Origin: Anadara kagoshimensis
Taxonomy: Eukaryota; Mollusca; Bivalvia; Arcoida; Arcidae
NCBI GenBank assembly: GCA_021292105.1
Contig: CM037869.1
Span: 620,001-684,000, forward strand
Length of the DNA stretch: 64,000 bases
Direction: 5' to 3'
Translations under genes and position numbers: made by a program
Shown: in pieces, positions 1 to 64,000 of the stretch
Position numbering within the stretch: position 1 is the stretch's first letter
Layout of the letters: the number at the start of each line of letters is the position of its first letter
The notes under the pieces: generated by a model
Database searches by the model: none
The model's input: the letters and a program-made list of their open reading frames with translations, nothing else
What the model was told of the DNA's origin: nothing

Positions 1-1
1 T

Positions 2-591
2 TTCGATAAACGAATGTACGCAACAGGGTCCGATTCTTGTCCAGTGAAAATGTTGAGGTTATTTCTCCAAAAAACCGATAAAAAAGCTGGTAGTTTGTTC
101 AATAAATGCATCCCTGAAGCAATCAAATCACCCCACTTACACAATATTTGGTATTCATCTGAAGCACTTGGTAAACACTCCTTTAAATGTTTTATGCCGG
201 ATATTTCCAAGGGTGCTCAATGCACAAACCGCTACACTGCTCACTGTGTCCGGGCCACATGCATCCAATCACTAAGTGATGCTGGCGTGGAAACACGCAA
301 AATAATGTTCTACAGCGGCCATAGAAATGAAGCATCTGTAAGGAGTTATTCTAGGGATATATCCACTGCACAAAAACAATATATTAGCTCACTTTGGCCA
401 ACACAGCAGACACGTCAACACCCGCCATGCCGCTCATCACAACTGACAACAATCCTTCAACTTTCCCGCCAACAGCTGGCCTCATCACCAATACACATGT
501 AAATCCGCAAGTAGATTTTTCAGTCATGCCATCGATGCTTACAAATTCGTCGTTCAATAATTGTAGTTTTAATTTTAATATGAAAATGTAA
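2..591 (+). pseudogene. Tyrosine-recombinase-like protein (Crypton/DUF3504 type), C-terminal part, frameshifted
   Basis: The reading frame is already open at the window edge, so the N-terminus lies outside. The visible 160 or so residues resemble the catalytic end of the tyrosine recombinase-like domain found in Cryptons and in many multicopy invertebrate genes. Seen are an MYATGSDSCPV segment, then NRYTAHCVRAT with the H-x-x-R arrangement, then GHRNEASVRSYS, which fits the (G)H...Y end of the active site. The frame then runs into an unrelated tail ending at 502. The frame that starts near 394 instead gives a polar Ser/Thr/Pro tail ending NNCSFNFNMKM at 591, which is how such proteins usually end. 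A one-base frame change near 385-400 is therefore likely. The copy is probably a dead or degrading mobile-element-derived gene. Domain assignment is by motif recognition. Confidence 0.6.
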
Positions 592-835
592 CAGTTATAC
601 ATTAATTGATCATGGAATAATAAAAGAATTAAAGCTTAGTAAAGGAGTTATTTTTCTTGCTACGTATGTCAATTGTTGTGTGGGCGTGGTCTATTGAATG
701 ATCGATGACAGTTGGACAGTTGGAACAGTCAATTTTTAAGGAGGTAGTTATAGTTGTTTTTCTTTTGTGAAAAGTGTTAAAATGTCAGTTTACATTTTGT
801 GTTTATTTAAAAACGTTACAAAGGATTGTAAATAT

Positions 836-991
836 AAGGAATGATATTTGCTTTGACTGTACTGCATGGAGTTATGGAGTAGAATGGACTGTCTCAAATA
901 ACCATGAAAGCCTTCGGCTTTCATTTAATTTGAGACAGTCCATTCTACTGCATAACTCCATGCAGTACAGTCAAAGCAAATGTCATTCCTT
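836..991. repeat. Long foldback: 64-bp inverted repeat with 36-bp spacer
   Basis: Positions 836-899 and 928-991 are reverse complements with only two mismatches in 64. The spacer contains a second perfect 9-bp hairpin at 904-912/916-924. Transcribed, this would make one long hairpin. It lies about 250 bp downstream of the recombinase-like gene and may belong to the same element as a terminal structure, or be an independent foldback MITE. The stretch 592-835 between them shows nothing coding. Confidence 0.9.
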
Positions 992-1518
992 AAAAAAATA
1001 ATAATAATAATAAGTTTAATTTGTCAAAAAAAACTCAGATTTAAGTATAAAAACTAGTATTGTTCGTGGTCCTGTTGCCAGATGACAAGACAAAATTAGT
1101 AACGAAAAGTTTATGGTGGATCACAAAACAAGGTCGTTTTGAAACATAAACACAAAAGCGACATTAAGAATGGATAGGTCACACCATCAAGACACCTGCC
1201 AACAACATCACAAAACTTTGAAATGGAACACACAAGAATAAAAGACACCTTGAGACAAGTTTCTGGAAGTGAAACAGAGGGGGTAAAATTGCGCAGAACA
1301 GAGCCAGTTTGAGGGATTTTGTCGATGGACTAACCTCCACTGGGAGTGAAAGGCATACAATACGCAAGTTAGTGAGACTAGCACCATCCGTGTCCTATAG
1401 GTGACGGGAGATCTGGAACAAATAACAGGTATAACTAAATGCAGCTAAACAGCAGTTTAATAGTGTGCACGTTGAATATGTAGGTCGGTTGCATATGATG
1501 TTGGAAGCAAATTTTTAA

Positions 1519-1758
1519 TTGTACTTTCCCCTGAGAGGAACAATTCACATCGTAGATGAGAAATCCTCGCTAGGTACATTCAATGAAGGCATCTGCACTC
1601 ACAAGTTCAGAAAAATTCCTCTTGCAAGAGTGGGAAGAAGACCTGTGTTTTCCCTGGAAAAACGGAATGCTGTATTTAGAATGTCCAGACAGTTAATTGA
1701 CAGTCTTACAGTCTGTAATTGCATGGAATACTGGCAGCTTATTCCTCTCCAGAGGTGA
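1519..1758 (+). pseudogene. Possible pogo/Tigger-like DNA-binding fragment
   Basis: A short open stretch contains FRKIPLARVGRRPVFSLEK, which resembles the linker after the HTH-psq domain of pogo/Tigger-type transposases, where a GRxxVF(S/T) motif precedes an acidic helix. No catalytic DDE region follows; the neighbouring frame is taken by the decayed minus-strand gene at 1799-2563. The stretch 992-1518 before it shows no clear coding signal. This is a weak call and a chance match is possible. Confidence 0.25.
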
Positions 1759-1798
1759 TAATTTTATACTATGAACAGGGACGAACTTTAGATGTCCC

Positions 1799-2563
1799 GG
1801 TCTTGAATCATACTTCCTCATTTAAAAGCAACAGAAGAATAAGGTCATCAGTATCACGACAGACAACAACTGTTCTTTTATAGCCTTGCATGTAAGCATC
1901 AACACCATTGGGAACAATTCTAGTATCGGCTTCCTTGTGTAAAGCCTTTAAAACGGTTACACTTCTTCCTCTGTATGAATTAAACATGCTGTCCGTTGGA
2001 CCCCCTGATACCCTCAGCTAAGCTAAGAAGTGCATTGGATATCTACGAGATCCTATTTGTTTTATTTTCTTGGTGACTTAAAAAATCATACTAATTTGAT
2101 GGCAGAGAGACATTTTAATTATCAATAATTCTTCTAACAGAATGGGGACCTGGTCATCTTTTATCTCTAGATGGTTTCACCTTTTATGAATTAGTTGTCA
2201 TATCTATCATAATGACATCAATTTTAATACATGTGTCTTTTACGTGGATAAAAACAGTTTGTGCGTTTCCTAACTTGCCGAATGTATTGACGCCTTTCCG
2301 TTTTTCCAATGCTACAACTAAAGTTTGACCATTAATTATTTTGGTAGTAATGTCTCCATGCAAACTTCTTCCTCGGGGATATTTTGAAGATCCGACTCGT
2401 CGGCTGCAGATAACAAGGGTCCTGATGTATCAGGTATAGAAAGCGACACTGGGAAAAGTTCATGTTTCAACAGTTCACTAATATTTCCACCAGAAAAAGA
2501 GAACATACTTGATAGTATTATACAGATGCAGTCATTATAGCTAATCAAATCTTTCAGTACCAC
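1799..2563 (-). pseudogene. Decayed C-terminal half of an uncharacterised invertebrate family (HKEADTR motif)
   Basis: Read on the minus strand, the segment gives in order: ELLKHELFPVSLS...PDTSGPLL (2563-2340), INGQTLVVALEK...TFGKLG and an acidic IDVIMID (about 2334-2200), then several stops, and finally ALHKEADTRIVPNG followed by VVVCRDTDDLILLLL (about 1945-1812). This order matches a multicopy family in molluscs and cnidarians in which a (K)xEL..P segment, a TFG segment, an H-x-EADTR motif and a DTDxxxL motif follow each other. The acidic motifs suggest a nuclease-like fold, but no function is established that I can name. In-frame stops and a frame change make it a pseudogene. A decayed N-terminal half of apparently the same family lies at 29090-30369. 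Confidence 0.5.
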
Positions 2564-3104
2564 CAGTACTTTGATTTCTTTATTTTTTTAAAATGGATAC
2601 TTATATAAATACGGGCAATATGATTAAGTAAAATTATTCTAACAGAAGTCTAAAGTTTTGTTAAACAATTTTAAATGCACAAATGTGTTTATACTAGTAT
2701 TTATTTGCCACAATTAATCATATTTGTAAAGGTCAAATTTGTGCAAGCGTCTAATCTTATTTTTCATGGAAAACTTTGAAAATAAGTGACTGAATTAGTT
2801 GGATATGGCTTTCTATTAATTTGAAGATACCACTTACATATTTAGAAGACAAAATGTATAAAGAAAAACTTCTGTAAGCCACCTTGAATTTGTGTATAGG
2901 TATATGGGCATTTTCACTTGAACTTTGCACCCATTGACCTTTAGCTGCCCCCACAATGGCCCCTGGGTGAAATCCTGCTTGGCAACAAGCCGATTCTACC
3001 AAAGTAAAGTTCAAAGAAGGTTATGACATAACTTGCCACCTTTGAACACGTTGTCCTCCCTACATCGAAAAATAAGCGGTTTTTTCAAAATCCTCTATCA
3101 GACT
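2564..3104. other. Non-coding stretch
   Basis: AT-rich sequence without a supported gene. The minus-strand open frame at 2757-3014 has no recognisable motif. Confidence 0.5.
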
Positions 3105-3278
3105 ATGCGGTTCCTCGGACTTCGTAAAAGACCTTAAAAACCGATGTCCCGTGTCACGCCAGACGTGAACACATTAAAGAACACTCCATACACATTGCCT
3201 TGTGACGCCTTAGTGATTAGTGAAATATTCTTGACTGAGACGTAAAACCCCATTCAGTCAATCAATCAATCAATCAAT
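3105..3278 (+). mobile_element. tRNA-derived SINE, 3' part
   Basis: The segment matches the body of the full SINE at 26079-26388: a GTCCCGTGTCACG core, AAAGAAC, and the end GAAATATTCTTGACTGAGACG, then a (TCAA)n tail. The tRNA-like head is missing. Similar copies are at 22213, 26079, 28396 and 38645. Confidence 0.75.
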
Positions 3279-3942
3279 TTTTCTGAACCCAACTTAAACA
3301 TGTGACATCTGGATGTTTACAGTCTTCCAGTAAACTAGCCTAAACCGTAAAAAAACATAAACATCCATACTTGAATGAATTCATCTTACATGCATTGCCG
3401 ACCCGTTTACGTTGGTTTATACCCACGACGATAAGTACATATTCATTGCGCCTTTAGGACAAAATAACCCGAATGGATCAAAGAACAAACATACATGTTG
3501 GTGTATCATGTTTTATAAATACTTTATTTCTCACTACAAAATAAAAAGCATAACAAAACTGTCTAAAAAGTAGCAACAAATAAATTATATTGCCACCAGA
3601 TTACATTGTTAACAAAATATGTACACTATGCAGATTATTACAGGATATACATCAAAAGTAACACCGAATGATACACTCACAAATTAAAGTTACCAAGTAA
3701 AAACGGGCGATACATTGCCACTCGGTTACAAATTAAAGAGTACCAAGGCGTGTTACTTAGGGCGATATATATTGTCGCACAGCTACAAATTACAGAACGG
3801 TATGCTACAGTTGGTTACTGGATACATTGTCAGAAGTAACGATAAACATGTACATTGGCCTATTACTAGAAATTACAAAGTGTAAAACATATGTAAATAT
3901 ATGTTTAAGGAAAGCACAACTTTGAACAAGCAGCAAAAATAA

Positions 3943-3974
<32 letters not shown>

Positions 3975-4351
3975 ATGTTAATGTCAAGTGTCTTTAATAC
4001 ATTTTATAAAAATATTGCATTAAAACACCGCATGACATTTAAACGCTTAACACAATTTTCAGAAAACAACATGTACATTGTAATAAATGAACTCTCTCTC
4101 TCTCTCACACACACACACAGTGTCGAAAACTAAATTTGAAACTTGTTCACAATAAAATAGGTGTTATATACGGCATGCATTGAACAAATTATGATAAAAA
4201 GAAAGACTTCATTATGACTACCAAGATATACATCTCCAATCAAACCAGAAATGGCAAAGGTTTTGATCGATTTTCTGCTAAGCTCATTTAAGAACTTTTT
4301 CTCTGTCACTTACATATCATGAGGTGTATTTTATACAAGGGAACCATATAA
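3279..4351. other. Non-coding stretch with simple repeats
   Basis: No gene seen. It contains an (AAAT)n run at about 3938-3977 and a (CT)n(CA)n run at about 4090-4120. The region 3600-3850 has loosely repeated TACAAATTA/GATACATT blocks, perhaps an old degenerate tandem repeat. Confidence 0.6.
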
Positions 4352-4353
4352 TA

Positions 4354-4560
4354 ATTGACGTATCGCCGGCCACGCCCACAATGATCCGACAATGGCCGCC
4401 ATCACGGTACCAAAGCAGCGTCACGGCAACTAATGACGTACTAGTGTCAGTGACGTCATTTAATGGCGCTATTCAGGCCGAGTTTTCGTTCTTTTTGCGT
4501 GTAAATCAAGCATCTTGCCATTTGACGGAACATTGTGGGCGTGGCCGGCGATACGTCAAT
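4354..4560. mobile_element. MITE with perfect 30-bp terminal inverted repeats and TA target duplication
   Basis: Positions 4354-4383 and 4531-4560 are exact reverse complements over 30 bp, starting ATTGACGTATCGCCGGCC. TA dinucleotides sit at 4352-4353 and 4561-4562, as expected for Tc1/mariner-type insertion. The 147-bp interior has no coding capacity. Perfect ends suggest recent activity. GC content is far above the surroundings. Confidence 0.85.
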
Positions 4561-4707
4561 TAGTACAAGTTGTTAAGTATTACAGTTTGTTTTATTGTTT
4601 ATTCGTCCCAGGATGCTTTAACAGTTCATACGTTGACAAACGTCAATCCTTATATTTACAATGATGTAAGTGTTCAGTAACATATTACCAACAAAAGAGA
4701 CCATGAA

Positions 4708-4922
4708 GTGACAGAAGTAACAAAGATCAGTCATGAAGTGTGGTGGAAGAGAATGAAACTGGATTGTTCATGTAAAGAACAGACAGACGACAGCGCTGTT
4801 GCCTTTGGGTGGACTCCTGAGGGTAGAAGGAAAAGAGGCCGCCCTAAAACAACTTGGAGGTGGATGGTTGAAACAAAACGGAACGGTGCAGACTAGAACA
4901 CCTGGAATGCGTCACGTCGTGT
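4708..4922 (+). pseudogene. C-terminus of an RTE/CR1-like LINE reverse-transcriptase protein
   Basis: The frame encodes GWTPEGRRKRGRPKTTWRWM followed by VETKRNGA. This matches the very C-terminal basic motif (W-x-P-x-G-x-R-x-RGRPxxTWRR) downstream of the reverse transcriptase in many RTE/CR1/BovB-type LINEs. Only about 60 codons remain, so the insertion is strongly 5'-truncated. The following sequence still encodes a DRPTWGNDVKALC tail in the intact repeat units, then stops. It runs directly into the tandem repeat at 4923. Confidence 0.65.
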
Positions 4923-5437
4923 AGCCTTAGACCGACCGACATGGGGAATGACGTCAAAGCCTTGTGTGTCTCCTGGTACTGAGAGAATTAAGGTTAGCCT
5001 TAGACCGACCGACATGGGGAATGACGTCAAAGCCTTGTGTGCCTCCTGGGACTGAGAGAATTAAGGTTAGCCTTAGACCGACCGACATGGGGAATGACGT
5101 CAAAGCCTTGTGTGTCTCCTGGTACTGAGAGAATTAAGGTTAGCCTTAGACCGGCCGACATGGGGGAATGACGTCAAAGCCTTGTGTGCCTCCTGGGACT
5201 GAGAGAATTAAGGTTAGCCTTAGACCGACGGACATGGGGGAATGACGTCAAAGTCTTGTGTGTCTCCTGGGACTGAGAGAATTAAGGTTAGCCTTAGACC
5301 GACCGACATGGGGGAATGACGTCAAAGCCTTGTGTGCCTCCTGGGACTGAGAGAATTAAGGTTAGCCTTAGACCGACGGACATGGGGGAATGACGTCAAA
5401 GCCTTGTGTGCCTCCTGGTGCTGAGAGAATTAAGGTT
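4923..5437 (+). repeat. 73/74-bp minisatellite, 7 copies, made of the LINE 3' end
   Basis: Units start at 4923, 4996, 5069, 5142, 5216, 5290 and 5364. Each begins AGCCTTAGACCG and ends with AGAGAATTAAGGTT. The first units are 73 bp and the later ones 74 bp because of one extra G in the GGGG run. In the 74-bp units the frame RPTWGNDVKALC(V/A)SW then stop is intact, so the unit is the last codons plus 3' UTR of the LINE. Confidence 0.9.
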
Positions 5438-6332
5438 CATCGAAAAATAATGTCAGTGGTAGAAAGTTTCATATAGTGAGTGATGGTTAAATTGTTAATA
5501 TTATTTATTGAACAAATGTTGCACTTATAATAATAACAGGTTAAATCGTGTTCAATAGAATGCCTCAGGGACACTTAATCAGGTACACGTTACTCAGTTT
5601 GATGAATTGAACAGAGTTCATTCTGTCATTCCTTATATAACCATTTTAAATATTTAAGTAATATAGACCAGTATTTATAGTGTGAAGTGTGATAATTTGA
5701 AATAAACATACGTGTATGTAATGATATATACTATAACAAACATCGCACCACAATACTCTAAACTGATTATGAATTGTGTTGATAACATATAACACCATAA
5801 ATAAATAAATACAAAAGATGTTTGATTGGACATTTTGATTGAAACCCTATAAAATTAATTGTCATCATTATGTTTTCACAAACACATGCAGCTTTGTTCC
5901 CATACAACATGTAGAATTACAGTTATATGTCATTCTATAAACTTGGACATTCTATCCATATCTATTCATAACATTTGTGCAATGTAACAACATTTAAATT
6001 CTCTCTTCAAATTATGAAAACTATTACCTTATTAATTTACAAGAACTCAAATATATGTTTGCGGGATCAAACGGGATCAAAGCTGGACATGCACATCTAC
6101 AAAAACCAAGTAACAGAATTAAGTTTTCACATGTAACAAAATGATCACCATATATATACAATAAGTTTTTGGCAAATAAGAAGCTATATTTGGTAAATAA
6201 ACTGAACTGGTTCTATCTGTCCCTATAATACCTTGATTCTACAAATTCCTTGATTTTTCTTTTTTTTCTGCCAATCATCAAAAGTTTTGTTTAATTGAGA
6301 AATGTCTTTGCTATTATTGTTATAAAGAGGTG
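5438..6332. other. Non-coding stretch
   Basis: AT-rich, likely containing the 3' flank of the minus-strand LRR gene. No repeat or gene recognised. Confidence 0.5.
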
Positions 6333-7940
6333 TTATGATGTGCCTTCGTCAAATTCATATAAGTACACTTGAATTATTGTAAGAAACACTAGATAACACA
6401 GCGATGACTGTTTGTGGTCACTTCTGTTTACTTGGTTTGGGTCACACGCACGTGTGTTATATTTCATTAAATCACACTCTTCTGTAACGGAGGTTTCTAA
6501 TTTGACTTTATTGACGTCACTTCCGTTAAATCTATTATCGCCACAGTTACCACTTATATCCAATGAAATATTAGAATTAACTATAGCTAACGAATCACAA
6601 TCACAGATTAATGGATTGTCTAATAATGAAATTTTCTTGAAAAAACAAGTATCTAATTGCAATATAAATGAAATATTAGAAATGCTGTTATGGTCCAGAT
6701 TCAAAATGATAGGGCCGCTTAGGTCTTTCAAAGCACTGGATTCAACAGAATCGATATTCATTCCTGTCAATATGATATTTTTCGCTTTCAATTTGCCGAA
6801 AAATCCACGGTTTAAAGATGTAAAAAGGTTGTTTGAAGCATCAAGGTCATAAAGCTTCTCCAGAATTATCAATGATTCTAGTGGCAGTGTTGTCAATTCC
6901 ATGTGCCGTATTTTTAGCGTTGTAAGCGATAACTCTAATCCTTGAAATGTGGTATCTGTAAAGACCAAACGATTTCCGCTTATATCTAATTCATTCAATG
7001 AATGGAAATGATCAAATGAATCATTCTGCATATGTATTATCATATTATTTGATAAATCTAATTTTTTCAATGATCTAAGTGGCCTTAGCGCTCTCGCCAA
7101 ATGGTACCCACCAGTCAACTGTCCGTCTGCTAGCACGAGAACTTCTAGAGTTTCTTCAAGTCCAGTAAAAGCTTCGGATTCAATTCGTGTGTTGTCAGTT
7201 CCTTTCATGTAAATTTTCCTTAATTTCTTTAGAGATGAAAACGCCTTATTATGAATATGCGATATTTTCTCATTATGTGACAAATCTAAAACTTTTAAAT
7301 TGACCAATTTCAATATGGCGTCAGGCACTTCCGTTAACTTGTTCGACGATAAATTCAATTTTTCAAGATTCGTTGAACCCTCAAATGTGTTATCCGGAAT
7401 TTTAACTATCTCACATCCACTTAGACTTAATCCTTTTAAGGAGCGCAAATTCTTCTCCCTGAATCGATTTGATGGAAAACGAACTTGGTAGACACCATTG
7501 TAATCCATGGACAAATATTTCAATCGTGTTAAATTTGTTAAAAAGTCCAAATTTTTAAAATTCAATCCAGCATCATTCAGTTTTAATTTAGACAATGATT
7601 TTATTCTAGAAAATGCCTTACTGCCTATACTTTCGAATTCACTAAAACTTAAATCAAGTTCATGAATCGTCAAGCCCTGAAATGTGTCGTCTGCTATATC
7701 ATAGAACGTGTTATTGTTCATCAATAATTTGGAAATAGTTTTACCTCTGAATTGTTTAAACTGATGCAGTAAGTTTTGAGTAATATTTACACATGTTATA
7801 ACGTATTTTATTTGCCTTGATTCGTCCTCGGTGTAGCATTGGCATTGGTTCAGTGTAGGACATCTAGAACTTGTGACGTCACAGAGAGCACTCCAGATAA
7901 AAAAGTAGAACCAGCATTTGATTGGTTTATATACATCCAT
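6333..7940 (-). CDS. Secreted leucine-rich-repeat protein (LRRNT-LRR-LRRCT)
   Basis: An intronless 535-residue frame. Residues 1-25 are hydrophobic after KPIK and look like a signal peptide. Residues 27-60 hold an LRRNT-like cysteine cluster (CPTLNQCQCY...C). About 13 leucine-rich repeats follow from residue 65 to 430, with clear LxxLxLSxN units such as LEKLNLSSNKLTEVP and LKKLDLSNNMI. An LRRCT starts at NPLICDCDSL and contains further cysteines to about residue 495. The C-terminus has a short hydrophobic stretch (LCYLVFLTIIQVYLY) followed by EFDEGTS, which could be a weak anchor but is not a typical GPI tail. No TIR or kinase domain is present. Many NxS/T sites fit an extracellular protein. 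Family knowledge suggests recognition or adhesion, possibly innate immune; ligand unknown. The codons are intact, unlike the repeats around it. Confidence 0.9.
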   Translation of the reverse strand: MDVYKPIKCWFYFFIWSALCDVTSSRCPTLNQCQCYTEDESRQIKYVITCVNITQNLLHQFKQFRGKTISKLLMNNNTFYDIADDTFQGLTIHELDLSFSEFESIGSKAFSRIKSLSKLKLNDAGLNFKNLDFLTNLTRLKYLSMDYNGVYQVRFPSNRFREKNLRSLKGLSLSGCEIVKIPDNTFEGSTNLEKLNLSSNKLTEVPDAILKLVNLKVLDLSHNEKISHIHNKAFSSLKKLRKIYMKGTDNTRIESEAFTGLEETLEVLVLADGQLTGGYHLARALRPLRSLKKLDLSNNMIIHMQNDSFDHFHSLNELDISGNRLVFTDTTFQGLELSLTTLKIRHMELTTLPLESLIILEKLYDLDASNNLFTSLNRGFFGKLKAKNIILTGMNIDSVESSALKDLSGPIILNLDHNSISNISFILQLDTCFFKKISLLDNPLICDCDSLAIVNSNISLDISGNCGDNRFNGSDVNKVKLETSVTEECDLMKYNTRACDPNQVNRSDHKQSSLCYLVFLTIIQVYLYEFDEGTS

Positions 7941-8655
7941 GCTGTCACCTTAAAATACACAAATATTTGACGAAATTAACACAAAAAAGTTTTTGTAACT
8001 AGTGTTATAACAGTTTTTACAGAAATAAATCAGTTGTTTAAATTGGAACAAAATCAGATGAACGTAATAGAAGTCATAGCAAACAACAACAAACCACACC
8101 TAACAAAAACATGTATAATATTAATAAACAAAACCGCAAATTATATTGCACCATTTAACTAAAATAACCTGTTGTAACCAAAAATTTACAGACCCGGATG
8201 GAACGTATCGTAATTTCCAAGACCTCACGCGCTCGCACACATGAGCGTCTTCTAGTACGTTTTAGGGGCTCTTCTAATATTTTTACTGATTTATGAAGTT
8301 TATTGTAGGATCACTGAACCATTACCCTATTTTCAGCGTTGAACATCTCCTACCTACACATGGTATCTACAAATAGCTAATGGAAATGTCTTTAGCAGAC
8401 GAGTTATATCGTGGTCCAGACGTAGTCTAGCCGTGTTATGTACAAAACTGAGCAGAGAGAATTAACATTTACCGACACACTATCTTCTTAGGGTGGTTAA
8501 AAACATCAATGTTACATCGCAAGTCCCAGACCAATATCAATCTAAATGGAAATCAAATTTAATATAAATGTTAAGAAGGTCACTCAATAAATCTGATTTG
8601 TGGTAATCTAACTTCTAGAATTAGGCAATTTTCATCGACCAACTACTACATATAT
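7941..8655. other. Upstream region of the LRR gene
   Basis: Non-coding. It probably holds the promoter of the minus-strand LRR gene, but I see no convincing core element. Confidence 0.4.
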
Positions 8656-8878
8656 ACACCACAGACCTGTCCAAAGTTTAACACTAAACTATCAAATAAG
8701 TACCGAATGCAGCTCATCTCAGCTCCTCGTTATCTATATCACGACAACTTTCCGGCAGATGATAAATATCTTTTGTCAGGTTTTCGGTCATCTGACCATG
8801 TAGCTTCGACTCCTTTTTATTAGCTCAGTGTTAAACTTCCGATATGGCTGTACTGAATATAGAAATAGTTTGATGTTT
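8656..8878. mobile_element. TIR MITE, CAGTACAG family, copy 1 (diverged)
   Basis: The left end reads ACAGACCTGTCCAAAGTTTA and the right end is its diverged reverse complement (GTGTTAAACTTCCGATATGG, then CTGTACTG). The ends match the better-preserved copies at 21600 and 54869. Confidence 0.7.
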
Positions 8879-9182
8879 GAATCTGAGACGTATACAAAAT
8901 TAATTTACTAAACAGATTAATCAATAATGGTTACACAATATAATCCATACTTTTAATCACTACTTTCAACCTTCTTCAACTGTTAACTCTTCTGGATTAT
9001 ATACATGTAAATGAAGCAATGCTGGAATGGTTACACAATATACAGTAATCTACACCTTTTATCACTACTTCCAACTGTCTTTAACTGTTAACTCATATGG
9101 ATTATGAAAGTGAATTAATAATAACGGCAAGCGAAATGAATACATGTCAACCACTTCTTTGTCTTAATGTAATTGATAGTTC

Positions 9183-9288
9183 TGTCATGTGCTACTTTTG
9201 AATTTTTATAAAAATAAAACATTCAAAAGTATCACATGACACACTTTTAAATGTATTATTTCATAAAAATTCAAGAGTAGCACATGAC
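9183..9288. repeat. Short hairpin element, TGTCATGTGCT family
   Basis: TGTCATGTGCTACTTTTGAA at the left pairs with ATTCAAAAGTATCACATGACA at about 9222-9242, and again with a third arm ending at 9288. Further copies are at 12621, 20231, 31485 and 59416. Confidence 0.8.
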
Positions 9289-9357
9289 GGTTCTGTGCTT
9301 TTAAAATTGATATATCTGTGTCTAATTTTATATTGCTTTTAATAATAAAAAATATGC

Positions 9358-9890
9358 TGGTCCATCTTTAAGTCACAATCACCAAAAAGTAGCAAAAAGT
9401 TTATAAACTTGCAAATTCAACCAAACGCGTGAAATCTCGACCATGGAATCAAGTCGGGTGCTCCTGAAGCGTAAGCACCTCCTGTCTAGCAAGCTCCACC
9501 CACCACATGTAAAATAAAAAATATAACAATGAAAGGAAGATGGAACTATGGGAGGTAAAATGTACCCAAGGATAATTTTGTTAGAGACATCATGTTCTGG
9601 AACATATATTAAATGTTATAAGACATATTTGACATCCCATAATTCCATGTTCCTTTTTGAGTACACGACTGGCGGGTGTAGCTAGCTAAACAGGAAATGC
9701 ATTTTCCTACCGCAGCACCCGACCTCACTTCCCTGGTGAAAGTTTACGCGTTTAACCTAATTTGTCAGTTTCAATTTTTTTTACTTTGTTTCTAGATTGT
9801 GATTTGGACATGGGTTAGTATGTTTGTTTTTACTTTGGTTCTGAATTGTGGTGTGGGCATGGATTAGTATGTTTGTTTTTGATGTATGTT
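9358..9890. mobile_element. Foldback element (family FB), full copy
   Basis: Left arm 9358-9530 is the reverse complement of right arm 9650-9890. Diagnostic right-arm blocks are GGCGGGTGTAGCTAGCTAAA, GCACCCGACCTCACTTCCC and GATTTGGACATGGGTTAG. The centre also pairs (GATGGAACTATGGGAGG with the CCCATAATTCCATG block). There is no coding capacity. Single arms of the same family recur throughout the window. Confidence 0.8.
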
Positions 9891-10440
9891 TGATGAACCC
9901 AATGCTAATGTTGTGAAGAAAATAAATTAATAACTCAGGTTTGGTGAATTAATTAGTCGATCACTATGAAATTATTCAAATATTCTCGACTGAACATCAG
10001 AAACAGTATAAACACTTTGAGTTAGTAACTTTGGAGTTTTATCCTGTTTCCGGCTTTTGACAAATGAGTTTTTACATCTCTGTATTATAATGTTATAGAT
10101 AAAATCTCCAAAATATAATAAAGTTTATTGTATAAGACAGTAACAGGACATAACAAACAGTGTTAGAGCACAATGATTTTACCATTTCAGATAAGTTAGT
10201 GGTTGTAGTATCCTCATGGGTAAGATAAGGCTAGCTTTGGGACTTCTCTGTCAATCTAAATGGAAATCTCGGTATTAATTCACTTGTGCTGAACATATTG
10301 CTCTGATAGTTGTAATGATGTAAATCATTTCCTTCCAACAACTGACATGGGTTTGTAACAACGATAAAACTCGGTTCTTTTCAGTAGGATATTTTACTAG
10401 ACAAAGCTAAACTAGACCTGTCTTTTCAGAGCCAAATACC
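9891..10440. other. Non-coding stretch
   Basis: Nothing recognised. Confidence 0.4.
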
Positions 10441-10610
10441 CCCGTCCTCAACTCGCGATCTTGACCTTTTCGACATGACCTTGATTCAAAGTCATGACAC
10501 ACCTTTGGACCATAAAATTGTAAAGTTTTATGACAGCCGTCCAAAGCAGCTACGAGATTTGGCCTTGACACGATTTTACACGGACGGACAGACAGACATG
10601 GTGATTCCTA
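10440..10610 (+). repeat. Dispersed repeat with TTCAAxGTCATGACACACC core
   Basis: The segment (CGCGATCTTGACCTTTTCGA, then TTCAAAGTCATGACACACC, then a GGACGGACAGACAGAC tail) matches the tandem copies at 48020-48375. It is a common kind of interspersed molluscan repeat. The open frame over it is not a gene. Confidence 0.65.
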
Positions 10611-10710
10611 TATACCCCCAAACTAGTTTGCGGAAGTATAAAGACAGTAGTTATATGGACGGAGTTCTTCAAAATTGTTATCAATTATTAGTACACACAT
10701 TGTGTTTGTA

Positions 10711-10842
10711 GCAAGCTAACCGAAGGTGCTAACTCTTCCAAAGGATCCGACCTAACCTCCCTGTTTAACTTACATTGCCAGTTTTTAGTTTTTACTTTGC
10801 TTTGTGATTGTGATTTGTACATGGACTAGTATGTTTGTTTTT
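10711..10842 (+). mobile_element. Family FB, right arm only
   Basis: The segment contains GACCTAACCTCCCTGTTTAA and GTGATTTGTACATGGACTAG, homologous to the right arm of the copy at 9358-9890. It is diverged. Confidence 0.65.
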
Positions 10843-11498
10843 GGTTTATTGTCTTATTTTGTGTTATATCATAATAATTTGCCGAATGGTACCTTTTGTC
10901 GTGGCGTGTCACATATATTCTGGATAAGAAGGACCGCCATGTCAAGATATATTCGACAACTTTATTACAATTTACACGAAATGTACTCAATGATATCAAA
11001 ATAACAACTTATCTGTCAAATATAACACAATTATGTAACACTCAAGGCGCACTAATTACATTTTATTTCCACATGCATTTCAGTCACGCAAACTTCAAGA
11101 CTTATTTTGTAAAAAAATGTTATTACAATCCGAAGTCTGTCTAGGAGCAAATTAACCGATTTAAAACAGCTCTACAAGTAAATAAAATGTCTATCTAAAG
11201 ATCACTTACCTAAACCCAAATCTTTTGAGAAAGTTCCGTTACAAATTGGCGGCTATGTGTGCGTGCTTTAAAAACATACAAAAACCCAAACACAAAACAA
11301 CAAAATACATGAACTTACATCTATAGATTTGTTATTCCCTTTCCTTCTTCGTCAAAGATTAGTTTCTCGTTTCAACAATATGTATCTTTGACAATCCTGT
11401 TTTATAAGTTATTGGTTATATTTGCGTGTTATTTATAATTATTCTATATAGAAAACGGGAATCACTAACAAAATATATAACCTCACAACACTATCATT
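10843..11498. other. Non-coding stretch
   Basis: AT-rich, no supported gene; short open frames here show no motif. Confidence 0.4.
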
Positions 11499-11500
11499 TA

Positions 11501-11832
11501 CAGTACAGGCCTGTCGAAAGGTTAACACTAAGCTAAGGGATTATTGCCAGACCAAAAACTCATTTCGGCCCCGCGTCACCTACAGTACGAGCTTGTCGAG
11601 AGTTTAACACTAAGCTAACGGATTGTTGCCAGACCAAAAACTCATTTCGGCCCCGCGTCACCTACAGTACGAGCTTGTCGAGAGTTAAGCTACATGTTGG
11701 CTCCTCGTTAGCTGTCCGACAGCTGCTATCTATCTCTTTAGTCAATAGCTATCTATATCTCACCTACTCGGCTGTCGAGATTTGACTTTTTTTTCGTTCA
11801 CTTGGTGTTAAACTTTCGACAGGTATGTACTG
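11501..11832. mobile_element. TIR MITE, CAGTACAG family, copy 2 with internal duplication
   Basis: The element begins CAGTACAGGCCTGTCGAAAG and ends with GTACTG before TA at 11833. The left part is repeated in tandem at about 11577 and 11660 (CTACAGTACGAGCTTGTCGA), so the left terminal segment has been amplified. Confidence 0.75.
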
Positions 11833-11894
11833 TAGATATATCTCATCAGCTGTCATTGATCTTTTTGCCACTGGATTTTCCAATTCCGTTTCCT

Positions 11895-11929
11895 CAGCTC
11901 AGTGTTAAACTTTCGACAGGTCTGTACTG
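11895..11929. mobile_element. TIR MITE, CAGTACAG family, isolated right end
   Basis: AGTGTTAAACTTTCGACAGG plus TCTGTACTG followed by TA is the right terminus of the family without a matching left end nearby. It may be the end of a nested or deleted copy that includes 11501-11832. Confidence 0.65.
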
Positions 11930-12239
11930 TACATGTATTTTTCACTCTTTGTTTCTTACTGGTATATAATTTTTATATTTCGACAATATTTCATTACAAA
12001 TTGTTGGTTTATATGTTCGTGTTATTTATAATTATTTTGCAGTCTGGTAACGTCTTGATCAATACTGGAACCGCTGAAACATGATTGATTTTCTTTATTA
12101 TAAAACTTTACAACTTATAAAATATATTCACAAACAACCAATAATGATTACTTTCTTTAAGTTTTGCTTTGTGACGGACGTGCAAGACTGTGACAATTTA
12201 AAGTTTTATATGAACAGAGTTGAATGATAGTAAAATTTT

Positions 12240-12890
12240 TGAAAACTTGCAAATTGGTTGAACATTAGAACTTCCATCAGGAAAGTGAGGCTGTGTGATT
12301 CAGAGGGGTAAGCACCTTATGTTTAGCTAGCTACCCCTACCACGTATGTATAAAATATCCGAGTATTAAGAAACAATGTCGTCTATAGTGTTCTCACCTT
12401 TATTGCTAACTTTTCATTTTCAAAAGTTCGTTAGTTACATTTTAACTTGTATAAGCATTTAAAATTGTTAAAATGGCTTTATGTACCATTAAACATGTAT
12501 TTTTATACGCAAAATCTGAAATTGTCAGCAGTAGTAAATATTTTGCTGACAATAATTAGGTTAAATACTCTTTAATTAAACATTTAAAAGATAAAACATC
12601 ACAATGGACCGTAAATAGAGTGTTATGTTCTACTTTTGATTGCGTTATTTTATAAAAAATTCAAAAGTAGCACATGGCAGAATAATTAATAAATTATATA
12701 AACTTGCAGTTGAATCAGATACATACAGCTCTATATTCATTGTAAAATCCTATGTGTGTATGCTAATCAAACACCCGGAGCACCCGGTCCCACTTCCCTG
12801 ATGGAAGTGTTTAACATAGCTTGTCAGTTTCAAAGTTTTTACATTGCTTCTGGATTTTGGTTTGGTCATGGATTAATATGTTTGTATTTG
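12240..12890. mobile_element. Foldback element (family FB) with a hairpin element inside
   Basis: The left arm at 12240-12357 is minus-oriented (CTTCCATCAGGAAAGTGAGG, TTTAGCTAGCTACCCC). The right arm at 12770-12890 is plus-oriented (CACTTCCCTGATGGAAGTG, then GGTTTGGTCATGGATTAATA). The interior includes the TGTCATGTGCT-type hairpin at 12621-12679. Confidence 0.7.
12621..12679. repeat. Short hairpin element, TGTCATGTGCT family
   Basis: TGTTATGTTCTACTTTTGA pairs with TTCAAAAGTAGCACATGGCA across a loop with the TGCGTTATTTTATAAAA block. The left arm is diverged. Confidence 0.7.
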
Positions 12891-14554
12891 ATTAATTGAA
12901 TTGAATTTGTCCATAGGAAAAGTAGCCGCACAACATAACACTGAAGGAACAGCACAGAAAAAACAAGAGACAGAAACATATTGAGATCAATGATTATAAA
13001 CTAAAGTCTTGATGAACAATGAACATAATGATAAAATAATATACAAGGTTGTTATAAATGTCAATATTAATTTGTTCGACCTGATGGTTTTCAAAGTTGA
13101 AAATCGCCAAAAACATAATGTTAATATTGTCACAGTATTTATTTCAGGTAAAGAAAAACAAATACTTCCTTGGGTTCTTTTATATATTATATTATACGCA
13201 TTTACATTCACAATCACCTTCACATTCTACAAAATAAAAAGACAAAACATTCCTTACAATACAGTTCAATATGATAAAACACAAAAATATCCCACGATGT
13301 ACCCCATTACATTAATTTACATAAAGAGAGATAACTCTGTATGTCACTTGTTCAATTACAGTGGATATTATATTACCATTACTTGTTACAATAAAAGTAC
13401 GACCGGAACTAGAATTCTTATTGAAACAATTTTACAATAACCTTACTTTTTGTGTATAAAACATAAATATATCTTGAAATATTGATAAAAAACTATATTG
13501 TAACCAATGAAAATAACATATTATCAAGAAATAAAAATACTCCAGAAAACATAACGCCTAACTGAAAATTGTTGTAACTTTATAACAGTGTATATAGCAC
13601 GTAAAAATTGTGCATTGCCGTACCTAGATGTGGTCCAGAATGTCCCGACCTACATGGTAACTTCCGAGTTATACAAACTTATGTACTGTAGCCTAATAAA
13701 ATATGAAAATATATTGTAAGTATGGATTTTACTTACAATGGAAAATAATGTAAAAATATGGGGGAAATAGACACCATAGCAACGGATTACATTGCTAGGC
13801 AACAATAAATAAATGGCAGGTGCGATTTACGCTATCCTAACTTTTTAAACCAATTATATTATTAAATATTTTTGATATTTTATATTTTACTTTAATCATT
13901 GTTAAATATATTTATACACTCTCTCACTTATTAAAATATTAGTATATACTTTAAAATAGCATTAATACGACTAGGCGTGGCAACTGGAAAATTACAGAAA
14001 CTGAATGAACATGATCCAAGAAAATATAGCAACCAGAAATAGGGAAATATAAATGACTGAATAAGTAAATGAATGAACCAATAAGTAAATGAATGTAACA
14101 TACCTTTGATGTTAAAGTAGCTGGAAATATTGATCTAATAAAAACACGTCAATCAATGACCATAAATGACTAAAGAGTGATAAAAATACTAAGAGCGCCA
14201 AAACAACTGACCAGTATGTAAGAGTAGCCAATGAGGTGAAAGTAAAGAACTGGACAAACCGGTTATGTGACATGACGTAAGTAAGTACATGTATATTGAT
14301 TGACAGGTGAATGACAGTTAAAGTTTGGGTGCTCCTATAAAAGAAGAAGATAACAACACAAGACGAAAACAATACAAGATGGCTGACAATATTAAACAAC
14401 ATCACAGGACACCACAATTACAACATAATGTAAACAGTTAATTAAAATAGAACTTAATTAAATAAAACTTAACTAATTATTCCATATGATTAATACTACC
14501 ACATACTTCCCCCCAGCAGAAAATGATGTCCTCATCATCAAGTCTTGTCTGTAA
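12891..14554. other. Non-coding, strongly AT-rich stretch
   Basis: A 143-codon plus-strand frame at 13009-13440 contains one hydrophobic segment (WVLLYIILYAFTFTITF). It has no recognisable domain and biased AT composition, so I do not call it a gene. Nothing else is recognised. Confidence 0.4.
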
Positions 14555-16438
14555 TCAGTAGGGAAAAATGACATTTCATATGATGTTTGGAGATTTAGGG
14601 TTATACAACTTCTCAATTCGGATCTATATTCAGAAGGTGTAATAACACAGGCAGTTCATATTGAAAACTTAGATGTTCAAAGTGGTATTCCACCGGAACA
14701 CAACAACTCTATTTTAGATCAAATGCATTTTACATCAGCAAACTTGACAGAACAAGAGCTGGAAACTGGGAAGAAACTAATTTTACATTACGAGGATGTG
14801 TTTTCACATGGTGATACAGATGTTGGTCACTCAACTGTTACTCAACATAGAATTGAACTCAATGATCCGACACCATTTAAACAGAAACATCGTCGCATTC
14901 CACCTTCAATGATTGAAGAAGTTAGGCAGCATTTGGAACAACTAGTCGCCAGTGGAATTATCCGTCGATCATATTCACCATGGGCAAGTAACATAGTACT
15001 TTGTCGTAAAAAAGATAACAGCTTACGTATGTGTGTGGACTATCGCCAACTGAACCAACGTACAATCAAGGACAGTTATTCATTGCCCAGAATAGAGGAA
15101 ATACTTGAATCGCTCGCTGGAAACAAATTTTTTACCGTTCTTGACATGAAGTCGGGTTATAACCAGATGGAAGTGTATGAGCCCCATAAGGAACGAACTG
15201 CATTCACCGTAGGTCTTTTGGGATTCTGGGAGTTTCAGAGGATGCCCTTTGGATTAGTAAACGCGCCAGCTAGCTATCAGCGTCTTATGGAGGAATGTTT
15301 TTATGGTCTCAATTTAAAGATTTGTTTTATTTTTCTGGATGATATTATTATTTTTTCTCGTACATTTGAAGAACACCTGGAACGATTGGAACAAGTCTTC
15401 AACCGACTTAGAGAATATAATCTAAAGTTATCTCCCAAAAAGTGCATTTTTTTTAAGGATCGTGTAAAGTATGTAGGCCATATTGTTTCTAGTGAAGGAA
15501 TTGAAGCTGATCCATCAAAGATTGACAAAGTTGTTAACTGGCCAACACCTAAGAATTCTGACGAAGTTCGACAATTCCTTGGATTTTCAGGATATTATAG
15601 GAAATTTTGCAAGGATTATGCTAAGATAGCTAGACCGTTAACAGATGTGATGCCATCACCGCAAACCAAGACACGTCGTAAACACAGCCCTGATCCAAAA
15701 TGGCACTGGGGATCACATCAGGAAGCTGCTTTTAAACAACTTAAGCATTTATTATCCAACCCACCAGTTCTCTGTTACCCAGACTATAGTCAGCCATTTG
15801 AGGTTCACACTGATGCTAGCTCACTTGGATTAGGTGCTGTTTTATACCAGACTCAAGATGGTGTCCAACGTGTTGTTAGTTATGCTAGTAGAGGATTGAG
15901 TAAATCTGAGCGAAACTATTCAGCTTTCAAATTGGAATTTTTAGCTTTGAAATGGGCAGTCACAGAAAAATTTAAGGATTATCTTACTGGAAATGATTTC
16001 ATCGTTATTACGGACAACAATCCCTTAACATATGTGTTGACTAGTGCGAAACTAGATGCCACAGGACATCGTTGGCTAGCAGCTTTATCCAATTTCAATT
16101 TTTCAATCCATTACAGACCTGGAAAGCAAAACTCAGATGCAGATGCGTTATCCAGGATACCTGGAATACCATCAACTTATGACAGAGAGGAGATTCCCCC
16201 AGAATCTATTAAAGCAATTTGTCATGTGGTAGATGCTCACCCATTTGTGGAATGTTTGTGTAATAGCACATCAGTTTTCGATCATAATGGGGATTTTGAT
16301 TTACCGGGTGAGGATACTCTAGCATACACCAATCAGGATTGGAGGAATGCTCAGTCTGATGATCCAGTACTGAAAATTTGGATTAAAGCTGTCAAGGATG
16401 GTGTAAAACCAAAAGTCGACCAACTTGCAACTCTGTAA
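14555..16438 (+). pseudogene. pol: Ty3/gypsy-type retrotransposon pol fragment (reverse transcriptase and RNase H)
   Basis: The frame is open from 14555; the first Met is at 14723. Relative to that Met, residues 45-230 form the reverse transcriptase: the YSPWASNIVLCRKKD entry block, FTVLDMKSGY, QRMPFGLVNAP and the catalytic FLDD at about 203-206. Residues 280-320 carry the thumb and connection (FLGFSGYYRKF). Residues 365-485 are RNase H (VHTDASSLGLGAVL, FKLEFLALKWA, TDNNPLTYVL, RPGKQNSDADALSR). It stops in the linker before the integrase zinc finger. No gag, protease, integrase or LTR is visible, so this is a truncated, non-autonomous copy, although the remaining frame has no internal stop. 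A sequence containing AATAAA (GAGTGAATAAAGTG) follows at about 16521-16535. Confidence 0.85.
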
Positions 16439-16544
16439 TGCAACTATGTTATATTGATGTAAATAATTTTATGTTGCATTGTATAAACCATGCGCATTCT
16501 TGTACCACCTCCCGTGGGCTTGAGTGAATAAAGTGAATTGAATT

Positions 16545-17256
16545 GGACCCAACCTTTCCATACGATACTGGTAATATAGACCCTGGACCCAACCTTTCCA
16601 TACCATACTGGTAATATAGACCCTGGACCCAACCTTTCCATACCATACTGGTAATATAGACCCTGGACCCAACCTTTACATACCATACTGGTAATATAGA
16701 CCCTGGACCCAACCTTTCCATACCATACTGGTAATATAGACCCTGGACCCAACCTTTCCATACGATACTGGTAATATAGACCCTGGACCCAACCTTTACA
16801 TACCATACTGGTAATATAGACCCTGGACCCAACCTTTCCATACCATACTGGTAATATAGACCCTGGACCCAACCTTTACATACCATACTGGTAATATAGA
16901 CCCTGGACCCAACCTTTCCATACCATACTGGTAATATAGACCCTGGACCCAACCTTTACATACCATACTGGTAATATAGACCCTGGACCCAACCTTTCCC
17001 TACCATACTGGTAATATAGACCCTGGACCCAACCTTTCCATACGATACTGGTAATATAGACCCTGGACCCAACCTTTCCATACCATACTGGTAATATAGA
17101 CCCTGGACCCAACCTTTCCATACCATACTGGTAATATAGACCCTGGACCCAACCTTTCCATACCATACTGGTAATATAGACCCTGGACCCAACCTTTACA
17201 TACCATACTGGTAATATAGACCCTGGACCCAACCTTTCCATACCAAACTGGTAAAA
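16545..17256. repeat. 40-bp satellite, about 18 copies
   Basis: The unit is 40 bp (GGACCCAACCTTTCCATACC plus ATACTGGTAATATAGACCCT). Variants differ mainly at TTTCCATA/TTTACATA and CATACC/CATACG. Since 40 is not a multiple of three, all three minus-strand frames read the same peptide repeat; these frames are not genes. The array starts about 100 bp after the pol fragment stops. Confidence 0.95.
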
Positions 17257-20230
17257 CTGAATCGTGTAAGCCTTTAATTTGTTATCAAAATATGATACAT
17301 GAATATGATATAACCAAAACTATAACTTATCATTGTTATAGATTAAAGGACAGAAAAGAACATCCATCACCATGGTAACATAAATCTTAGATATTGTTAT
17401 TTATGTATATTAGTATCAAGAGGGACATACATCAGATATCACTTACACTTCTGAGGGAAAAATCAATATATGGAATTATACTGCAGTAAAAATGTAAAAT
17501 ATAAAAAAATGTCTTAAATAATGTGCTTAGATGGTATCAATTTTAATTTAAACGGTATTTGTTTCAATTAATGTACATATTAGCAAAAATTTAAACACAC
17601 ATAATAAGGGATTCTGGAATACAAGTAAAAACCAGTCTCCTGATGTATCAGTTTTAGATGAAATGAACTCGGTTTTTGTTTATGAGTTCTAAAATGAAAT
17701 TGAATCCAAAAGCATTGTTATATGTTTGCATAATGTGTACTATTGAATACGTATTGTCTAGTTAAAATTCTCTGTATAACAATTCACAATGCTTATTTTG
17801 ATTTTTAAATGTAAATATTTATGGAGCACTGGTGGTCTGGTTGTAGAAAAATTGATATTATTATGGACCTTCCAACGGTACTATAACCACACCATTGAAC
17901 ACAATTGGATCCAGTTACTGTCCAAAGTATTGAGTTTTACAATTAGTAGTTGCAATATAATTACCCAGTCTTCAGTAACTTTCTTGTTTGTTCTTTTATC
18001 ATTTCGCGTTTTGAGTGCCACTTTTTTCAGTTCTAGTTTTAAATCCGTATGAGTAATAATACAATACCAAGTAACCCGTAACAAGTACTATGACATACTG
18101 TAACTCTCCGACGTTTAGTACATTCTATGGGTAATTTTGTCAATTAGACAACGAGAATGCAACATATATCAAGTAAAACATATAATAATTTTGTATAATT
18201 TCTTACGATAAGTTTGAATTGATTTTAAATTATGTATTTTACTGTGATCCAATTATTTTATTCTTTGACAATAATGAAAACACATAAAAACTCAATTACT
18301 CCACTCAGAGGTCGATAGCTTCTCTGTTGTTTGCGGTTTCGATGGTTACTACTATAATGATATGAGAGTTTTAAAGGGCAATAACCCTCAGTAAATTCCC
18401 CGGCTATTTCTAACTCCATCAAGTAAAAGATGATATTATGACATTATGTAAAACCAGGGTAATTCATCGTCTCTATTGCCATGGGAACAGATCTGTGTTA
18501 ATCATTTGATCTAGTTAATAATACTGAAATTGTTTGTAATTGTCTAAATTGTCTAAATGAATATTTACTGCACATAATCACATAGTCGATATTGATCATA
18601 GTATCATTGAACATCAAAGATGGTAATGTGATCTCTCTAAATGATATCTGTCATCTTTGACGGATGTTTCTATATAAGTTGGTGGTATAAGGAAGTGTCA
18701 AATAATATCTTTTAAGAAACCTCGTGTTACCGAATACCTTTAAATTAATATTGAATAATAAATGTTTTCCTCTTGGTAAGCACTATTTGGTGGAGTAATG
18801 ATGAATAGCGTCATTGTGGTGATTCATCGCCTTTAATTGGACCATTAGTTCAGGGATGATTGAAACAATATAGGAGATTCCGGCCTTCAATTGTCCTCAT
18901 ATTGGCCAGAAGAGTAGTATTCAAAACACATCATGTTGAACACAACTATACATAACCTCTAGGTCTAGTTCACAAGAAATGTAACATTTATATTTTTATG
19001 AAATTTATATGGTTTAGCTAATATCAATCTCATAATGTGAGAAAATAATCAGCATCTCAACTTACTTTAAGTTACCATGACAGCCAGAAAACACTAAATG
19101 TTAATATTCTTACTGTTTTATTTAATCTCATACAACTAAATAATTGAAAATAAAAATATGAAATTCTTAAAATTGCTCCCAATGAAAAAACTAATAACTA
19201 CTCAAACAGCATAAACAATGAACGTCCTAACTTGCGTTATTTTACGTAAACCCCATACAATATATCAATTGAAATAACAAAATTACATGTCTTAAAATTA
19301 CTAAACATAAATAAACCAAACACAAACAATTTTCGTTCGCTTCAATTTGAGCAGCTGAACACCCTAACTTGCTTTATTTTACATATACCGCATACAAACA
19401 ACAACACAATTACATGTACATGTTTTAAAATTACCACACAACTACTCGAACAGTTCCTATACAAATTGTTCGTTTCAATTGAAGCACCAAATTTGATCAC
19501 ATTACAAAACGCTGAGAATTGTCAGTCATGATTGAAACATATTGCGACAAAGTAAAACAAAAGTACAGCTTCACTGATTAAACATCATAGAAAACAGTAT
19601 ATAATTTGTAAACAGTTTGTAAATGTTATACAGATGATGAATAGGACAAATATATACACAGACAGGAATCATTTATCTTTCTGAAGTCTTGTTGTCTCTT
19701 AAAGAAAAACAATATCGCTAATAGCCAATAGCAGACGATATCATATCACCGTCTTTAGTATCCTGTCAAACCATTTTTAGAGTTTGGAAATAAAATGAAA
19801 TATTGAATGTAATTCGATGTTTATAAAGAAAAATTAAATGAGGATATGACATTAACGGTAGTCCAACAGACAAAAGAAATGTTATATAAGAGAGTTTTAT
19901 CGTTTCATTTTAGAAAAAAATTCTAGACGTGTACCATTGTTTAATTATGCAACCACAGTTAAAAACAGTGAGAAATACCAGGGAATTCAATTAATCAAAG
20001 TCTCTAAGAAAATCAGAATAATTTGCCCGTCTTGGGAACACTGCCTATATTTATCTTAATCAACAGTGTCTTGTCTCTCAATATCCTTAGTTTGCTGTTT
20101 CGTGTTTTGATGGTTTTTGACAAGTCGGCGATTTTAAGCTATAACTTTCTTCTTTTCTATAAGTTCAACTGAATTTTCTATACAACATATTTTGGCAATT
20201 CTGTTGTTACAGTCTTACATTTGGTGACTG
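17257..20230. other. Long non-coding stretch
   Basis: About 3 kb of AT-rich sequence. Short open frames exist on both strands, but none shows a domain, and no repeat family from elsewhere in the window is recognised. Confidence 0.5.
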
Positions 20231-20313
20231 TGTCATGTGCTACTTTTGAATTTTTATGAAATAATATAATTCAAAAGTAGCTTATTTCATAAAAATTCAA
20301 AAGTAGCACATGA
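20231..20313. repeat. Short hairpin element, TGTCATGTGCT family
   Basis: TGTCATGTGCTACTTTTGAA appears at the left; ATTCAAAAGTAGC lies in the middle and AATTCAAAAGTAGCACATGA at the right. The inner arm looks partly duplicated. Confidence 0.8.
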
Positions 20314-21599
20314 TAACTGAGTCAGGTTTGAATATTCACACAAGAGGGTTTTTAAATGGTAAATTGTGGCAATCATCGATGATGCTTTAAATGCACCGAA
20401 ACTGAAATGCAAATGCAATCGCCTTCGATTCGCTTAATTAAGAATTAAGAGAGGTGTTGGTTAGCGATTTAGTTGTCTGACCCATCAACCATATCTCCAG
20501 AACTTTCTTTCTTTATAAGCCAAAGAAACAAAATGATACAGAAAATTAAATTGCAGAGCAGATGATGGATGAAAAATAAATAAGGGTAAACAGTCTTGTT
20601 GTCTCTGAAAGCAGACGATCTTACATCAAACATCAGACGATCCCATCTTACTGTCTTAACAATCCTGTCAGACGACATAAAGTCTTCACAAATACGTACT
20701 AAGGGGGCTATAACATTGTAATCAATTATTTTGTACTTTGTTTTAAAGTATTTATGTTTAAATTTAATTCTTTTAGACTAGATAGTTGTTTTAAACATAA
20801 ACTAATTACTATCAACACTGGGCTTTTTCAACACAAAATTTAATTTAATAAGTAAAGTAAAATGATCATTGTCTAAGTAAATGTGGTTGTTTTTGTGTCT
20901 GTTTTAAACCTCTTGATATTTGATGATATCTTAAATTGTTAAATTTGCTTCGTGAAATGTTCTTGTCTTTTCTAAATTTTGACTTTGAATTTTGGGATTA
21001 TGGTTTGAACATGGAGGATATGTTTGTTTTTTTAATCTAAATTTGATGTTTTTACACGAGGGTTGTCGAATTGTCTGAAGTGCGTGTGCCCTTGCTGAGC
21101 ACAGCGATATCTAACGAGAGCAGTAGAATCAACAAGTAAGGTTCCAAGTCTGTAGTCAATACAGTTTTGACATTAAAAAATAGATTATTTTATCACATTA
21201 TTTTCGCTTTCGCGGTACCTATTTTCGCGAATTCATAAATATATCCAATTTAAATGAAATAAAAAATCAATTAATCAAACACAAAAATAATTCTAAAAGT
21301 ACAATCCAATAAAGCACACTACTGATGGTATGTAATATACCATTTTCTATACATGTATTAGTCTTAGCATATTTTTGTGGAGTTATGAATATAATGGAAA
21401 GTTATGTGAAGTTCAAAAGGTGATTTGCGTCATCATTTTCGTTGCAGAATGATTTGAAAACATCTTGGCTATTGGCTTTCCTTCTTAAACGAAAATGAAA
21501 CGAATGTCTGCAGTTAAGATCTAATTAAAAGTAGTTAGAATACGACAAAGATCAAATGACAACATTAGAGCTATAGGCGCCTTTGATCGTCATTATATA
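20314..21599. other. Non-coding stretch with an FB terminal scrap
   Basis: About 21000-21033 reads like the outer end of family FB (TTTGAACATGGAGGATATG). Otherwise nothing is recognised. Confidence 0.4.
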
Positions 21600-21858
21600 C
21601 AGTACAGATATGTCGAACGTTTAATCGTTAAGCTCAGGAAAAGGAGTCAAATCTCGGCGGCCGAGATGTGGATAGCGAGTGACTGAAAAGCTGCAGCGAG
21701 ATAGAAAGCAGTTACCAATAAGCAGCCGAAGTGTAGCTAACGAAAAGTAAAAATGAGCTGTGCAGGAGTATAGCTAAACAAGGATCGAGATGATCATGAG
21801 CTGCCAATTTGGCAATAATTCGTTAGCATTGTGTTAAACTTTCAACAGGTCTGTACTG
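21600..21858. mobile_element. TIR MITE, CAGTACAG family, copy 3
   Basis: The element starts CAGTACAGATATGTCGAACG and ends AACAGGTCTGTACTG, flanked by TA at 21598-21599 and 21859-21860. The interior is GC-richer with GCTAAC/AGCTG blocks. Confidence 0.8.
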
Positions 21859-22212
21859 TAGTTTCCGGATACTAATCACATCTGTTTGATTGAATTTCCT
21901 GAATTAAATTGAATATTAATTAGTATAATTATTGTACATTGATACAGAATACGAGGTTTGGTGCTTTTCATCTTTATGAGTTTCCTTCATTGTTATATTC
22001 TGTAAATGACAGATTTATTAGAAAACTGATTTCGGTTGCTATGACAACAGATTCCTATATCAAATGTTCTTTCTTATCTAGAATTTTCATCTACGAATCA
22101 GACACAAAATAATTAATTATATTCATGACATTGTCAACTTGAATTTTCCATTTCATTGAATTTTGATGAATGAAAATCACTGGTAAGACTCAATCCAATG
22201 TAACTTTAACGT

Positions 22213-22398
22213 TTACTTAAAATAAACGAGGTCCCGTGTCACGGTGGGCTTGGCACGCTAAAGAACCCTGCTGTATAATGCCATCAACGCAACGCACAGG
22301 CAAAATTTCTGCACTTTCGCTTATAGCTAGCGACGTCTCGATATAAGTGAAACATTCTTGACTGGGACGCTAAACACCATTACTCAACTCAACTCAAC
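22213..22398 (+). mobile_element. tRNA-derived SINE, 3' part
   Basis: ACTTAAAATAAACGAGGTCC, CGTGTCACGGTGGGC, AAAGAACCCTGCTG, GAAACATTCTTGACTGGGAC and the ACTCAACTCAACTC tail match the full SINE at 26079-26388. The tRNA-like head is absent. Confidence 0.85.
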
Positions 22399-22844
22399 GT
22401 TTCTTTTTTTACTTTTGAATAAAAAATAATAAGACGAAAAAGACCAAAGCAACAAAGCACACATAATAACCAAGGAAAGAAAACAATTCTTCTCGGTCGC
22501 TCAAAAAAGCAAGAACACAAAACAACCGACACCCTAAATTCCTAGACGAACACTTAGTATAATGTTAATTAGTTTAATTTCGTTTAAATACTAAACGAAA
22601 ATATAGTTTACATGCAATAATTAATATGGCTGAACTATTTGGTTTAAAAGATGTCCAGTCTCATTAGCGAATTTCCATATTAGATCACAAAATCATCTCT
22701 AGTGACTATGTAAAAATAAATAGCACTTGTAAATACCAGTAACGATATATCAAGAATGATTGATAATCCTCGCTTATGGTAACACAATACAGTTAAATCC
22801 TAAATTATTTTCAAATTATTATTGATGCAGCGGTTCATTCGATA
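22399..22844. other. Non-coding stretch
   Basis: Nothing recognised. Confidence 0.4.
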
Positions 22845-22960
22845 AATTAAATAAATTTCCAGTTTCAAATTAAATATTATACCAGTATTAATTTTACAGC
22901 ACTAGACTGCCGTACATGTTGTATATTCCTCATCATTGGACTAAAGTTATGAAACCAAAA
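22845..22960 (-). repeat. Hammerhead-type repeat, decayed copy
   Basis: On the minus strand this matches the repeats at 57.9-60.2 kb. TGATGAGGAAT, the GTC and the TAGTGCT arm remain, but the GAAA box and the 5' arm of stem I are mutated, so it cannot be an active ribozyme. Confidence 0.6.
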
Positions 22961-22969
22961 CTTGATTCA

Positions 22970-23160
22970 CTTTGGGATTGTGATTTAAACATGACATGGA
23001 TAGGTGTGCTTGTTTTTACTTTGTTTTGGGGATTGTGTTTTAGACATGGATTGGTATGTTTGTTTTTGGGATTGTGTTTTAGACATGGATTGGTATGTTT
23101 GCTTTGGGATTGTGCTTTGGACATGGGTTGGTATGTTTGTTTATGGTGATTGTATTCTAG
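22970..23160 (+). repeat. Family FB outer end, amplified several times
   Basis: The motif TTTTGGGATTGTGNTTTNGA then CATGGATTGGTATGTTTG recurs about four to five times in tandem with variable spacing. It is the outer end of the FB right arm turned into a short tandem array. Confidence 0.7.
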
Positions 23161-23483
23161 ATATGGATTGGTATTTTGGTTTGACGTAAGTTGGAAAAAC
23201 GGTAAATCAAAATCATAGATACAACATACGTTTCAATACCATATTTTGTCCCTATACTAGAGGTATACAGCAATCGAATGTAAACTTGAAAGCACTGTCA
23301 TTAATGGTTTCGATGTGTGTTTATTTCGTTTTTTTCTTTCTTTTTAATTTCGTCAAAGTTTTTTGTCTTGTATTCTTGGTTACATTTGATATCGCATGAT
23401 GAAGTAATAAAAGGAGTGTAGTTATACGGTATACAACAAACGTTCGTAACTGACCCTACCTATGCTTGTAGTTCTAGTCAATA

Positions 23484-23640
23484 ACAAACATACTAATCCA
23501 TGTCCGAATCACAATACAGATTTGAAACTGACAAGTTAGGTTAAACACGTGAACTTCCACCAGGGAAGTGAGACCAGGTGCTCCGGAAGGGTAAGCACCT
23601 CCTGTTTAGCTAGCTACACCCGCCACATGTGTAATCAAAA
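23484..23640 (-). mobile_element. Family FB, left arm (minus-oriented)
   Basis: AACATACTAATCCATGTCCG, ACGTGAACTTCCACCAGGGA, GGTGCTCCGGAAGGG and TTTAGCTAGCTACACCCGCC are all diagnostic blocks in minus orientation. The centre-proximal GGAACATGGAACTATGGGA follows to about 23672. Confidence 0.8.
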
Positions 23641-23912
23641 TTTTGTTGAAGGAACATGGAACTATGGGACGTCAAATATATCCAGGACAATCCTGGACAC
23701 AGAGACAGCAAACTTATCTATGTGATTGATGTGATTTTTAATTGCTGCACATTGATTGGCATCACATCAGTAAATGTAAGTCAAACCAATCATGACAATC
23801 AGATAAATGTTTGTAGTCTGATGATTGATCTATATAGTATCAACAGTTTTAATTACTTGATGTTTGTCAACCAGTAGTTTGATCAAACACAGTAATATCA
23901 CTCAATATCAAA

Positions 23913-24045
23913 ATAGCAACCCTAAGACCAAAGTAAAAACTTTGAAACTGGCAAATTTATCAAACTTCCACCAGGAACGTGAGGCAAGGTGTTCCAGAAG
24001 GGTAAGCTCGTTTCAGCTAGCTACATCCGCTACGTGTGAAACACA
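23913..24045 (-). mobile_element. Family FB, second minus-oriented arm
   Basis: AACTTCCACCAGGAACGTGA, GGCAAGGTGTTCCAGAAGG and TTCAGCTAGCTACATCCG show a diverged arm in the same orientation as the one at 23484. Confidence 0.7.
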
Positions 24046-25588
24046 AACTGAAACTGACAATGATTTCTTACCTGACGTAAAGATTTTTCAGCTATTTCCA
24101 AAACAAATTTTGCTCCCCCCGTAGAATAATCATCTCATGAGTTTTAGGTTCATGTGTAAGTTTGTGAGTTTATAACCCGTTGCTTTTTTCTGCGGTGCCT
24201 TGGTGGCGACTTTTACGAGTGCTATAGTACAATGGTCTACAGCGTGACAACAACAATAACAACACGGACACCAAACCAACAAGTAAAAACAAGTAAACAC
24301 AGCAAGTGCAATGTGGTATATGATGCAACAACATGAATCATCATATATGATTGATAGATTGTAATATTTTGTCGATATATTTTTTACAATTAGGGATAGT
24401 TTATTTTATTTAAGATTTATTTAAGAGCTAAAACTGACCGAGAGTCTCAGAGTGTTAGATAAAGTCTTTATTTAAAAATGAGGAATGGTGTATAGGAGAT
24501 GCATCATTTAGGATAATTATAATTAGATATTACTCTACTATCATTACTCATGTACACGGACATACTAGAGGACTAATTTTGATGATAGTAACGAGTTAGT
24601 CACCATTATTATGAATGCAGCGAAACAAAATATAATACGGTGTCCTTACTAAATCTCTTATTAAAACCTCTTAGCATTTCTCTTATGTTTTTTATTTAAT
24701 AACAATCAATCGCATGTGTTTATTCAATAACTGAAAATCTAATTCAATGGAAAAATACAATTAAATTAATTACATAAATTATTTCCATTTATTTGGTTAT
24801 GATGGTTGAAGTCTTTGAAGAGTTACACTGTAAATTATAGACGCATGTCGCACTGATATTTATTGATAATTAAAAAACCCAGCTGCAATTACTGGAAAAA
24901 CCATTCAATTATTTGCTGAATTACTTCAGTTATATAACAGATCCATATTCTGAATATCACACACACCTAATGCAACTCAACTTTCAACTACAATGTCAGA
25001 TTGTGTGCTGGACCAGATTCCCAGTATAACCGTTGACAGCTGTTTTGGTTTTTAAACACCAAAAAAGGTGTTGTATTGTCATCTCCTTCTAAATCACTGA
25101 TTGGATTTTGATGAAATCAAACACAGAAATACTGATCAATGTTTGTACTTGAAATGATATAAAAGTGCGCATGCTACGCTTGATCAGATTACCAGATAGC
25201 CGTTGACCGCCATCGTGGGTTTTAAACATTGAAAAATTTAAATCCTGCAAAGGCAAGGGTGTTAATTTCATCCAATGTTCATTGTATGCTAGTTTGTCTT
25301 TTTGAGAAGTAGACACTGAGCTATGTATTGTATTTTGTAATCTTGGCACACAGCAAATTAAACTATAAGATATGCTAACAAAGTGTTAGTTCTAAGTTGG
25401 TATGATATACTGATTAATCAATATAACCAGATTAAACTAACACTGTTCAATAGATGTTCTTACACAATTGTTTAATTTGTAGGAAAAGTACATTTTTCTA
25501 ATCTCGACATATCTTTATGCCGGGCCAAGACATTGATTGCAATATACTGTACAAATCTCAAAAATCGTTTATCTCGAGCCAAGGTATA
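24046..25588. other. Non-coding stretch with a duplicated module
   Basis: At about 25010-25075 and 25185-25240 two related blocks occur (GACCAGATTCCCAGTATAAC and GATCAGATTACCAGATAGCC, each followed by CGTTGAC and TTTTAAACA). This suggests an old tandem duplication of about 175 bp. No gene is supported. Confidence 0.45.
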
Positions 25589-25755
25589 CAGTACAGTCAT
25601 GTCTTAAGTTTAACACTAAGCTAATACATTGGTTCTTAATTGGTATCATCTTAGCCTCGTTAGCTGTATTTCGACATATTTTCTGCAGCTACTATTTTAT
25701 CTTTCTCTTTCTGTCATTGGCCAATTATTTTTCTATCACTCGGTACTATTGTGGT

Positions 25756-26076
25756 CTGTGGCGTAGCTAGAGGAAAATTAATGTGCATGCTTAACGTGTG
25801 AGGGGGTGATGTGCTAGGGGGTCCGGGGTCATGCTCCCCCGGAAAATGTTTTTCTCAACAAGTCAGGAAACTCATTCTCCTGCTACCATAGAAGTAAAAT
25901 TGTCCACCTTATATACTTCAAAATACAATTTTTTTAAAAAAATAATTATGTTGATCTGAAATGTCCGTCTAATGCTGCAAAACAGGTTTGGTAACAATAG
26001 AAAGTCGAAGCTAAATAGTAAATGGAAACAGCATTAGCCACCAAGTGTGCTTGAGCATAAGAAGATGCTACGCCAC
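25756..26076. mobile_element. Nested MITE with GTGGCGTAGC ends
   Basis: The left end GTGGCGTAGCTAG and the right end GCTACGCCAC are inverted repeats. The interior contains GGGGGTCCGGGGTCATGCTC, a motif common in invertebrate interspersed repeats. A hammerhead-repeat remnant (GAAATGTCCGTCTAATGCTG) lies at about 25967-25986. Confidence 0.6.
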
Positions 26077-26078
26077 TG

Positions 26079-26388
26079 GTTGTAGTTCAGTTGGTAGAGT
26101 GCTCGCTCTGTAAGTGGGAGGTCGACTCGTGGGTTCCAACTTAGACTGAGGCTATTCTTTCGCCAAGAACTCGGCATTACGAAATGAAAGTCACGATTTA
26201 TTCGGATGGGAACTTAAAATAAACGAGGTCCCGTGTCATGGTAGGCGGCGCGATAAAGAACCCTGCTGTATAATGCCATCAGCGCAACGCATGGTCAAAA
26301 TTCTGCACCTACGCCTATAGCTGTCAATGTCTCGCTATAAGTTAAATATTCCTGGACTGGAACATTAAACACCATTACTCAACTCAAA
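26079..26388 (+). mobile_element. Full-length tRNA-derived SINE
   Basis: The head holds RNA polymerase III promoter-like boxes: TAGTTCAGTTGGTAGAGTG (A box) and GTGGGTTCCAACTT (B box). The body carries GACTGAGGCTATTCTTTCGC, AACTTAAAATAAACGAGGTC and AAAGAACCCTGCTG. The 3' end has TATTCCTGGACTGGAAC and an ACTCAACTCAA tail. This is the most complete of five SINE copies and lies inside a MITE. Confidence 0.85.
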
Positions 26389-26460
26389 GCTGTCAATCAA
26401 CAGTTAACCTTCGACTCCATTTAAATAGCCTATTGTTAAACTTTTGACAAGTCTGTATTG

Positions 26461-27136
26461 TATTTGCAGACTAATAAAACTCACATGTTCCAAAGACAAT
26501 CCTTATTTTGAAAATTTATGGATACCATAAAATCCTGAATGTCGTTATGCACTTGTAAAGTAAACATTGTGTTCAGAGTCAATGTATTTTAATGTCAAGC
26601 TAAGACATATTTGCAATAAATAAGAAAGACCACTCGTACCAAAGACAATTGTAATTTCAGAAATTTGAGGAGTCCAGACAATCACGCTAGAATCTGTAAT
26701 GGTCAGCCAAGGATATATTTATACCACTTCAATTTGATAATGTTTATTTTACGATATCCCTTTAATCCCAGACAATGGCTGTCTATAAAATGGCGCGATT
26801 GACCAATTACTACGCCGCTTTACGGATATTGATCCGACAGATAAAATAGCCCTCTTGAAATTCGCTCAAGTATTTGATTAAAGAAGAAGTCAGAATTACT
26901 AACATCAATCAGGCTGGTGATAACAGTAAATAATTTATTTAAGACTTTGTCAAGTCACCGTGGCGGATATTTTATAGGAAGGAAAGCTGTGAAGTGATCA
27001 TTTCCATCTTGACCAAATCGTCTAGCCGAGAGGAAATGTGTCCAGTCAGATTATTTACATAGTATTTGGATCTTATATCTGTTCTGTGCATTTCCTAAAA
27101 TAAAATACTTAAAAACAATAAAATGTATAACACAAA

Positions 27137-27184
<48 letters not shown>

Positions 27185-27432
27185 GGACAATGGGTTGTGA
27201 AATAAAAGGGTGGTCAGATACAAATAACAGCACTTGTATCTGGTGACAATAGAGGCAATTATACCCGTGTCCTCATTGTTGGAAGTATCTAAGAGTCCGC
27301 AGTCTCAATGACTTGTGTTCTTTTATCGTCAGCCTATTATGACGTGTTCTTGGCTACTCCTTGGAGAAGTTAGGTAATCGAGTAACTGATATATAAATAA
27401 CCAGAGGCAGAAGAAAATGTTAAGATAGCAGT
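26461..27432. other. Non-coding stretch with (AAAT)n
   Basis: An (AAAT)n microsatellite spans about 27135-27182. No gene recognised. Confidence 0.5.
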
Positions 27433-28395
27433 GGAGATATAGGTAGCGAGAGACCAGGAGATATAGCTAGCGAGAGACCAGGAGATATAGCTAGCCAGAG
27501 ACCAGGAGATATAGCTAGCGAGAGACCAGGAGATATAGCTAGCGAGAGACCAGGAGATATAGCTAGCGAGAGACCAGGAGATATAGCTAGCGAGAGACCA
27601 GGAGATATAGCTAGCGAGAGACCAGGAGATATAGCTAGAGAGAGACCAGGCGATATAGCTAGCGAGAGACCAGGAGATATAGCTAGCGAGAGACCAGGAG
27701 ATATAGCTAGCGAGAGACCAGGCGATATAGCTAGCGAGAGACCAGGAGATATAGCTAGCGAGAGACCAGGAGATATAGCTAGCGAGAGACCAGGAGATAT
27801 AGCTAGCGAGAGACCAGGAGATATAGCTAGAGAGAGACCAGGCGATATAGCTAGCGAGAGACCAGGAGATATAGCTAGCGAGAGACCAGGAGATATAGCT
27901 AGCGAGAGACCAGGAGATATAGCTAGCGAGAGACCAGGAGATATAGCTAGCGAGAGACCAGGAGATATAGCTAGCGAGAGACCAGGAGATATAGCTAGCG
28001 AGAGACCAGGAGATATAGCTAGCGAGAGACCAGGAGATATAGCTAGCGAGAGACCAGGAGATATAGCTAGCGAGAGACCAGGAGATATAGCTAGCGAGAG
28101 ACCAGGAGATATAGCTAGAGAGAGACCAGGCGATATAGCTAGCGAGAGACCAGGAGATATAGCTAGCGAGAGACCAGGAGATATAGCTAGCGAGAGACCA
28201 GGAGATATAGCTAGCGAGAGACCAGGAGATATAGCTAGCGAGAGACCAGGAGATATAGCTAGCGAGAGACCAGGAGATATAGCTAGCGAGAGACCAGGAG
28301 ATATAGCTAGAGAGAGACCAGGCGATATAGCTAGCGAGAGACCAGGAGATATAGCTAGCGAGAGACCAGGAGATATAGCTAGCGAGAGACCAGGA
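27433..28395. repeat. 24-bp satellite, about 40 copies, with higher-order structure
   Basis: The unit AGCGAGAGACCAGGAGATAT plus AGCT is 24 bp. Variant units (CTAGAGAGAGACCAGGCGAT) occur at 27635, 27827, 28115 and 28307, spaced 192, 288 and 192 bp, so a 480-bp block was duplicated. Because 24 is divisible by three, the minus strand stays open for 417 codons (27370-28623) and would encode repeated SWSLASYI. The frame starts in the adjacent SINE, so I regard it as a by-product. Confidence 0.95.
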
Positions 28396-28535
28396 CGAGT
28401 TGAATGAAGTAATGGTGTTTAACGTCCCAGTCAAGAATATATCACTTATATCGAGACGTCGCCAGCTATAGGCGGTGCAGAAAATATGTCTGTGCGTTGC
28501 GCTGATGGCAGTATATGCCACTTCCACGGTGGCAC
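28396..28535 (-). mobile_element. tRNA-derived SINE, 3' part, minus strand
   Basis: In reverse complement the segment reads GCCATCAGCGCAACGCACAG, GACGTCTCGATATAAGTG, TTCTTGACTGGGACGTTAAA and CACCATTACTTCATTCAACT. Its 3' tail abuts the 24-bp satellite. Confidence 0.85.
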
Positions 28536-29949
28536 TAGTCTGGGAGCAGCTTGCAAAACCAAAAAAAATAATCCGCACAATGTTTCTTTGTTGATAATAC
28601 ATCTTTAGGATGTGCTTAATCATAATCCGAGTGATGCCACCTTGGCACAGGTGGGGAAACTGAAAAATCCAAGATGGCGGCCAATATGGCTGACAAAACT
28701 ATAATATCTCGTATATATAGCTATAATAGACACAAAAAGTTAATCAAAGTGTCTTTTTATAGGTTTTAGTGGTCAACAAAGTTGTTTTTGTTGTTCATAT
28801 TTCCACAAAATGTATATTTAAGCCAGTTTTGATGTCTTGTAGATAATGTAATGTCAAAATTGGGACTTTCCACAAAAACAGTTCTTCTTAATGACATATA
28901 TAATTTATACATTTTCATGATGGTTGAAAAATCGATTAAAACAGGTCTATTTCATCTATCTGAAATATTTGTTTGTGCATATTCCGGGAAAAAATGACTA
29001 GTTATGAATCAAGTAAGCGAAGGTGGGGGACCATTCATGCCGACTTTGGAGAGTAAACTTGTAAATGATGCATATTAATCGTCATTTGAAACGCATTGAA
29101 GCAGCGAATGCTTTCAGTGAACTTAACCAACACAGTATAGGAGAGCAGTTTAATGTTCGTGAACATTGTTAGTTCTGTGGAGGGAAAGATATCATGGATT
29201 TAGATTCTATTAATTCAAGTCTATGGTTGTACTATGTCAAACTGCTGAACGTATAGGTAGATAAACATATACGGGACAATATTTTAGAGACACGTGAAAT
29301 GGATATAAGTGAAATCTCTATCTATAAAGGCCGTTGCTTAGAATATCATCACAGAATGTAAAGATATCAAAGAAAGAGCGTGTAGAGATAGTCTGATTAA
29401 TGGATCAACATCTCTTCAGATTGCAAGTCAAAAGCACAAACTTTAAACTTTCCCATGTCTTCAGCGTGGCATGTTTATATACTGTCGTTTCATTAATTTA
29501 GTATGATGAATTTAACTGGTTTAACCTGTCTGCTGCAGTAACTGCAAGGAAAATCTGCTAAAACTGGTTCAGGTGGTAGACTGATACCGGCTGTGGTAGA
29601 TAACCTTGATGCCAATATTTCAACACAAAATGGGCTGAAATCTACGCATGCTCTTGCACTTCTTCTTACCCAACAATTAATTTCCTTACGATACTGATAA
29701 CCAATCTGGCAAAGCGGTAATAATGAAGAAAACTGTAGGTGAAAGAAAACGGACAATGTTGCCTTTGGAGGTACTTGAGAACATGCAAGTATGGTGCCAA
29801 GGGGTGTGAATTTGATTTTGATTTCTTAAGTATTGCATGTGCGGCAAAAACTCCAGAATTCTGTGCTTGTTATTAACATGGTGCTATGTGTGAAGTTCAG
29901 ATGTTAAATGAATGCAGACAAACTTTTATTGTATTTATTTACAGCTGAA

Positions 29950-30110
29950 CAACAGTTATACAAACATGCCGGGTGGAGCTAGATAAACATGAGGTGCAAA
30001 CACTTCACTTGTACCTAGCCTCACTTCCCTGGTGAAAGTTCACTATTTTAAATTTAAGTTGGCAGTTTCCAATATGATTTGAACATGGATTGGTATAGTC
30101 ATTTTTATTA
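29950..30110 (+). mobile_element. Family FB, right arm only
   Basis: GCCGGGTGGAGCTAGATAAA, GCCTCACTTCCCTGGTGAAA and ATGATTTGAACATGGATTGG match the FB right arm. It sits within the decayed gene copy. Confidence 0.75.
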
Positions 30111-30354
30111 AATCAAGTTTATATTGAATGTCATATCAGTAATGCCATGTTCCCAAATATTGTACTTAGATTAAGGGGTATGGATATGCTGATGAGTTTT
30201 GTTGGATGCATAGGTGTGATAAAGGGGAACTCTCATCTAGAAGTGCTACTAAAAGCGACATTTTGAGAGGTAGTCCCTTAGCAAAAACATTCCACAAAAC
30301 GTAAAAACGTAAGACAGTGTTGTGTGAAATAGCAGATGATGTTAAGACTATAGT

Positions 30355-30369
30355 AACTTGATTGAAGAC
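30355..30369 (+). repeat. 5' target-site duplication of the retrotransposon
   Basis: The 15-bp sequence AACTTGATTGAAGAC occurs here and again, exactly, at 37315-37329 after the poly(A). It defines the insertion boundaries. Confidence 0.9.
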
Positions 30370-30615
30370 TTCCGGTTCAGAAAGGTAGCATGTAGACGTG
30401 TCTCAAGCAGCTCCCGAAATTTTTTATCAAAAAGGCCTTAAAGCTATTCAAAAACGACAAAACTCAATAGGTATGATATATTGTGACTTTTTTCAATTCC
30501 ATTGCTGAACAATATTTGAATTCTGAACCGTTTTTTTAAGTATTTAGTCGTAATTTTCACTTAGAGTGCCACGCCCTTGTGTGTCGGTCAACCGGTCCTT
30601 TGTTTATTTACCATA

Positions 30616-31320
30616 ATGGCACAGAATATGGACACTTCCAACATTGATGGCAGCATTCAAAAAATGTTTGAAAACAAGGACATGAGTCAGTGCTTTGCTA
30701 TGCTATACGCTAAATTAGAAAAAGTCGAGGCGAGTGTTGATAGTGTCAAAGCTGACGTAAAGGCTCTGAGTGGCAGAGTGGATAATCTGGAAAGTTACAG
30801 GGGCTTTGTGGAAGATTCGCTAACCACAATAAATGAAAAAACTGTTCCAGCTTTGGAGGAAACAATAAACGGTGAGTCCAGGGAAAGACTGAAACTCGAG
30901 TTGTGGGGACGAAAGTGGAATCTCGTCATAAGGGGGGTACCATGTGAAACAAATGAACGCCCCCGTGTTACAGACGGAAAAGTGCGTGATTTCTTAAAAG
31001 AAGTACTGCAATTGCCTGCGCAAACTGTTGATAATATACAATTTCAGGCGGTACACAGGTTACCTAGTGGTGCCGAATCCAAAAAGAATATTATTGTTCG
31101 GTTCAATAACCTAATTGAGAGAGATGAGGTGTTGTATTTGGCAACAAAATTAAAACCTGGTTCAGGATATGGCATAAGTCCCGATCTTCCACCAGAAATT
31201 AGCAAAATGAGATCATCCCTTCTACATGAACGCGCACAGATGCAGCCAAATGTTAAACGCAAAACAAAATTAGTATACTTAAAAGAATATCCCTTTGTGC
31301 GAATCTGGACCAAACGGTAA
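30616..31320 (+). CDS. Retrotransposon ORF1 protein (L1-type, coiled coil plus RRM)
   Basis: 234 residues from an ATG in the context ATAATGG; the frame is open a little further upstream, but this is the first ATG. Residues 30-90 are predicted coiled coil by heptad pattern (LYAKLEKVEASVDSVKADV). Residues 105-190 resemble the L1 ORF1 RNA-recognition domain (LWGRKWNLVIRGVP, VHRLPSGAESKKNIIVRF). Residues 190-232 resemble the small C-terminal domain (MRSSLLHERAQMQPNVKRKT). L1 ORF1 proteins form trimers, bind the element's RNA and act as nucleic-acid chaperones. The stop codon overlaps a donor-like sequence (ACG|GTAAAG at 31317), so the message might be spliced onward. Confidence 0.8.
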   Translation: MAQNMDTSNIDGSIQKMFENKDMSQCFAMLYAKLEKVEASVDSVKADVKALSGRVDNLESYRGFVEDSLTTINEKTVPALEETINGESRERLKLELWGRKWNLVIRGVPCETNERPRVTDGKVRDFLKEVLQLPAQTVDNIQFQAVHRLPSGAESKKNIIVRFNNLIERDEVLYLATKLKPGSGYGISPDLPPEISKMRSSLLHERAQMQPNVKRKTKLVYLKEYPFVRIWTKR

Positions 31321-31929
31321 AGATACAATGTATTATATGTACTTTTATACCACCCCTATTATATAGGGTAACGGACTCGCTCTATGGCGTAATTGACAAT
31401 TTAGGTCATATTTATGATTGCTGGCTAGTAGCTCTTATAGCTAGATGGTCGTTATACACAAGTGTGTAGATCTACATAATATACTGTCATGTGCTGTTTT
31501 TGAATGCATTATTTTAATAGAAATTCGAAGACAGCACATGACAATACTATTACTATGATTATTTTGTATAGATCGACCAGGGTGTGTTGGCGCACAGTTT
31601 GCATATACACAAAATATCAATGTCTATCATTAATCAAAGTATTATATATTTAATATGTGTCTGCATATTAAAAAAAACAACTACAAACAGAAATAGCACG
31701 ATTTCTTGTGTTTTGTGTTTGATGAAACAGTGCGCTAATTTATCTCGGTCATAAAACATGCATAAAATGTATATCAAAACTAGTTATCTAAGCTGGTCTA
31801 ACATGTACCCGTCAATTCACACAGATATATTTATATGGTCAGTTTGCACAGTTTATATTAATATCTAATGTAGATAGGTGCCTCATATGTGTATCTTATA
31901 ATTAGGAAATTTATTTGAATTAATTTCAG
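31321..31929 (+). other. Spacer or candidate intron between ORF1 and the NADAR segment
   Basis: Non-coding, with a GTAAAG donor-like start at 31317 and a TTTGAATTAATTTCAG acceptor-like end at 31929. It contains a TGTCATGTGCT-type hairpin at 31485-31543. Joining exactly these sites would change the frame: the ORF1 side leaves two bases and the NADAR side needs one. Confidence 0.45.
31485..31543. repeat. Short hairpin element, TGTCATGTGCT family, inside the retrotransposon
   Basis: TGTCATGTGCTGTTTTTGAA pairs with TTCGAAGACAGCACATGACA around a TGCATTATTTTAATAG loop. The arm sequence differs from other copies, but the pairing is kept with G-U changes. Confidence 0.8.
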
Positions 31930-32360
31930 AAACAAATACCAAAGTTTATTTTAAAGGCGAAGATAATATTTTATCAAATTTTTTCCCGTGTTGTATAGAA
32001 TATAATGGCAGAAAATATACAAGTGCTGAACATTTATATCAGTTTATTAAAGCAAAGGAACATGGTAAAAATTATATCGCGGAACAAATATTTCTTTCAA
32101 AAAATGCTAGAGTAGCGAAAAAATTATCTAAATCAATAATTACAAATGTGTCTTGGCATAGCAAGAAAGAACAGGTCATGAAAACGATTATTTCTCTTAA
32201 ATTTGAACAGGTAGAATATTTTCGAAAAACACTTTTATCATCACAAATAAAAAGTAAAATACTAATTCACAATGTGTCAGATAAATTTTGGGGTTTTGTA
32301 AATGGCGATGGTAAAAATAAAATGGGATACTTACTAATGGAGTTGAGAGACACATTCTGA
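31930..32360 (+). CDS. NADAR (YbiA-like) domain encoded within the retrotransposon
   Basis: The frame is open from 31902; the most likely exon starts at 31930 after TTTCAG. About 142 residues follow, covering a whole NADAR domain. Visible are LSNFFPCCIEYNGRKYTSAE then HLYQFIKAKEHG, which is the conserved SNF(Y/F)P and (P/S)xEHxxQ block including the glutamate; a WHSKKEQVM segment; LKFEQ; and the C-terminal DKFWGFVNGDGKNKMGYLLM followed by ELR. Family knowledge: NADAR proteins act on ADP-ribose derivatives. YbiA/RibX cleave N-glycosidic bonds of riboflavin intermediates, and other NADARs reverse guanine ADP-ribosylation. There is no ATG at the start; the first in-frame Met is late, so splicing, fusion to ORF1 or a non-AUG start is needed. 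The frame has no stop or gap, which suggests selection on it within the element. Confidence 0.85.
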
Positions 32361-33395
32361 AACGTTCCAACTCATTATAACGACACACTACAACTACCAG
32401 TGTATACTACACTGTAGCTCCTAATTTAGGTCACAATGTAGGTCTAAATATAGGACGTCTGGACACCGGGGTTTCATACCCGTGATCTATTTACTATATA
32501 TACTGCGGGACTGTATCAAAATCATTGATGATCTCGGTACTTATTTTCAGAAATAAAAGATTACACAGGTATTTATTTATATACATTTTTTGTGCGTTTA
32601 AGTTATTGTGTGTAATTTTGTTAAAATCTCCAAAGCATGGAGATTTTTTTTCTTTTTTATTTATGTTGTGTTATCTTTTGAGTTAAGTTATTACATTTGA
32701 TATAAGTTTATGCTGCTCAAGGAATGGGCTAGCTTTTTCCTTTCAATTTTGAACACTGCAAAGACAAGTGCAAACGTGTCTTTTATGTCAGATGTCCGCT
32801 GTTTTTATCGGAGTCTAAAAAACTGTTACTGATTTTAATTTTTGAGTGGTGGATACATTCGGAAATAGTTTTGTCGTGTGCTATTTCCTTTTTGGGGTGG
32901 GGGTTACATGGGGGCTCGGAAGTATCACGTGACGCTATCGCACCTCTATGTAAAGAATGTTTAAGCACACTTGCGCGATACCGAGTAACACTTGTGTTTT
33001 GCAGTGCATGTATATACGTTGTCTACATATACATTGTCACGGGCACTGTTGATTCTGAGGTCTGATATTTGATTAAGCTACAATTATGTAACTCGCCCTA
33101 TATTTAGACTTTAGTGTTGGCGGTGCGCGTGGTTATTTAATTTTAAATGAATGTTAGAGGCAATGTGACCTAATAATTATAAGGCTTTTCAATATAAATG
33201 TCAAGAAAGTTAAGTCGGGAGAAAATGTATAGAAAATGTATTGGAAGTATTTAGAAAATCTTTGGGGAGGGTTTTGGCTGGGGAGGGATAATATATGTCA
33301 CAAAAATGATCCTGTATCTTGGTTAATTTTCCATACATTTGTCGATGCCACACTTACATTTAGAATATTTCTTATAGCCACAATACTTTTACGAT
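32361..33395 (+). other. Spacer between the NADAR segment and ORF2
   Basis: About 1 kb inside the retrotransposon without a supported gene. It may hold an intron, ORF2 leader or internal promoter; I see no decisive signal. Confidence 0.4.
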
Positions 33396-36300
33396 ATGAT
33401 GAATAATCTGTCTATTGGAAGTGTAAATTGCCGTGGGCTCTCTTCTGACAATGTTAAAAGAAGAGATATCTTCTCTCGTTGCAGAAGAGATTATGATATC
33501 ACATTTTTAATTGATAGTCATTGCAAAAAGGAATTAGAAGCTTATTGGAAAAATGAATGGGGATACAATGCCTATTTTAGCTCTCACACCAGTAACAGTC
33601 GAGGTGTAATTATCTTTTTAAAAATAATTTTGAATATAAAGTACATAGAAAGATAATTGATAATGATGGGAACTTTCTACTTTTAGATGTTACAATAGGA
33701 GGAAATAGGATGACCCTTGCCGCTATCTACGGGCCTAACGAAGACTGCCCACCTTTCTTTATAAATTTGCAAAAGCAACTAGAGATAATTGGAAATACGT
33801 CAATAATAATGGGTGGGGATTTTAACGTACCGTTGGAATATGATATAGATACATTAAATTACCTACACAAAAATAATATAAAATCTAACGAACAAATCCA
33901 TAATATGATTCATGAATTAGACTTAATAGATGTTTGGAGAGTTCTGTATCCAGATAGCACCCGATTTACTTGGAGGGGACCACATAGAAAACAATCAAGA
34001 CTAGATTACTTCCTAATTTCATCTAATCTTCAAATGTATGTCGTAGACTCAGATATTGGTACCAGTTACAGGTCAGATCATTCTCCAGTCAAAATTGAAC
34101 TAAAATTTATACAAAGTGAAAGGGGAAGGGGGGTATGGAAATTTAATAATAGCTTGCTACATGATGAAGAGTATATTAATATAATAAAAAACTGTATAAG
34201 GGAAACACTCGATCAATATATTATTAACGAAAAAGATGGAAAGGCACATTACTCGATAGATGATCAATTGTTATGGGATACCATTAAATTAATGATTAGA
34301 GGCAAAACTATTTCTTATTCTTCATATAAAAAAAGGGAAAGGGATAAAAAAGAAAAACAATTAGAAAATGATTTAACTCGTCTTTATTCACAAAATAAGT
34401 ATGATGAACTGAAAGATGATATAGGAAAAATTGAATCCGAGCTCAGGGAATTAAGAGAGAAAAAAATTAAAGGGGTAATTATGAGAGCAAAGGCAAAATG
34501 GAGTGTTGAAGGCGAAAAAAGTACAAAATATTTTTGCAACTTGGAAAAAAGACATTTTACTGAAAAAATTATCCCTAAAATAATTCTGGACGACGGTACG
34601 GAAATAACTGACCAAACTGACATATTGCTGAAACAGAAGGAATATTATGAAAATCTCTATAAAACAAAAAACAATACAATATCTCCTGAGCAAGAAAAAA
34701 CTTTCTTTGATCCAAAAAACCCTTTTTTAAATTTTTTAAATAAAGAAACATGTGACCCCCTGGAAGGAGAGCTTGAGTACAACGAATGTCTTAAAACACT
34801 TAAAAATATGAAAAATGGTAAATCTCCGGGCCTTGACGGTTTTACTGTAGAGTTCTATAAGTTCTTTTGGACGGATATTCATGAATATTTAATAAAAGCA
34901 TTAAACTGTGCTTATGAAAAAGGTTCTTATCTATTACCCAGAAACAAGGTATTATTACTTGTCTACCAAAGGAAGGAAAATCAAAATTTTACTTTAAAAA
35001 TTGGCGACCTATTACCCTACTTAATGTAGATTATAAAATAGCTTCTGCTTCAATTGCAAATAGAATAAAAACAGTTTTGGATGACTTGATTAGTGAAACC
35101 CAAACTGGCTTTTTAAAGAATAGATATATTGGCGAATGTTCCCGTTTAACTATGGACATACTTGAAAAAAGTGAAAATGAAAAAATATCAGGGATTTTGT
35201 TGCTTTTAGACTTTGAAAAAGCATTTGACTCGATTGAATGGTCTTTTATCAAACAAACATTACGTTTCTTCGGTTTTGGAAACTCCATCATATGCTGGTT
35301 TGAAACGTTTTATAATGGGGCAGTCAGTCTTGTTCAAAACAATGGTTACATTTCAAACTTTTTCTCTGTTGAACGTGGTGTGCGGCAGGGTGATCCTCTA
35401 TCTCCCTATCTTTTTATACTATGTGTAGAATTGTTGAGTGCTGCTGTTAAAAATGATCCCAATATAAAAGGTATAACTTTGAATGGATCAGAGTATCTGA
35501 TTAGTCAGTACGCTGACGACACATCGCTTACATTAGACGATAATGAACATTCTTTAAATAGAGCTTTGTTCCTAATTGAAGATTTCGCCGACTGTTCTGG
35601 TCTGAGAGCTAATTTTGATAAAACTGAGGCTATATGGTTTGGATCAAAAAGAGGGTTTAAAGAAAAATATAACACTGATATACCAATTTCTTGGAATTTT
35701 GAAGGGAAATTTAAATTGTTAGGAATAAAATATAATCTCAGTAGGGAAGGGGGAGACTTTTATTTAGAAAATTACACTGAAAAAATCAATTCTTTCAAAA
35801 AACTTTTGAACGATTGGTCCTTTAGAAATTTATCACTATTAGGCAAAATAACTGTAGTAAAAACCCTAGCTATGCCAATACTTATACAGATATTAACAGT
35901 CCTACCTGATCCACCAGAATATCTAGTGAAAGACGTTGAAACATCCATTTTTAGATTTATTTGGAATGGAAAGGGAGAAAAGGTAAAAAGAAACATCATG
36001 TTTAGCGATTACAGCTATGGTGGGTTGAGGGTACCTCATATTAGATCTTTTGTTCGCGCACTAAAAATATCATGGTTGAAGAAACTTATTGACCCACTCA
36101 TAGGTTCAGCATGGAAACGTCTCTTACTGGATGATCTGGAGGATGTAGGTGGCGACAAGTTCTTAATGCTAAATGAACAAAGTTATAATATTTGTATAGG
36201 CAAATTCAATGTGTTCTGGCAACATGTATTCACAAGTTGGGCATCTATACAAAAACAAGGAACCGCAAATACTTGTGAAATAGTATCTCAATCCCTGTGG

Positions 36301-37180
36301 TTTAACCCACACATTAACATTGGTAACAAACATGTCTTCTATACGGCTTGGTGTGAAAAGGGTATATTCTTCATAAAAGACCTAATAGATGATACAGGTT
36401 CTTTCTTGGCTATTGCCGACTTGATGAAAAAATATGATTTGAAAGTAAATTTTCTAGAATATTATAGCTTAATCAGAGCAATTCCTAAGCAATGGAAAAG
36501 TATCATAAAAAACGCATGTCCAATACCGCAGGTACACCATCCGCTAATACAATCATTAAAAACTTCGGAAAATATAGCAAAACATTTCTACCGTCTTTTT
36601 ATAAACAAAATATACCAAAAGCCTAATTCTCAAGAAAGGTGGAGAGTTAAACTGAATATAGAGTTTACAGATGAACATTGGAATAATATATATTACACCA
36701 TTTAAAATAACAGAAGATACAAAACTAAGGTCATTTCAATTCAAACTCAACCACGGTATTTACTTTACAAACATCAAACTTATGCAAAGTAAATTATACG
36801 AAACTGAATTGTGTACATTTTGTTCAGAAACGAAGGAAACAATTACTCATCTCTTTATTGAATGTTCATGTGTAAAGTCTATATGGTATCAACTCTTAGA
36901 AGACATTAGATTACAAACCAATATAAAAATTGAAAATACCACTGAAAATCTGCTATTTGGTATAAAAAGTAATGACTCTAATTTAAATGTTGTAAACTTA
37001 TGTTTACTTATAGCAAAATATTATATCCATACATGCAGAATGAAAAATATACAACCTTCTTACCAAGCCTGTATAGAAACTATAAGATTTTATCGAAAAA
37101 TAGAACTTTTTTCTTTGTATATGCATACCCCGGCAAAAGCACAACTTATTAAGCAAAAGTGGCAATTTTTACGATTATAA
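33396..37180 (+). pseudogene. Retrotransposon ORF2: AP-type endonuclease, reverse transcriptase, C-terminal zinc-knuckle-like motif; three frame breaks
   Basis: The protein starts MMNNLSIGSVNCRGL at 33396. The endonuclease shows LIDSH in place of the usual QETH block, then MGGDFNVPL, SRLDYFLIS and SDHSPVKIEL. Reverse-transcriptase blocks are GKSPGLDGFTVEFYKFFW, LLLLDFEKAFDSIEW, GVRQGDPLSPYLF and the catalytic QYADDTSLTL. The C-terminus has CTFCSETKETITHLFIEC, a CxxC...HxxxxC motif typical of L1/Tx1 elements. The enzyme would nick target DNA and prime reverse transcription there. The frame breaks near 33620 (an A-rich run), 34945 and 36700, each by about one base, so this copy cannot make the full protein unless these are assembly errors. 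The pieces are otherwise contiguous and stop-free. Confidence 0.85.
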
Positions 37181-37314
37181 TATACATGTTTTTCATATGA
37201 TAATATTTGCATCTATGTTAAGAAAATGTACGTGTATATGTGATTTGGATTTGAAATGTATATCTGTATCTGATTTATTATGGATCGAATAAAAACTTTA
37301 CAAGACAAAAAAAA
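37181..37314 (+). other. 3' UTR and poly(A) of the retrotransposon
   Basis: A short 3' UTR with GAATAAAAACTTTACAAGAC and then about ten A, merging into the target-site duplication. Confidence 0.75.
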
Positions 37315-37329
37315 AACTTGATTGAAGAC
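37315..37329 (+). repeat. 3' target-site duplication of the retrotransposon
   Basis: Exact copy of 30355-30369. Confidence 0.9.
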
Positions 37330-37404
37330 ATTAGTGATGAAGGCAAGTCAAAACAGGACAGAAAAGCTGTGACTACTGTCAGAGAGAAGCTCATAGTAGG
37401 AAAG

Positions 37405-38190
37405 TAAAGTTGTGGGTGTAATGTCAGAGGACAGATCAAAGCAGGAGAGTAAAGCTGTGACTGTACTGCCTGAGGGCAGGTCAAAGCAGAAGAGTAAAGC
37501 TGTTGTTGTACTGTCTGATGGCAGGTCAAAGCAGGAGAGTAAAGCTGTGGCTGTACTGTCTGAGGGCAGGTCAAAACAGGAGAGTAAAGCTGTGGCTGTA
37601 CTGTCTGATGACAGGTTAAAGCAGGAGAGAAAGCTGTGGCTGTACTGTCTGATGGCAGATCAAAGCAGGGCGGTAAAGCCGTGGCTGTACTGTTTGATGA
37701 CAAGTAAAGCTGTGGCTGTACCGTCTGAGGGCAGGTCAAAGCAGGGCGTTAAAGCCGTGGCTGTACTGTTTGATGACAAGTAAAGCTGTGGCTGTACATA
37801 CCGTCTGAGGGCAGGTCAAAGCAGGACAGTAAACCTGTGGCTGTACTGTTTGATGACAAGTAAAGCTGTGGCTGTACATACCGTCTAAGGGCAGATCAAA
37901 GCAGGGCGCTAAAGCCGTGGCTGTACTGTTTGATGACAAGTAAAGCTGTGGCTGTACCGTTTAAGGGCAGGTCAAAGAAGGGCGGTAAAGCCGTGGCTGT
38001 ACTGTTTGATGACAAGTAAAGCTGTGGCTGTACTGTCTGATGGCAGATCAAAGCAGGGCGCTTAAGCCGTGGCTGTACTGTTTGATGACAAGTAAAGCTG
38101 TGGCTGTACATACCGTCTGAGGGCAGGTCAAAGCAGGACAGTAAACCTGTGGCTGTACTGCCTTAGGGCAGGTCAAAACAGGACGGCTAT
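37405..38190. repeat. 48-bp minisatellite turning into a longer higher-order repeat
   Basis: Up to about 37620 the unit is 48 bp (GGTCAAAGCAGGAGAGTAAA then GCTGTGGCTGTACTGTCTGA). Further on, a unit of about 100 bp with TGTTTGATGACAAGTAAAGC is added. In the first part both strands stay open because 48 is divisible by three (plus: VLSEGRSKQESKAVA). These are not credible genes. Confidence 0.85.
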
Positions 38191-38644
38191 ACTGTTTTAT
38201 CACACCAGTGGTGATATTGGTGTTATTTAATGGATCTTATAGGGAAGTTAATGGGCTTTGCATTGTAATTAAAGAAAAAGTGAAAAAAACATATTTTGTT
38301 ACTTATCTAGCTTTGCACTCTTAAAAATGACAAAAACTAAGACCATTTTCGCTAGAATATCTTCTGTATTTATCATTTTATTGATTTTTTATCATTTATC
38401 ATTATAGTGAAGCATTATTGTTAAACTATCATGAATATACTGCTAAAACACAATAACAAATGGAAAACCTTAAACATCAACAGATATAAAATAGAAACGA
38501 TTCTGGCAGCCTTCTTGGATATCTTGAATTCCCCATGGCTGCCAAGGTGGCATCATGCAGTTTCTGATTTAGGACATGTTGCAGAACAACTTTATGTAAA
38601 AACATTTTGTGCGGACTATTTTTTTAGGTTATGTGAAAAAATAC
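38191..38644. other. Non-coding stretch
   Basis: A 96-codon open frame at 38431-38721 runs into the SINE remnant and has no domain, so no gene is called. Confidence 0.4.
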
Positions 38645-38752
38645 CATTTGTCATCCGGACTACACGGGGCCTAGTTTATTTTAAGTTCCTATCCGAAAGA
38701 ACCGTCACTTTCATTTCGTAATGCCGAGTGCTTGGCGAAAGAACAGCCACGT
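38645..38752 (-). mobile_element. tRNA-derived SINE, middle part, minus strand
   Basis: In reverse complement: GGCTGTTCTTTCGCCAAGCA, GGCATTACGAAATGAAAGTG and ACTTAAAATAAACTAGGCCC. Both ends are missing. Confidence 0.75.
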
Positions 38753-39714
38753 GCACTACTCACTTTCAAATGTTGGGTTAGGATATTTATGGTTGTTAAA
38801 GAGGTATTATAATAATACCGATGGGCATTAACTGCAGTACTCGTTCTAAGACGGTTAGTTTATAATCAGATGTCCTCACTAATATTGTGTTAATGTTTTC
38901 TTGTCTAGTTCGACTAACTTTATTGTTATCAATCGTAGTTCGTGGTTGCTTCAGCTGTTCCCAAGTATATATTCATTTTTATCATAACATTTTATTTTAA
39001 TCCCCCCCCTCTACTTAAAACTAAGTTATACTGATAGCCTTATTGTTTACACAAGTTACTTTAACGTTGTGGTTGAAAAGACGTCGAAAATTTAGAGAAA
39101 TTCGATAAATGTTACTTTTGATTCTCTTTAATTCTAGTTTTGTTTTTGAGCCAAACTAATCATTCATCCCATTATACGCATTTCTGACAAAGTAGCCTTC
39201 AAGACGCCATATGTCTGTACAGTTATAAATTCGGCTTTTATAATTCCCTCTATAACAATATAGACATATGCGTTAAAACAGACGCTGACTTAAGACGTGT
39301 CATTGTCTAGGCACACAGCATTGACCTGTCCGCTTGACATTTTATTTGAATATTCATTACAGACGAGTACATTTATGTTATAGGGATCGTATACATGATG
39401 TGAACACTAATCATGGACAATGTGTATATGTATTAACTTCGAATCCTAACCCTACCCATGTATCGGGTGAACCCTCCTATATGAATATTGCTAATGAAAG
39501 GTCAAACGAACAGGTCAATGTTGTTTGTCTATATCTTTTTAGCAATAAAATAAATTGAAAAAGGCTGTCTGAAGAAGAACATAAATTTCATACTTATATA
39601 ATGAAAAAAAAACTTTAACCAAAACCTTGGGATTGGATTTCGACACTGACGATCACATCTTGATATTACAAAACATCGTTTGTACAACATATATCATAGT
39701 GTTCAAAAATCAAA
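38753..39714. other. Non-coding stretch
   Basis: Nothing recognised. Confidence 0.4.
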
Positions 39715-39870
39715 TACGAACATACCAGTTCATGCCCAAATTATAACACCTAAGCAAAACAAAAACCTTTAACTTAAATTCGCGAACTTCCACCAGGTAA
39801 GTGAGACCGAGTACTCCGGAGGGGTAATCACCTCCTGTTACATAGCTACAAACGTAACGTGGGACTTCGA
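39715..39870 (-). mobile_element. Family FB, minus-oriented arm
   Basis: CGAACTTCCACCAGGTAAGT, GAGTACTCCGGAGGGGTAAT and ACCTCCTGTTACATAGCTAC match the FB arm. Confidence 0.75.
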
Positions 39871-40107
39871 ATACATAAGAATATAAATATTTAACAAAAT
39901 CAAAACAAACTATGTTCTTTGTAAATTTTAATTAATTAAAATAACACACCAGCTGAATTTCGCAATATTTAAAAGAATGGACAATTGTCTAAACACCAAG
40001 TTACGACTCTCCTATATTGTTCTTAACCCTTGCATTGTTTTCAACATCATAAATTAAAAATAGAGTTAATTTCACACAAATATGTAACCACCCGAATTCT
40101 TTGTTTC
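39871..40107. other. 3' flank of the tubulin gene
   Basis: AT-rich sequence downstream of the minus-strand beta-tubulin stop; no clear AATAAA was seen. Confidence 0.4.
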
Positions 40108-40947
40108 TCAGTGTTCTTGATCCTGGTCTTCTTCTACACCACCTTCTTCCTCTTCCTCATACAAATCCGGGTCTTCCTCTACTGATGCATCCTGGTATTG
40201 CTGATATTCCGATATCAAGTCATTCATATTGGATTCCGCCTCGGTAAACTCCATCTCATCCATACCCTCGTTAGTATACCAATGCAAGAAAGCTTTGCGT
40301 CGGAACATGACGGTAAATTGTTCGGATATTCGCTTAAAGATATCCTGGATAGCTGTGTTATTTCCAATGAAGGTGGCGGACATCTTGAGACCACGTGGTG
40401 GAATATCACATACCGCGGTTTTAATGTTGTTTGGAATCCATTCCACAAAGTAACTTTGATTTTTGTCTTGGAGCTTGAAGATTTGGTCTTCTACTTCTTT
40501 TGTGGACATTTTACCTCTGTACACAGCTGCAGCAGTCAGATAACGACCATGTCTAGGATCACATGCTGTCATCATATTCTTGGCGTCAAACATTTGTGAC
40601 GTCAGTTCCGGTACGTTGACAGCTTGGTAATGTTGTGCTGATCGTGAAGTTAGAGGAGCAAAACTTGGCATAAAGAAGTGTAATCGAGGGAAAGGTACCA
40701 TATTTACTGCAAGTTTTCTGAGGTCGGCATTAAGCTGCCCTGGGTAGCGAAGACATGTTGTGACGCCAGACATTGTCATGGAAACAAGATGGTTTAGATC
40801 GCCGTAAGAAGGCGTTGAAAGTTTTAAGGTACGGAAGCAGATGTCATACAGAGCTTCGTTGTCGATGCAGTAAGTTTCATCTGTATTTTCTATAAGTTGG
40901 TGTGTTGATAGAGTGGCGTTATAAGGCTCTAAAACAACTTCTGATAC
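40108..40947 (-). CDS. Beta-tubulin, exon 2 (residues 175-453)
   Basis: The exon starts after an acceptor (TTGTAG|GTATCAG) and joins exon 1 in phase 0 to give [17 protein letters not shown], the standard beta-tubulin sequence. It holds the rest of the nucleotide-binding domain ([19 protein letters not shown]), the intermediate domain ([54 protein letters not shown]) and the C-terminal helices ([33 protein letters not shown]). The acidic tail [19 protein letters not shown] ends in DQEH and lacks the usual EGEF block. The open frame continues upstream of the [11 protein letters not shown]et, which is internal. The total predicted protein is 453 residues, slightly longer than the usual 445-450. 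Confidence 0.95.
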
Positions 40948-40988
40948 CTACAATTGTCAAGGAAAAACAAGTGTTACTTAAAACGGAT

Positions 40989-41060
<72 letters not shown>

Positions 41061-41992
41061 ATTCTCTAAATGGCGTTACAAAAGTACATGAAAGTTTCTG
41101 CTGTTTACTTATATGATAAAATTGAGTACAACTGTAACAAAGCAGGCATTGTTGGAATAAAAGTACGCGAACCAAACCTCTTATGAACTTACTCGAAACA
41201 TGACTATTGTAGCAATATCGACATCCAATTTGCTATGCTCTTATAACAATGAGTACCGTGTTCATTATAGTGTTTCTATAATTAGTGACTCTATATCAAC
41301 ACTAACAAAGTTTCTCATTACAAGGCGGCAAGTGGCGACAAGTGTCATATGATTAACTGCATTTAAATAACAGCAAGGAAATGTTATGTGATTTGGCATC
41401 ATACATCTTCATGGAAGCATTCCAACCAGTAATTTCAAAGAAGTGATTGAAAGTTCATCTAATTTGCATCATTTATGAAAATAAGGTTAATGAAAAAGTT
41501 CTCAGAAAAACGTCCAGCTGTCTTCTTTCTGTATTTCAGATTTGTAAAATTTCGGTTGAAAATTGAATCCTAAATGGCTATTTTCGCATGTTTGCTATTG
41601 TAACGACAGTCATCTTGTATGTCGGACAGGATGACATAGAAAAACTTATCGGGACCTTTGACAATTAATTTGGTTCTTATTGCCCCAGAAGTTTCGGAGG
41701 AGAAGATTAAAGTTTATACACTAGCGTAAGGCCAATAGACACATGCACACTTGCTTCACCATATCATACGATCTGTTGGTTGAGGCCAATTAAGCTAAGA
41801 CACTTTAATAGACAACTGTTTTTGCAGAATTGTATAACAGATGACATATGTTTACAATATTTACGGTCAAAACCCGATATATTTTCAAGTAATTGAATAA
41901 GTATTTGCAAAAAATACCTTTGGGGTTCTATGCTCTCAATTTCTTGGAGTTTACTTTTTGGGTATTTCATTTACAAAAATTACAACACAAAC
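40948..41992 (-). other. Intron of the beta-tubulin gene
   Basis: 1045 bp with GT (AAG|GTTTGT) and AG (TTGTAG|GTA) borders. It contains a long (AG)n tract at 40992-41058. Confidence 0.9.
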
Positions 41993-42514
41993 CTTTGGTG
42001 AAGGGACTACAGAATACGTGTTCATGATTCTGTCTGGATATTCTTCTTTGACCTTGCTGATGATCAGTGTACCCATACCGGATCCCGTCCCTCCCCCGAG
42101 GGAGTGGGTCAGCTGGAATCCCTGGAGGCAGTCGCAGTTCTCCACCTCTTTCCTAACGACATCTATGACAGATTCCACCAGTTCCGCCCCTTCTGTGTAG
42201 TGTCCTTTGGCCCAGTTATTTCCTGCGCCACTTTGTCCATACACAAAATTGTCGGGTCTAAATATCCTCCCGTAAGGGCCACTTCTGAGGGAGTCCATTG
42301 TTCCCGGCTCCAAATCGACAGGGACACATCTTGGGACATAAATCCCCCCGTTTGCTTCGTTGTAATAAACATTAATACGTTCTAACTGTAAATCAGAGTC
42401 TCCTTTGTAAACACCTGTTGGATCTATACCGTGCTCATCTGAAATCACCTCCCAGAACTTGGAGCCTATTTGGTTCCCGCATTGACCGGCTTGTATATGG
42501 ACAATTTCTCTCAT
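41993..42514 (-). CDS. Beta-tubulin, exon 1 (residues 1-174)
   Basis: The exon encodes [17 protein letters not shown], the beta-tubulin N-terminus with the MREI motif that mediates co-translational mRNA autoregulation, and the GTP-binding signature GGGTGSGMG at about residues 140-148. It ends [15 protein letters not shown] at a donor site. Beta-tubulin pairs with alpha-tubulin to form microtubules and hydrolyses GTP at the exchangeable site. Most animal beta-tubulin genes have introns within the first 120 codons; here the first 174 codons are uninterrupted. Some substitutions ([27 protein letters not shown]) and the tail suggest a divergent isotype, but no break is seen, so the gene looks functional. 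Confidence 0.95.
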
Positions 42515-42818
42515 GTTGCTCGGTTGGACGTTAATTCAGTTGTATGACCTGTTAGTTTGATGACAATATAAGCTGTACATGCATACCTTTATCACAGACC
42601 TTTATACCTATATGAATGATGAAGTACACTATCTCTTTATTATCTAACCTATATATAACACTACTATCACAAACCATCCTTAATTTGTGTGTATCAACAC
42701 TTTATTTATAAACATGTACATACTTACTTCCCATGTAACTTGTTACACGTTGGCATTTTGGTCATTTATAATTTTAAGATCGAGTTTTTGACCTATTAGT
42801 AACTGATATATGGTACAT

Positions 42819-42861
<43 letters not shown>

Positions 42862-43121
42862 CCATATACTTGCAATGTTGGTATACTTTTTTTTTCGTTG
42901 GGGTATATAAATTGTCCCCATTGAAAATAGCCTTGGGGCATTTCAGATAGATCTAGGGACTCGAGTTTTGTTTCCACGTAGTTGATAATGTCCCCACTAA
43001 GACGGTAGTGGAGCTAATAATTGTCCACTAACCAGATCAGAAACTCAAACTCTCTCTCATTTCTCTCTCTCTGTCTCTACGCTACTTCTCTCAAAATGTC
43101 CCATATTTACACTGTTAAAAC

Positions 43122-43175
<54 letters not shown>

Positions 43176-43450
43176 TTGACACAGCAATCATCATACTATC
43201 TAATCTATTGTAACAACATGATGCACTATGTACAATCCAACGAGATTAAGTAGACTTACACATGCAATATTTTCCAATCAAAAAAGTGCATTTAGACAGT
43301 CAGATAATTGTACGTAAAAACATAAATAAAACATTGACAATATTCCACTAAAATGAAGTTAAAATGACTAATCCAAAACACCACTTCTAATATGACCCTG
43401 AGCAGCACTGTATATAGACATATGTCACAACAATGCCTATTTCCATAAGC
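42515..43450. other. Upstream region of beta-tubulin with (AG)n tracts
   Basis: Probable promoter side of the gene. (AG)n tracts lie at about 42821-42859 and 43123-43173. A weak TATA-like GCTTATATTG on the minus strand lies at about 42562-42571. No other gene seen. Confidence 0.5.
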
Positions 43451-44017
43451 AGTTCTGCATTTGGACATTTGGGCAACAATGCTTCATTCCCTGAGCAATA
43501 CTGCATTTGGACGTTTGGGCAACAATGCTTCATTCCCTGAGCAATACTGCATTTGGACGTTTGGGCAACAATGCTTCATTCCCTGAGCAATACTGCATTT
43601 GGACATTTGGGCAACAATGCTTCATTCCCTGAGCAATACTGCATTTGGACGTTTGGGCAACAATGCTTCATTCCCTGAGCAATACTGCATTTGGACATTT
43701 GGGCAACAATGCTTCATTCCCTGAGCAATACTGCATTTGGACGTTTTGGCAACAATGCTTCATTCCCTGAGCAATACTGCATTTGGACATTCGGGCAACA
43801 ATGCAGTACTGCATTTGGACATATTGTTAACAATGCTTAATTCCCTGAGCAGTACTGTATTTGGACATATTCGTAACAAAGCTAAAAACCTGAGTAGTAC
43901 TGCATTTGGACATATTGTTAACAATTCTTAATTTTCTGAGAAGTACTGCATTTGAACATATGGACAACAATGCTTAATTCCCTGAAAAGTACTGCATTTG
44001 GACATATTATCAACAAC
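43451..44017. repeat. 46-bp minisatellite, about 12 copies
   Basis: The unit CTGCATTTGGACGTTTGGGC then AACAATGCTTCATTCCCTGA then GCAATA is 46 bp. The array decays toward its right end. Confidence 0.9.
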
Positions 44018-44534
44018 CCATGTTGTTTTTATCTGTAAAAGTATGGCATATGCAACATATAAGATATGTTTAATAAGTAAAACTTAAGCCAACGTTTTCT
44101 TGTAGACTGTATTTGCTTTAAGTATGATTACTCACGTTTTGTGACGTCATGTATTGGTATATCCTGGTCATACTTAGCGATAACAAGGAAATCATGTCAT
44201 TTTAATATACATGTAATTTAAATAATCGCACCTGTTGTATCAATTATATTTAACTGTTATAAAGATATATTACAAGTGTGATTTATTTGAGAATTTGTTG
44301 TTTAATTTTTTCATTTTACAACGATTGTCACTAATTTGCTATGGATGGAGTGTGTAGTGGAGTAATAGTGTTGTACGCCCAAAACAAGATTTTTCTTTCA
44401 TTTATATCGACGCGATCATTTCAGAGATGGTGGAGAAAAACCGGAGTGCCGGAAGAAAATCAGATAAGCAAACTCACAAAGTTTCTCATACTAGGATCTG
44501 GCCCGAGTGGGATTCGAACTTAGGCGGTGAGGAG
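44018..44534. other. Non-coding stretch ending in a tRNA-like scrap
   Basis: At about 44490-44520 the sequence TGGCCCGAGTGGGATTCGAA resembles a reverse-oriented B box with flanks. It directly precedes the 39-bp array. Confidence 0.4.
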
Positions 44535-44884
44535 CAGTGAGTACGGTGAACGCTTTAGACGACCGAGATAGCTCAGTGAGTACGGTGAACGCTTTAGACG
44601 ACCGAGATAGCTCAGTGAGTACGGTGAACGCTTTAGACGACCGAGATAGCTCAGTGAGTACGGTGAACGCTTTAGACGACCGAGATAGCTCAGTGAGTAC
44701 GGTGAACGCTTTAGACGACCGAGATAGCTCAGTGAGTACGGTGAACGCTTTAGACGACCGAGATAGCTCAGTGAGTACGGTGAACGCTTTAGACGACCGA
44801 GATAGCTCAGTGAGTACGGTGAACGCTTTAGACGACCGAGATAGCTCAGTGAGTACGGTGAACGCTTTAGACGACCGAGGTAGC
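44535..44884. repeat. 39-bp minisatellite, 9 copies, each with an A-box-like motif
   Basis: The unit (GTGAGTACGGTGAACGCTTT then AGACGACCGAGATAGCTCA) is 39 bp and nearly invariant. GATAGCTCAGTGAGTACGG looks like a polymerase III A box of a tRNA-derived SINE. As 39 is divisible by three, both strands are open (SVSTVNALDDRD and LSRSSKAFTVLTE); these are not genes. Confidence 0.9.
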
Positions 44885-45274
44885 TTTAAATCTCCGTCAG
44901 TACTGTTAACACTTGTAGATGGAGTAATAAGACACGTACACGAAACATCAGATATATAACATGTAGTCACATTACCATCTTATCACTACACCGTAACACA
45001 TAGTCAATAAGAAGAGATAACCTATATCAGAAAAGCATGTGATTGCTGCACAATGTAAACTATATCATACAAGTTTTGGACTTAAAAGTAAATGACCTAA
45101 AAAGTTTATAAACTAAATTGAATAAAAGCGTACGATTCATAGAGCTCAATCACACACTTAAAAACCAAGGGAACAAAGACCATTATACATAAAAACGAAA
45201 TAAAAAGGTGAGATGAACTCATAAGAAATCAGTAAAAATATCAAATTGAGATATTCAAAAATGAACATGCACAT
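44885..45274. other. Non-coding stretch
   Basis: Nothing recognised. Confidence 0.4.
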
Positions 45275-45865
45275 TCATTTGCTAATCACAATCCCAAAGC
45301 AAAGTAAAACTTATGAAGCCGGCTTATAAAGTAAAATACGCGAACTTCCACCAGGAAAGTGAGGCCAGGTGCTCCTGAAGGATAAGTGCATCCCGTTAAG
45401 TAGATACACCCGTCACGTGTGAAATCAAAATTAATAATGAAAGGCAACCTTGTTTTAGATAGTCATGTAATCTTCATTGTTCTATTTCATATAAGTATCT
45501 AAATGTTGCACAGTTAGGGTATGTTACAATGTCTAACCAATGACTACGTTGACAGTTTATTTGAATATTAGGTTACAAGAAATTTTGACCTATTTCATCT
45601 TGATCGAATCACTTGTATTTAAACCACTGCTTTAATGCCCATGACTCAATGGACATTGTAAGGTACAAAAAAATAAGACAAACGCAATAATTGTAGTGTT
45701 TGAGCCCTTAGTTAAACATGAAGTACATACACTTCCAGAGCACCTGACCTCACTTCCTTGGTGGAAGTTTACGTGTTAAACCTAGTTTGACAGTTTTCAA
45801 AATGTTACGTTGCTTTGGGATTGTGAGTTGGTCATGCATGTTATTTTGGTTTATAATTAAAACGT
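45275..45865. mobile_element. Foldback element (family FB), full copy
   Basis: Left arm 45275-45440 is minus-oriented (GCGAACTTCCACCAGGAAAG, CCAGGTGCTCCTGAAGGATA, TACACCCGTCACGTGTG). Right arm 45700-45865 is plus-oriented (CCAGAGCACCTGACCTCACT, TCCTTGGTGGAAGTTTACG, GGGATTGTGAGTTGGTCATG). Its interior differs from that of 9358-9890. Confidence 0.75.
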
Positions 45866-46864
45866 CAGAGTTATTAGCATACTTCAGTGAAATGAAACTG
45901 AATATATTAACACAGTATGAACAAGAGGTTCAATAAATGTCTTTGATATTAATGTTTTGGGTTTTGTCTCCATATTAAATTTCTGTGCAAATCAAAGTGA
46001 TGGTCCTTGGCTAATTTAACTAAAGTGCATGCTATTGCCAGTATTAGTGCCTAAACTACACAAACCCTAATTTTCAAGTAGTGCATTTTAACGCCAGATA
46101 TTAGAAAATCAGAAAAAGTATAATCAGATCTTGTACTTCACAGATTAATTGCATTAATATATTTTTCTTAATTGTTCAATGCATATACAAATGCATTAAC
46201 TTGCTGTATACATCGACAATCTGTAGTATTGTTTACACACTTAAGATGCTGAATGTCAAATTATCCCACTGCATGTCAAATTACCCCACTGCTAATTAAA
46301 TTGATATGTAACCCGCTACACTGCTTAATTATGACCATCGTCTAAGCAGCTTGCATTCAGGGTACCAGTGCCCGATAGAGGGGCATATAGATTGTTTTTA
46401 TGCAAAATCATGTTTGTAATAATATACATAAAACAAATCGAATTGTGAACAAAAACAAATAGTAGAAAAAACAGGATACATTTAGAACAGTAAATCTTCA
46501 GTTTATTCACAATCCCATTGTGCATATATGCATGGATATTGAGTATAGCTACAATCCATGTTAAAAGAAAAGAAAAAACAAATTCGTCTTAATTGCAATG
46601 GGTTTAAGTGCATGTTAATTTCGCATTATTGTCTCAAATACCACTAATGTTATTATGCAATAGAATTATCTAACAGTAAAATAAATGAAAAATAAGCATA
46701 ATTCATTATTTGTACAAAGCAGATAGGATAGTATTATTGTTTTAATTCAATATAGAGATGCACACATGCATGGCTAATTTGTACAAACAATTCTAAACTC
46801 CCTCGGAGAATACTATGGCTATATAACAGAAAGACAATAGCTTATTACTTCCACTTTGTAAATA
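45866..46864. other. Non-coding stretch
   Basis: AT-rich, no gene recognised. Confidence 0.4.
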
Positions 46865-47305
46865 CAGTACAGACCTGTCGAAAGTTTAACACTGAGCTAA
46901 CGAATTAGTACCGAATATTGGCAGATCAGATCATCTAGGAACCTCGTTACTTTTATCTCGACAGCTTTTCGGCATATAGTATCTGTCTGTCGACAGCTTT
47001 ACGGCAGATAGTATCTATCTATCGACAGTTATACGACAGATAGTATCTATCTTTCGACAGCTATACGGCAGATAGTATCTATCTATCGACAGCTTTACGG
47101 CAGATAGTATCTATCTATCGACAGTTATACGGCAGATAGTATCTATCTATCGACAGTTATACGGCAGATAGTATCTATCTATCGACAGATTTACGGCAGA
47201 TAGTATCTATCTTTCGGCAGCTATACAGAACTAGCTATTCCTATCGGCCACCCGGTAGCCGAGCTTCGACCTTTACCTCAAGGTTAAACTTTCGACAGTT
47301 ATTAC
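46865..47305. mobile_element. TIR MITE, CAGTACAG family, copy 5, containing a 32-bp minisatellite
   Basis: The left end CAGTACAGACCTGTCGAAAG is near consensus; the right end (GGTTAAACTTTCGACAG then TTATTACT) is degraded at the tip. About 46960-47230 is a tandem array of TCGACAGCTTTACGGCAGAT then AGTATCTATCTA (32 bp, about eight units). Confidence 0.8.
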
Positions 47306-47463
47306 TTAACAAAGAAGATAGTATTGCATTATCACTAATTGTCTAACCATTTTAATGCAATATGCAACTAAAAAAACCAAACTGCAATCATAAACAATCT
47401 GTATAAATTTTAAGTCTTCCCTTGTGTATTATTTACACTAAACTCAAGATGCAATAAGTCATA

Positions 47464-47655
47464 TTATTCTAGATAGTAATTACACGGACATTGAGTGCAG
47501 CACGGCTCAATCTTGTTATTTCTCAAGACTTTCCTTCCACTACTCGATCTTAAAGTATCTGGACATGCAATCTTGTAATAATTCTTAATAATGTCGGACT
47601 TTTCTGATAAATTAGCTAGAATAAAATAACTCTCATTGGAGATGTCCAATATTTT
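47464..47655 (-). pseudogene. Possible orphan exon of a cysteine-rich receptor ectodomain
   Basis: The minus-strand frame reads ILDISNESYFILANLSEKSD and later IACPDTLRSSSGRKVLRNNK then IEPCCTQCPCNYYLE before a stop. The CP...IxPCCxxCxC pattern resembles an N-terminal segment of bivalve receptor-like proteins in which further cysteines would follow. Here the frame stops instead, so it may be a decayed or truncated exon. Weak call. Confidence 0.25.
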
Positions 47656-48019
47656 ACTAATATACTTGTTATTGGTTTAATCACGGAAGTTTTATAACAC
47701 ATTTTTCTGTTAAACAACTTTATCATACTGAGATATTATTATCAAGTTATGTGGAGCATGCGTATAGATAATGTCATCCAATGATGACTGATAGGCTCAA
47801 GTGAGACTAAGGTACAAGGTTTGTAATAAGGCTTCTTAATCCAGTTTGTGGCATATCCTATTTTTTTTTTTTTTAGTTTTTTTATACAAATTCAAGCCAC
47901 AAAAAAATAACACACAGGCAAAAATAAAACAAAACTGTCCCTTGAGAGCCAAATACCCCCCCCCAAATAAAATAAAATAAAATAAAATAAAATTTAATAA
48001 AAAATAAATCAAATTAATG
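47656..48019. other. Non-coding stretch with (AAAAT)n
   Basis: Poly(T) at about 47862-47873, a C9 run and (AAATA)n at about 47968-48000. No gene. Confidence 0.5.
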
Positions 48020-48375
48020 TTTTTCCCGCGACGTTTGACTTTTCCGATATGACATTGGTTCAAGGTCATGATACAGTTTTTAGACATGTGAAGTTTTATG
48101 ACAGTCGTTCAAATGAACTATGGCCCGGGCACGCTTTTCAAATACAATTCCCGCGACCTTGAACTTTTCGATATGACATTGGTTCAAGGTCATGACACAC
48201 CTTTGGACCATGAAGATTATCTGTGTGAAGTGTTATGCCATTTGTCCAAAACAGCTATGAGATTTGGTCCGGATATGATTTTTAAACATTTAAACCTTGG
48301 TTTAATATCATTTCAAAGTCATGGCACACCTTTGGGCCATAAAGATTATTAATTTGAAGTTTTATGACAGTCACC
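48020..48375 (+). repeat. Tandem copies of the TTCAAGGTCATGACACACC repeat
   Basis: Three diverged units start near 48025, 48150 and 48270, each with CCCGCGAC(C)TTGA, GATATGACATTGGTTCAAGG and TTATGACAG blocks. Two contain the exact 9-mer TCAAGGTCA (48060-48068 and 48184-48192). A single unit is at 10440-10610. Confidence 0.7.
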
Positions 48376-49407
48376 CAGACCAAGGATAGCTGTAGGTAAA
48401 TGTTCAGAAGACAACAGTCTAAACAACACTAGAATATCCACATGACAAGTAGTATTATGGCAGCTAAAACACGTGATTCTGCAAGCCCAATACGAACATA
48501 CTGTCCAACACCACAATATTCTCCACTCAGAACATTTATAATGGTCAAGTAAGCACATAGATATGCATGCTCAATATAATCAAAGTCAAAATGACCAATA
48601 TGAACGCTCTAACTCTCGGAACTGACCAATATTACAATAGTCCACACACTCAGAGCATAATAATGGTCAAATAAGCACATGGATATGAATGCTCAATATC
48701 ATCAAAGCCAAATTTACCTTGTTATTAATATTAATTATCATCACTGACATAGAATCTAATTGTCACTGTCGTGTCTTATCTCCACAAATCAAGTCTACAG
48801 AATTCTGTTTAATCAAAGTTCTATGCCCGGTCATTGTGTTACCTTGACAACATAATAAACAGTCTTGGAACCTGTCAATCACGTGACCTTAACTGACTGA
48901 TACATGTCGAAGTAAGGTTCTTAATGGAACAGGTCAGGCATAATTGGTCAAATTTGGAGATGTAATCTGATTTATTTGTACAATTGCTGACAGCTACATT
49001 AAGACTAGTTTTGTGATGCAGAAAACTACATGTGTGTGCATATAATTTACATTGTGTGTGTACGTGTGCTGAATGACAGAAACTTCAATAACATGATGGA
49101 GTAGACGGGCTAGACTTTATCGACGTGAACAGAGAAATTACAAACATCGAGTGGACGGGCTAGACTTTATCGACGTGAACAGAGAATTACAAACTAATTC
49201 GGCGCTTAATTCTATGTCTTGTTTTCCTTTCTTATCATATATAAGTTAAAACAAATTTAGTAATGAACTCATGTAACTTTTCGTTTGTTTCTGTTTTAAA
49301 AGTTGGTTTATTTCAATGATAACCTTTATTTATGCCCACAAAAACAGTTTCGTTTTGTCACAAAATATTTTCCTTTCCGTTTATAATAAACAACAAATGA
49401 TAGACGA
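48376..49407. other. Non-coding stretch with a short tandem duplication
   Basis: CGAGTGGACGGGCTAGACTT is duplicated at about 49101 and 49149 (48-bp period). Two similar blocks at about 48530-48590 and 48640-48700 (CACATAGATATGCATGCTCA) suggest another duplication. No gene. Confidence 0.5.
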
Positions 49408-51953
49408 ATATGTTTAACGACTATAATGTAATATGTGGCGTACCACGACAACATTATGTCTATGTACTTTAGACATATGTTTAACGACTATAATACAATA
49501 TGTGGCGTACCACGACAACATTATGTCTATGTACTTTAGACATATGTTTAACGACTATAATACAATATGTGGCGTACCACGACAACATTATGTCTATGTA
49601 CTTTAGATATATGTTTAACGACTATAATACAATATGTGGCGTACCACGACAACATTATGTCTATGTACTTTAGATATATGTTTAACGACTATAATACAAT
49701 ATGTGGCGTACCACGACAACATTATGTCTATGTACTTTAGATATATGTTTAACGACTATAATGTAATATGTGGCGTACCACGACAACATTATGTCTATGT
49801 ACTTTAGATATATGTTTAACGACTATAATGTAATATATGGCGTACCACGACAACATTATGTCTATGTACTTTAGATATATGTTTAACGACTATAATACAA
49901 TATGTGGCGTACCACGACAACATTATGTCTATGTACTTTAGATATATGTTTAACGACTATAATGTAATATGTGGCGTACCACGACAACATTATGTCTATG
50001 TACTTTAGATATATGTTTAACGACTATAATGTAATATGTGGCGTACCACGACAACATTATGTCTATGTACTTTAGATATAGTGTTTAACGAGTATAATGT
50101 AATATGTGGCGTACCACGACAACATTATGTCTATGTACTTTAGATATATGTTTAACAACTATAATGTAATATGTGGCGTACCACGACAACATTATGTCTA
50201 TGTACTTTAGACATATGTTTAACAACTATAATGTAATATGTGGCGTACCACGACAACATTATGTCTATGTACTTTAGACATATGTTTAACGACTATAATG
50301 TAATATGTGGCGTACCACGACAACATTATGTCTATGTACTTTAGACATATGTTTAACGACTATAATGTAATATGTGGCGTACCACGACAACATTATGTCT
50401 ATGTACTTTAGATATATGTTTAACGACTATAATGTAATATGTGGCGTACCACGACAACATTATGTCTATGTACTTTAGATATATGTTTAACAACTATAAT
50501 GTAATATGTGGCGTACCACGACAACATTATGTCTATGTACTTTAGACATATGTTTAACAACTATAATGTAATATGTGGCGTACCACGACAACATTATGTC
50601 TATGTACTTTAGACATATGTTTAACGACTATAATGTAATATGTGGCGTACCACGACAACATTATGTCTATGTACTTTAGACATATGTTTAACGACTATAA
50701 TGTAATATGTGGCGTACCACGACAACATTATGTCTATGTACTTTAGATATATGTTTAACGACTATAATGTAATATGTGGCGTACCACGACAACATTATGT
50801 CTATGTACTTTAGATATATGTTTAACAACTATAATGTAATATGTGGCGTACCACGACAACATTATATGTATGTAGTTTAGACATATATTTAACGACTATA
50901 ATACAATATGTGGCGTACTACGACAACATTATATCTATGTAGTTTAGACATATATTTAACGACTATAATACAATATGTGGCGTACCACGACAACATTATA
51001 TCTATGTACTTTAGACATATGTTTAACGACTATAATACAATATGTGGCGTACCACGACAACATTATATCTATATACTTTAGACATATGTTTAACGACTAT
51101 AATACAATATGTGGCGTACCACGACAACATTATATCTATATACTTTAGACATATGTTTAACGACTATAATACAATATGTGGCGTACCACGACAACATTAT
51201 ATCTATGTACTTTAGATATATATTTAACGACTATAATACAATATGTGGCGTACCACGACAACATTATGTCTATGTACTTTAGACATATGTTTAACGACTA
51301 TAATACAATATGTGGCGTACCACGACAACATTATGTCTATGTACTTTAGACATATGTTTAACGACTATAATACAATATGTGGCGTACCACGACAACATTA
51401 TGTCTATGTACTTTAGACATATGTTTAACGACTATAATACAATATGTGGCGTACCACGACAACATTATGTCTATGTACTTTAGATATATGTTTAACGACT
51501 ATAATACAATATGTGGCGTACCACGACAACATTATGTCTATGTACTTTAGATATATGTTTAACGAGTATAATGTAATATGTGGCGTACCACGACAACATT
51601 ATGTCTATGTACTTTAGATATATGTTTAACGACTATAATGTAATATGTGGCGTACCACGACAACATTATGTCTATGTACTTTAGATATATGTTTAACGAC
51701 TATAATACAATATGTGGCGTACCACGACAACATTATGTCTATGTACTTTAGATATATGTTTAACGACTATAATGTAATATGTGGCGTACCACGACAACAT
51801 TATGTCTATGTACTTTAGACATATGTTTAACGAGTATAATGTAATATGTGGCGTACCACGACAACATTATGTCTATGTACTTTAGATATATGTTTAACGA
51901 CTATAATGTAATATGTGGCGTACCACGACAACATTATGTCTATGTACTTTAGA
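49408..51953. repeat. 67-bp satellite, about 38 copies
   Basis: The unit is 67 bp: ATATGTTTAACGACTATAAT, GTAATATGTGGCGTACCACG, ACAACATTATGTCTATGTAC, TTTAGAC. Variant bases (ACAATATG/GTAATATG, TTTAGAC/TTTAGAT, AACAAC/AACGAC) appear in blocks, indicating segmental amplification: units 50140-50470 and 50480-50810 repeat the same variant order. GTGGCGTACCAC is a small palindrome in every unit. No coding potential. Confidence 0.95.
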
Positions 51954-54379
51954 TTGTTTTCTCGGTAAAATTTAAATTATGCATACAGAGAAACTTATTT
52001 GCACATCACTGCAGTATAATATGTTACACGTAACTTTATTAAAAGTTCAGTTCCTGTTTGCCTTATTTAGCGTTTGCCCACAATGTTGTATGAAGTGTGT
52101 ATAAGTAAACTATACTATTTGAACATACCCGGCATGGTCTTGTGGTACCTTAACAAGGGTGTAGACAGGAACCAATTATAACCGTGGCAAAATTCAAATA
52201 AGCGCCAAAGTCGCTTTAAATCTATCTTGGTTAATTGTTAATTTGCAAAATAGACCAAGTCATGTACTTCATTAGGTGGGGATAACCGATTGGTACTGTT
52301 TCTGGATTCAACAGGATTGAAGCTAAGTTTCTACTAGATCATGGATAAACACCTTGATGAGTGTGTTCAAAATACATGTTATTGTAAACTATTAGTTTTA
52401 TAGTTTTTTTATAAATTCGTCTTTTCCTTCTAGCAGTTTATTGTAGTACATAGAGCAGAGTAAGCGCAGATGTTTTATGATTTTTATTTAATTAAAACAT
52501 TTAAAACAACACTTTAACGTCCTGCCATGATGCTTTAAGGCTTGTTTGGAAAAAGCAGCACATGTACATGTGAACACGCACACAATTAGAACAGTCTCAC
52601 GTTTGCTATTCATATGAGATAACCTCTGATTATAGTATATAACGTGATCAAAATAAATAAATTATTGCAAATGTACGAAATAATGTTTCACAATTTCAAA
52701 AAAAACTTTTTTATATGTCACCTTAAGGCCTCCGTACTGATACTTATATTGTTGCTATCTTATCTATTTTATTATTTTTAATTTTAACACAAAATGTATG
52801 TATTTAAAAATCGCCAATGAGTTTACTATGGGTTTACTTGGTCTGCAAATACGGTGCTTTAAAATGCTGAATTGCAAAACTTACAACAGCGATATAAACC
52901 TATTGAACTTTGTGTTTAGTTGACTTTGATTGGTATAGACATATTTAGAAACAACAAACTTGTTATGTGACGGCTGATCAGTTCTTGTTCATCTGAGGTA
53001 ATCAGACTGACAGACAGATCAAGATAATTGAGTTTGTTACAAAGTTTTCTTCATGTTTAAATTTAATTAAGAGTCGAGAATAATTTAGCACGCATTGGTA
53101 TTGGGACAATTTATGTTACAAATTTAATATTTGTTATATCACGTATTTCGTAACCAAACATTTTAATCAATTTTAAATACAATATTGAAGTATTGTTATC
53201 AGTGAAGATCTCTTGCCTTCAATCAATATTGAACACTGAATCTATCATCATATAGTATTAGAAACATCCGGAAAATACCAGTCTTTCCTTTTTACTTCCC
53301 ACTTACTAAATAGTATTGTTGTAGGCTTTTTGGCGCTGCAAATGTTATAAAGATTTCGAAACGTAGTGGGAGATTTATTTTTACTTGCCATATTCTTATC
53401 CTTCTTTCCTCAAAAATTGTTTCACCAAATTATTTCTCCAAGTTGGCATAACTTTTGTGTGAACATACATCTATTGCCAATAATTAAGATGCACTCTGAT
53501 TGGACTATGTTAGACATGGTTGGATCATATTCAACCAATCAGAACTTTTTTCAAAAAACCACGAGGACGCAACCAAACACAACTTAAAATGGAATAATTA
53601 ACATAGATATTGTAATGTTTTGGACTCTAAATATCAATTTTCAATTGAGGAAAGACTTGGCATCTTTATGCGTTTTACCATATGAATTGCGTCATTTCAC
53701 AAGAGAATTTTGGCTGACATTTAAAACTGTTCAGTAAAGCTCATTGCATAACAACAAAAGCATTTATATGCAGGATTCGCCAATTTAATTTAGTGATTGA
53801 TGTAAGTTTATATTGATTTTGACGGAATTAAAATTTTATCTGCAACAAAACACTTGTCTCGAGCTTACAAATTAGAAAATTATTTTCATGGGTCGTTCAT
53901 AATATTGGAGAAATGAGAAAAGAGAATGAAAAAAGTAATTAAACCACTTACAAAAATAGGGGCATTACGACATTTAAATGAAGTTAATTTTAGGTGACAA
54001 TATGTTTTCATTAATTAAAAAATTTAAAGAGTTCAAGAGATAGTAGCAAAGTTTCATATCTGAAAGGGAGTGTCTATTTCCATTGATAAAGAAAATTAAT
54101 TATGAAGTTGTTAGTTAACTAAATATTCTTTTCAAGAACAAAATATTGAATTTGGTACCAATATTTCAGGTAAGAGCCTTTTACTCTAAATTTATAGAGA
54201 CAATTCCGATACAGATCACTTACTGGTATAACGTACAGCTCGCTATGTATCATACGAGAATGAACATTCTTGACCAGAAAATCGCCAAATAGTTTGGTCA
54301 GATGGGTGAGAACAGAATACAGAAAATCTAGTTTAGCCAAATAGTTGGATAGAAAATTGCTAAGATAGTTCAGACCGTT

Positions 54380-54380
<1 letters not shown>
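51954..54380. other. Non-coding stretch
   Basis: About 2.4 kb, AT-rich, with no gene or known repeat family seen. Confidence 0.45.

Positions 54381-54420
<40 letters not shown>
54381..54420 (+). repeat. Poly(A) run of 40
   Basis: Uninterrupted A40. It could be the tail of a retroposed sequence, but no retrocopy is recognisable upstream. Confidence 0.9.
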
Positions 54421-54421
<1 letters not shown>

Positions 54422-54868
54422 ATGTGTAATCCATAAGGTTATGTGGTATTTCGATGCTTTGGAAAAAAATATAAAAAATATTTTTGGGTCCTTTTCATTT
54501 ACAAAATGTTTGTATTGTTACATTGTACTTAGTATATTTAGTATATACACATATACAACATGTGCCAAACATCAACATAGTATGTTACTTCAAAGCATGT
54601 GTGATAATAAAATCAGAAAGTTCGTCCCTGATGCGGTATAGAAGCAGGGAGCTATTAAGTGTACATTGTGGACATGCTGTCTTATAATCTGATGAATACA
54701 TTAAGTATTATCCTCAGGACAGTTATCAACATTGATTTTCAAGTACAATGTTTGATTTATTATGTGTTACATACTTCAGAATTGACTATCTATGATATTT
54801 TAATTCGGTGTAATTTACTGTACTCTAAACGTCCTTGTTTATTGATCAGCCATTGATCTACACCGATA

Positions 54869-55072
54869 CAGTACAGAACTGCCGAACGTTTAACATTCAG
54901 ATAACGAATTAGTGTCAAATCGACAGTTCATCTTAGTCCATCGTTTGCTCGACAAGTTTCTGGAGCTGCTATCTATCTCTTGGTAGCATTTCAGCAACTT
55001 GCTAAACAAACCTCGGTTATTAGGCACAATAACTCGTTTGGTAAGTGTTAAACATTCGACATGTCTGTACTG
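54869..55072. mobile_element. TIR MITE, CAGTACAG family, copy 6 (compact)
   Basis: The left end CAGTACAGAACTGCCGAACG and right end GACATGTCTGTACTG are flanked by TA at 54867-54868 and 55073-55074. At 204 bp it is the shortest complete copy. Confidence 0.85.
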
Positions 55073-55871
55073 TATAGCAAGGAATACTAAATTAACGATG
55101 GGGTAGGGGTAATTGGTGATGAATACTTTGGCGAAAATCCCTCTCCCGAGATGGCTGGTCTTTGAACTTAAGAAATATTTCGTTAGCAACATTTCTAAAA
55201 GATTCTTACAATTATAATTAATTATTACGTGAACAACACAGTTTTTTATCCGATCCAAAGATATAAAAATAATGAAAAATAACATTGGCTGTTCTCAGTC
55301 ACTTGAGAATCAAGAACAAAATGTTGACCTTCAATCTTTCTTCGTTTCAATAGAGACAATACATATTGTACTTTTATTCAAATTAGGTAATTGTGTATTG
55401 ACCAATCATCTTCATTTACAAGGCAACATCAAACATATTGGGAATCCATTTAAATGTAAGTATGGAAACACCATATCTAAAAGCAGACCTTTCTGTGCCT
55501 TATTACAAAGACTATATATAGAAGACACATGATTGATGTAATATATCTTTGTATTAAAAGTAGTACGGGTCATACAACTGTAGATTCTAAATGTCCTTTT
55601 TCACATATTCACAAAATTGCGACAAAACATTTACCCTAACCATATACAAAACATTAACTGACAATACTTCTCAACGAACACAAACATTTTGCACTGATAA
55701 TGCACTTTAAAGTATAAAATGTCTTATTGGTATGTTCAATGCGTGTAAAATTGGTAAAAATGATAAGGTTCCTACAAATTTAATTATAAATCATCCAATA
55801 TCAATTCGTCTTTATGACAGGTGCCCGATCAAAATCAGTAGTTTTATAATTAGTTTTACATGATGTGCTTA
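55073..55871. other. Non-coding stretch
   Basis: No gene recognised. Confidence 0.4.
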
Positions 55872-56598
55872 CCCTTCCTGATCAGACCTCACTGCCCTTC
55901 CTGACCAGACCTCACTACCCTTCCTGACCAGACCTCACTCCCCTTCCTGACCAGACCTCACTGCCCTTCCTGACCAGACCTCACTGCCCTTCCTGACCAG
56001 ACCTCACTGCCCTTCCTGACCAGACCTCACTGCCCTTCCTGACCAGACCTCACTCCCCTTCCTGACCAGACCTCACTGCTCTTCCTGACCAGACCTTACT
56101 CTCCTTCCTGACCAGACCTCACTCCCCTTCCTGACCAGACCTCACTCCCCTTCCTGGCCAGACCTCACTGCCCTTCCTGACCAGACCTTACCCCCTTCCT
56201 GACCAGACCTCACTCCCCTTCCTGACCAGATCTAGACCTCACTGCCCTTCCTGACCAGACCTCACTCCCCTTCCTGACCAGACCTCATTGCCCTTCCTGA
56301 CCAGACCTCACTCCCCTTCCTGACCAGACCTCACTCCCCTTCCTGACCAGACCTCACTGCCCTTCCTGACCAGATCTAGACCTCACTGCCCTTCCTGACC
56401 AGACCTCACTCCCCTTCCTGACCAGACCTCATTGCCCTTCCTGACCAGACCTCACTCCCCTTCCTGACCAGACCTCACTCCCCTTCCTGACCAGACCTCA
56501 CTCCCCTTCCTGACCAGACCTCACTCCCCTTCCTGACCAGACCTTACTCCCCTTCCTGACCAGACCTTACTCCCCTTCCTGACCAGACCTCACTCCCC
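55872..56598. repeat. 24-bp minisatellite, about 30 copies
   Basis: The unit CTTCCTGACCAGACCTCACT plus CCCC or GCCC is 24 bp. A few units carry an extra GATCTA. The array begins after GTGCTTACCCTTCCTGATCA and ends in CCCCGGTGAACGTTCACG, so it lies exactly where an FB right arm has its CTCACTTCCC block. Confidence 0.95.
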
Positions 56599-56800
56599 GG
56601 TGAACGTTCACGTATTTAACTTGCTACCTTACAATGTTTTTACTTTGATTTTAAGATTTTTATTTGCACACTCTTACTGTTCCTGAGCACCAGTTCTTAC
56701 TACCCTGGTGGAAGTGATTAGCTTAATTTGTCAACCTTAAAGTTTTCACTTCTGCTATTTTGATTGTGATTTGGACATGGATTGACATGGTCGTTATTGG
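56599..56800 (+). mobile_element. Family FB right arms after the minisatellite
   Basis: Two successive FB-like right-arm pieces: TGAACGTTCACGTATTTAAC, then CCTGAGCACCAGTTCTTACT, CCCTGGTGGAAGTG and GATTTGGACATGGATTGACA. Confidence 0.7.
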
Positions 56801-57714
56801 TTTTTTGTAATTCAATGTTTTATCTTGTACATGTATACACATTCTTTTTTATTTGTACTTGATTTTCAGTCCGTATATTTCATGTTTACTTTTGCGTTGT
56901 TGTTTATGCAGTTGTAAATATTGGTTATTTATGTAATGTGCAATAGTTTTAAATGCCTAATTGATGATGTCGAATTTGTCTATTATATTAATATTATGTA
57001 TGATTTATTTGTTATTTCCCGTAATTGTGTAGTTCTTACTCTGTTTGTCCGCCAATAAAGATGAACAAACGGTTTTTTTTTGTAATTGAATGTTTAATCT
57101 TGTATAAGCATTCTTGTTCGCTTTGGTTATTTTAAGCGTGTGTTTATTCAACTACAGGATCCTTATTTATCAATGTTTAACCTTAGCAGAAAAGTTAAAA
57201 AAAAATTGTTTTCAATGTTTACAAATAAAATTAAAAAAACAATTGTTCCTACTTGATAGATTTTGGTTTACAAATTACACTTCAGACAATACAAATATTC
57301 TTTGTTTAAACATTCCTTACGTCATTGCTGATTTATACACAACAAATTCATTCTGAGTTAACCATTGCTGTTTTGTACATGTTGCAGGCAATACCACTTA
57401 GTTCTAGAGTAGTAATTGTAGGGACACGACCTGAATTAGTCTGTTTGTAGACGATAATAAAACACAAATTGATTTTCACAAAATATTTATCCAGAATTTA
57501 GCGCGGAGATATTCATCTCTTTTGTAGCTGGTATTTAAGGCGTCAGACTTGACGTCGAAGCAGTTTTCGTTTTGTTGTCAGATTCCGTCTACTCTGTAAA
57601 TAAACATACTGGATACATGTCATTTGTAATATAAATCTTAATGTTCGATGTCAATTCTTGGATATGATATCACTAACTCAGTAAGAAATAATTGTGTATT
57701 ATTGTCAGAAATTT
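56801..57714. other. Non-coding stretch
   Basis: No gene recognised. Confidence 0.4.
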
Positions 57715-57765
57715 ACTATTGTCTAAATTTGCTGGTAGTTAAAATTTGAAAATCCTCAAAAAAAA

Positions 57766-57796
<31 letters not shown>

Positions 57797-57990
57797 TAAG
57801 GTTTGCTCCCTCATGCAAGATTTTTTCTTAGTTAAATTAGGTAAAATATTTTTTGTCCTTTTTTGTTATCTTTTTAACATCTTTGTAAAAACATTGGTGT
57901 CACAATTTTGATCCAAGCACTACTGATGGGGAATTATATTCCGAAACGGCCGTCTAGTGCTGTAAAATTAAAACTGGTATATTATGTAAT
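57715..57990 (+). repeat. Hammerhead-containing repeat, copy 1
   Basis: Roughly 250 bp upstream of the hammerhead matches the copy ending near 60180 (AAATTTGCTG, then the CTCCCTCATGCA and TTTGTCC blocks). An A-rich microsatellite has expanded at about 57757-57798. Confidence 0.65.
57916..57961 (+). ncRNA. Hammerhead ribozyme-like motif, A9 mutated
   Basis: Stem I AGCACTA/TAGTGCT (57916-57922/57955-57961), core CTGATGG in place of CTGATGA, stem II GGAAT/ATTCC with a TAT loop, GAAA at 57943-57946, then C-GGCC-G and the cleavage triplet GTC (57952-57954). Core position A9 is G, which should strongly reduce cleavage. Confidence 0.7.
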
Positions 57991-58140
57991 ATGCATATAT
58001 GTGAACGTGAACAGAATCACTATCAAGTCACAAATTTTGATTTCTTTTTTAAATTTAACTCAATTCTTTAATTTCTTTTTAAATGATACAAGCAATTTGA
58101 AATATTACAAATGCATCCAGACTCCTACAATTTTGGCCAA

Positions 58141-58186
58141 AGCACTAATGATGAAGAATTGGATTCCGAAATGTCGGTCTAGTGCT
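58141..58186 (+). ncRNA. Hammerhead ribozyme-like motif, C3 mutated
   Basis: The stem I arms AGCACTA/TAGTGCT are intact; the core reads ATGATGA in place of CTGATGA. Stem II GAAT/ATTC has a TGG loop; GAAA and a GTC triplet are present. Probably inactive because C3 is lost. The following GCTGCAACATTAAAGCAGG matches the downstream sequence of the other copies. Confidence 0.65.
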
Positions 58187-58227
58187 GCAACATTAAAGCA
58201 GGTTTAGTATTAATTACAACTTTTAAT

Positions 58228-58402
58228 ACACACGTGGCGGGTGCAGCTAGCTAAACAACAGTCGCTTACCCTTCCGGAGCACCCGGCCTCACTTCCCTGG
58301 AGGAATTTCACGTGTCTAACTTTAATTGTCAGTTGCAAATTTTTTCCTTTGCATCTGGATTGTGATTCTGAAATGGATTAGTAAGTTTGTTTTTGATGAT
58401 TA
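58228..58402 (+). mobile_element. Family FB, right arm
   Basis: ACGTGGCGGGTGCAGCTAGC, ACCCTTCCGGAGCACCCGGC, CTCACTTCCCTGGAGGAA and GAAATGGATTAGTAAG form a near-consensus FB right arm without its partner. Confidence 0.8.
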
Positions 58403-58733
58403 GAACCACTGGATCGGTATCTCTGTTGGTAGACTAAGCAACCCCGAGGATATCGTTAACCCAGGAGACAATACAGTGTATTTGTCAGATAACCATTGTA
58501 ATCAAAATTACTTTCTTCTTAAATTTTAAAATTCCTCAAAAAACTTAGGCATGCTTAATCGTTCAAAGTTTCTCTGGGTGGATTTGATAAAATGCGTTTT
58601 GGCCCAATCTGTTTTCCTAATTTCATTATCTTGAAAATCGAAAGTATTTGTATTTCCACTCCTATTTTGGCCCGATCACTACTGACATTCTTGTACGACA
58701 AATTACATATTATAATACCAGTTTTAATTTTAC

Positions 58734-58779
58734 AGCACTAGACGGTCGTTTCAGAATACAATTCCTCATCAGTAGTGCT
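58734..58779 (-). ncRNA. Hammerhead ribozyme-like motif with intact core
   Basis: On the minus strand: stem I AGCACTA/TAGTGCT (7 bp, perfect), core CTGATGA, stem II GGAAT/ATTCT with a TGT loop (one G-T pair), GAAA, stem III reduced to A-T and C-G closing GACC, cleavage triplet GTC. All catalytic core positions of a type I hammerhead are present. Minimal type I hammerheads with a very short stem III are known from Penelope-like elements; retrozymes carry related type I motifs. Such weak stem III variants usually cleave best as dimers. Confidence 0.8.
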
Positions 58780-58786
58780 TGGACCA

Positions 58787-59415
58787 AAATTATGAAACCA
58801 AAACCTTTTTAAGATGTTGAAAAGAAACTCAAAGGACCAAAATATATTTTACCCAGTTTAGCAAAGGAAATTCTTTGCGTGAGGGGGTATACCTTAGATT
58901 TTGGGGAATTTCAAATTTTAACTTGCAGGAAATTTAAATCAAGTTTACATGGTTTAGTAATCATAACTACCAATTCGTGTATATTTAATGCAACTCACTG
59001 CTTGAGCATGGTACTATAACAAAAGCCTATATATCCATTTGGAATAAAAAGAGCATTAGCTGAATGTAAAACAACGCACACTAACATCAGATGTCAAAAT
59101 TCCAATAAATCATTTATTTATGGACGATTTTATCTGTATGACGGACATTTATATATCTCACAAAGTCAGCCACTTAAGAAAGGCTTAATGACGAGGAACT
59201 AACTTTTGTTTTTACTTAATTCCAATAGAAACACCAGATTGTCATGGAGATGGTTCATGTTATATTGGCGAATGTTAATTAACATAAAACCAAACATAAC
59301 CACAAAACAACACAACACAACACAACCAAACGAACGAAAACGGAGCAAGAATGAACATTGGGAGTCTTCTACATATGGTATATTTACAAGTACAAATGTG
59401 TCATAATTTCATAAC
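58787..59415. other. Non-coding stretch
   Basis: The start still resembles the leader of the minus-strand hammerhead repeat. No gene recognised. Confidence 0.4.
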
Positions 59416-59512
59416 TGTCATGTGCCGAAAATAATGCATTTAAAATCAGCAGTTGTCATGTGCTGATTTTGAATGCATTTTATTAATAAAAATTCAAAAT
59501 CAGCACATGACA
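59416..59512. repeat. Short hairpin element, TGTCATGTGCT family, with an extra arm
   Basis: TGTCATGTGCTGATTTTGAA pairs with TTCAAAATCAGCACATGACA around TGCATTTTATTAATAAAA. A further partial arm (TGTCATGTGCCGAAAATAAT) precedes it. Both arms share the TGATTTT/AAAATCA change, so pairing is preserved. Confidence 0.8.
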
Positions 59513-59939
59513 TAACAGTGCGTATTTTGATTCACCAGCGAACCAAGTGATATGCATATTCATTAGCCGGTTTTTCCATCGCCAATTGGCGAAGACGTCT
59601 TCCATAGCGTTCCATCCAAATGTTACATAGGGCATTAATCACATGATGCGATGGCGTTCCCAATTATCCCTTTCATATCATTAATTCTCAAAAACGAATA
59701 AATTGTAAAAGATAACGACGAAAGTTACTTTTAATTGATGGCGTATAAAATACTTTGTTTCGTAATAATGGTTTCGTTCAAGATGAAATAAAGTTTTCAC
59801 ATATTTTTATACATATTGTATACCGAAATGGTATGTTGCAGTTTGATGCCAAAACCAATTTCTTTATTCAATGTTGACAACATATATAATCAATTGTTGC
59901 CTCTGGTGATCAACTTGAGTCGACCCCATAACGCATACG

Positions 59940-60180
59940 GTGCATCTATGTTGCCTAAATTTGCTGCTAGTGAAATATGAAAATCCCTTAAAACTAAGGT
60001 ATACTCCTTCATGCAAAGTATTTCCTTAGCTATGTTTTGGTCCTTTGGATATTTTCTCTTATCCCTTGGAAATCAATTTTGGTTTCACAATTTTATTCCA
60101 AGCACTACTGATGAGGAATTGTATTCCGAAACAGCCATCTAGTGCTGTAAACAATTAGCACTGGTATAATATGTTATTAC
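59940..60180 (+). repeat. Hammerhead-containing repeat, copy 4
   Basis: CCTAAATTTGCTGCTAGTGA, TACTCCTTCATGCAAAG and TTTTGGTCCTTTGG precede the hammerhead as in copy 1; TGCTGTAAACAATTAGCACT and GGTATAATATG follow it. Confidence 0.65.
60101..60146 (+). ncRNA. Hammerhead ribozyme-like motif, core intact, weak stem III
   Basis: Stem I AGCACTA/TAGTGCT, core CTGATGA, stem II GGAAT/ATTCC with a TGT loop, GAAA, then C-AGCC-A and triplet ATC. ATC still satisfies the NUH cleavage rule, but the second stem III pair is C-A, leaving one base pair. Activity is uncertain. Confidence 0.75.
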
Positions 60181-60451
60181 AAGTACGTCGACCCAAAAAG
60201 GCAAAGCTAGACATTTTATACCGAAAGTACATTGAATATTCGATCATTTCCTCGGATGACCAGAAGCCTCCAAAGTGAAACGGTTACTGATGGATAGATC
60301 TCAAATTATCAAGACAATCAAATCATACACAAATGTCAGCTTGAGAAATGCTATGATATACACTTATTCTAAGAGATAACAAGACAAATGTCAAATAGAT
60401 AGACATGACAAGAGGAGTTCTCTTGTTGATACAGGCGTACAGTATTATTGT

Positions 60452-60452
60452 G

Positions 60453-60513
<61 letters not shown>
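60452..60513. repeat. (AT)n microsatellite
   Basis: About 30 TA units. The minus-strand frame over it is not a gene. Confidence 0.95.
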
Positions 60514-60516
<3 letters not shown>

Positions 60517-60570
60517 CTTCCTTATATGTTCTTGTTATCTTAATCAAATTCTATATAAATGTAAATAAAG

Positions 60571-60787
60571 TCGCCAAACTTGATTATACTTTATCCATAA
60601 ATTATGGTTCTGAGGTTACAGACCTTGATTATAAAAAATCAGACGCTTATTTCTTAAATCTTATGTCAATGAAGAAACAAATCGCGACCGTGGACACGAT
60701 TTTACCTCATGAAAAGAAAAACTATTTCAGTAATACTGTGTTTTCTACAAATATACCATCTCTGGGTGTATTGGAAATGTCCATTAA
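60571..60787 (+). CDS. Candidate internal exon of an unknown gene
   Basis: Open frame without ATG, ending at a consensus donor (ATTAA|GTAAGT at 60788). An acceptor-like AAATAAAG precedes 60571, but the open frame extends further upstream, so the start is uncertain. It encodes about 72 residues, including LDYTLSINYGSEVTDLDYKK, MSMKKQIATVDTILPHEKKN and FSTNIPSLGVLEMSIK. Amino-acid usage looks like a normal globular protein and not like AT-rich noise. No family recognised. The sequence just downstream is repeated at 63.1 kb, but the exon itself is not. Confidence 0.4.
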
Positions 60788-61642
60788 GTAAGTGGAATCA
60801 AAGTCTCCATTGAAGTAGACTAGATGCACACACTTTACCAAAAGTAAATCACTACCCTAGACAAACAATGTGGATTGTTTTAGCAACAATCACAAGTTGC
60901 AAAACACTTTTTGATGCCGAAACTCATCTAAGCTTAAACTTCAAATACATAAACCAATTATTTTGCATAAAGTAAACATTTTAAATAAAAGATTTAGGAA
61001 TGTTGCCAAGGAAATAGATATAAAGAGCCATTCTCGGAAGTATAGTATTCAATCACGTGTCATTACAAAAGACAACAGTTGTTTTCAGCAGACGATAATG
61101 ACCGTCATATTAAGATGTATTTTGTTTCTATAATGACCATCATTAACTCACTGTATGTACTTTAAACGAGAAAAATTCACAAATCCAGAAACAAAAACGA
61201 TTATGTGTATGAATAAAAAGTAGAAAATTATTCTGAAAAAGATGATAATTATTCTAAAAAAAGAAGATATTATTATAAAAATTATTCAAATTATCCGTGT
61301 TCGAGTCCTAGATGAGTTTCAATAGTTGGAATATAATACTGAATCAATTGATTTAACAGGAATGTTTTAGGAAGGATTGTAGACGCTGGTTGATTAAATG
61401 TACTTGTTAAGTGTCGGACAAAGTTATGACTTAATGCAGTAATCTATCTTACTCGAACTTGAAGGCTTGTTAATCGATTTTATTATAAATATGCTGCAGT
61501 CTAATAAAATGTTTGTATTTCGACCGAGTACTTTGTAACTTTGTAGCGATTCCCCGCTACTTTTGTTGTACTTCTTGGTATAAAAACGAAACTTGAGGAA
61601 GGCATACTGAACGTATGATGATGTACAACATTTTGAATACAT
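60788..61642. repeat. Segmental duplication, copy 1
   Basis: The segment matches 63132-64000 at high identity. Shared blocks include AGATTTAGGAATGTTGCCAA, AAAGAGCCATTCTCGGAAGT, ATTATCCGTGTTCGAGTCCT and TAATCGATTTTAT. Small indels are concentrated in AT-rich runs near 61220-61290. Confidence 0.85.
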
Positions 61643-62966
61643 TTACTTAAGTAAAGTACAAAGTTAAAAACATGTATTTTGTCTGTGCACATTTTCGCTT
61701 CTTTGCAAAACATCTGGAAAGTGTCATTTAAACGATGAAATAAAGGAAGAAAGTTGCTGCAATATCGATGTGTTTCAACTTTGTCCATAAAACTTACACA
61801 GTTCAGACAAATATTGTTATTGACCTGGTGCCAGTCATGCTTTATAGAAAGGACTGAGTTGTTTATGTATATTTTGCAGTAATTTTGTTCGTTACTCTGT
61901 AGTTTAATCTTTGTTACTCACGTTTTGTCTTCAAACAGAAAGGTCCCAGTTCTACAATCGTTTATTAATACTCAAAATTTGCAGATTTGAACTCTGAATA
62001 ACTTTGCTTATATTTTGAAGATCATTGTAAGCTTGTGATATTTGCTATTTGCATCCTAGTTCGGTCTTGATGATTTATTGTAGTACCATAAAATGTAATG
62101 TATTGCAAGAGTCAGATTTAAGTTGAGGAATACCCCCCCCCTCTCTCTCTCTCTCTCATAATTTACTTTTTACAATATAATACAGCATGCAACATTTAAG
62201 TCTTCAATTTGCTTTCTTAATCTTATAACTTTATGTATTTTTAGCAAAGACTGGAGACGAGTTTACACTATGATATGACCTTGAACTGTTATCGAATCCT
62301 TTTCAGTGTGTATATGTGTGTTTTTGAATTATTGTATTTTTGTGAATTAAATATCGTTTAAGTTCAGTAATAATTGTGAATCTTGAGTCAGATTGTATTA
62401 TTGACTATAGTACAAGGAATGTAATTGATAAGAACATATTTACTGTTTTCGTAAGGATTCTGAATTCGTATGTCGGCTGTTTGACATTTTTATTCCGCCG
62501 TTATCAGCGTAATTCGATATGACATATAATATAATGTTCAATGTCCGTTTTTATTCCCTTGCGTGATTTCTGTTAATGAAACCTTTTATTTGGTTACAAT
62601 TTATCATCATATAATTTAGATATGTCCCATTTCTGTGTTTCTATCAGAATAGTATCCGAATAGTATTTTTGCGAATTTAACATTGTCTTGTTAGATATTG
62701 CCCTTTTTTAAAGTTAGCATACTTTGTATATGAATCTGGGCTGTTTCTTCAGCTTTTTCAGTTTTTAGAAATATCTTTAAATTGATAAAACCAATCATTA
62801 AAGAGATCAATTAGTTTCAATTTCAATGATTGAACTGTGTGATTTGTAAAATCAAACTAAGCCGGACACCTGCGTGAAAGCAATCCATTTTAGAAATTAA
62901 ATCACGTATATAGAATTTACATAAGACTATGTATGTCTAATCTCCTTAAAGGTATAGAATATATAA

Positions 62967-63018
<52 letters not shown>

Positions 63019-63064
63019 CCGGTGAGACTAAGGTTTTGGGGGTTCAATTTCAGTTGAAGAGAAT
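61643..63064. other. Non-coding stretch with simple repeats
   Basis: A C9(TC)n run lies at about 62133-62158 and an AT-rich palindromic (AT)n tract at about 62960-63017. A minus-strand frame of 95 codons (61501-61788, beginning MDKVETHRYCSNFLPLFHRL) is open and partly duplicated at the window end; it might be a first exon but shows no known domain. Confidence 0.45.
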
Positions 63065-63069
63065 GATCA

Positions 63070-63142
63070 AGAACAACATACTAATCCATGTCCGAATCAC
63101 AATTCAGAAGCAAAGTAAAAACTTTGAAACTGAAATCAAAGT
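63070..63142 (-). mobile_element. Family FB, outer end, minus-oriented
   Basis: AACATACTAATCCATGTCCG, AATCACAATTCAGAAGCAAA and TAAAAACTTTGAAACTGA match the FB outer arm. It sits at the edge of the second duplication copy, where the exon donor region would be expected. Confidence 0.75.
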
Positions 63143-64000
63143 CTGAATTGACGTAGTTGCACACACATTTCCGATGTCCTAAATAGACAATGCAGATTGT
63201 TTAAGCAACAATCATAAGTTGCAAGACACTTTTTGATACCGAAAGTCATCAAAGCTTAAACTTCAAATAAATAAACCAATCATTTTGCATAAAGTAAACA
63301 TTTGAAATAAAAGATTTAGGAATGTTGCCAAGGAAACAGATATAAAGAGCCATTCTCGGAAGTATAGTATTCAATCACGTGTCATTACAAAAGACAACAG
63401 TTGTTTTCAGCAGACGATAATGACGGACATATTAAGATGTATTTTGTTTCTATAATGACCATCATTAAATCATTGTCTGTACTTTAAACGAGAAAAATTC
63501 ACAAATCCAGAAACAAAAACGATTATGTGTATGAATAAAAAGTAGATAATTAGTCTGAAAAATAAGATAATTTTTCTGAAAAATTAGATAATTATTTTGA
63601 AAAAGATGATAATTATTCTGAAAATTATTCAAATTATCCGTGTTCGAGTCCTAGATGAGTTTCAATATTTAGAATATAAAACTAAATCAATAGATTTATC
63701 AGGAAGTTTTTAGGAAGGATTCTAGACTCTGAATGATTAAATGTACTTGTTAAGCGTCGGACAAAGTTATGACTTAATGTAGTAATCCATCTTACTCAGG
63801 CTTTAAGGCTTGTTAATCGATTTTATCATAAATATGTTGCAGTCTAATAAAATATTTGTATTTCGTCCGAGTACTTTGTAACTTTGTACCAATACTCCGC
63901 CACTTTTCTTGTTTTTCTCAATATAAAAACAAAACTTGAGGAAGGCGTAATACACGATGTTAAAAACAGTTGTCATGTACAACATTTTGAATATATTTAC
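63132..64000. repeat. Segmental duplication, copy 2, running off the window
   Basis: Direct repeat of 60788-61642 in the same orientation about 2.34 kb downstream. The right end lies outside the window. Confidence 0.85.

Follow-up and report, generated by a model that had tools for sequence, protein, structure and literature searches.

A NADAR domain carried by L1/Tx1-like retrotransposons of the ark clam Anadara kagoshimensis and its predicted splice linkage to ORF1

The DNA analysed here, referred to as the window, is a stretch of 64,000 nucleotides from the bivalve Anadara kagoshimensis (C13:620001-684000 of a 1.115-Gb genome in 36 contigs, of which C1-C19 measure 37-76 Mb each). It holds a LINE of a family that we designate A, with the following features:

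30355..30369, no strand assigned: left target-site duplication AACTTGATTGAAGAC, a 15-bp exact repeat
30370..37314, plus strand: LINE element of family A, ~6.9 kb, bounded by the target-site duplications, its 3' end being a short A run
30616..31320, plus strand: ORF1, 234 aa, whose family profile matches human L1 ORF1p
30616..30871, plus strand: predicted exon 1, codons 1-85 of ORF1 and one further base, the coiled-coil part
30872..31929, plus strand: predicted intron of 1058 bases, GTGAGT...TTTCAG, whose removal would take out the ORF1 RNA-binding part
30872..30877, plus strand: predicted splice donor GTGAGT, phase 1
31485..31543, no strand assigned: hairpin of ~59 bp with arms of ~20 bp, MITE-like, within the predicted intron
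31924..31929, plus strand: predicted splice acceptor TTTCAG, phase 1
31930..32360, plus strand: NADAR exon including the stop codon
32028-32030 and 32049-32051, plus strand, within the NADAR exon: codons of the residues aligned with P. nicotianae NADAR E43 and K50
32361..33395, plus strand: non-coding spacer from NADAR to ORF2
33396..37180, plus strand: ORF2 with endonuclease, reverse transcriptase and zf-RVT, frame-shifted in the window copy
37315..37329, no strand assigned: right target-site duplication AACTTGATTGAAGAC, a 15-bp exact repeat

The element is an L1/Tx1-type LINE by its L1-like ORF1, its ORF2 with endonuclease and reverse transcriptase (RT), its target-site duplications and its A-rich end, the RT having been compared with the nearest solved RTs only: The profile built from the ORF1 family aligns with human L1 ORF1p (2ykp/2yko) across the end of the coiled coil and the domain that follows (E 2e-4), the ORF2 pieces match Exo_endo_phos_2, RVT_1 and zf-RVT of Pfam, and the best solved match of the RT is human L1 ORF2p (E 1e-36). 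Frame shifts interrupt ORF2 in the window copy, which is therefore probably non-autonomous. The original prediction had placed a NADAR-type domain between ORF1 and ORF2 and inside exact 15-bp target-site duplications, which agrees with the coordinates listed above. The span that it had given for the domain (31902..32360) stands as far as the domain itself is concerned; its first part, 31902-31929, probably belongs to the 3' end of an intron rather than to coding sequence, because no ATG precedes the domain in this frame. The hairpin within the predicted intron is absent from copy L020 and is probably a small MITE-like insert; a ~60-bp inversion once suspected in this intron proved to be a small inverted-repeat insert instead. 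Elsewhere in the window, 40 copies of a 24-bp unit (27433-28395) keep a 417-codon frame open on the minus strand, and 38 copies of a 67-bp unit with 97% matches occupy 49408-51954.

The frame at 31902-32360 matches the NADAR profile PF08719 with an E-value of 8.6e-22 and 78.6 bits, the curated cut-off being 35.1. At E <= 0.001 it has two solved relatives only, E. coli YbiA (2b3w, 4e-16) and a Phytophthora NADAR (8bau, 4.6e-8), and a Foldseek search with its AF2 model (mean pLDDT 88.0, pTM 0.85) returned at the same threshold these two structures (5.0e-6 and 3.7e-5, respectively) and no others. Profile, solved relatives and modelled fold thus bear out the NADAR-type assignment, and we regard it as practically certain that the domain is a real NADAR. 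Its active site contains the Glu/Lys pair: E35 and K42 align with E43 and K50 of the P. nicotianae enzyme and are invariant in a 26-row alignment. In the E. coli C7 NADAR, changes to the counterparts of these two residues abolish rescue from DarT1; the lysine (K95) is needed for hydrolysis, and replacement of the glutamate by Gln inactivates the enzyme while replacement by Ala has a minor effect in vitro, with neither variant rescuing from DarT1 (PMC11543638). The position of P. nicotianae E125, which is a Glu in YbiA-type NADARs, is taken in the window by Ile114, followed by His115, so that this feature of the YbiA subfamily is missing; a His-Asn in this region recurs in most LINE NADARs aligned. 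Features of the BC4488 and DarT1-associated NADARs are missing as well: There is no Asp at the E125 position, and the neighbouring genes are ORF1 and ORF2 with no DarT gene among them. The replacement of the YbiA-type Glu by Ile114/His115 makes the activity of the window NADAR less than certain. Phage NADARs are said to bear a His at the E125 position and to retain activity (PMC11125620, in the portion available). We consider the window NADAR to be probably an active hydrolase.

The domain is no peculiarity of the window copy. At least 150 NADAR matches exist in the genome (PF08719, best 150 of 341 candidates scored, all 150 over the cut-off), and they also adjoin ORF1 types other than that of family A. 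We read 16 copies of family A including the window, a sample that is not random, as nine were chosen via NADAR matches and six via ORF2 matches without a listed NADAR. NADAR is intact in 10 of these 16 copies (the window, L009-L016 and L020), its protein being identical to that of the window in L009-L015, 99.3% identical in L016 and 98.6% in L020. The target-site duplications differ among the eight near-full-length copies (the window and L009-L015) and measure 11-17 bp; for L016 only 8 bp were found, and for L020 no 3' end. NADAR is part of the mobile element, as the original prediction had stated, and lies between ORF1 and ORF2 in many copies, a point on which that prediction had asked for a check. 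A clean empty site, that is, a family-A element without NADAR, had been named as a sign of one-off capture, and none was seen among the 16 copies. The six copies without intact NADAR were rejected as empty sites: L029 has an internal deletion in NADAR, the deletion in L034 starts in ORF1 and extends past NADAR, and L030-L033 (4 of 16) are 5'-truncated.

The same relation emerges when the genome is entered through the neighbouring frames. Sixteen ORF2 rows span no fewer than 898 of the 1005 query bases at >= 97%; ten of them belong to copies with intact NADAR, one to L029 and four to L030-L033, and the sixteenth (C18:9949921) lies outside the copies read. For ORF1, we took the longest and strongest 63 of 152 listed rows, omitting short pieces and rows weaker than ~1e-40. 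A NADAR match from the best 150 of 341 lies within 3 kb downstream on the same strand in 46 of the 63 and in 27 of the 31 that are full-length and stop-free. Two of the remaining four full-length frames, L029 and L052, bear NADAR remnants; the others lie at C11:16594776 and C3:63854488. We hold with very high confidence that NADAR is a standing part of the element. As a separate observation, five similar 5'-end fragments of family-A ORF2 are spread over 0.2 Mb at C1 35.63-35.83 Mb, as if duplicated together with the region.

We then asked how the domain is linked to ORF1. The window contains ACG|GTGAGT inside ORF1 and TTTCAG|AA at the edge of NADAR, both in phase 1, and joining the two yields an open protein of 228 residues, in which ORF1 residues 1-85 are followed by NADAR. 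The same layout is found in L005 (A2), L007/L008 (E), L036/L048 (D), L040 (I), L042 (K), L045 (K2), L051 (C) and L052 (N), the families A, A2, B, C, D, E, I, K, K2 and N being our own grouping. Donors in these A-type families read (A/C)AG|GTGAG, the acceptors are in phase and most are pyrimidine-rich, and the predicted introns span 1.06-1.30 kb; upstream of the donor, ORF1 is only partly open in copies L036, L042 and L045, and L006 has a frame break. Family B (L022-L028) carries a phase-1 CAAG|GTAAAT elsewhere in its own coiled coil, together with a phase-1 acceptor and a predicted intron of 1.34 kb. L047, L050 and L003/L004 show acceptor-like sites in phase, but a donor or a legible part of ORF1 is missing there.

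The conservation of the donor was analysed in a codon alignment of the nine A-type families that are readable there (one row each; identity 38-70%, mean 49%; 90 ungapped codon columns). All nine share the phase-1 donor G|GTGAG at one homologous ORF1 codon pair, and GGTGAG at this place is the sole invariant 6-mer of 260 windows along the alignment. Nineteen columns show a single residue, two of them Trp; among the other 17, a single codon is kept only by the Gly (GGT) and the Glu (GAG) of the donor. As the nine families are related, these counts are not independent. At the NADAR edge, 10 of 10 families have a YAG that is in phase and preceded by >= 55% pyrimidine, where the remaining positions of these introns lead one to expect 0.92; with the limit raised to >= 70%, the figures are 8 of 10 and 0.09. 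Because the thresholds were set post hoc, the window itself has 55% and the families are related, this enrichment is descriptive only. The donor precedes by ~16 residues the strand RKWNLVIRG, which aligns with NLRLIGV of human L1 ORF1p, and the coiled-coil boundary of ORF1 was placed by the profile match to the same protein. The predicted product would consist of the ORF1 coiled coil with NADAR in place of the RNA-binding part.

Among 25 database relatives of ORF1, 19 of which were aligned, the donor-column Gly is found in three (P0001, P0002, P0007) and Gly-Glu in two (P0001, P0002), and these two resemble by eye L045 and L050, both of which bear NADAR in the present genome. The C-terminal half of L050 ORF1 is by eye nearly letter-for-letter that of P0002, a protein from a short contig that may stem from the same or a near species. 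The ORF1s without NADAR that could serve as controls, L053 and L054, are too distant and too few to decide anything, and the coiled coil of L054 has a weak same-phase GTGAG. L052 had been selected because no NADAR was listed for its ORF1, but it proved to contain a remnant of the domain together with the shared donor.

Genomic copies of a spliced RNA were not encountered: There is no continuous match to the window fusion protein among the best 150 of 540 candidates scored, and no genome match with <= 3 mismatches to the exon-exon junction patterns of families A, C and E. As a spliced RNA would retain ORF2, frequent splicing might be expected to leave intron-less copies behind; that these searches met none means that splicing occurs rarely or not at all, or that its product does not serve as a template. 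Likewise, none of 42 database matches of the fusion alignment is a coiled coil-NADAR fusion, as judged by listed length and coverage (12 were read). An alternative in-frame splice from GTAAAG at the ORF1 stop to NADAR was rejected owing to mismatching phases. From the conserved signals at both ends of the intron, we infer that splicing from ORF1 to NADAR is likely to be real.

NADAR is also found in three other layouts in this genome. In L017, L018, L019, L021 and L049 (5 of 5), the ORF1 frame ends with CTA TGA CTA, and NADAR continues in the same frame. ORF1 of L018 matches GDSL/SGNH at E 6.9e-6, under the curated cut-off. The RT of this SGNH-type LINE is ~27% identical to that of the window and matches L1 ORF2p (2.9e-32) and R2 (2.2e-29) about equally, which points to another LINE lineage. 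UGA CUA is a readthrough consensus in human cells (PMC4359377, as far as its available text goes), and by analogy CTA TGA CTA is a candidate readthrough site, a possible second route to a minor ORF1-NADAR isoform. An ATGA stop-start overlap was rejected here, as NADAR shares the ORF1 frame after TGA CTA. In L037 and L043, NADAR and GDSL lie in a single frame, and in L038, L044 and L046, NADAR follows a stretch that we label zinc-knuckle-like (Pfam listed NADAR alone in L038). The oyster protein P0036 (Crassostrea virginica) groups with L038 at a support of 100/99. A 52-row tree unites the LINE NADARs with P0031, P0032 and P0036 (support 94/81) and keeps them separate from 32 database NADARs whose origin is not stated; it is too weak for counting captures. 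The viral contigs searched contain no ORF1 relative and one distant NADAR. In addition, NADAR occurs in very long open frames at L057:1-1599 and L058:1-1500 (1592 and 1598 aa), where Pro/Thr-rich repeats precede it in L057; both have no other Pfam domain in the part read and are possibly other mobile elements or host genes.

These findings suggest a mechanism that starts from two forms of one transcript. The unspliced RNA would be translated to normal ORF1p, with coiled coil and RNA-binding domains, and would also serve as the template. Splicing from G|GTGAG in ORF1 to the acceptor before NADAR would give rise to a minor isoform composed of coiled coil and NADAR. The trimeric state of ORF1p and the roles of its domains are taken here from human L1. 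As the trimerising coiled coil is common to both isoforms, the minor one would join ORF1p trimers and in this way carry an ADP-ribosyl hydrolase to the ribonucleoprotein particle (RNP) of the element; by this analogy, we rather favour mixed trimers. Within the RNP, NADAR would most likely act on ADP-ribosylated guanine in the RNA or nascent cDNA of the element, or on ADP-ribosylated parts of the RNP, removing the modification and thereby blunting a host ADP-ribosylation defence. That L1/Tx1-like families express NADAR as an alternative C-terminus of ORF1p, and so place a hydrolase in the RNP against such a defence, is our best explanation, to which we give an even chance.

Two other accounts concern the presence and the expression of the domain. 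NADAR might be a passenger, a host exon captured once and carried without benefit. Over eight pairs within a family or between sister families, from which L049 was excluded because its end is replaced, the pooled pN/pS is 0.34 (p 6e-4); the ratio is thus not the neutral one that had been proposed as a sign of one-off capture, and purifying selection is indicated. Substitutions within families are few, so that this estimate rests on ~49 changes, and single-pair ratios range from 0.16 to 1.02, two of the eight being 0.55 and 1.02. Compared with the next spacer, NADAR of family A has only mildly fewer substitutions (p 0.03); counts for the 5'UTR, ORF1 and ORF2 were inflated by rearranged copies and were not used. 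Indels also speak against a passenger, with 0 in NADAR of nine copies (3879 aligned bases) versus 107 in 33804 bases of ORF2, to which homopolymer errors may add, and NADAR is present in several LINE families (~40-50% identical in NADAR) as well as in the three other layouts; we consider this account highly improbable. Alternatively, NADAR could be made separately by internal or non-AUG initiation or by reinitiation, the splice-like motifs being a coincidence or the result of protein-level constraint. This would fit the lack of spliced genomic copies in the searches above, the in-frame AUG near the SNF motif in families K, K2 and E, the in-frame AUG further upstream in one family-B copy (L023) and in L003/L004, and the AUG 12 bases past the ORF1 stop of the SGNH-type LINE, where reinitiation is possible. 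Against it, no copy read in families A, A2, D, I, C and N has an in-frame AUG ahead of the SNF motif, and the donor codons do not vary even synonymously, although codon choice does vary at the 15 other degenerate residues that are invariant; moreover, only two of the aligned relatives have the Gly-Glu pair, and these resemble NADAR-bearing copies. Separate synthesis is unlikely in our estimation.

Two further accounts accept the isoform and differ on what it does. The spliced coiled coil, devoid of RNA binding, could act as a brake, poisoning ORF1p trimers and keeping copy number down, in which case NADAR would be a tail that stabilises it. The RNA-binding part is indeed missing from the predicted isoform, but the Glu/Lys pair is kept across families, and NADAR also occurs in the GDSL frame or behind UGA CUA, layouts in which no RNA-binding part is lost; a brake is thus very unlikely. 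NADAR in the RNP could instead act on proteins ADP-ribosylated by a PARP defence, or on soluble ADP-ribose or NAD-derived signals, rather than on nucleic-acid guanine. Both kinds of substrate have been proposed for viral NADARs (PMC9503650, portion available), and at the position of the charged catalytic residue the window NADAR departs from YbiA. Against this, every NADAR/YbiA protein tested in PMC11125620 hydrolysed guanosine-ADPr according to the available part of that paper, and the clam setting invoked by the original prediction has been reported, inasmuch as guanine-N2 DNA ADP-ribosylation activity is described for six edible clams in the accessible section of PMC11209040. We find protein or soluble substrates somewhat unlikely. 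A nucleic-acid substrate, processed as a counter-defence, is a possibility that we hold tentatively. In a wider form of the RNP-borne hydrolase model, bivalve LINEs would follow a gag/gag-pol-like economy, in which splicing, UGA CUA readthrough or direct fusion would supply a minor ORF1-hydrolase isoform and a few enzymes per RNP would strip ADP-ribose from element RNA or cDNA; we rate this form a little below an even chance.

Several known systems share single aspects of this arrangement. Unspliced ORF1 is related in sequence to human L1 ORF1p (2yko/2ykp) over the coiled-coil end and the next domain; to our knowledge, human L1 lacks both a NADAR domain and a comparable conserved donor inside ORF1. 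The closest case is that of oysters: Several Tx1 LINEs of Crassostrea gigas (Repbase entries) have NADAR in their ORF1 proteins, with a role given as unclear (PMC12477816, available portion). NADAR in oyster Tx1 ORF1 is thus already reported, and the clam element appears to resemble these LINEs in bearing a YbiA-family NADAR linked to ORF1; the accessible account mentions neither a splice-dependent linkage nor one through UGA CUA and does not survey the layouts. The splice architecture, the other LINE types and the published oyster and Ectocarpus cases were not part of the original prediction. Ectocarpus Gypsy elements, described in the same portion of PMC12477816, likewise have NADAR as a conserved retroelement domain, but they are LTR elements with a direct fusion at the Pol N-terminus, whereas the clam case is an ORF1-linked domain of a LINE. 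Animal RNA viruses with NADAR in the polyprotein (PMC9503650, in its available part) are also RNA-copying parasites of invertebrates with a NADAR of their own, in a viral polyprotein instead of a predicted alternative ORF1 isoform of a retrotransposon. DarT1-NADAR toxin-antitoxin pairs (PMC11543638) have in common with the clam element the NADAR fold and the Glu/Lys pair, but the latter is without a DarT partner and without the catalytic Asp. Judged by title, no further relevant paper on NADAR/YbiA in transposable elements was found beyond PMC12477816, nor, judged by title or the start of the abstract, a report of the ORF1-NADAR splice design, subscription journals and Repbase lying outside this search.

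The role of NADARs in animals is said to be unclear (PMC11125620, in the portion at hand). That a mobile element keeps NADAR in many families, tied to ORF1p by more than one layout, points to a concrete job for the domain, namely the shielding of the retrotransposition RNP from ADP-ribosylation. If the wider model is true, it would be, as far as we know, the first case in which alternative splicing of a LINE ORF1 is conserved, and would provide LINEs with a counter of their own to ADP-ribosylation of nucleic acids. The finding makes two questions testable: which purpose guanine ADP-ribosylation serves in clams, and whether LINEs use splicing to produce accessory isoforms.
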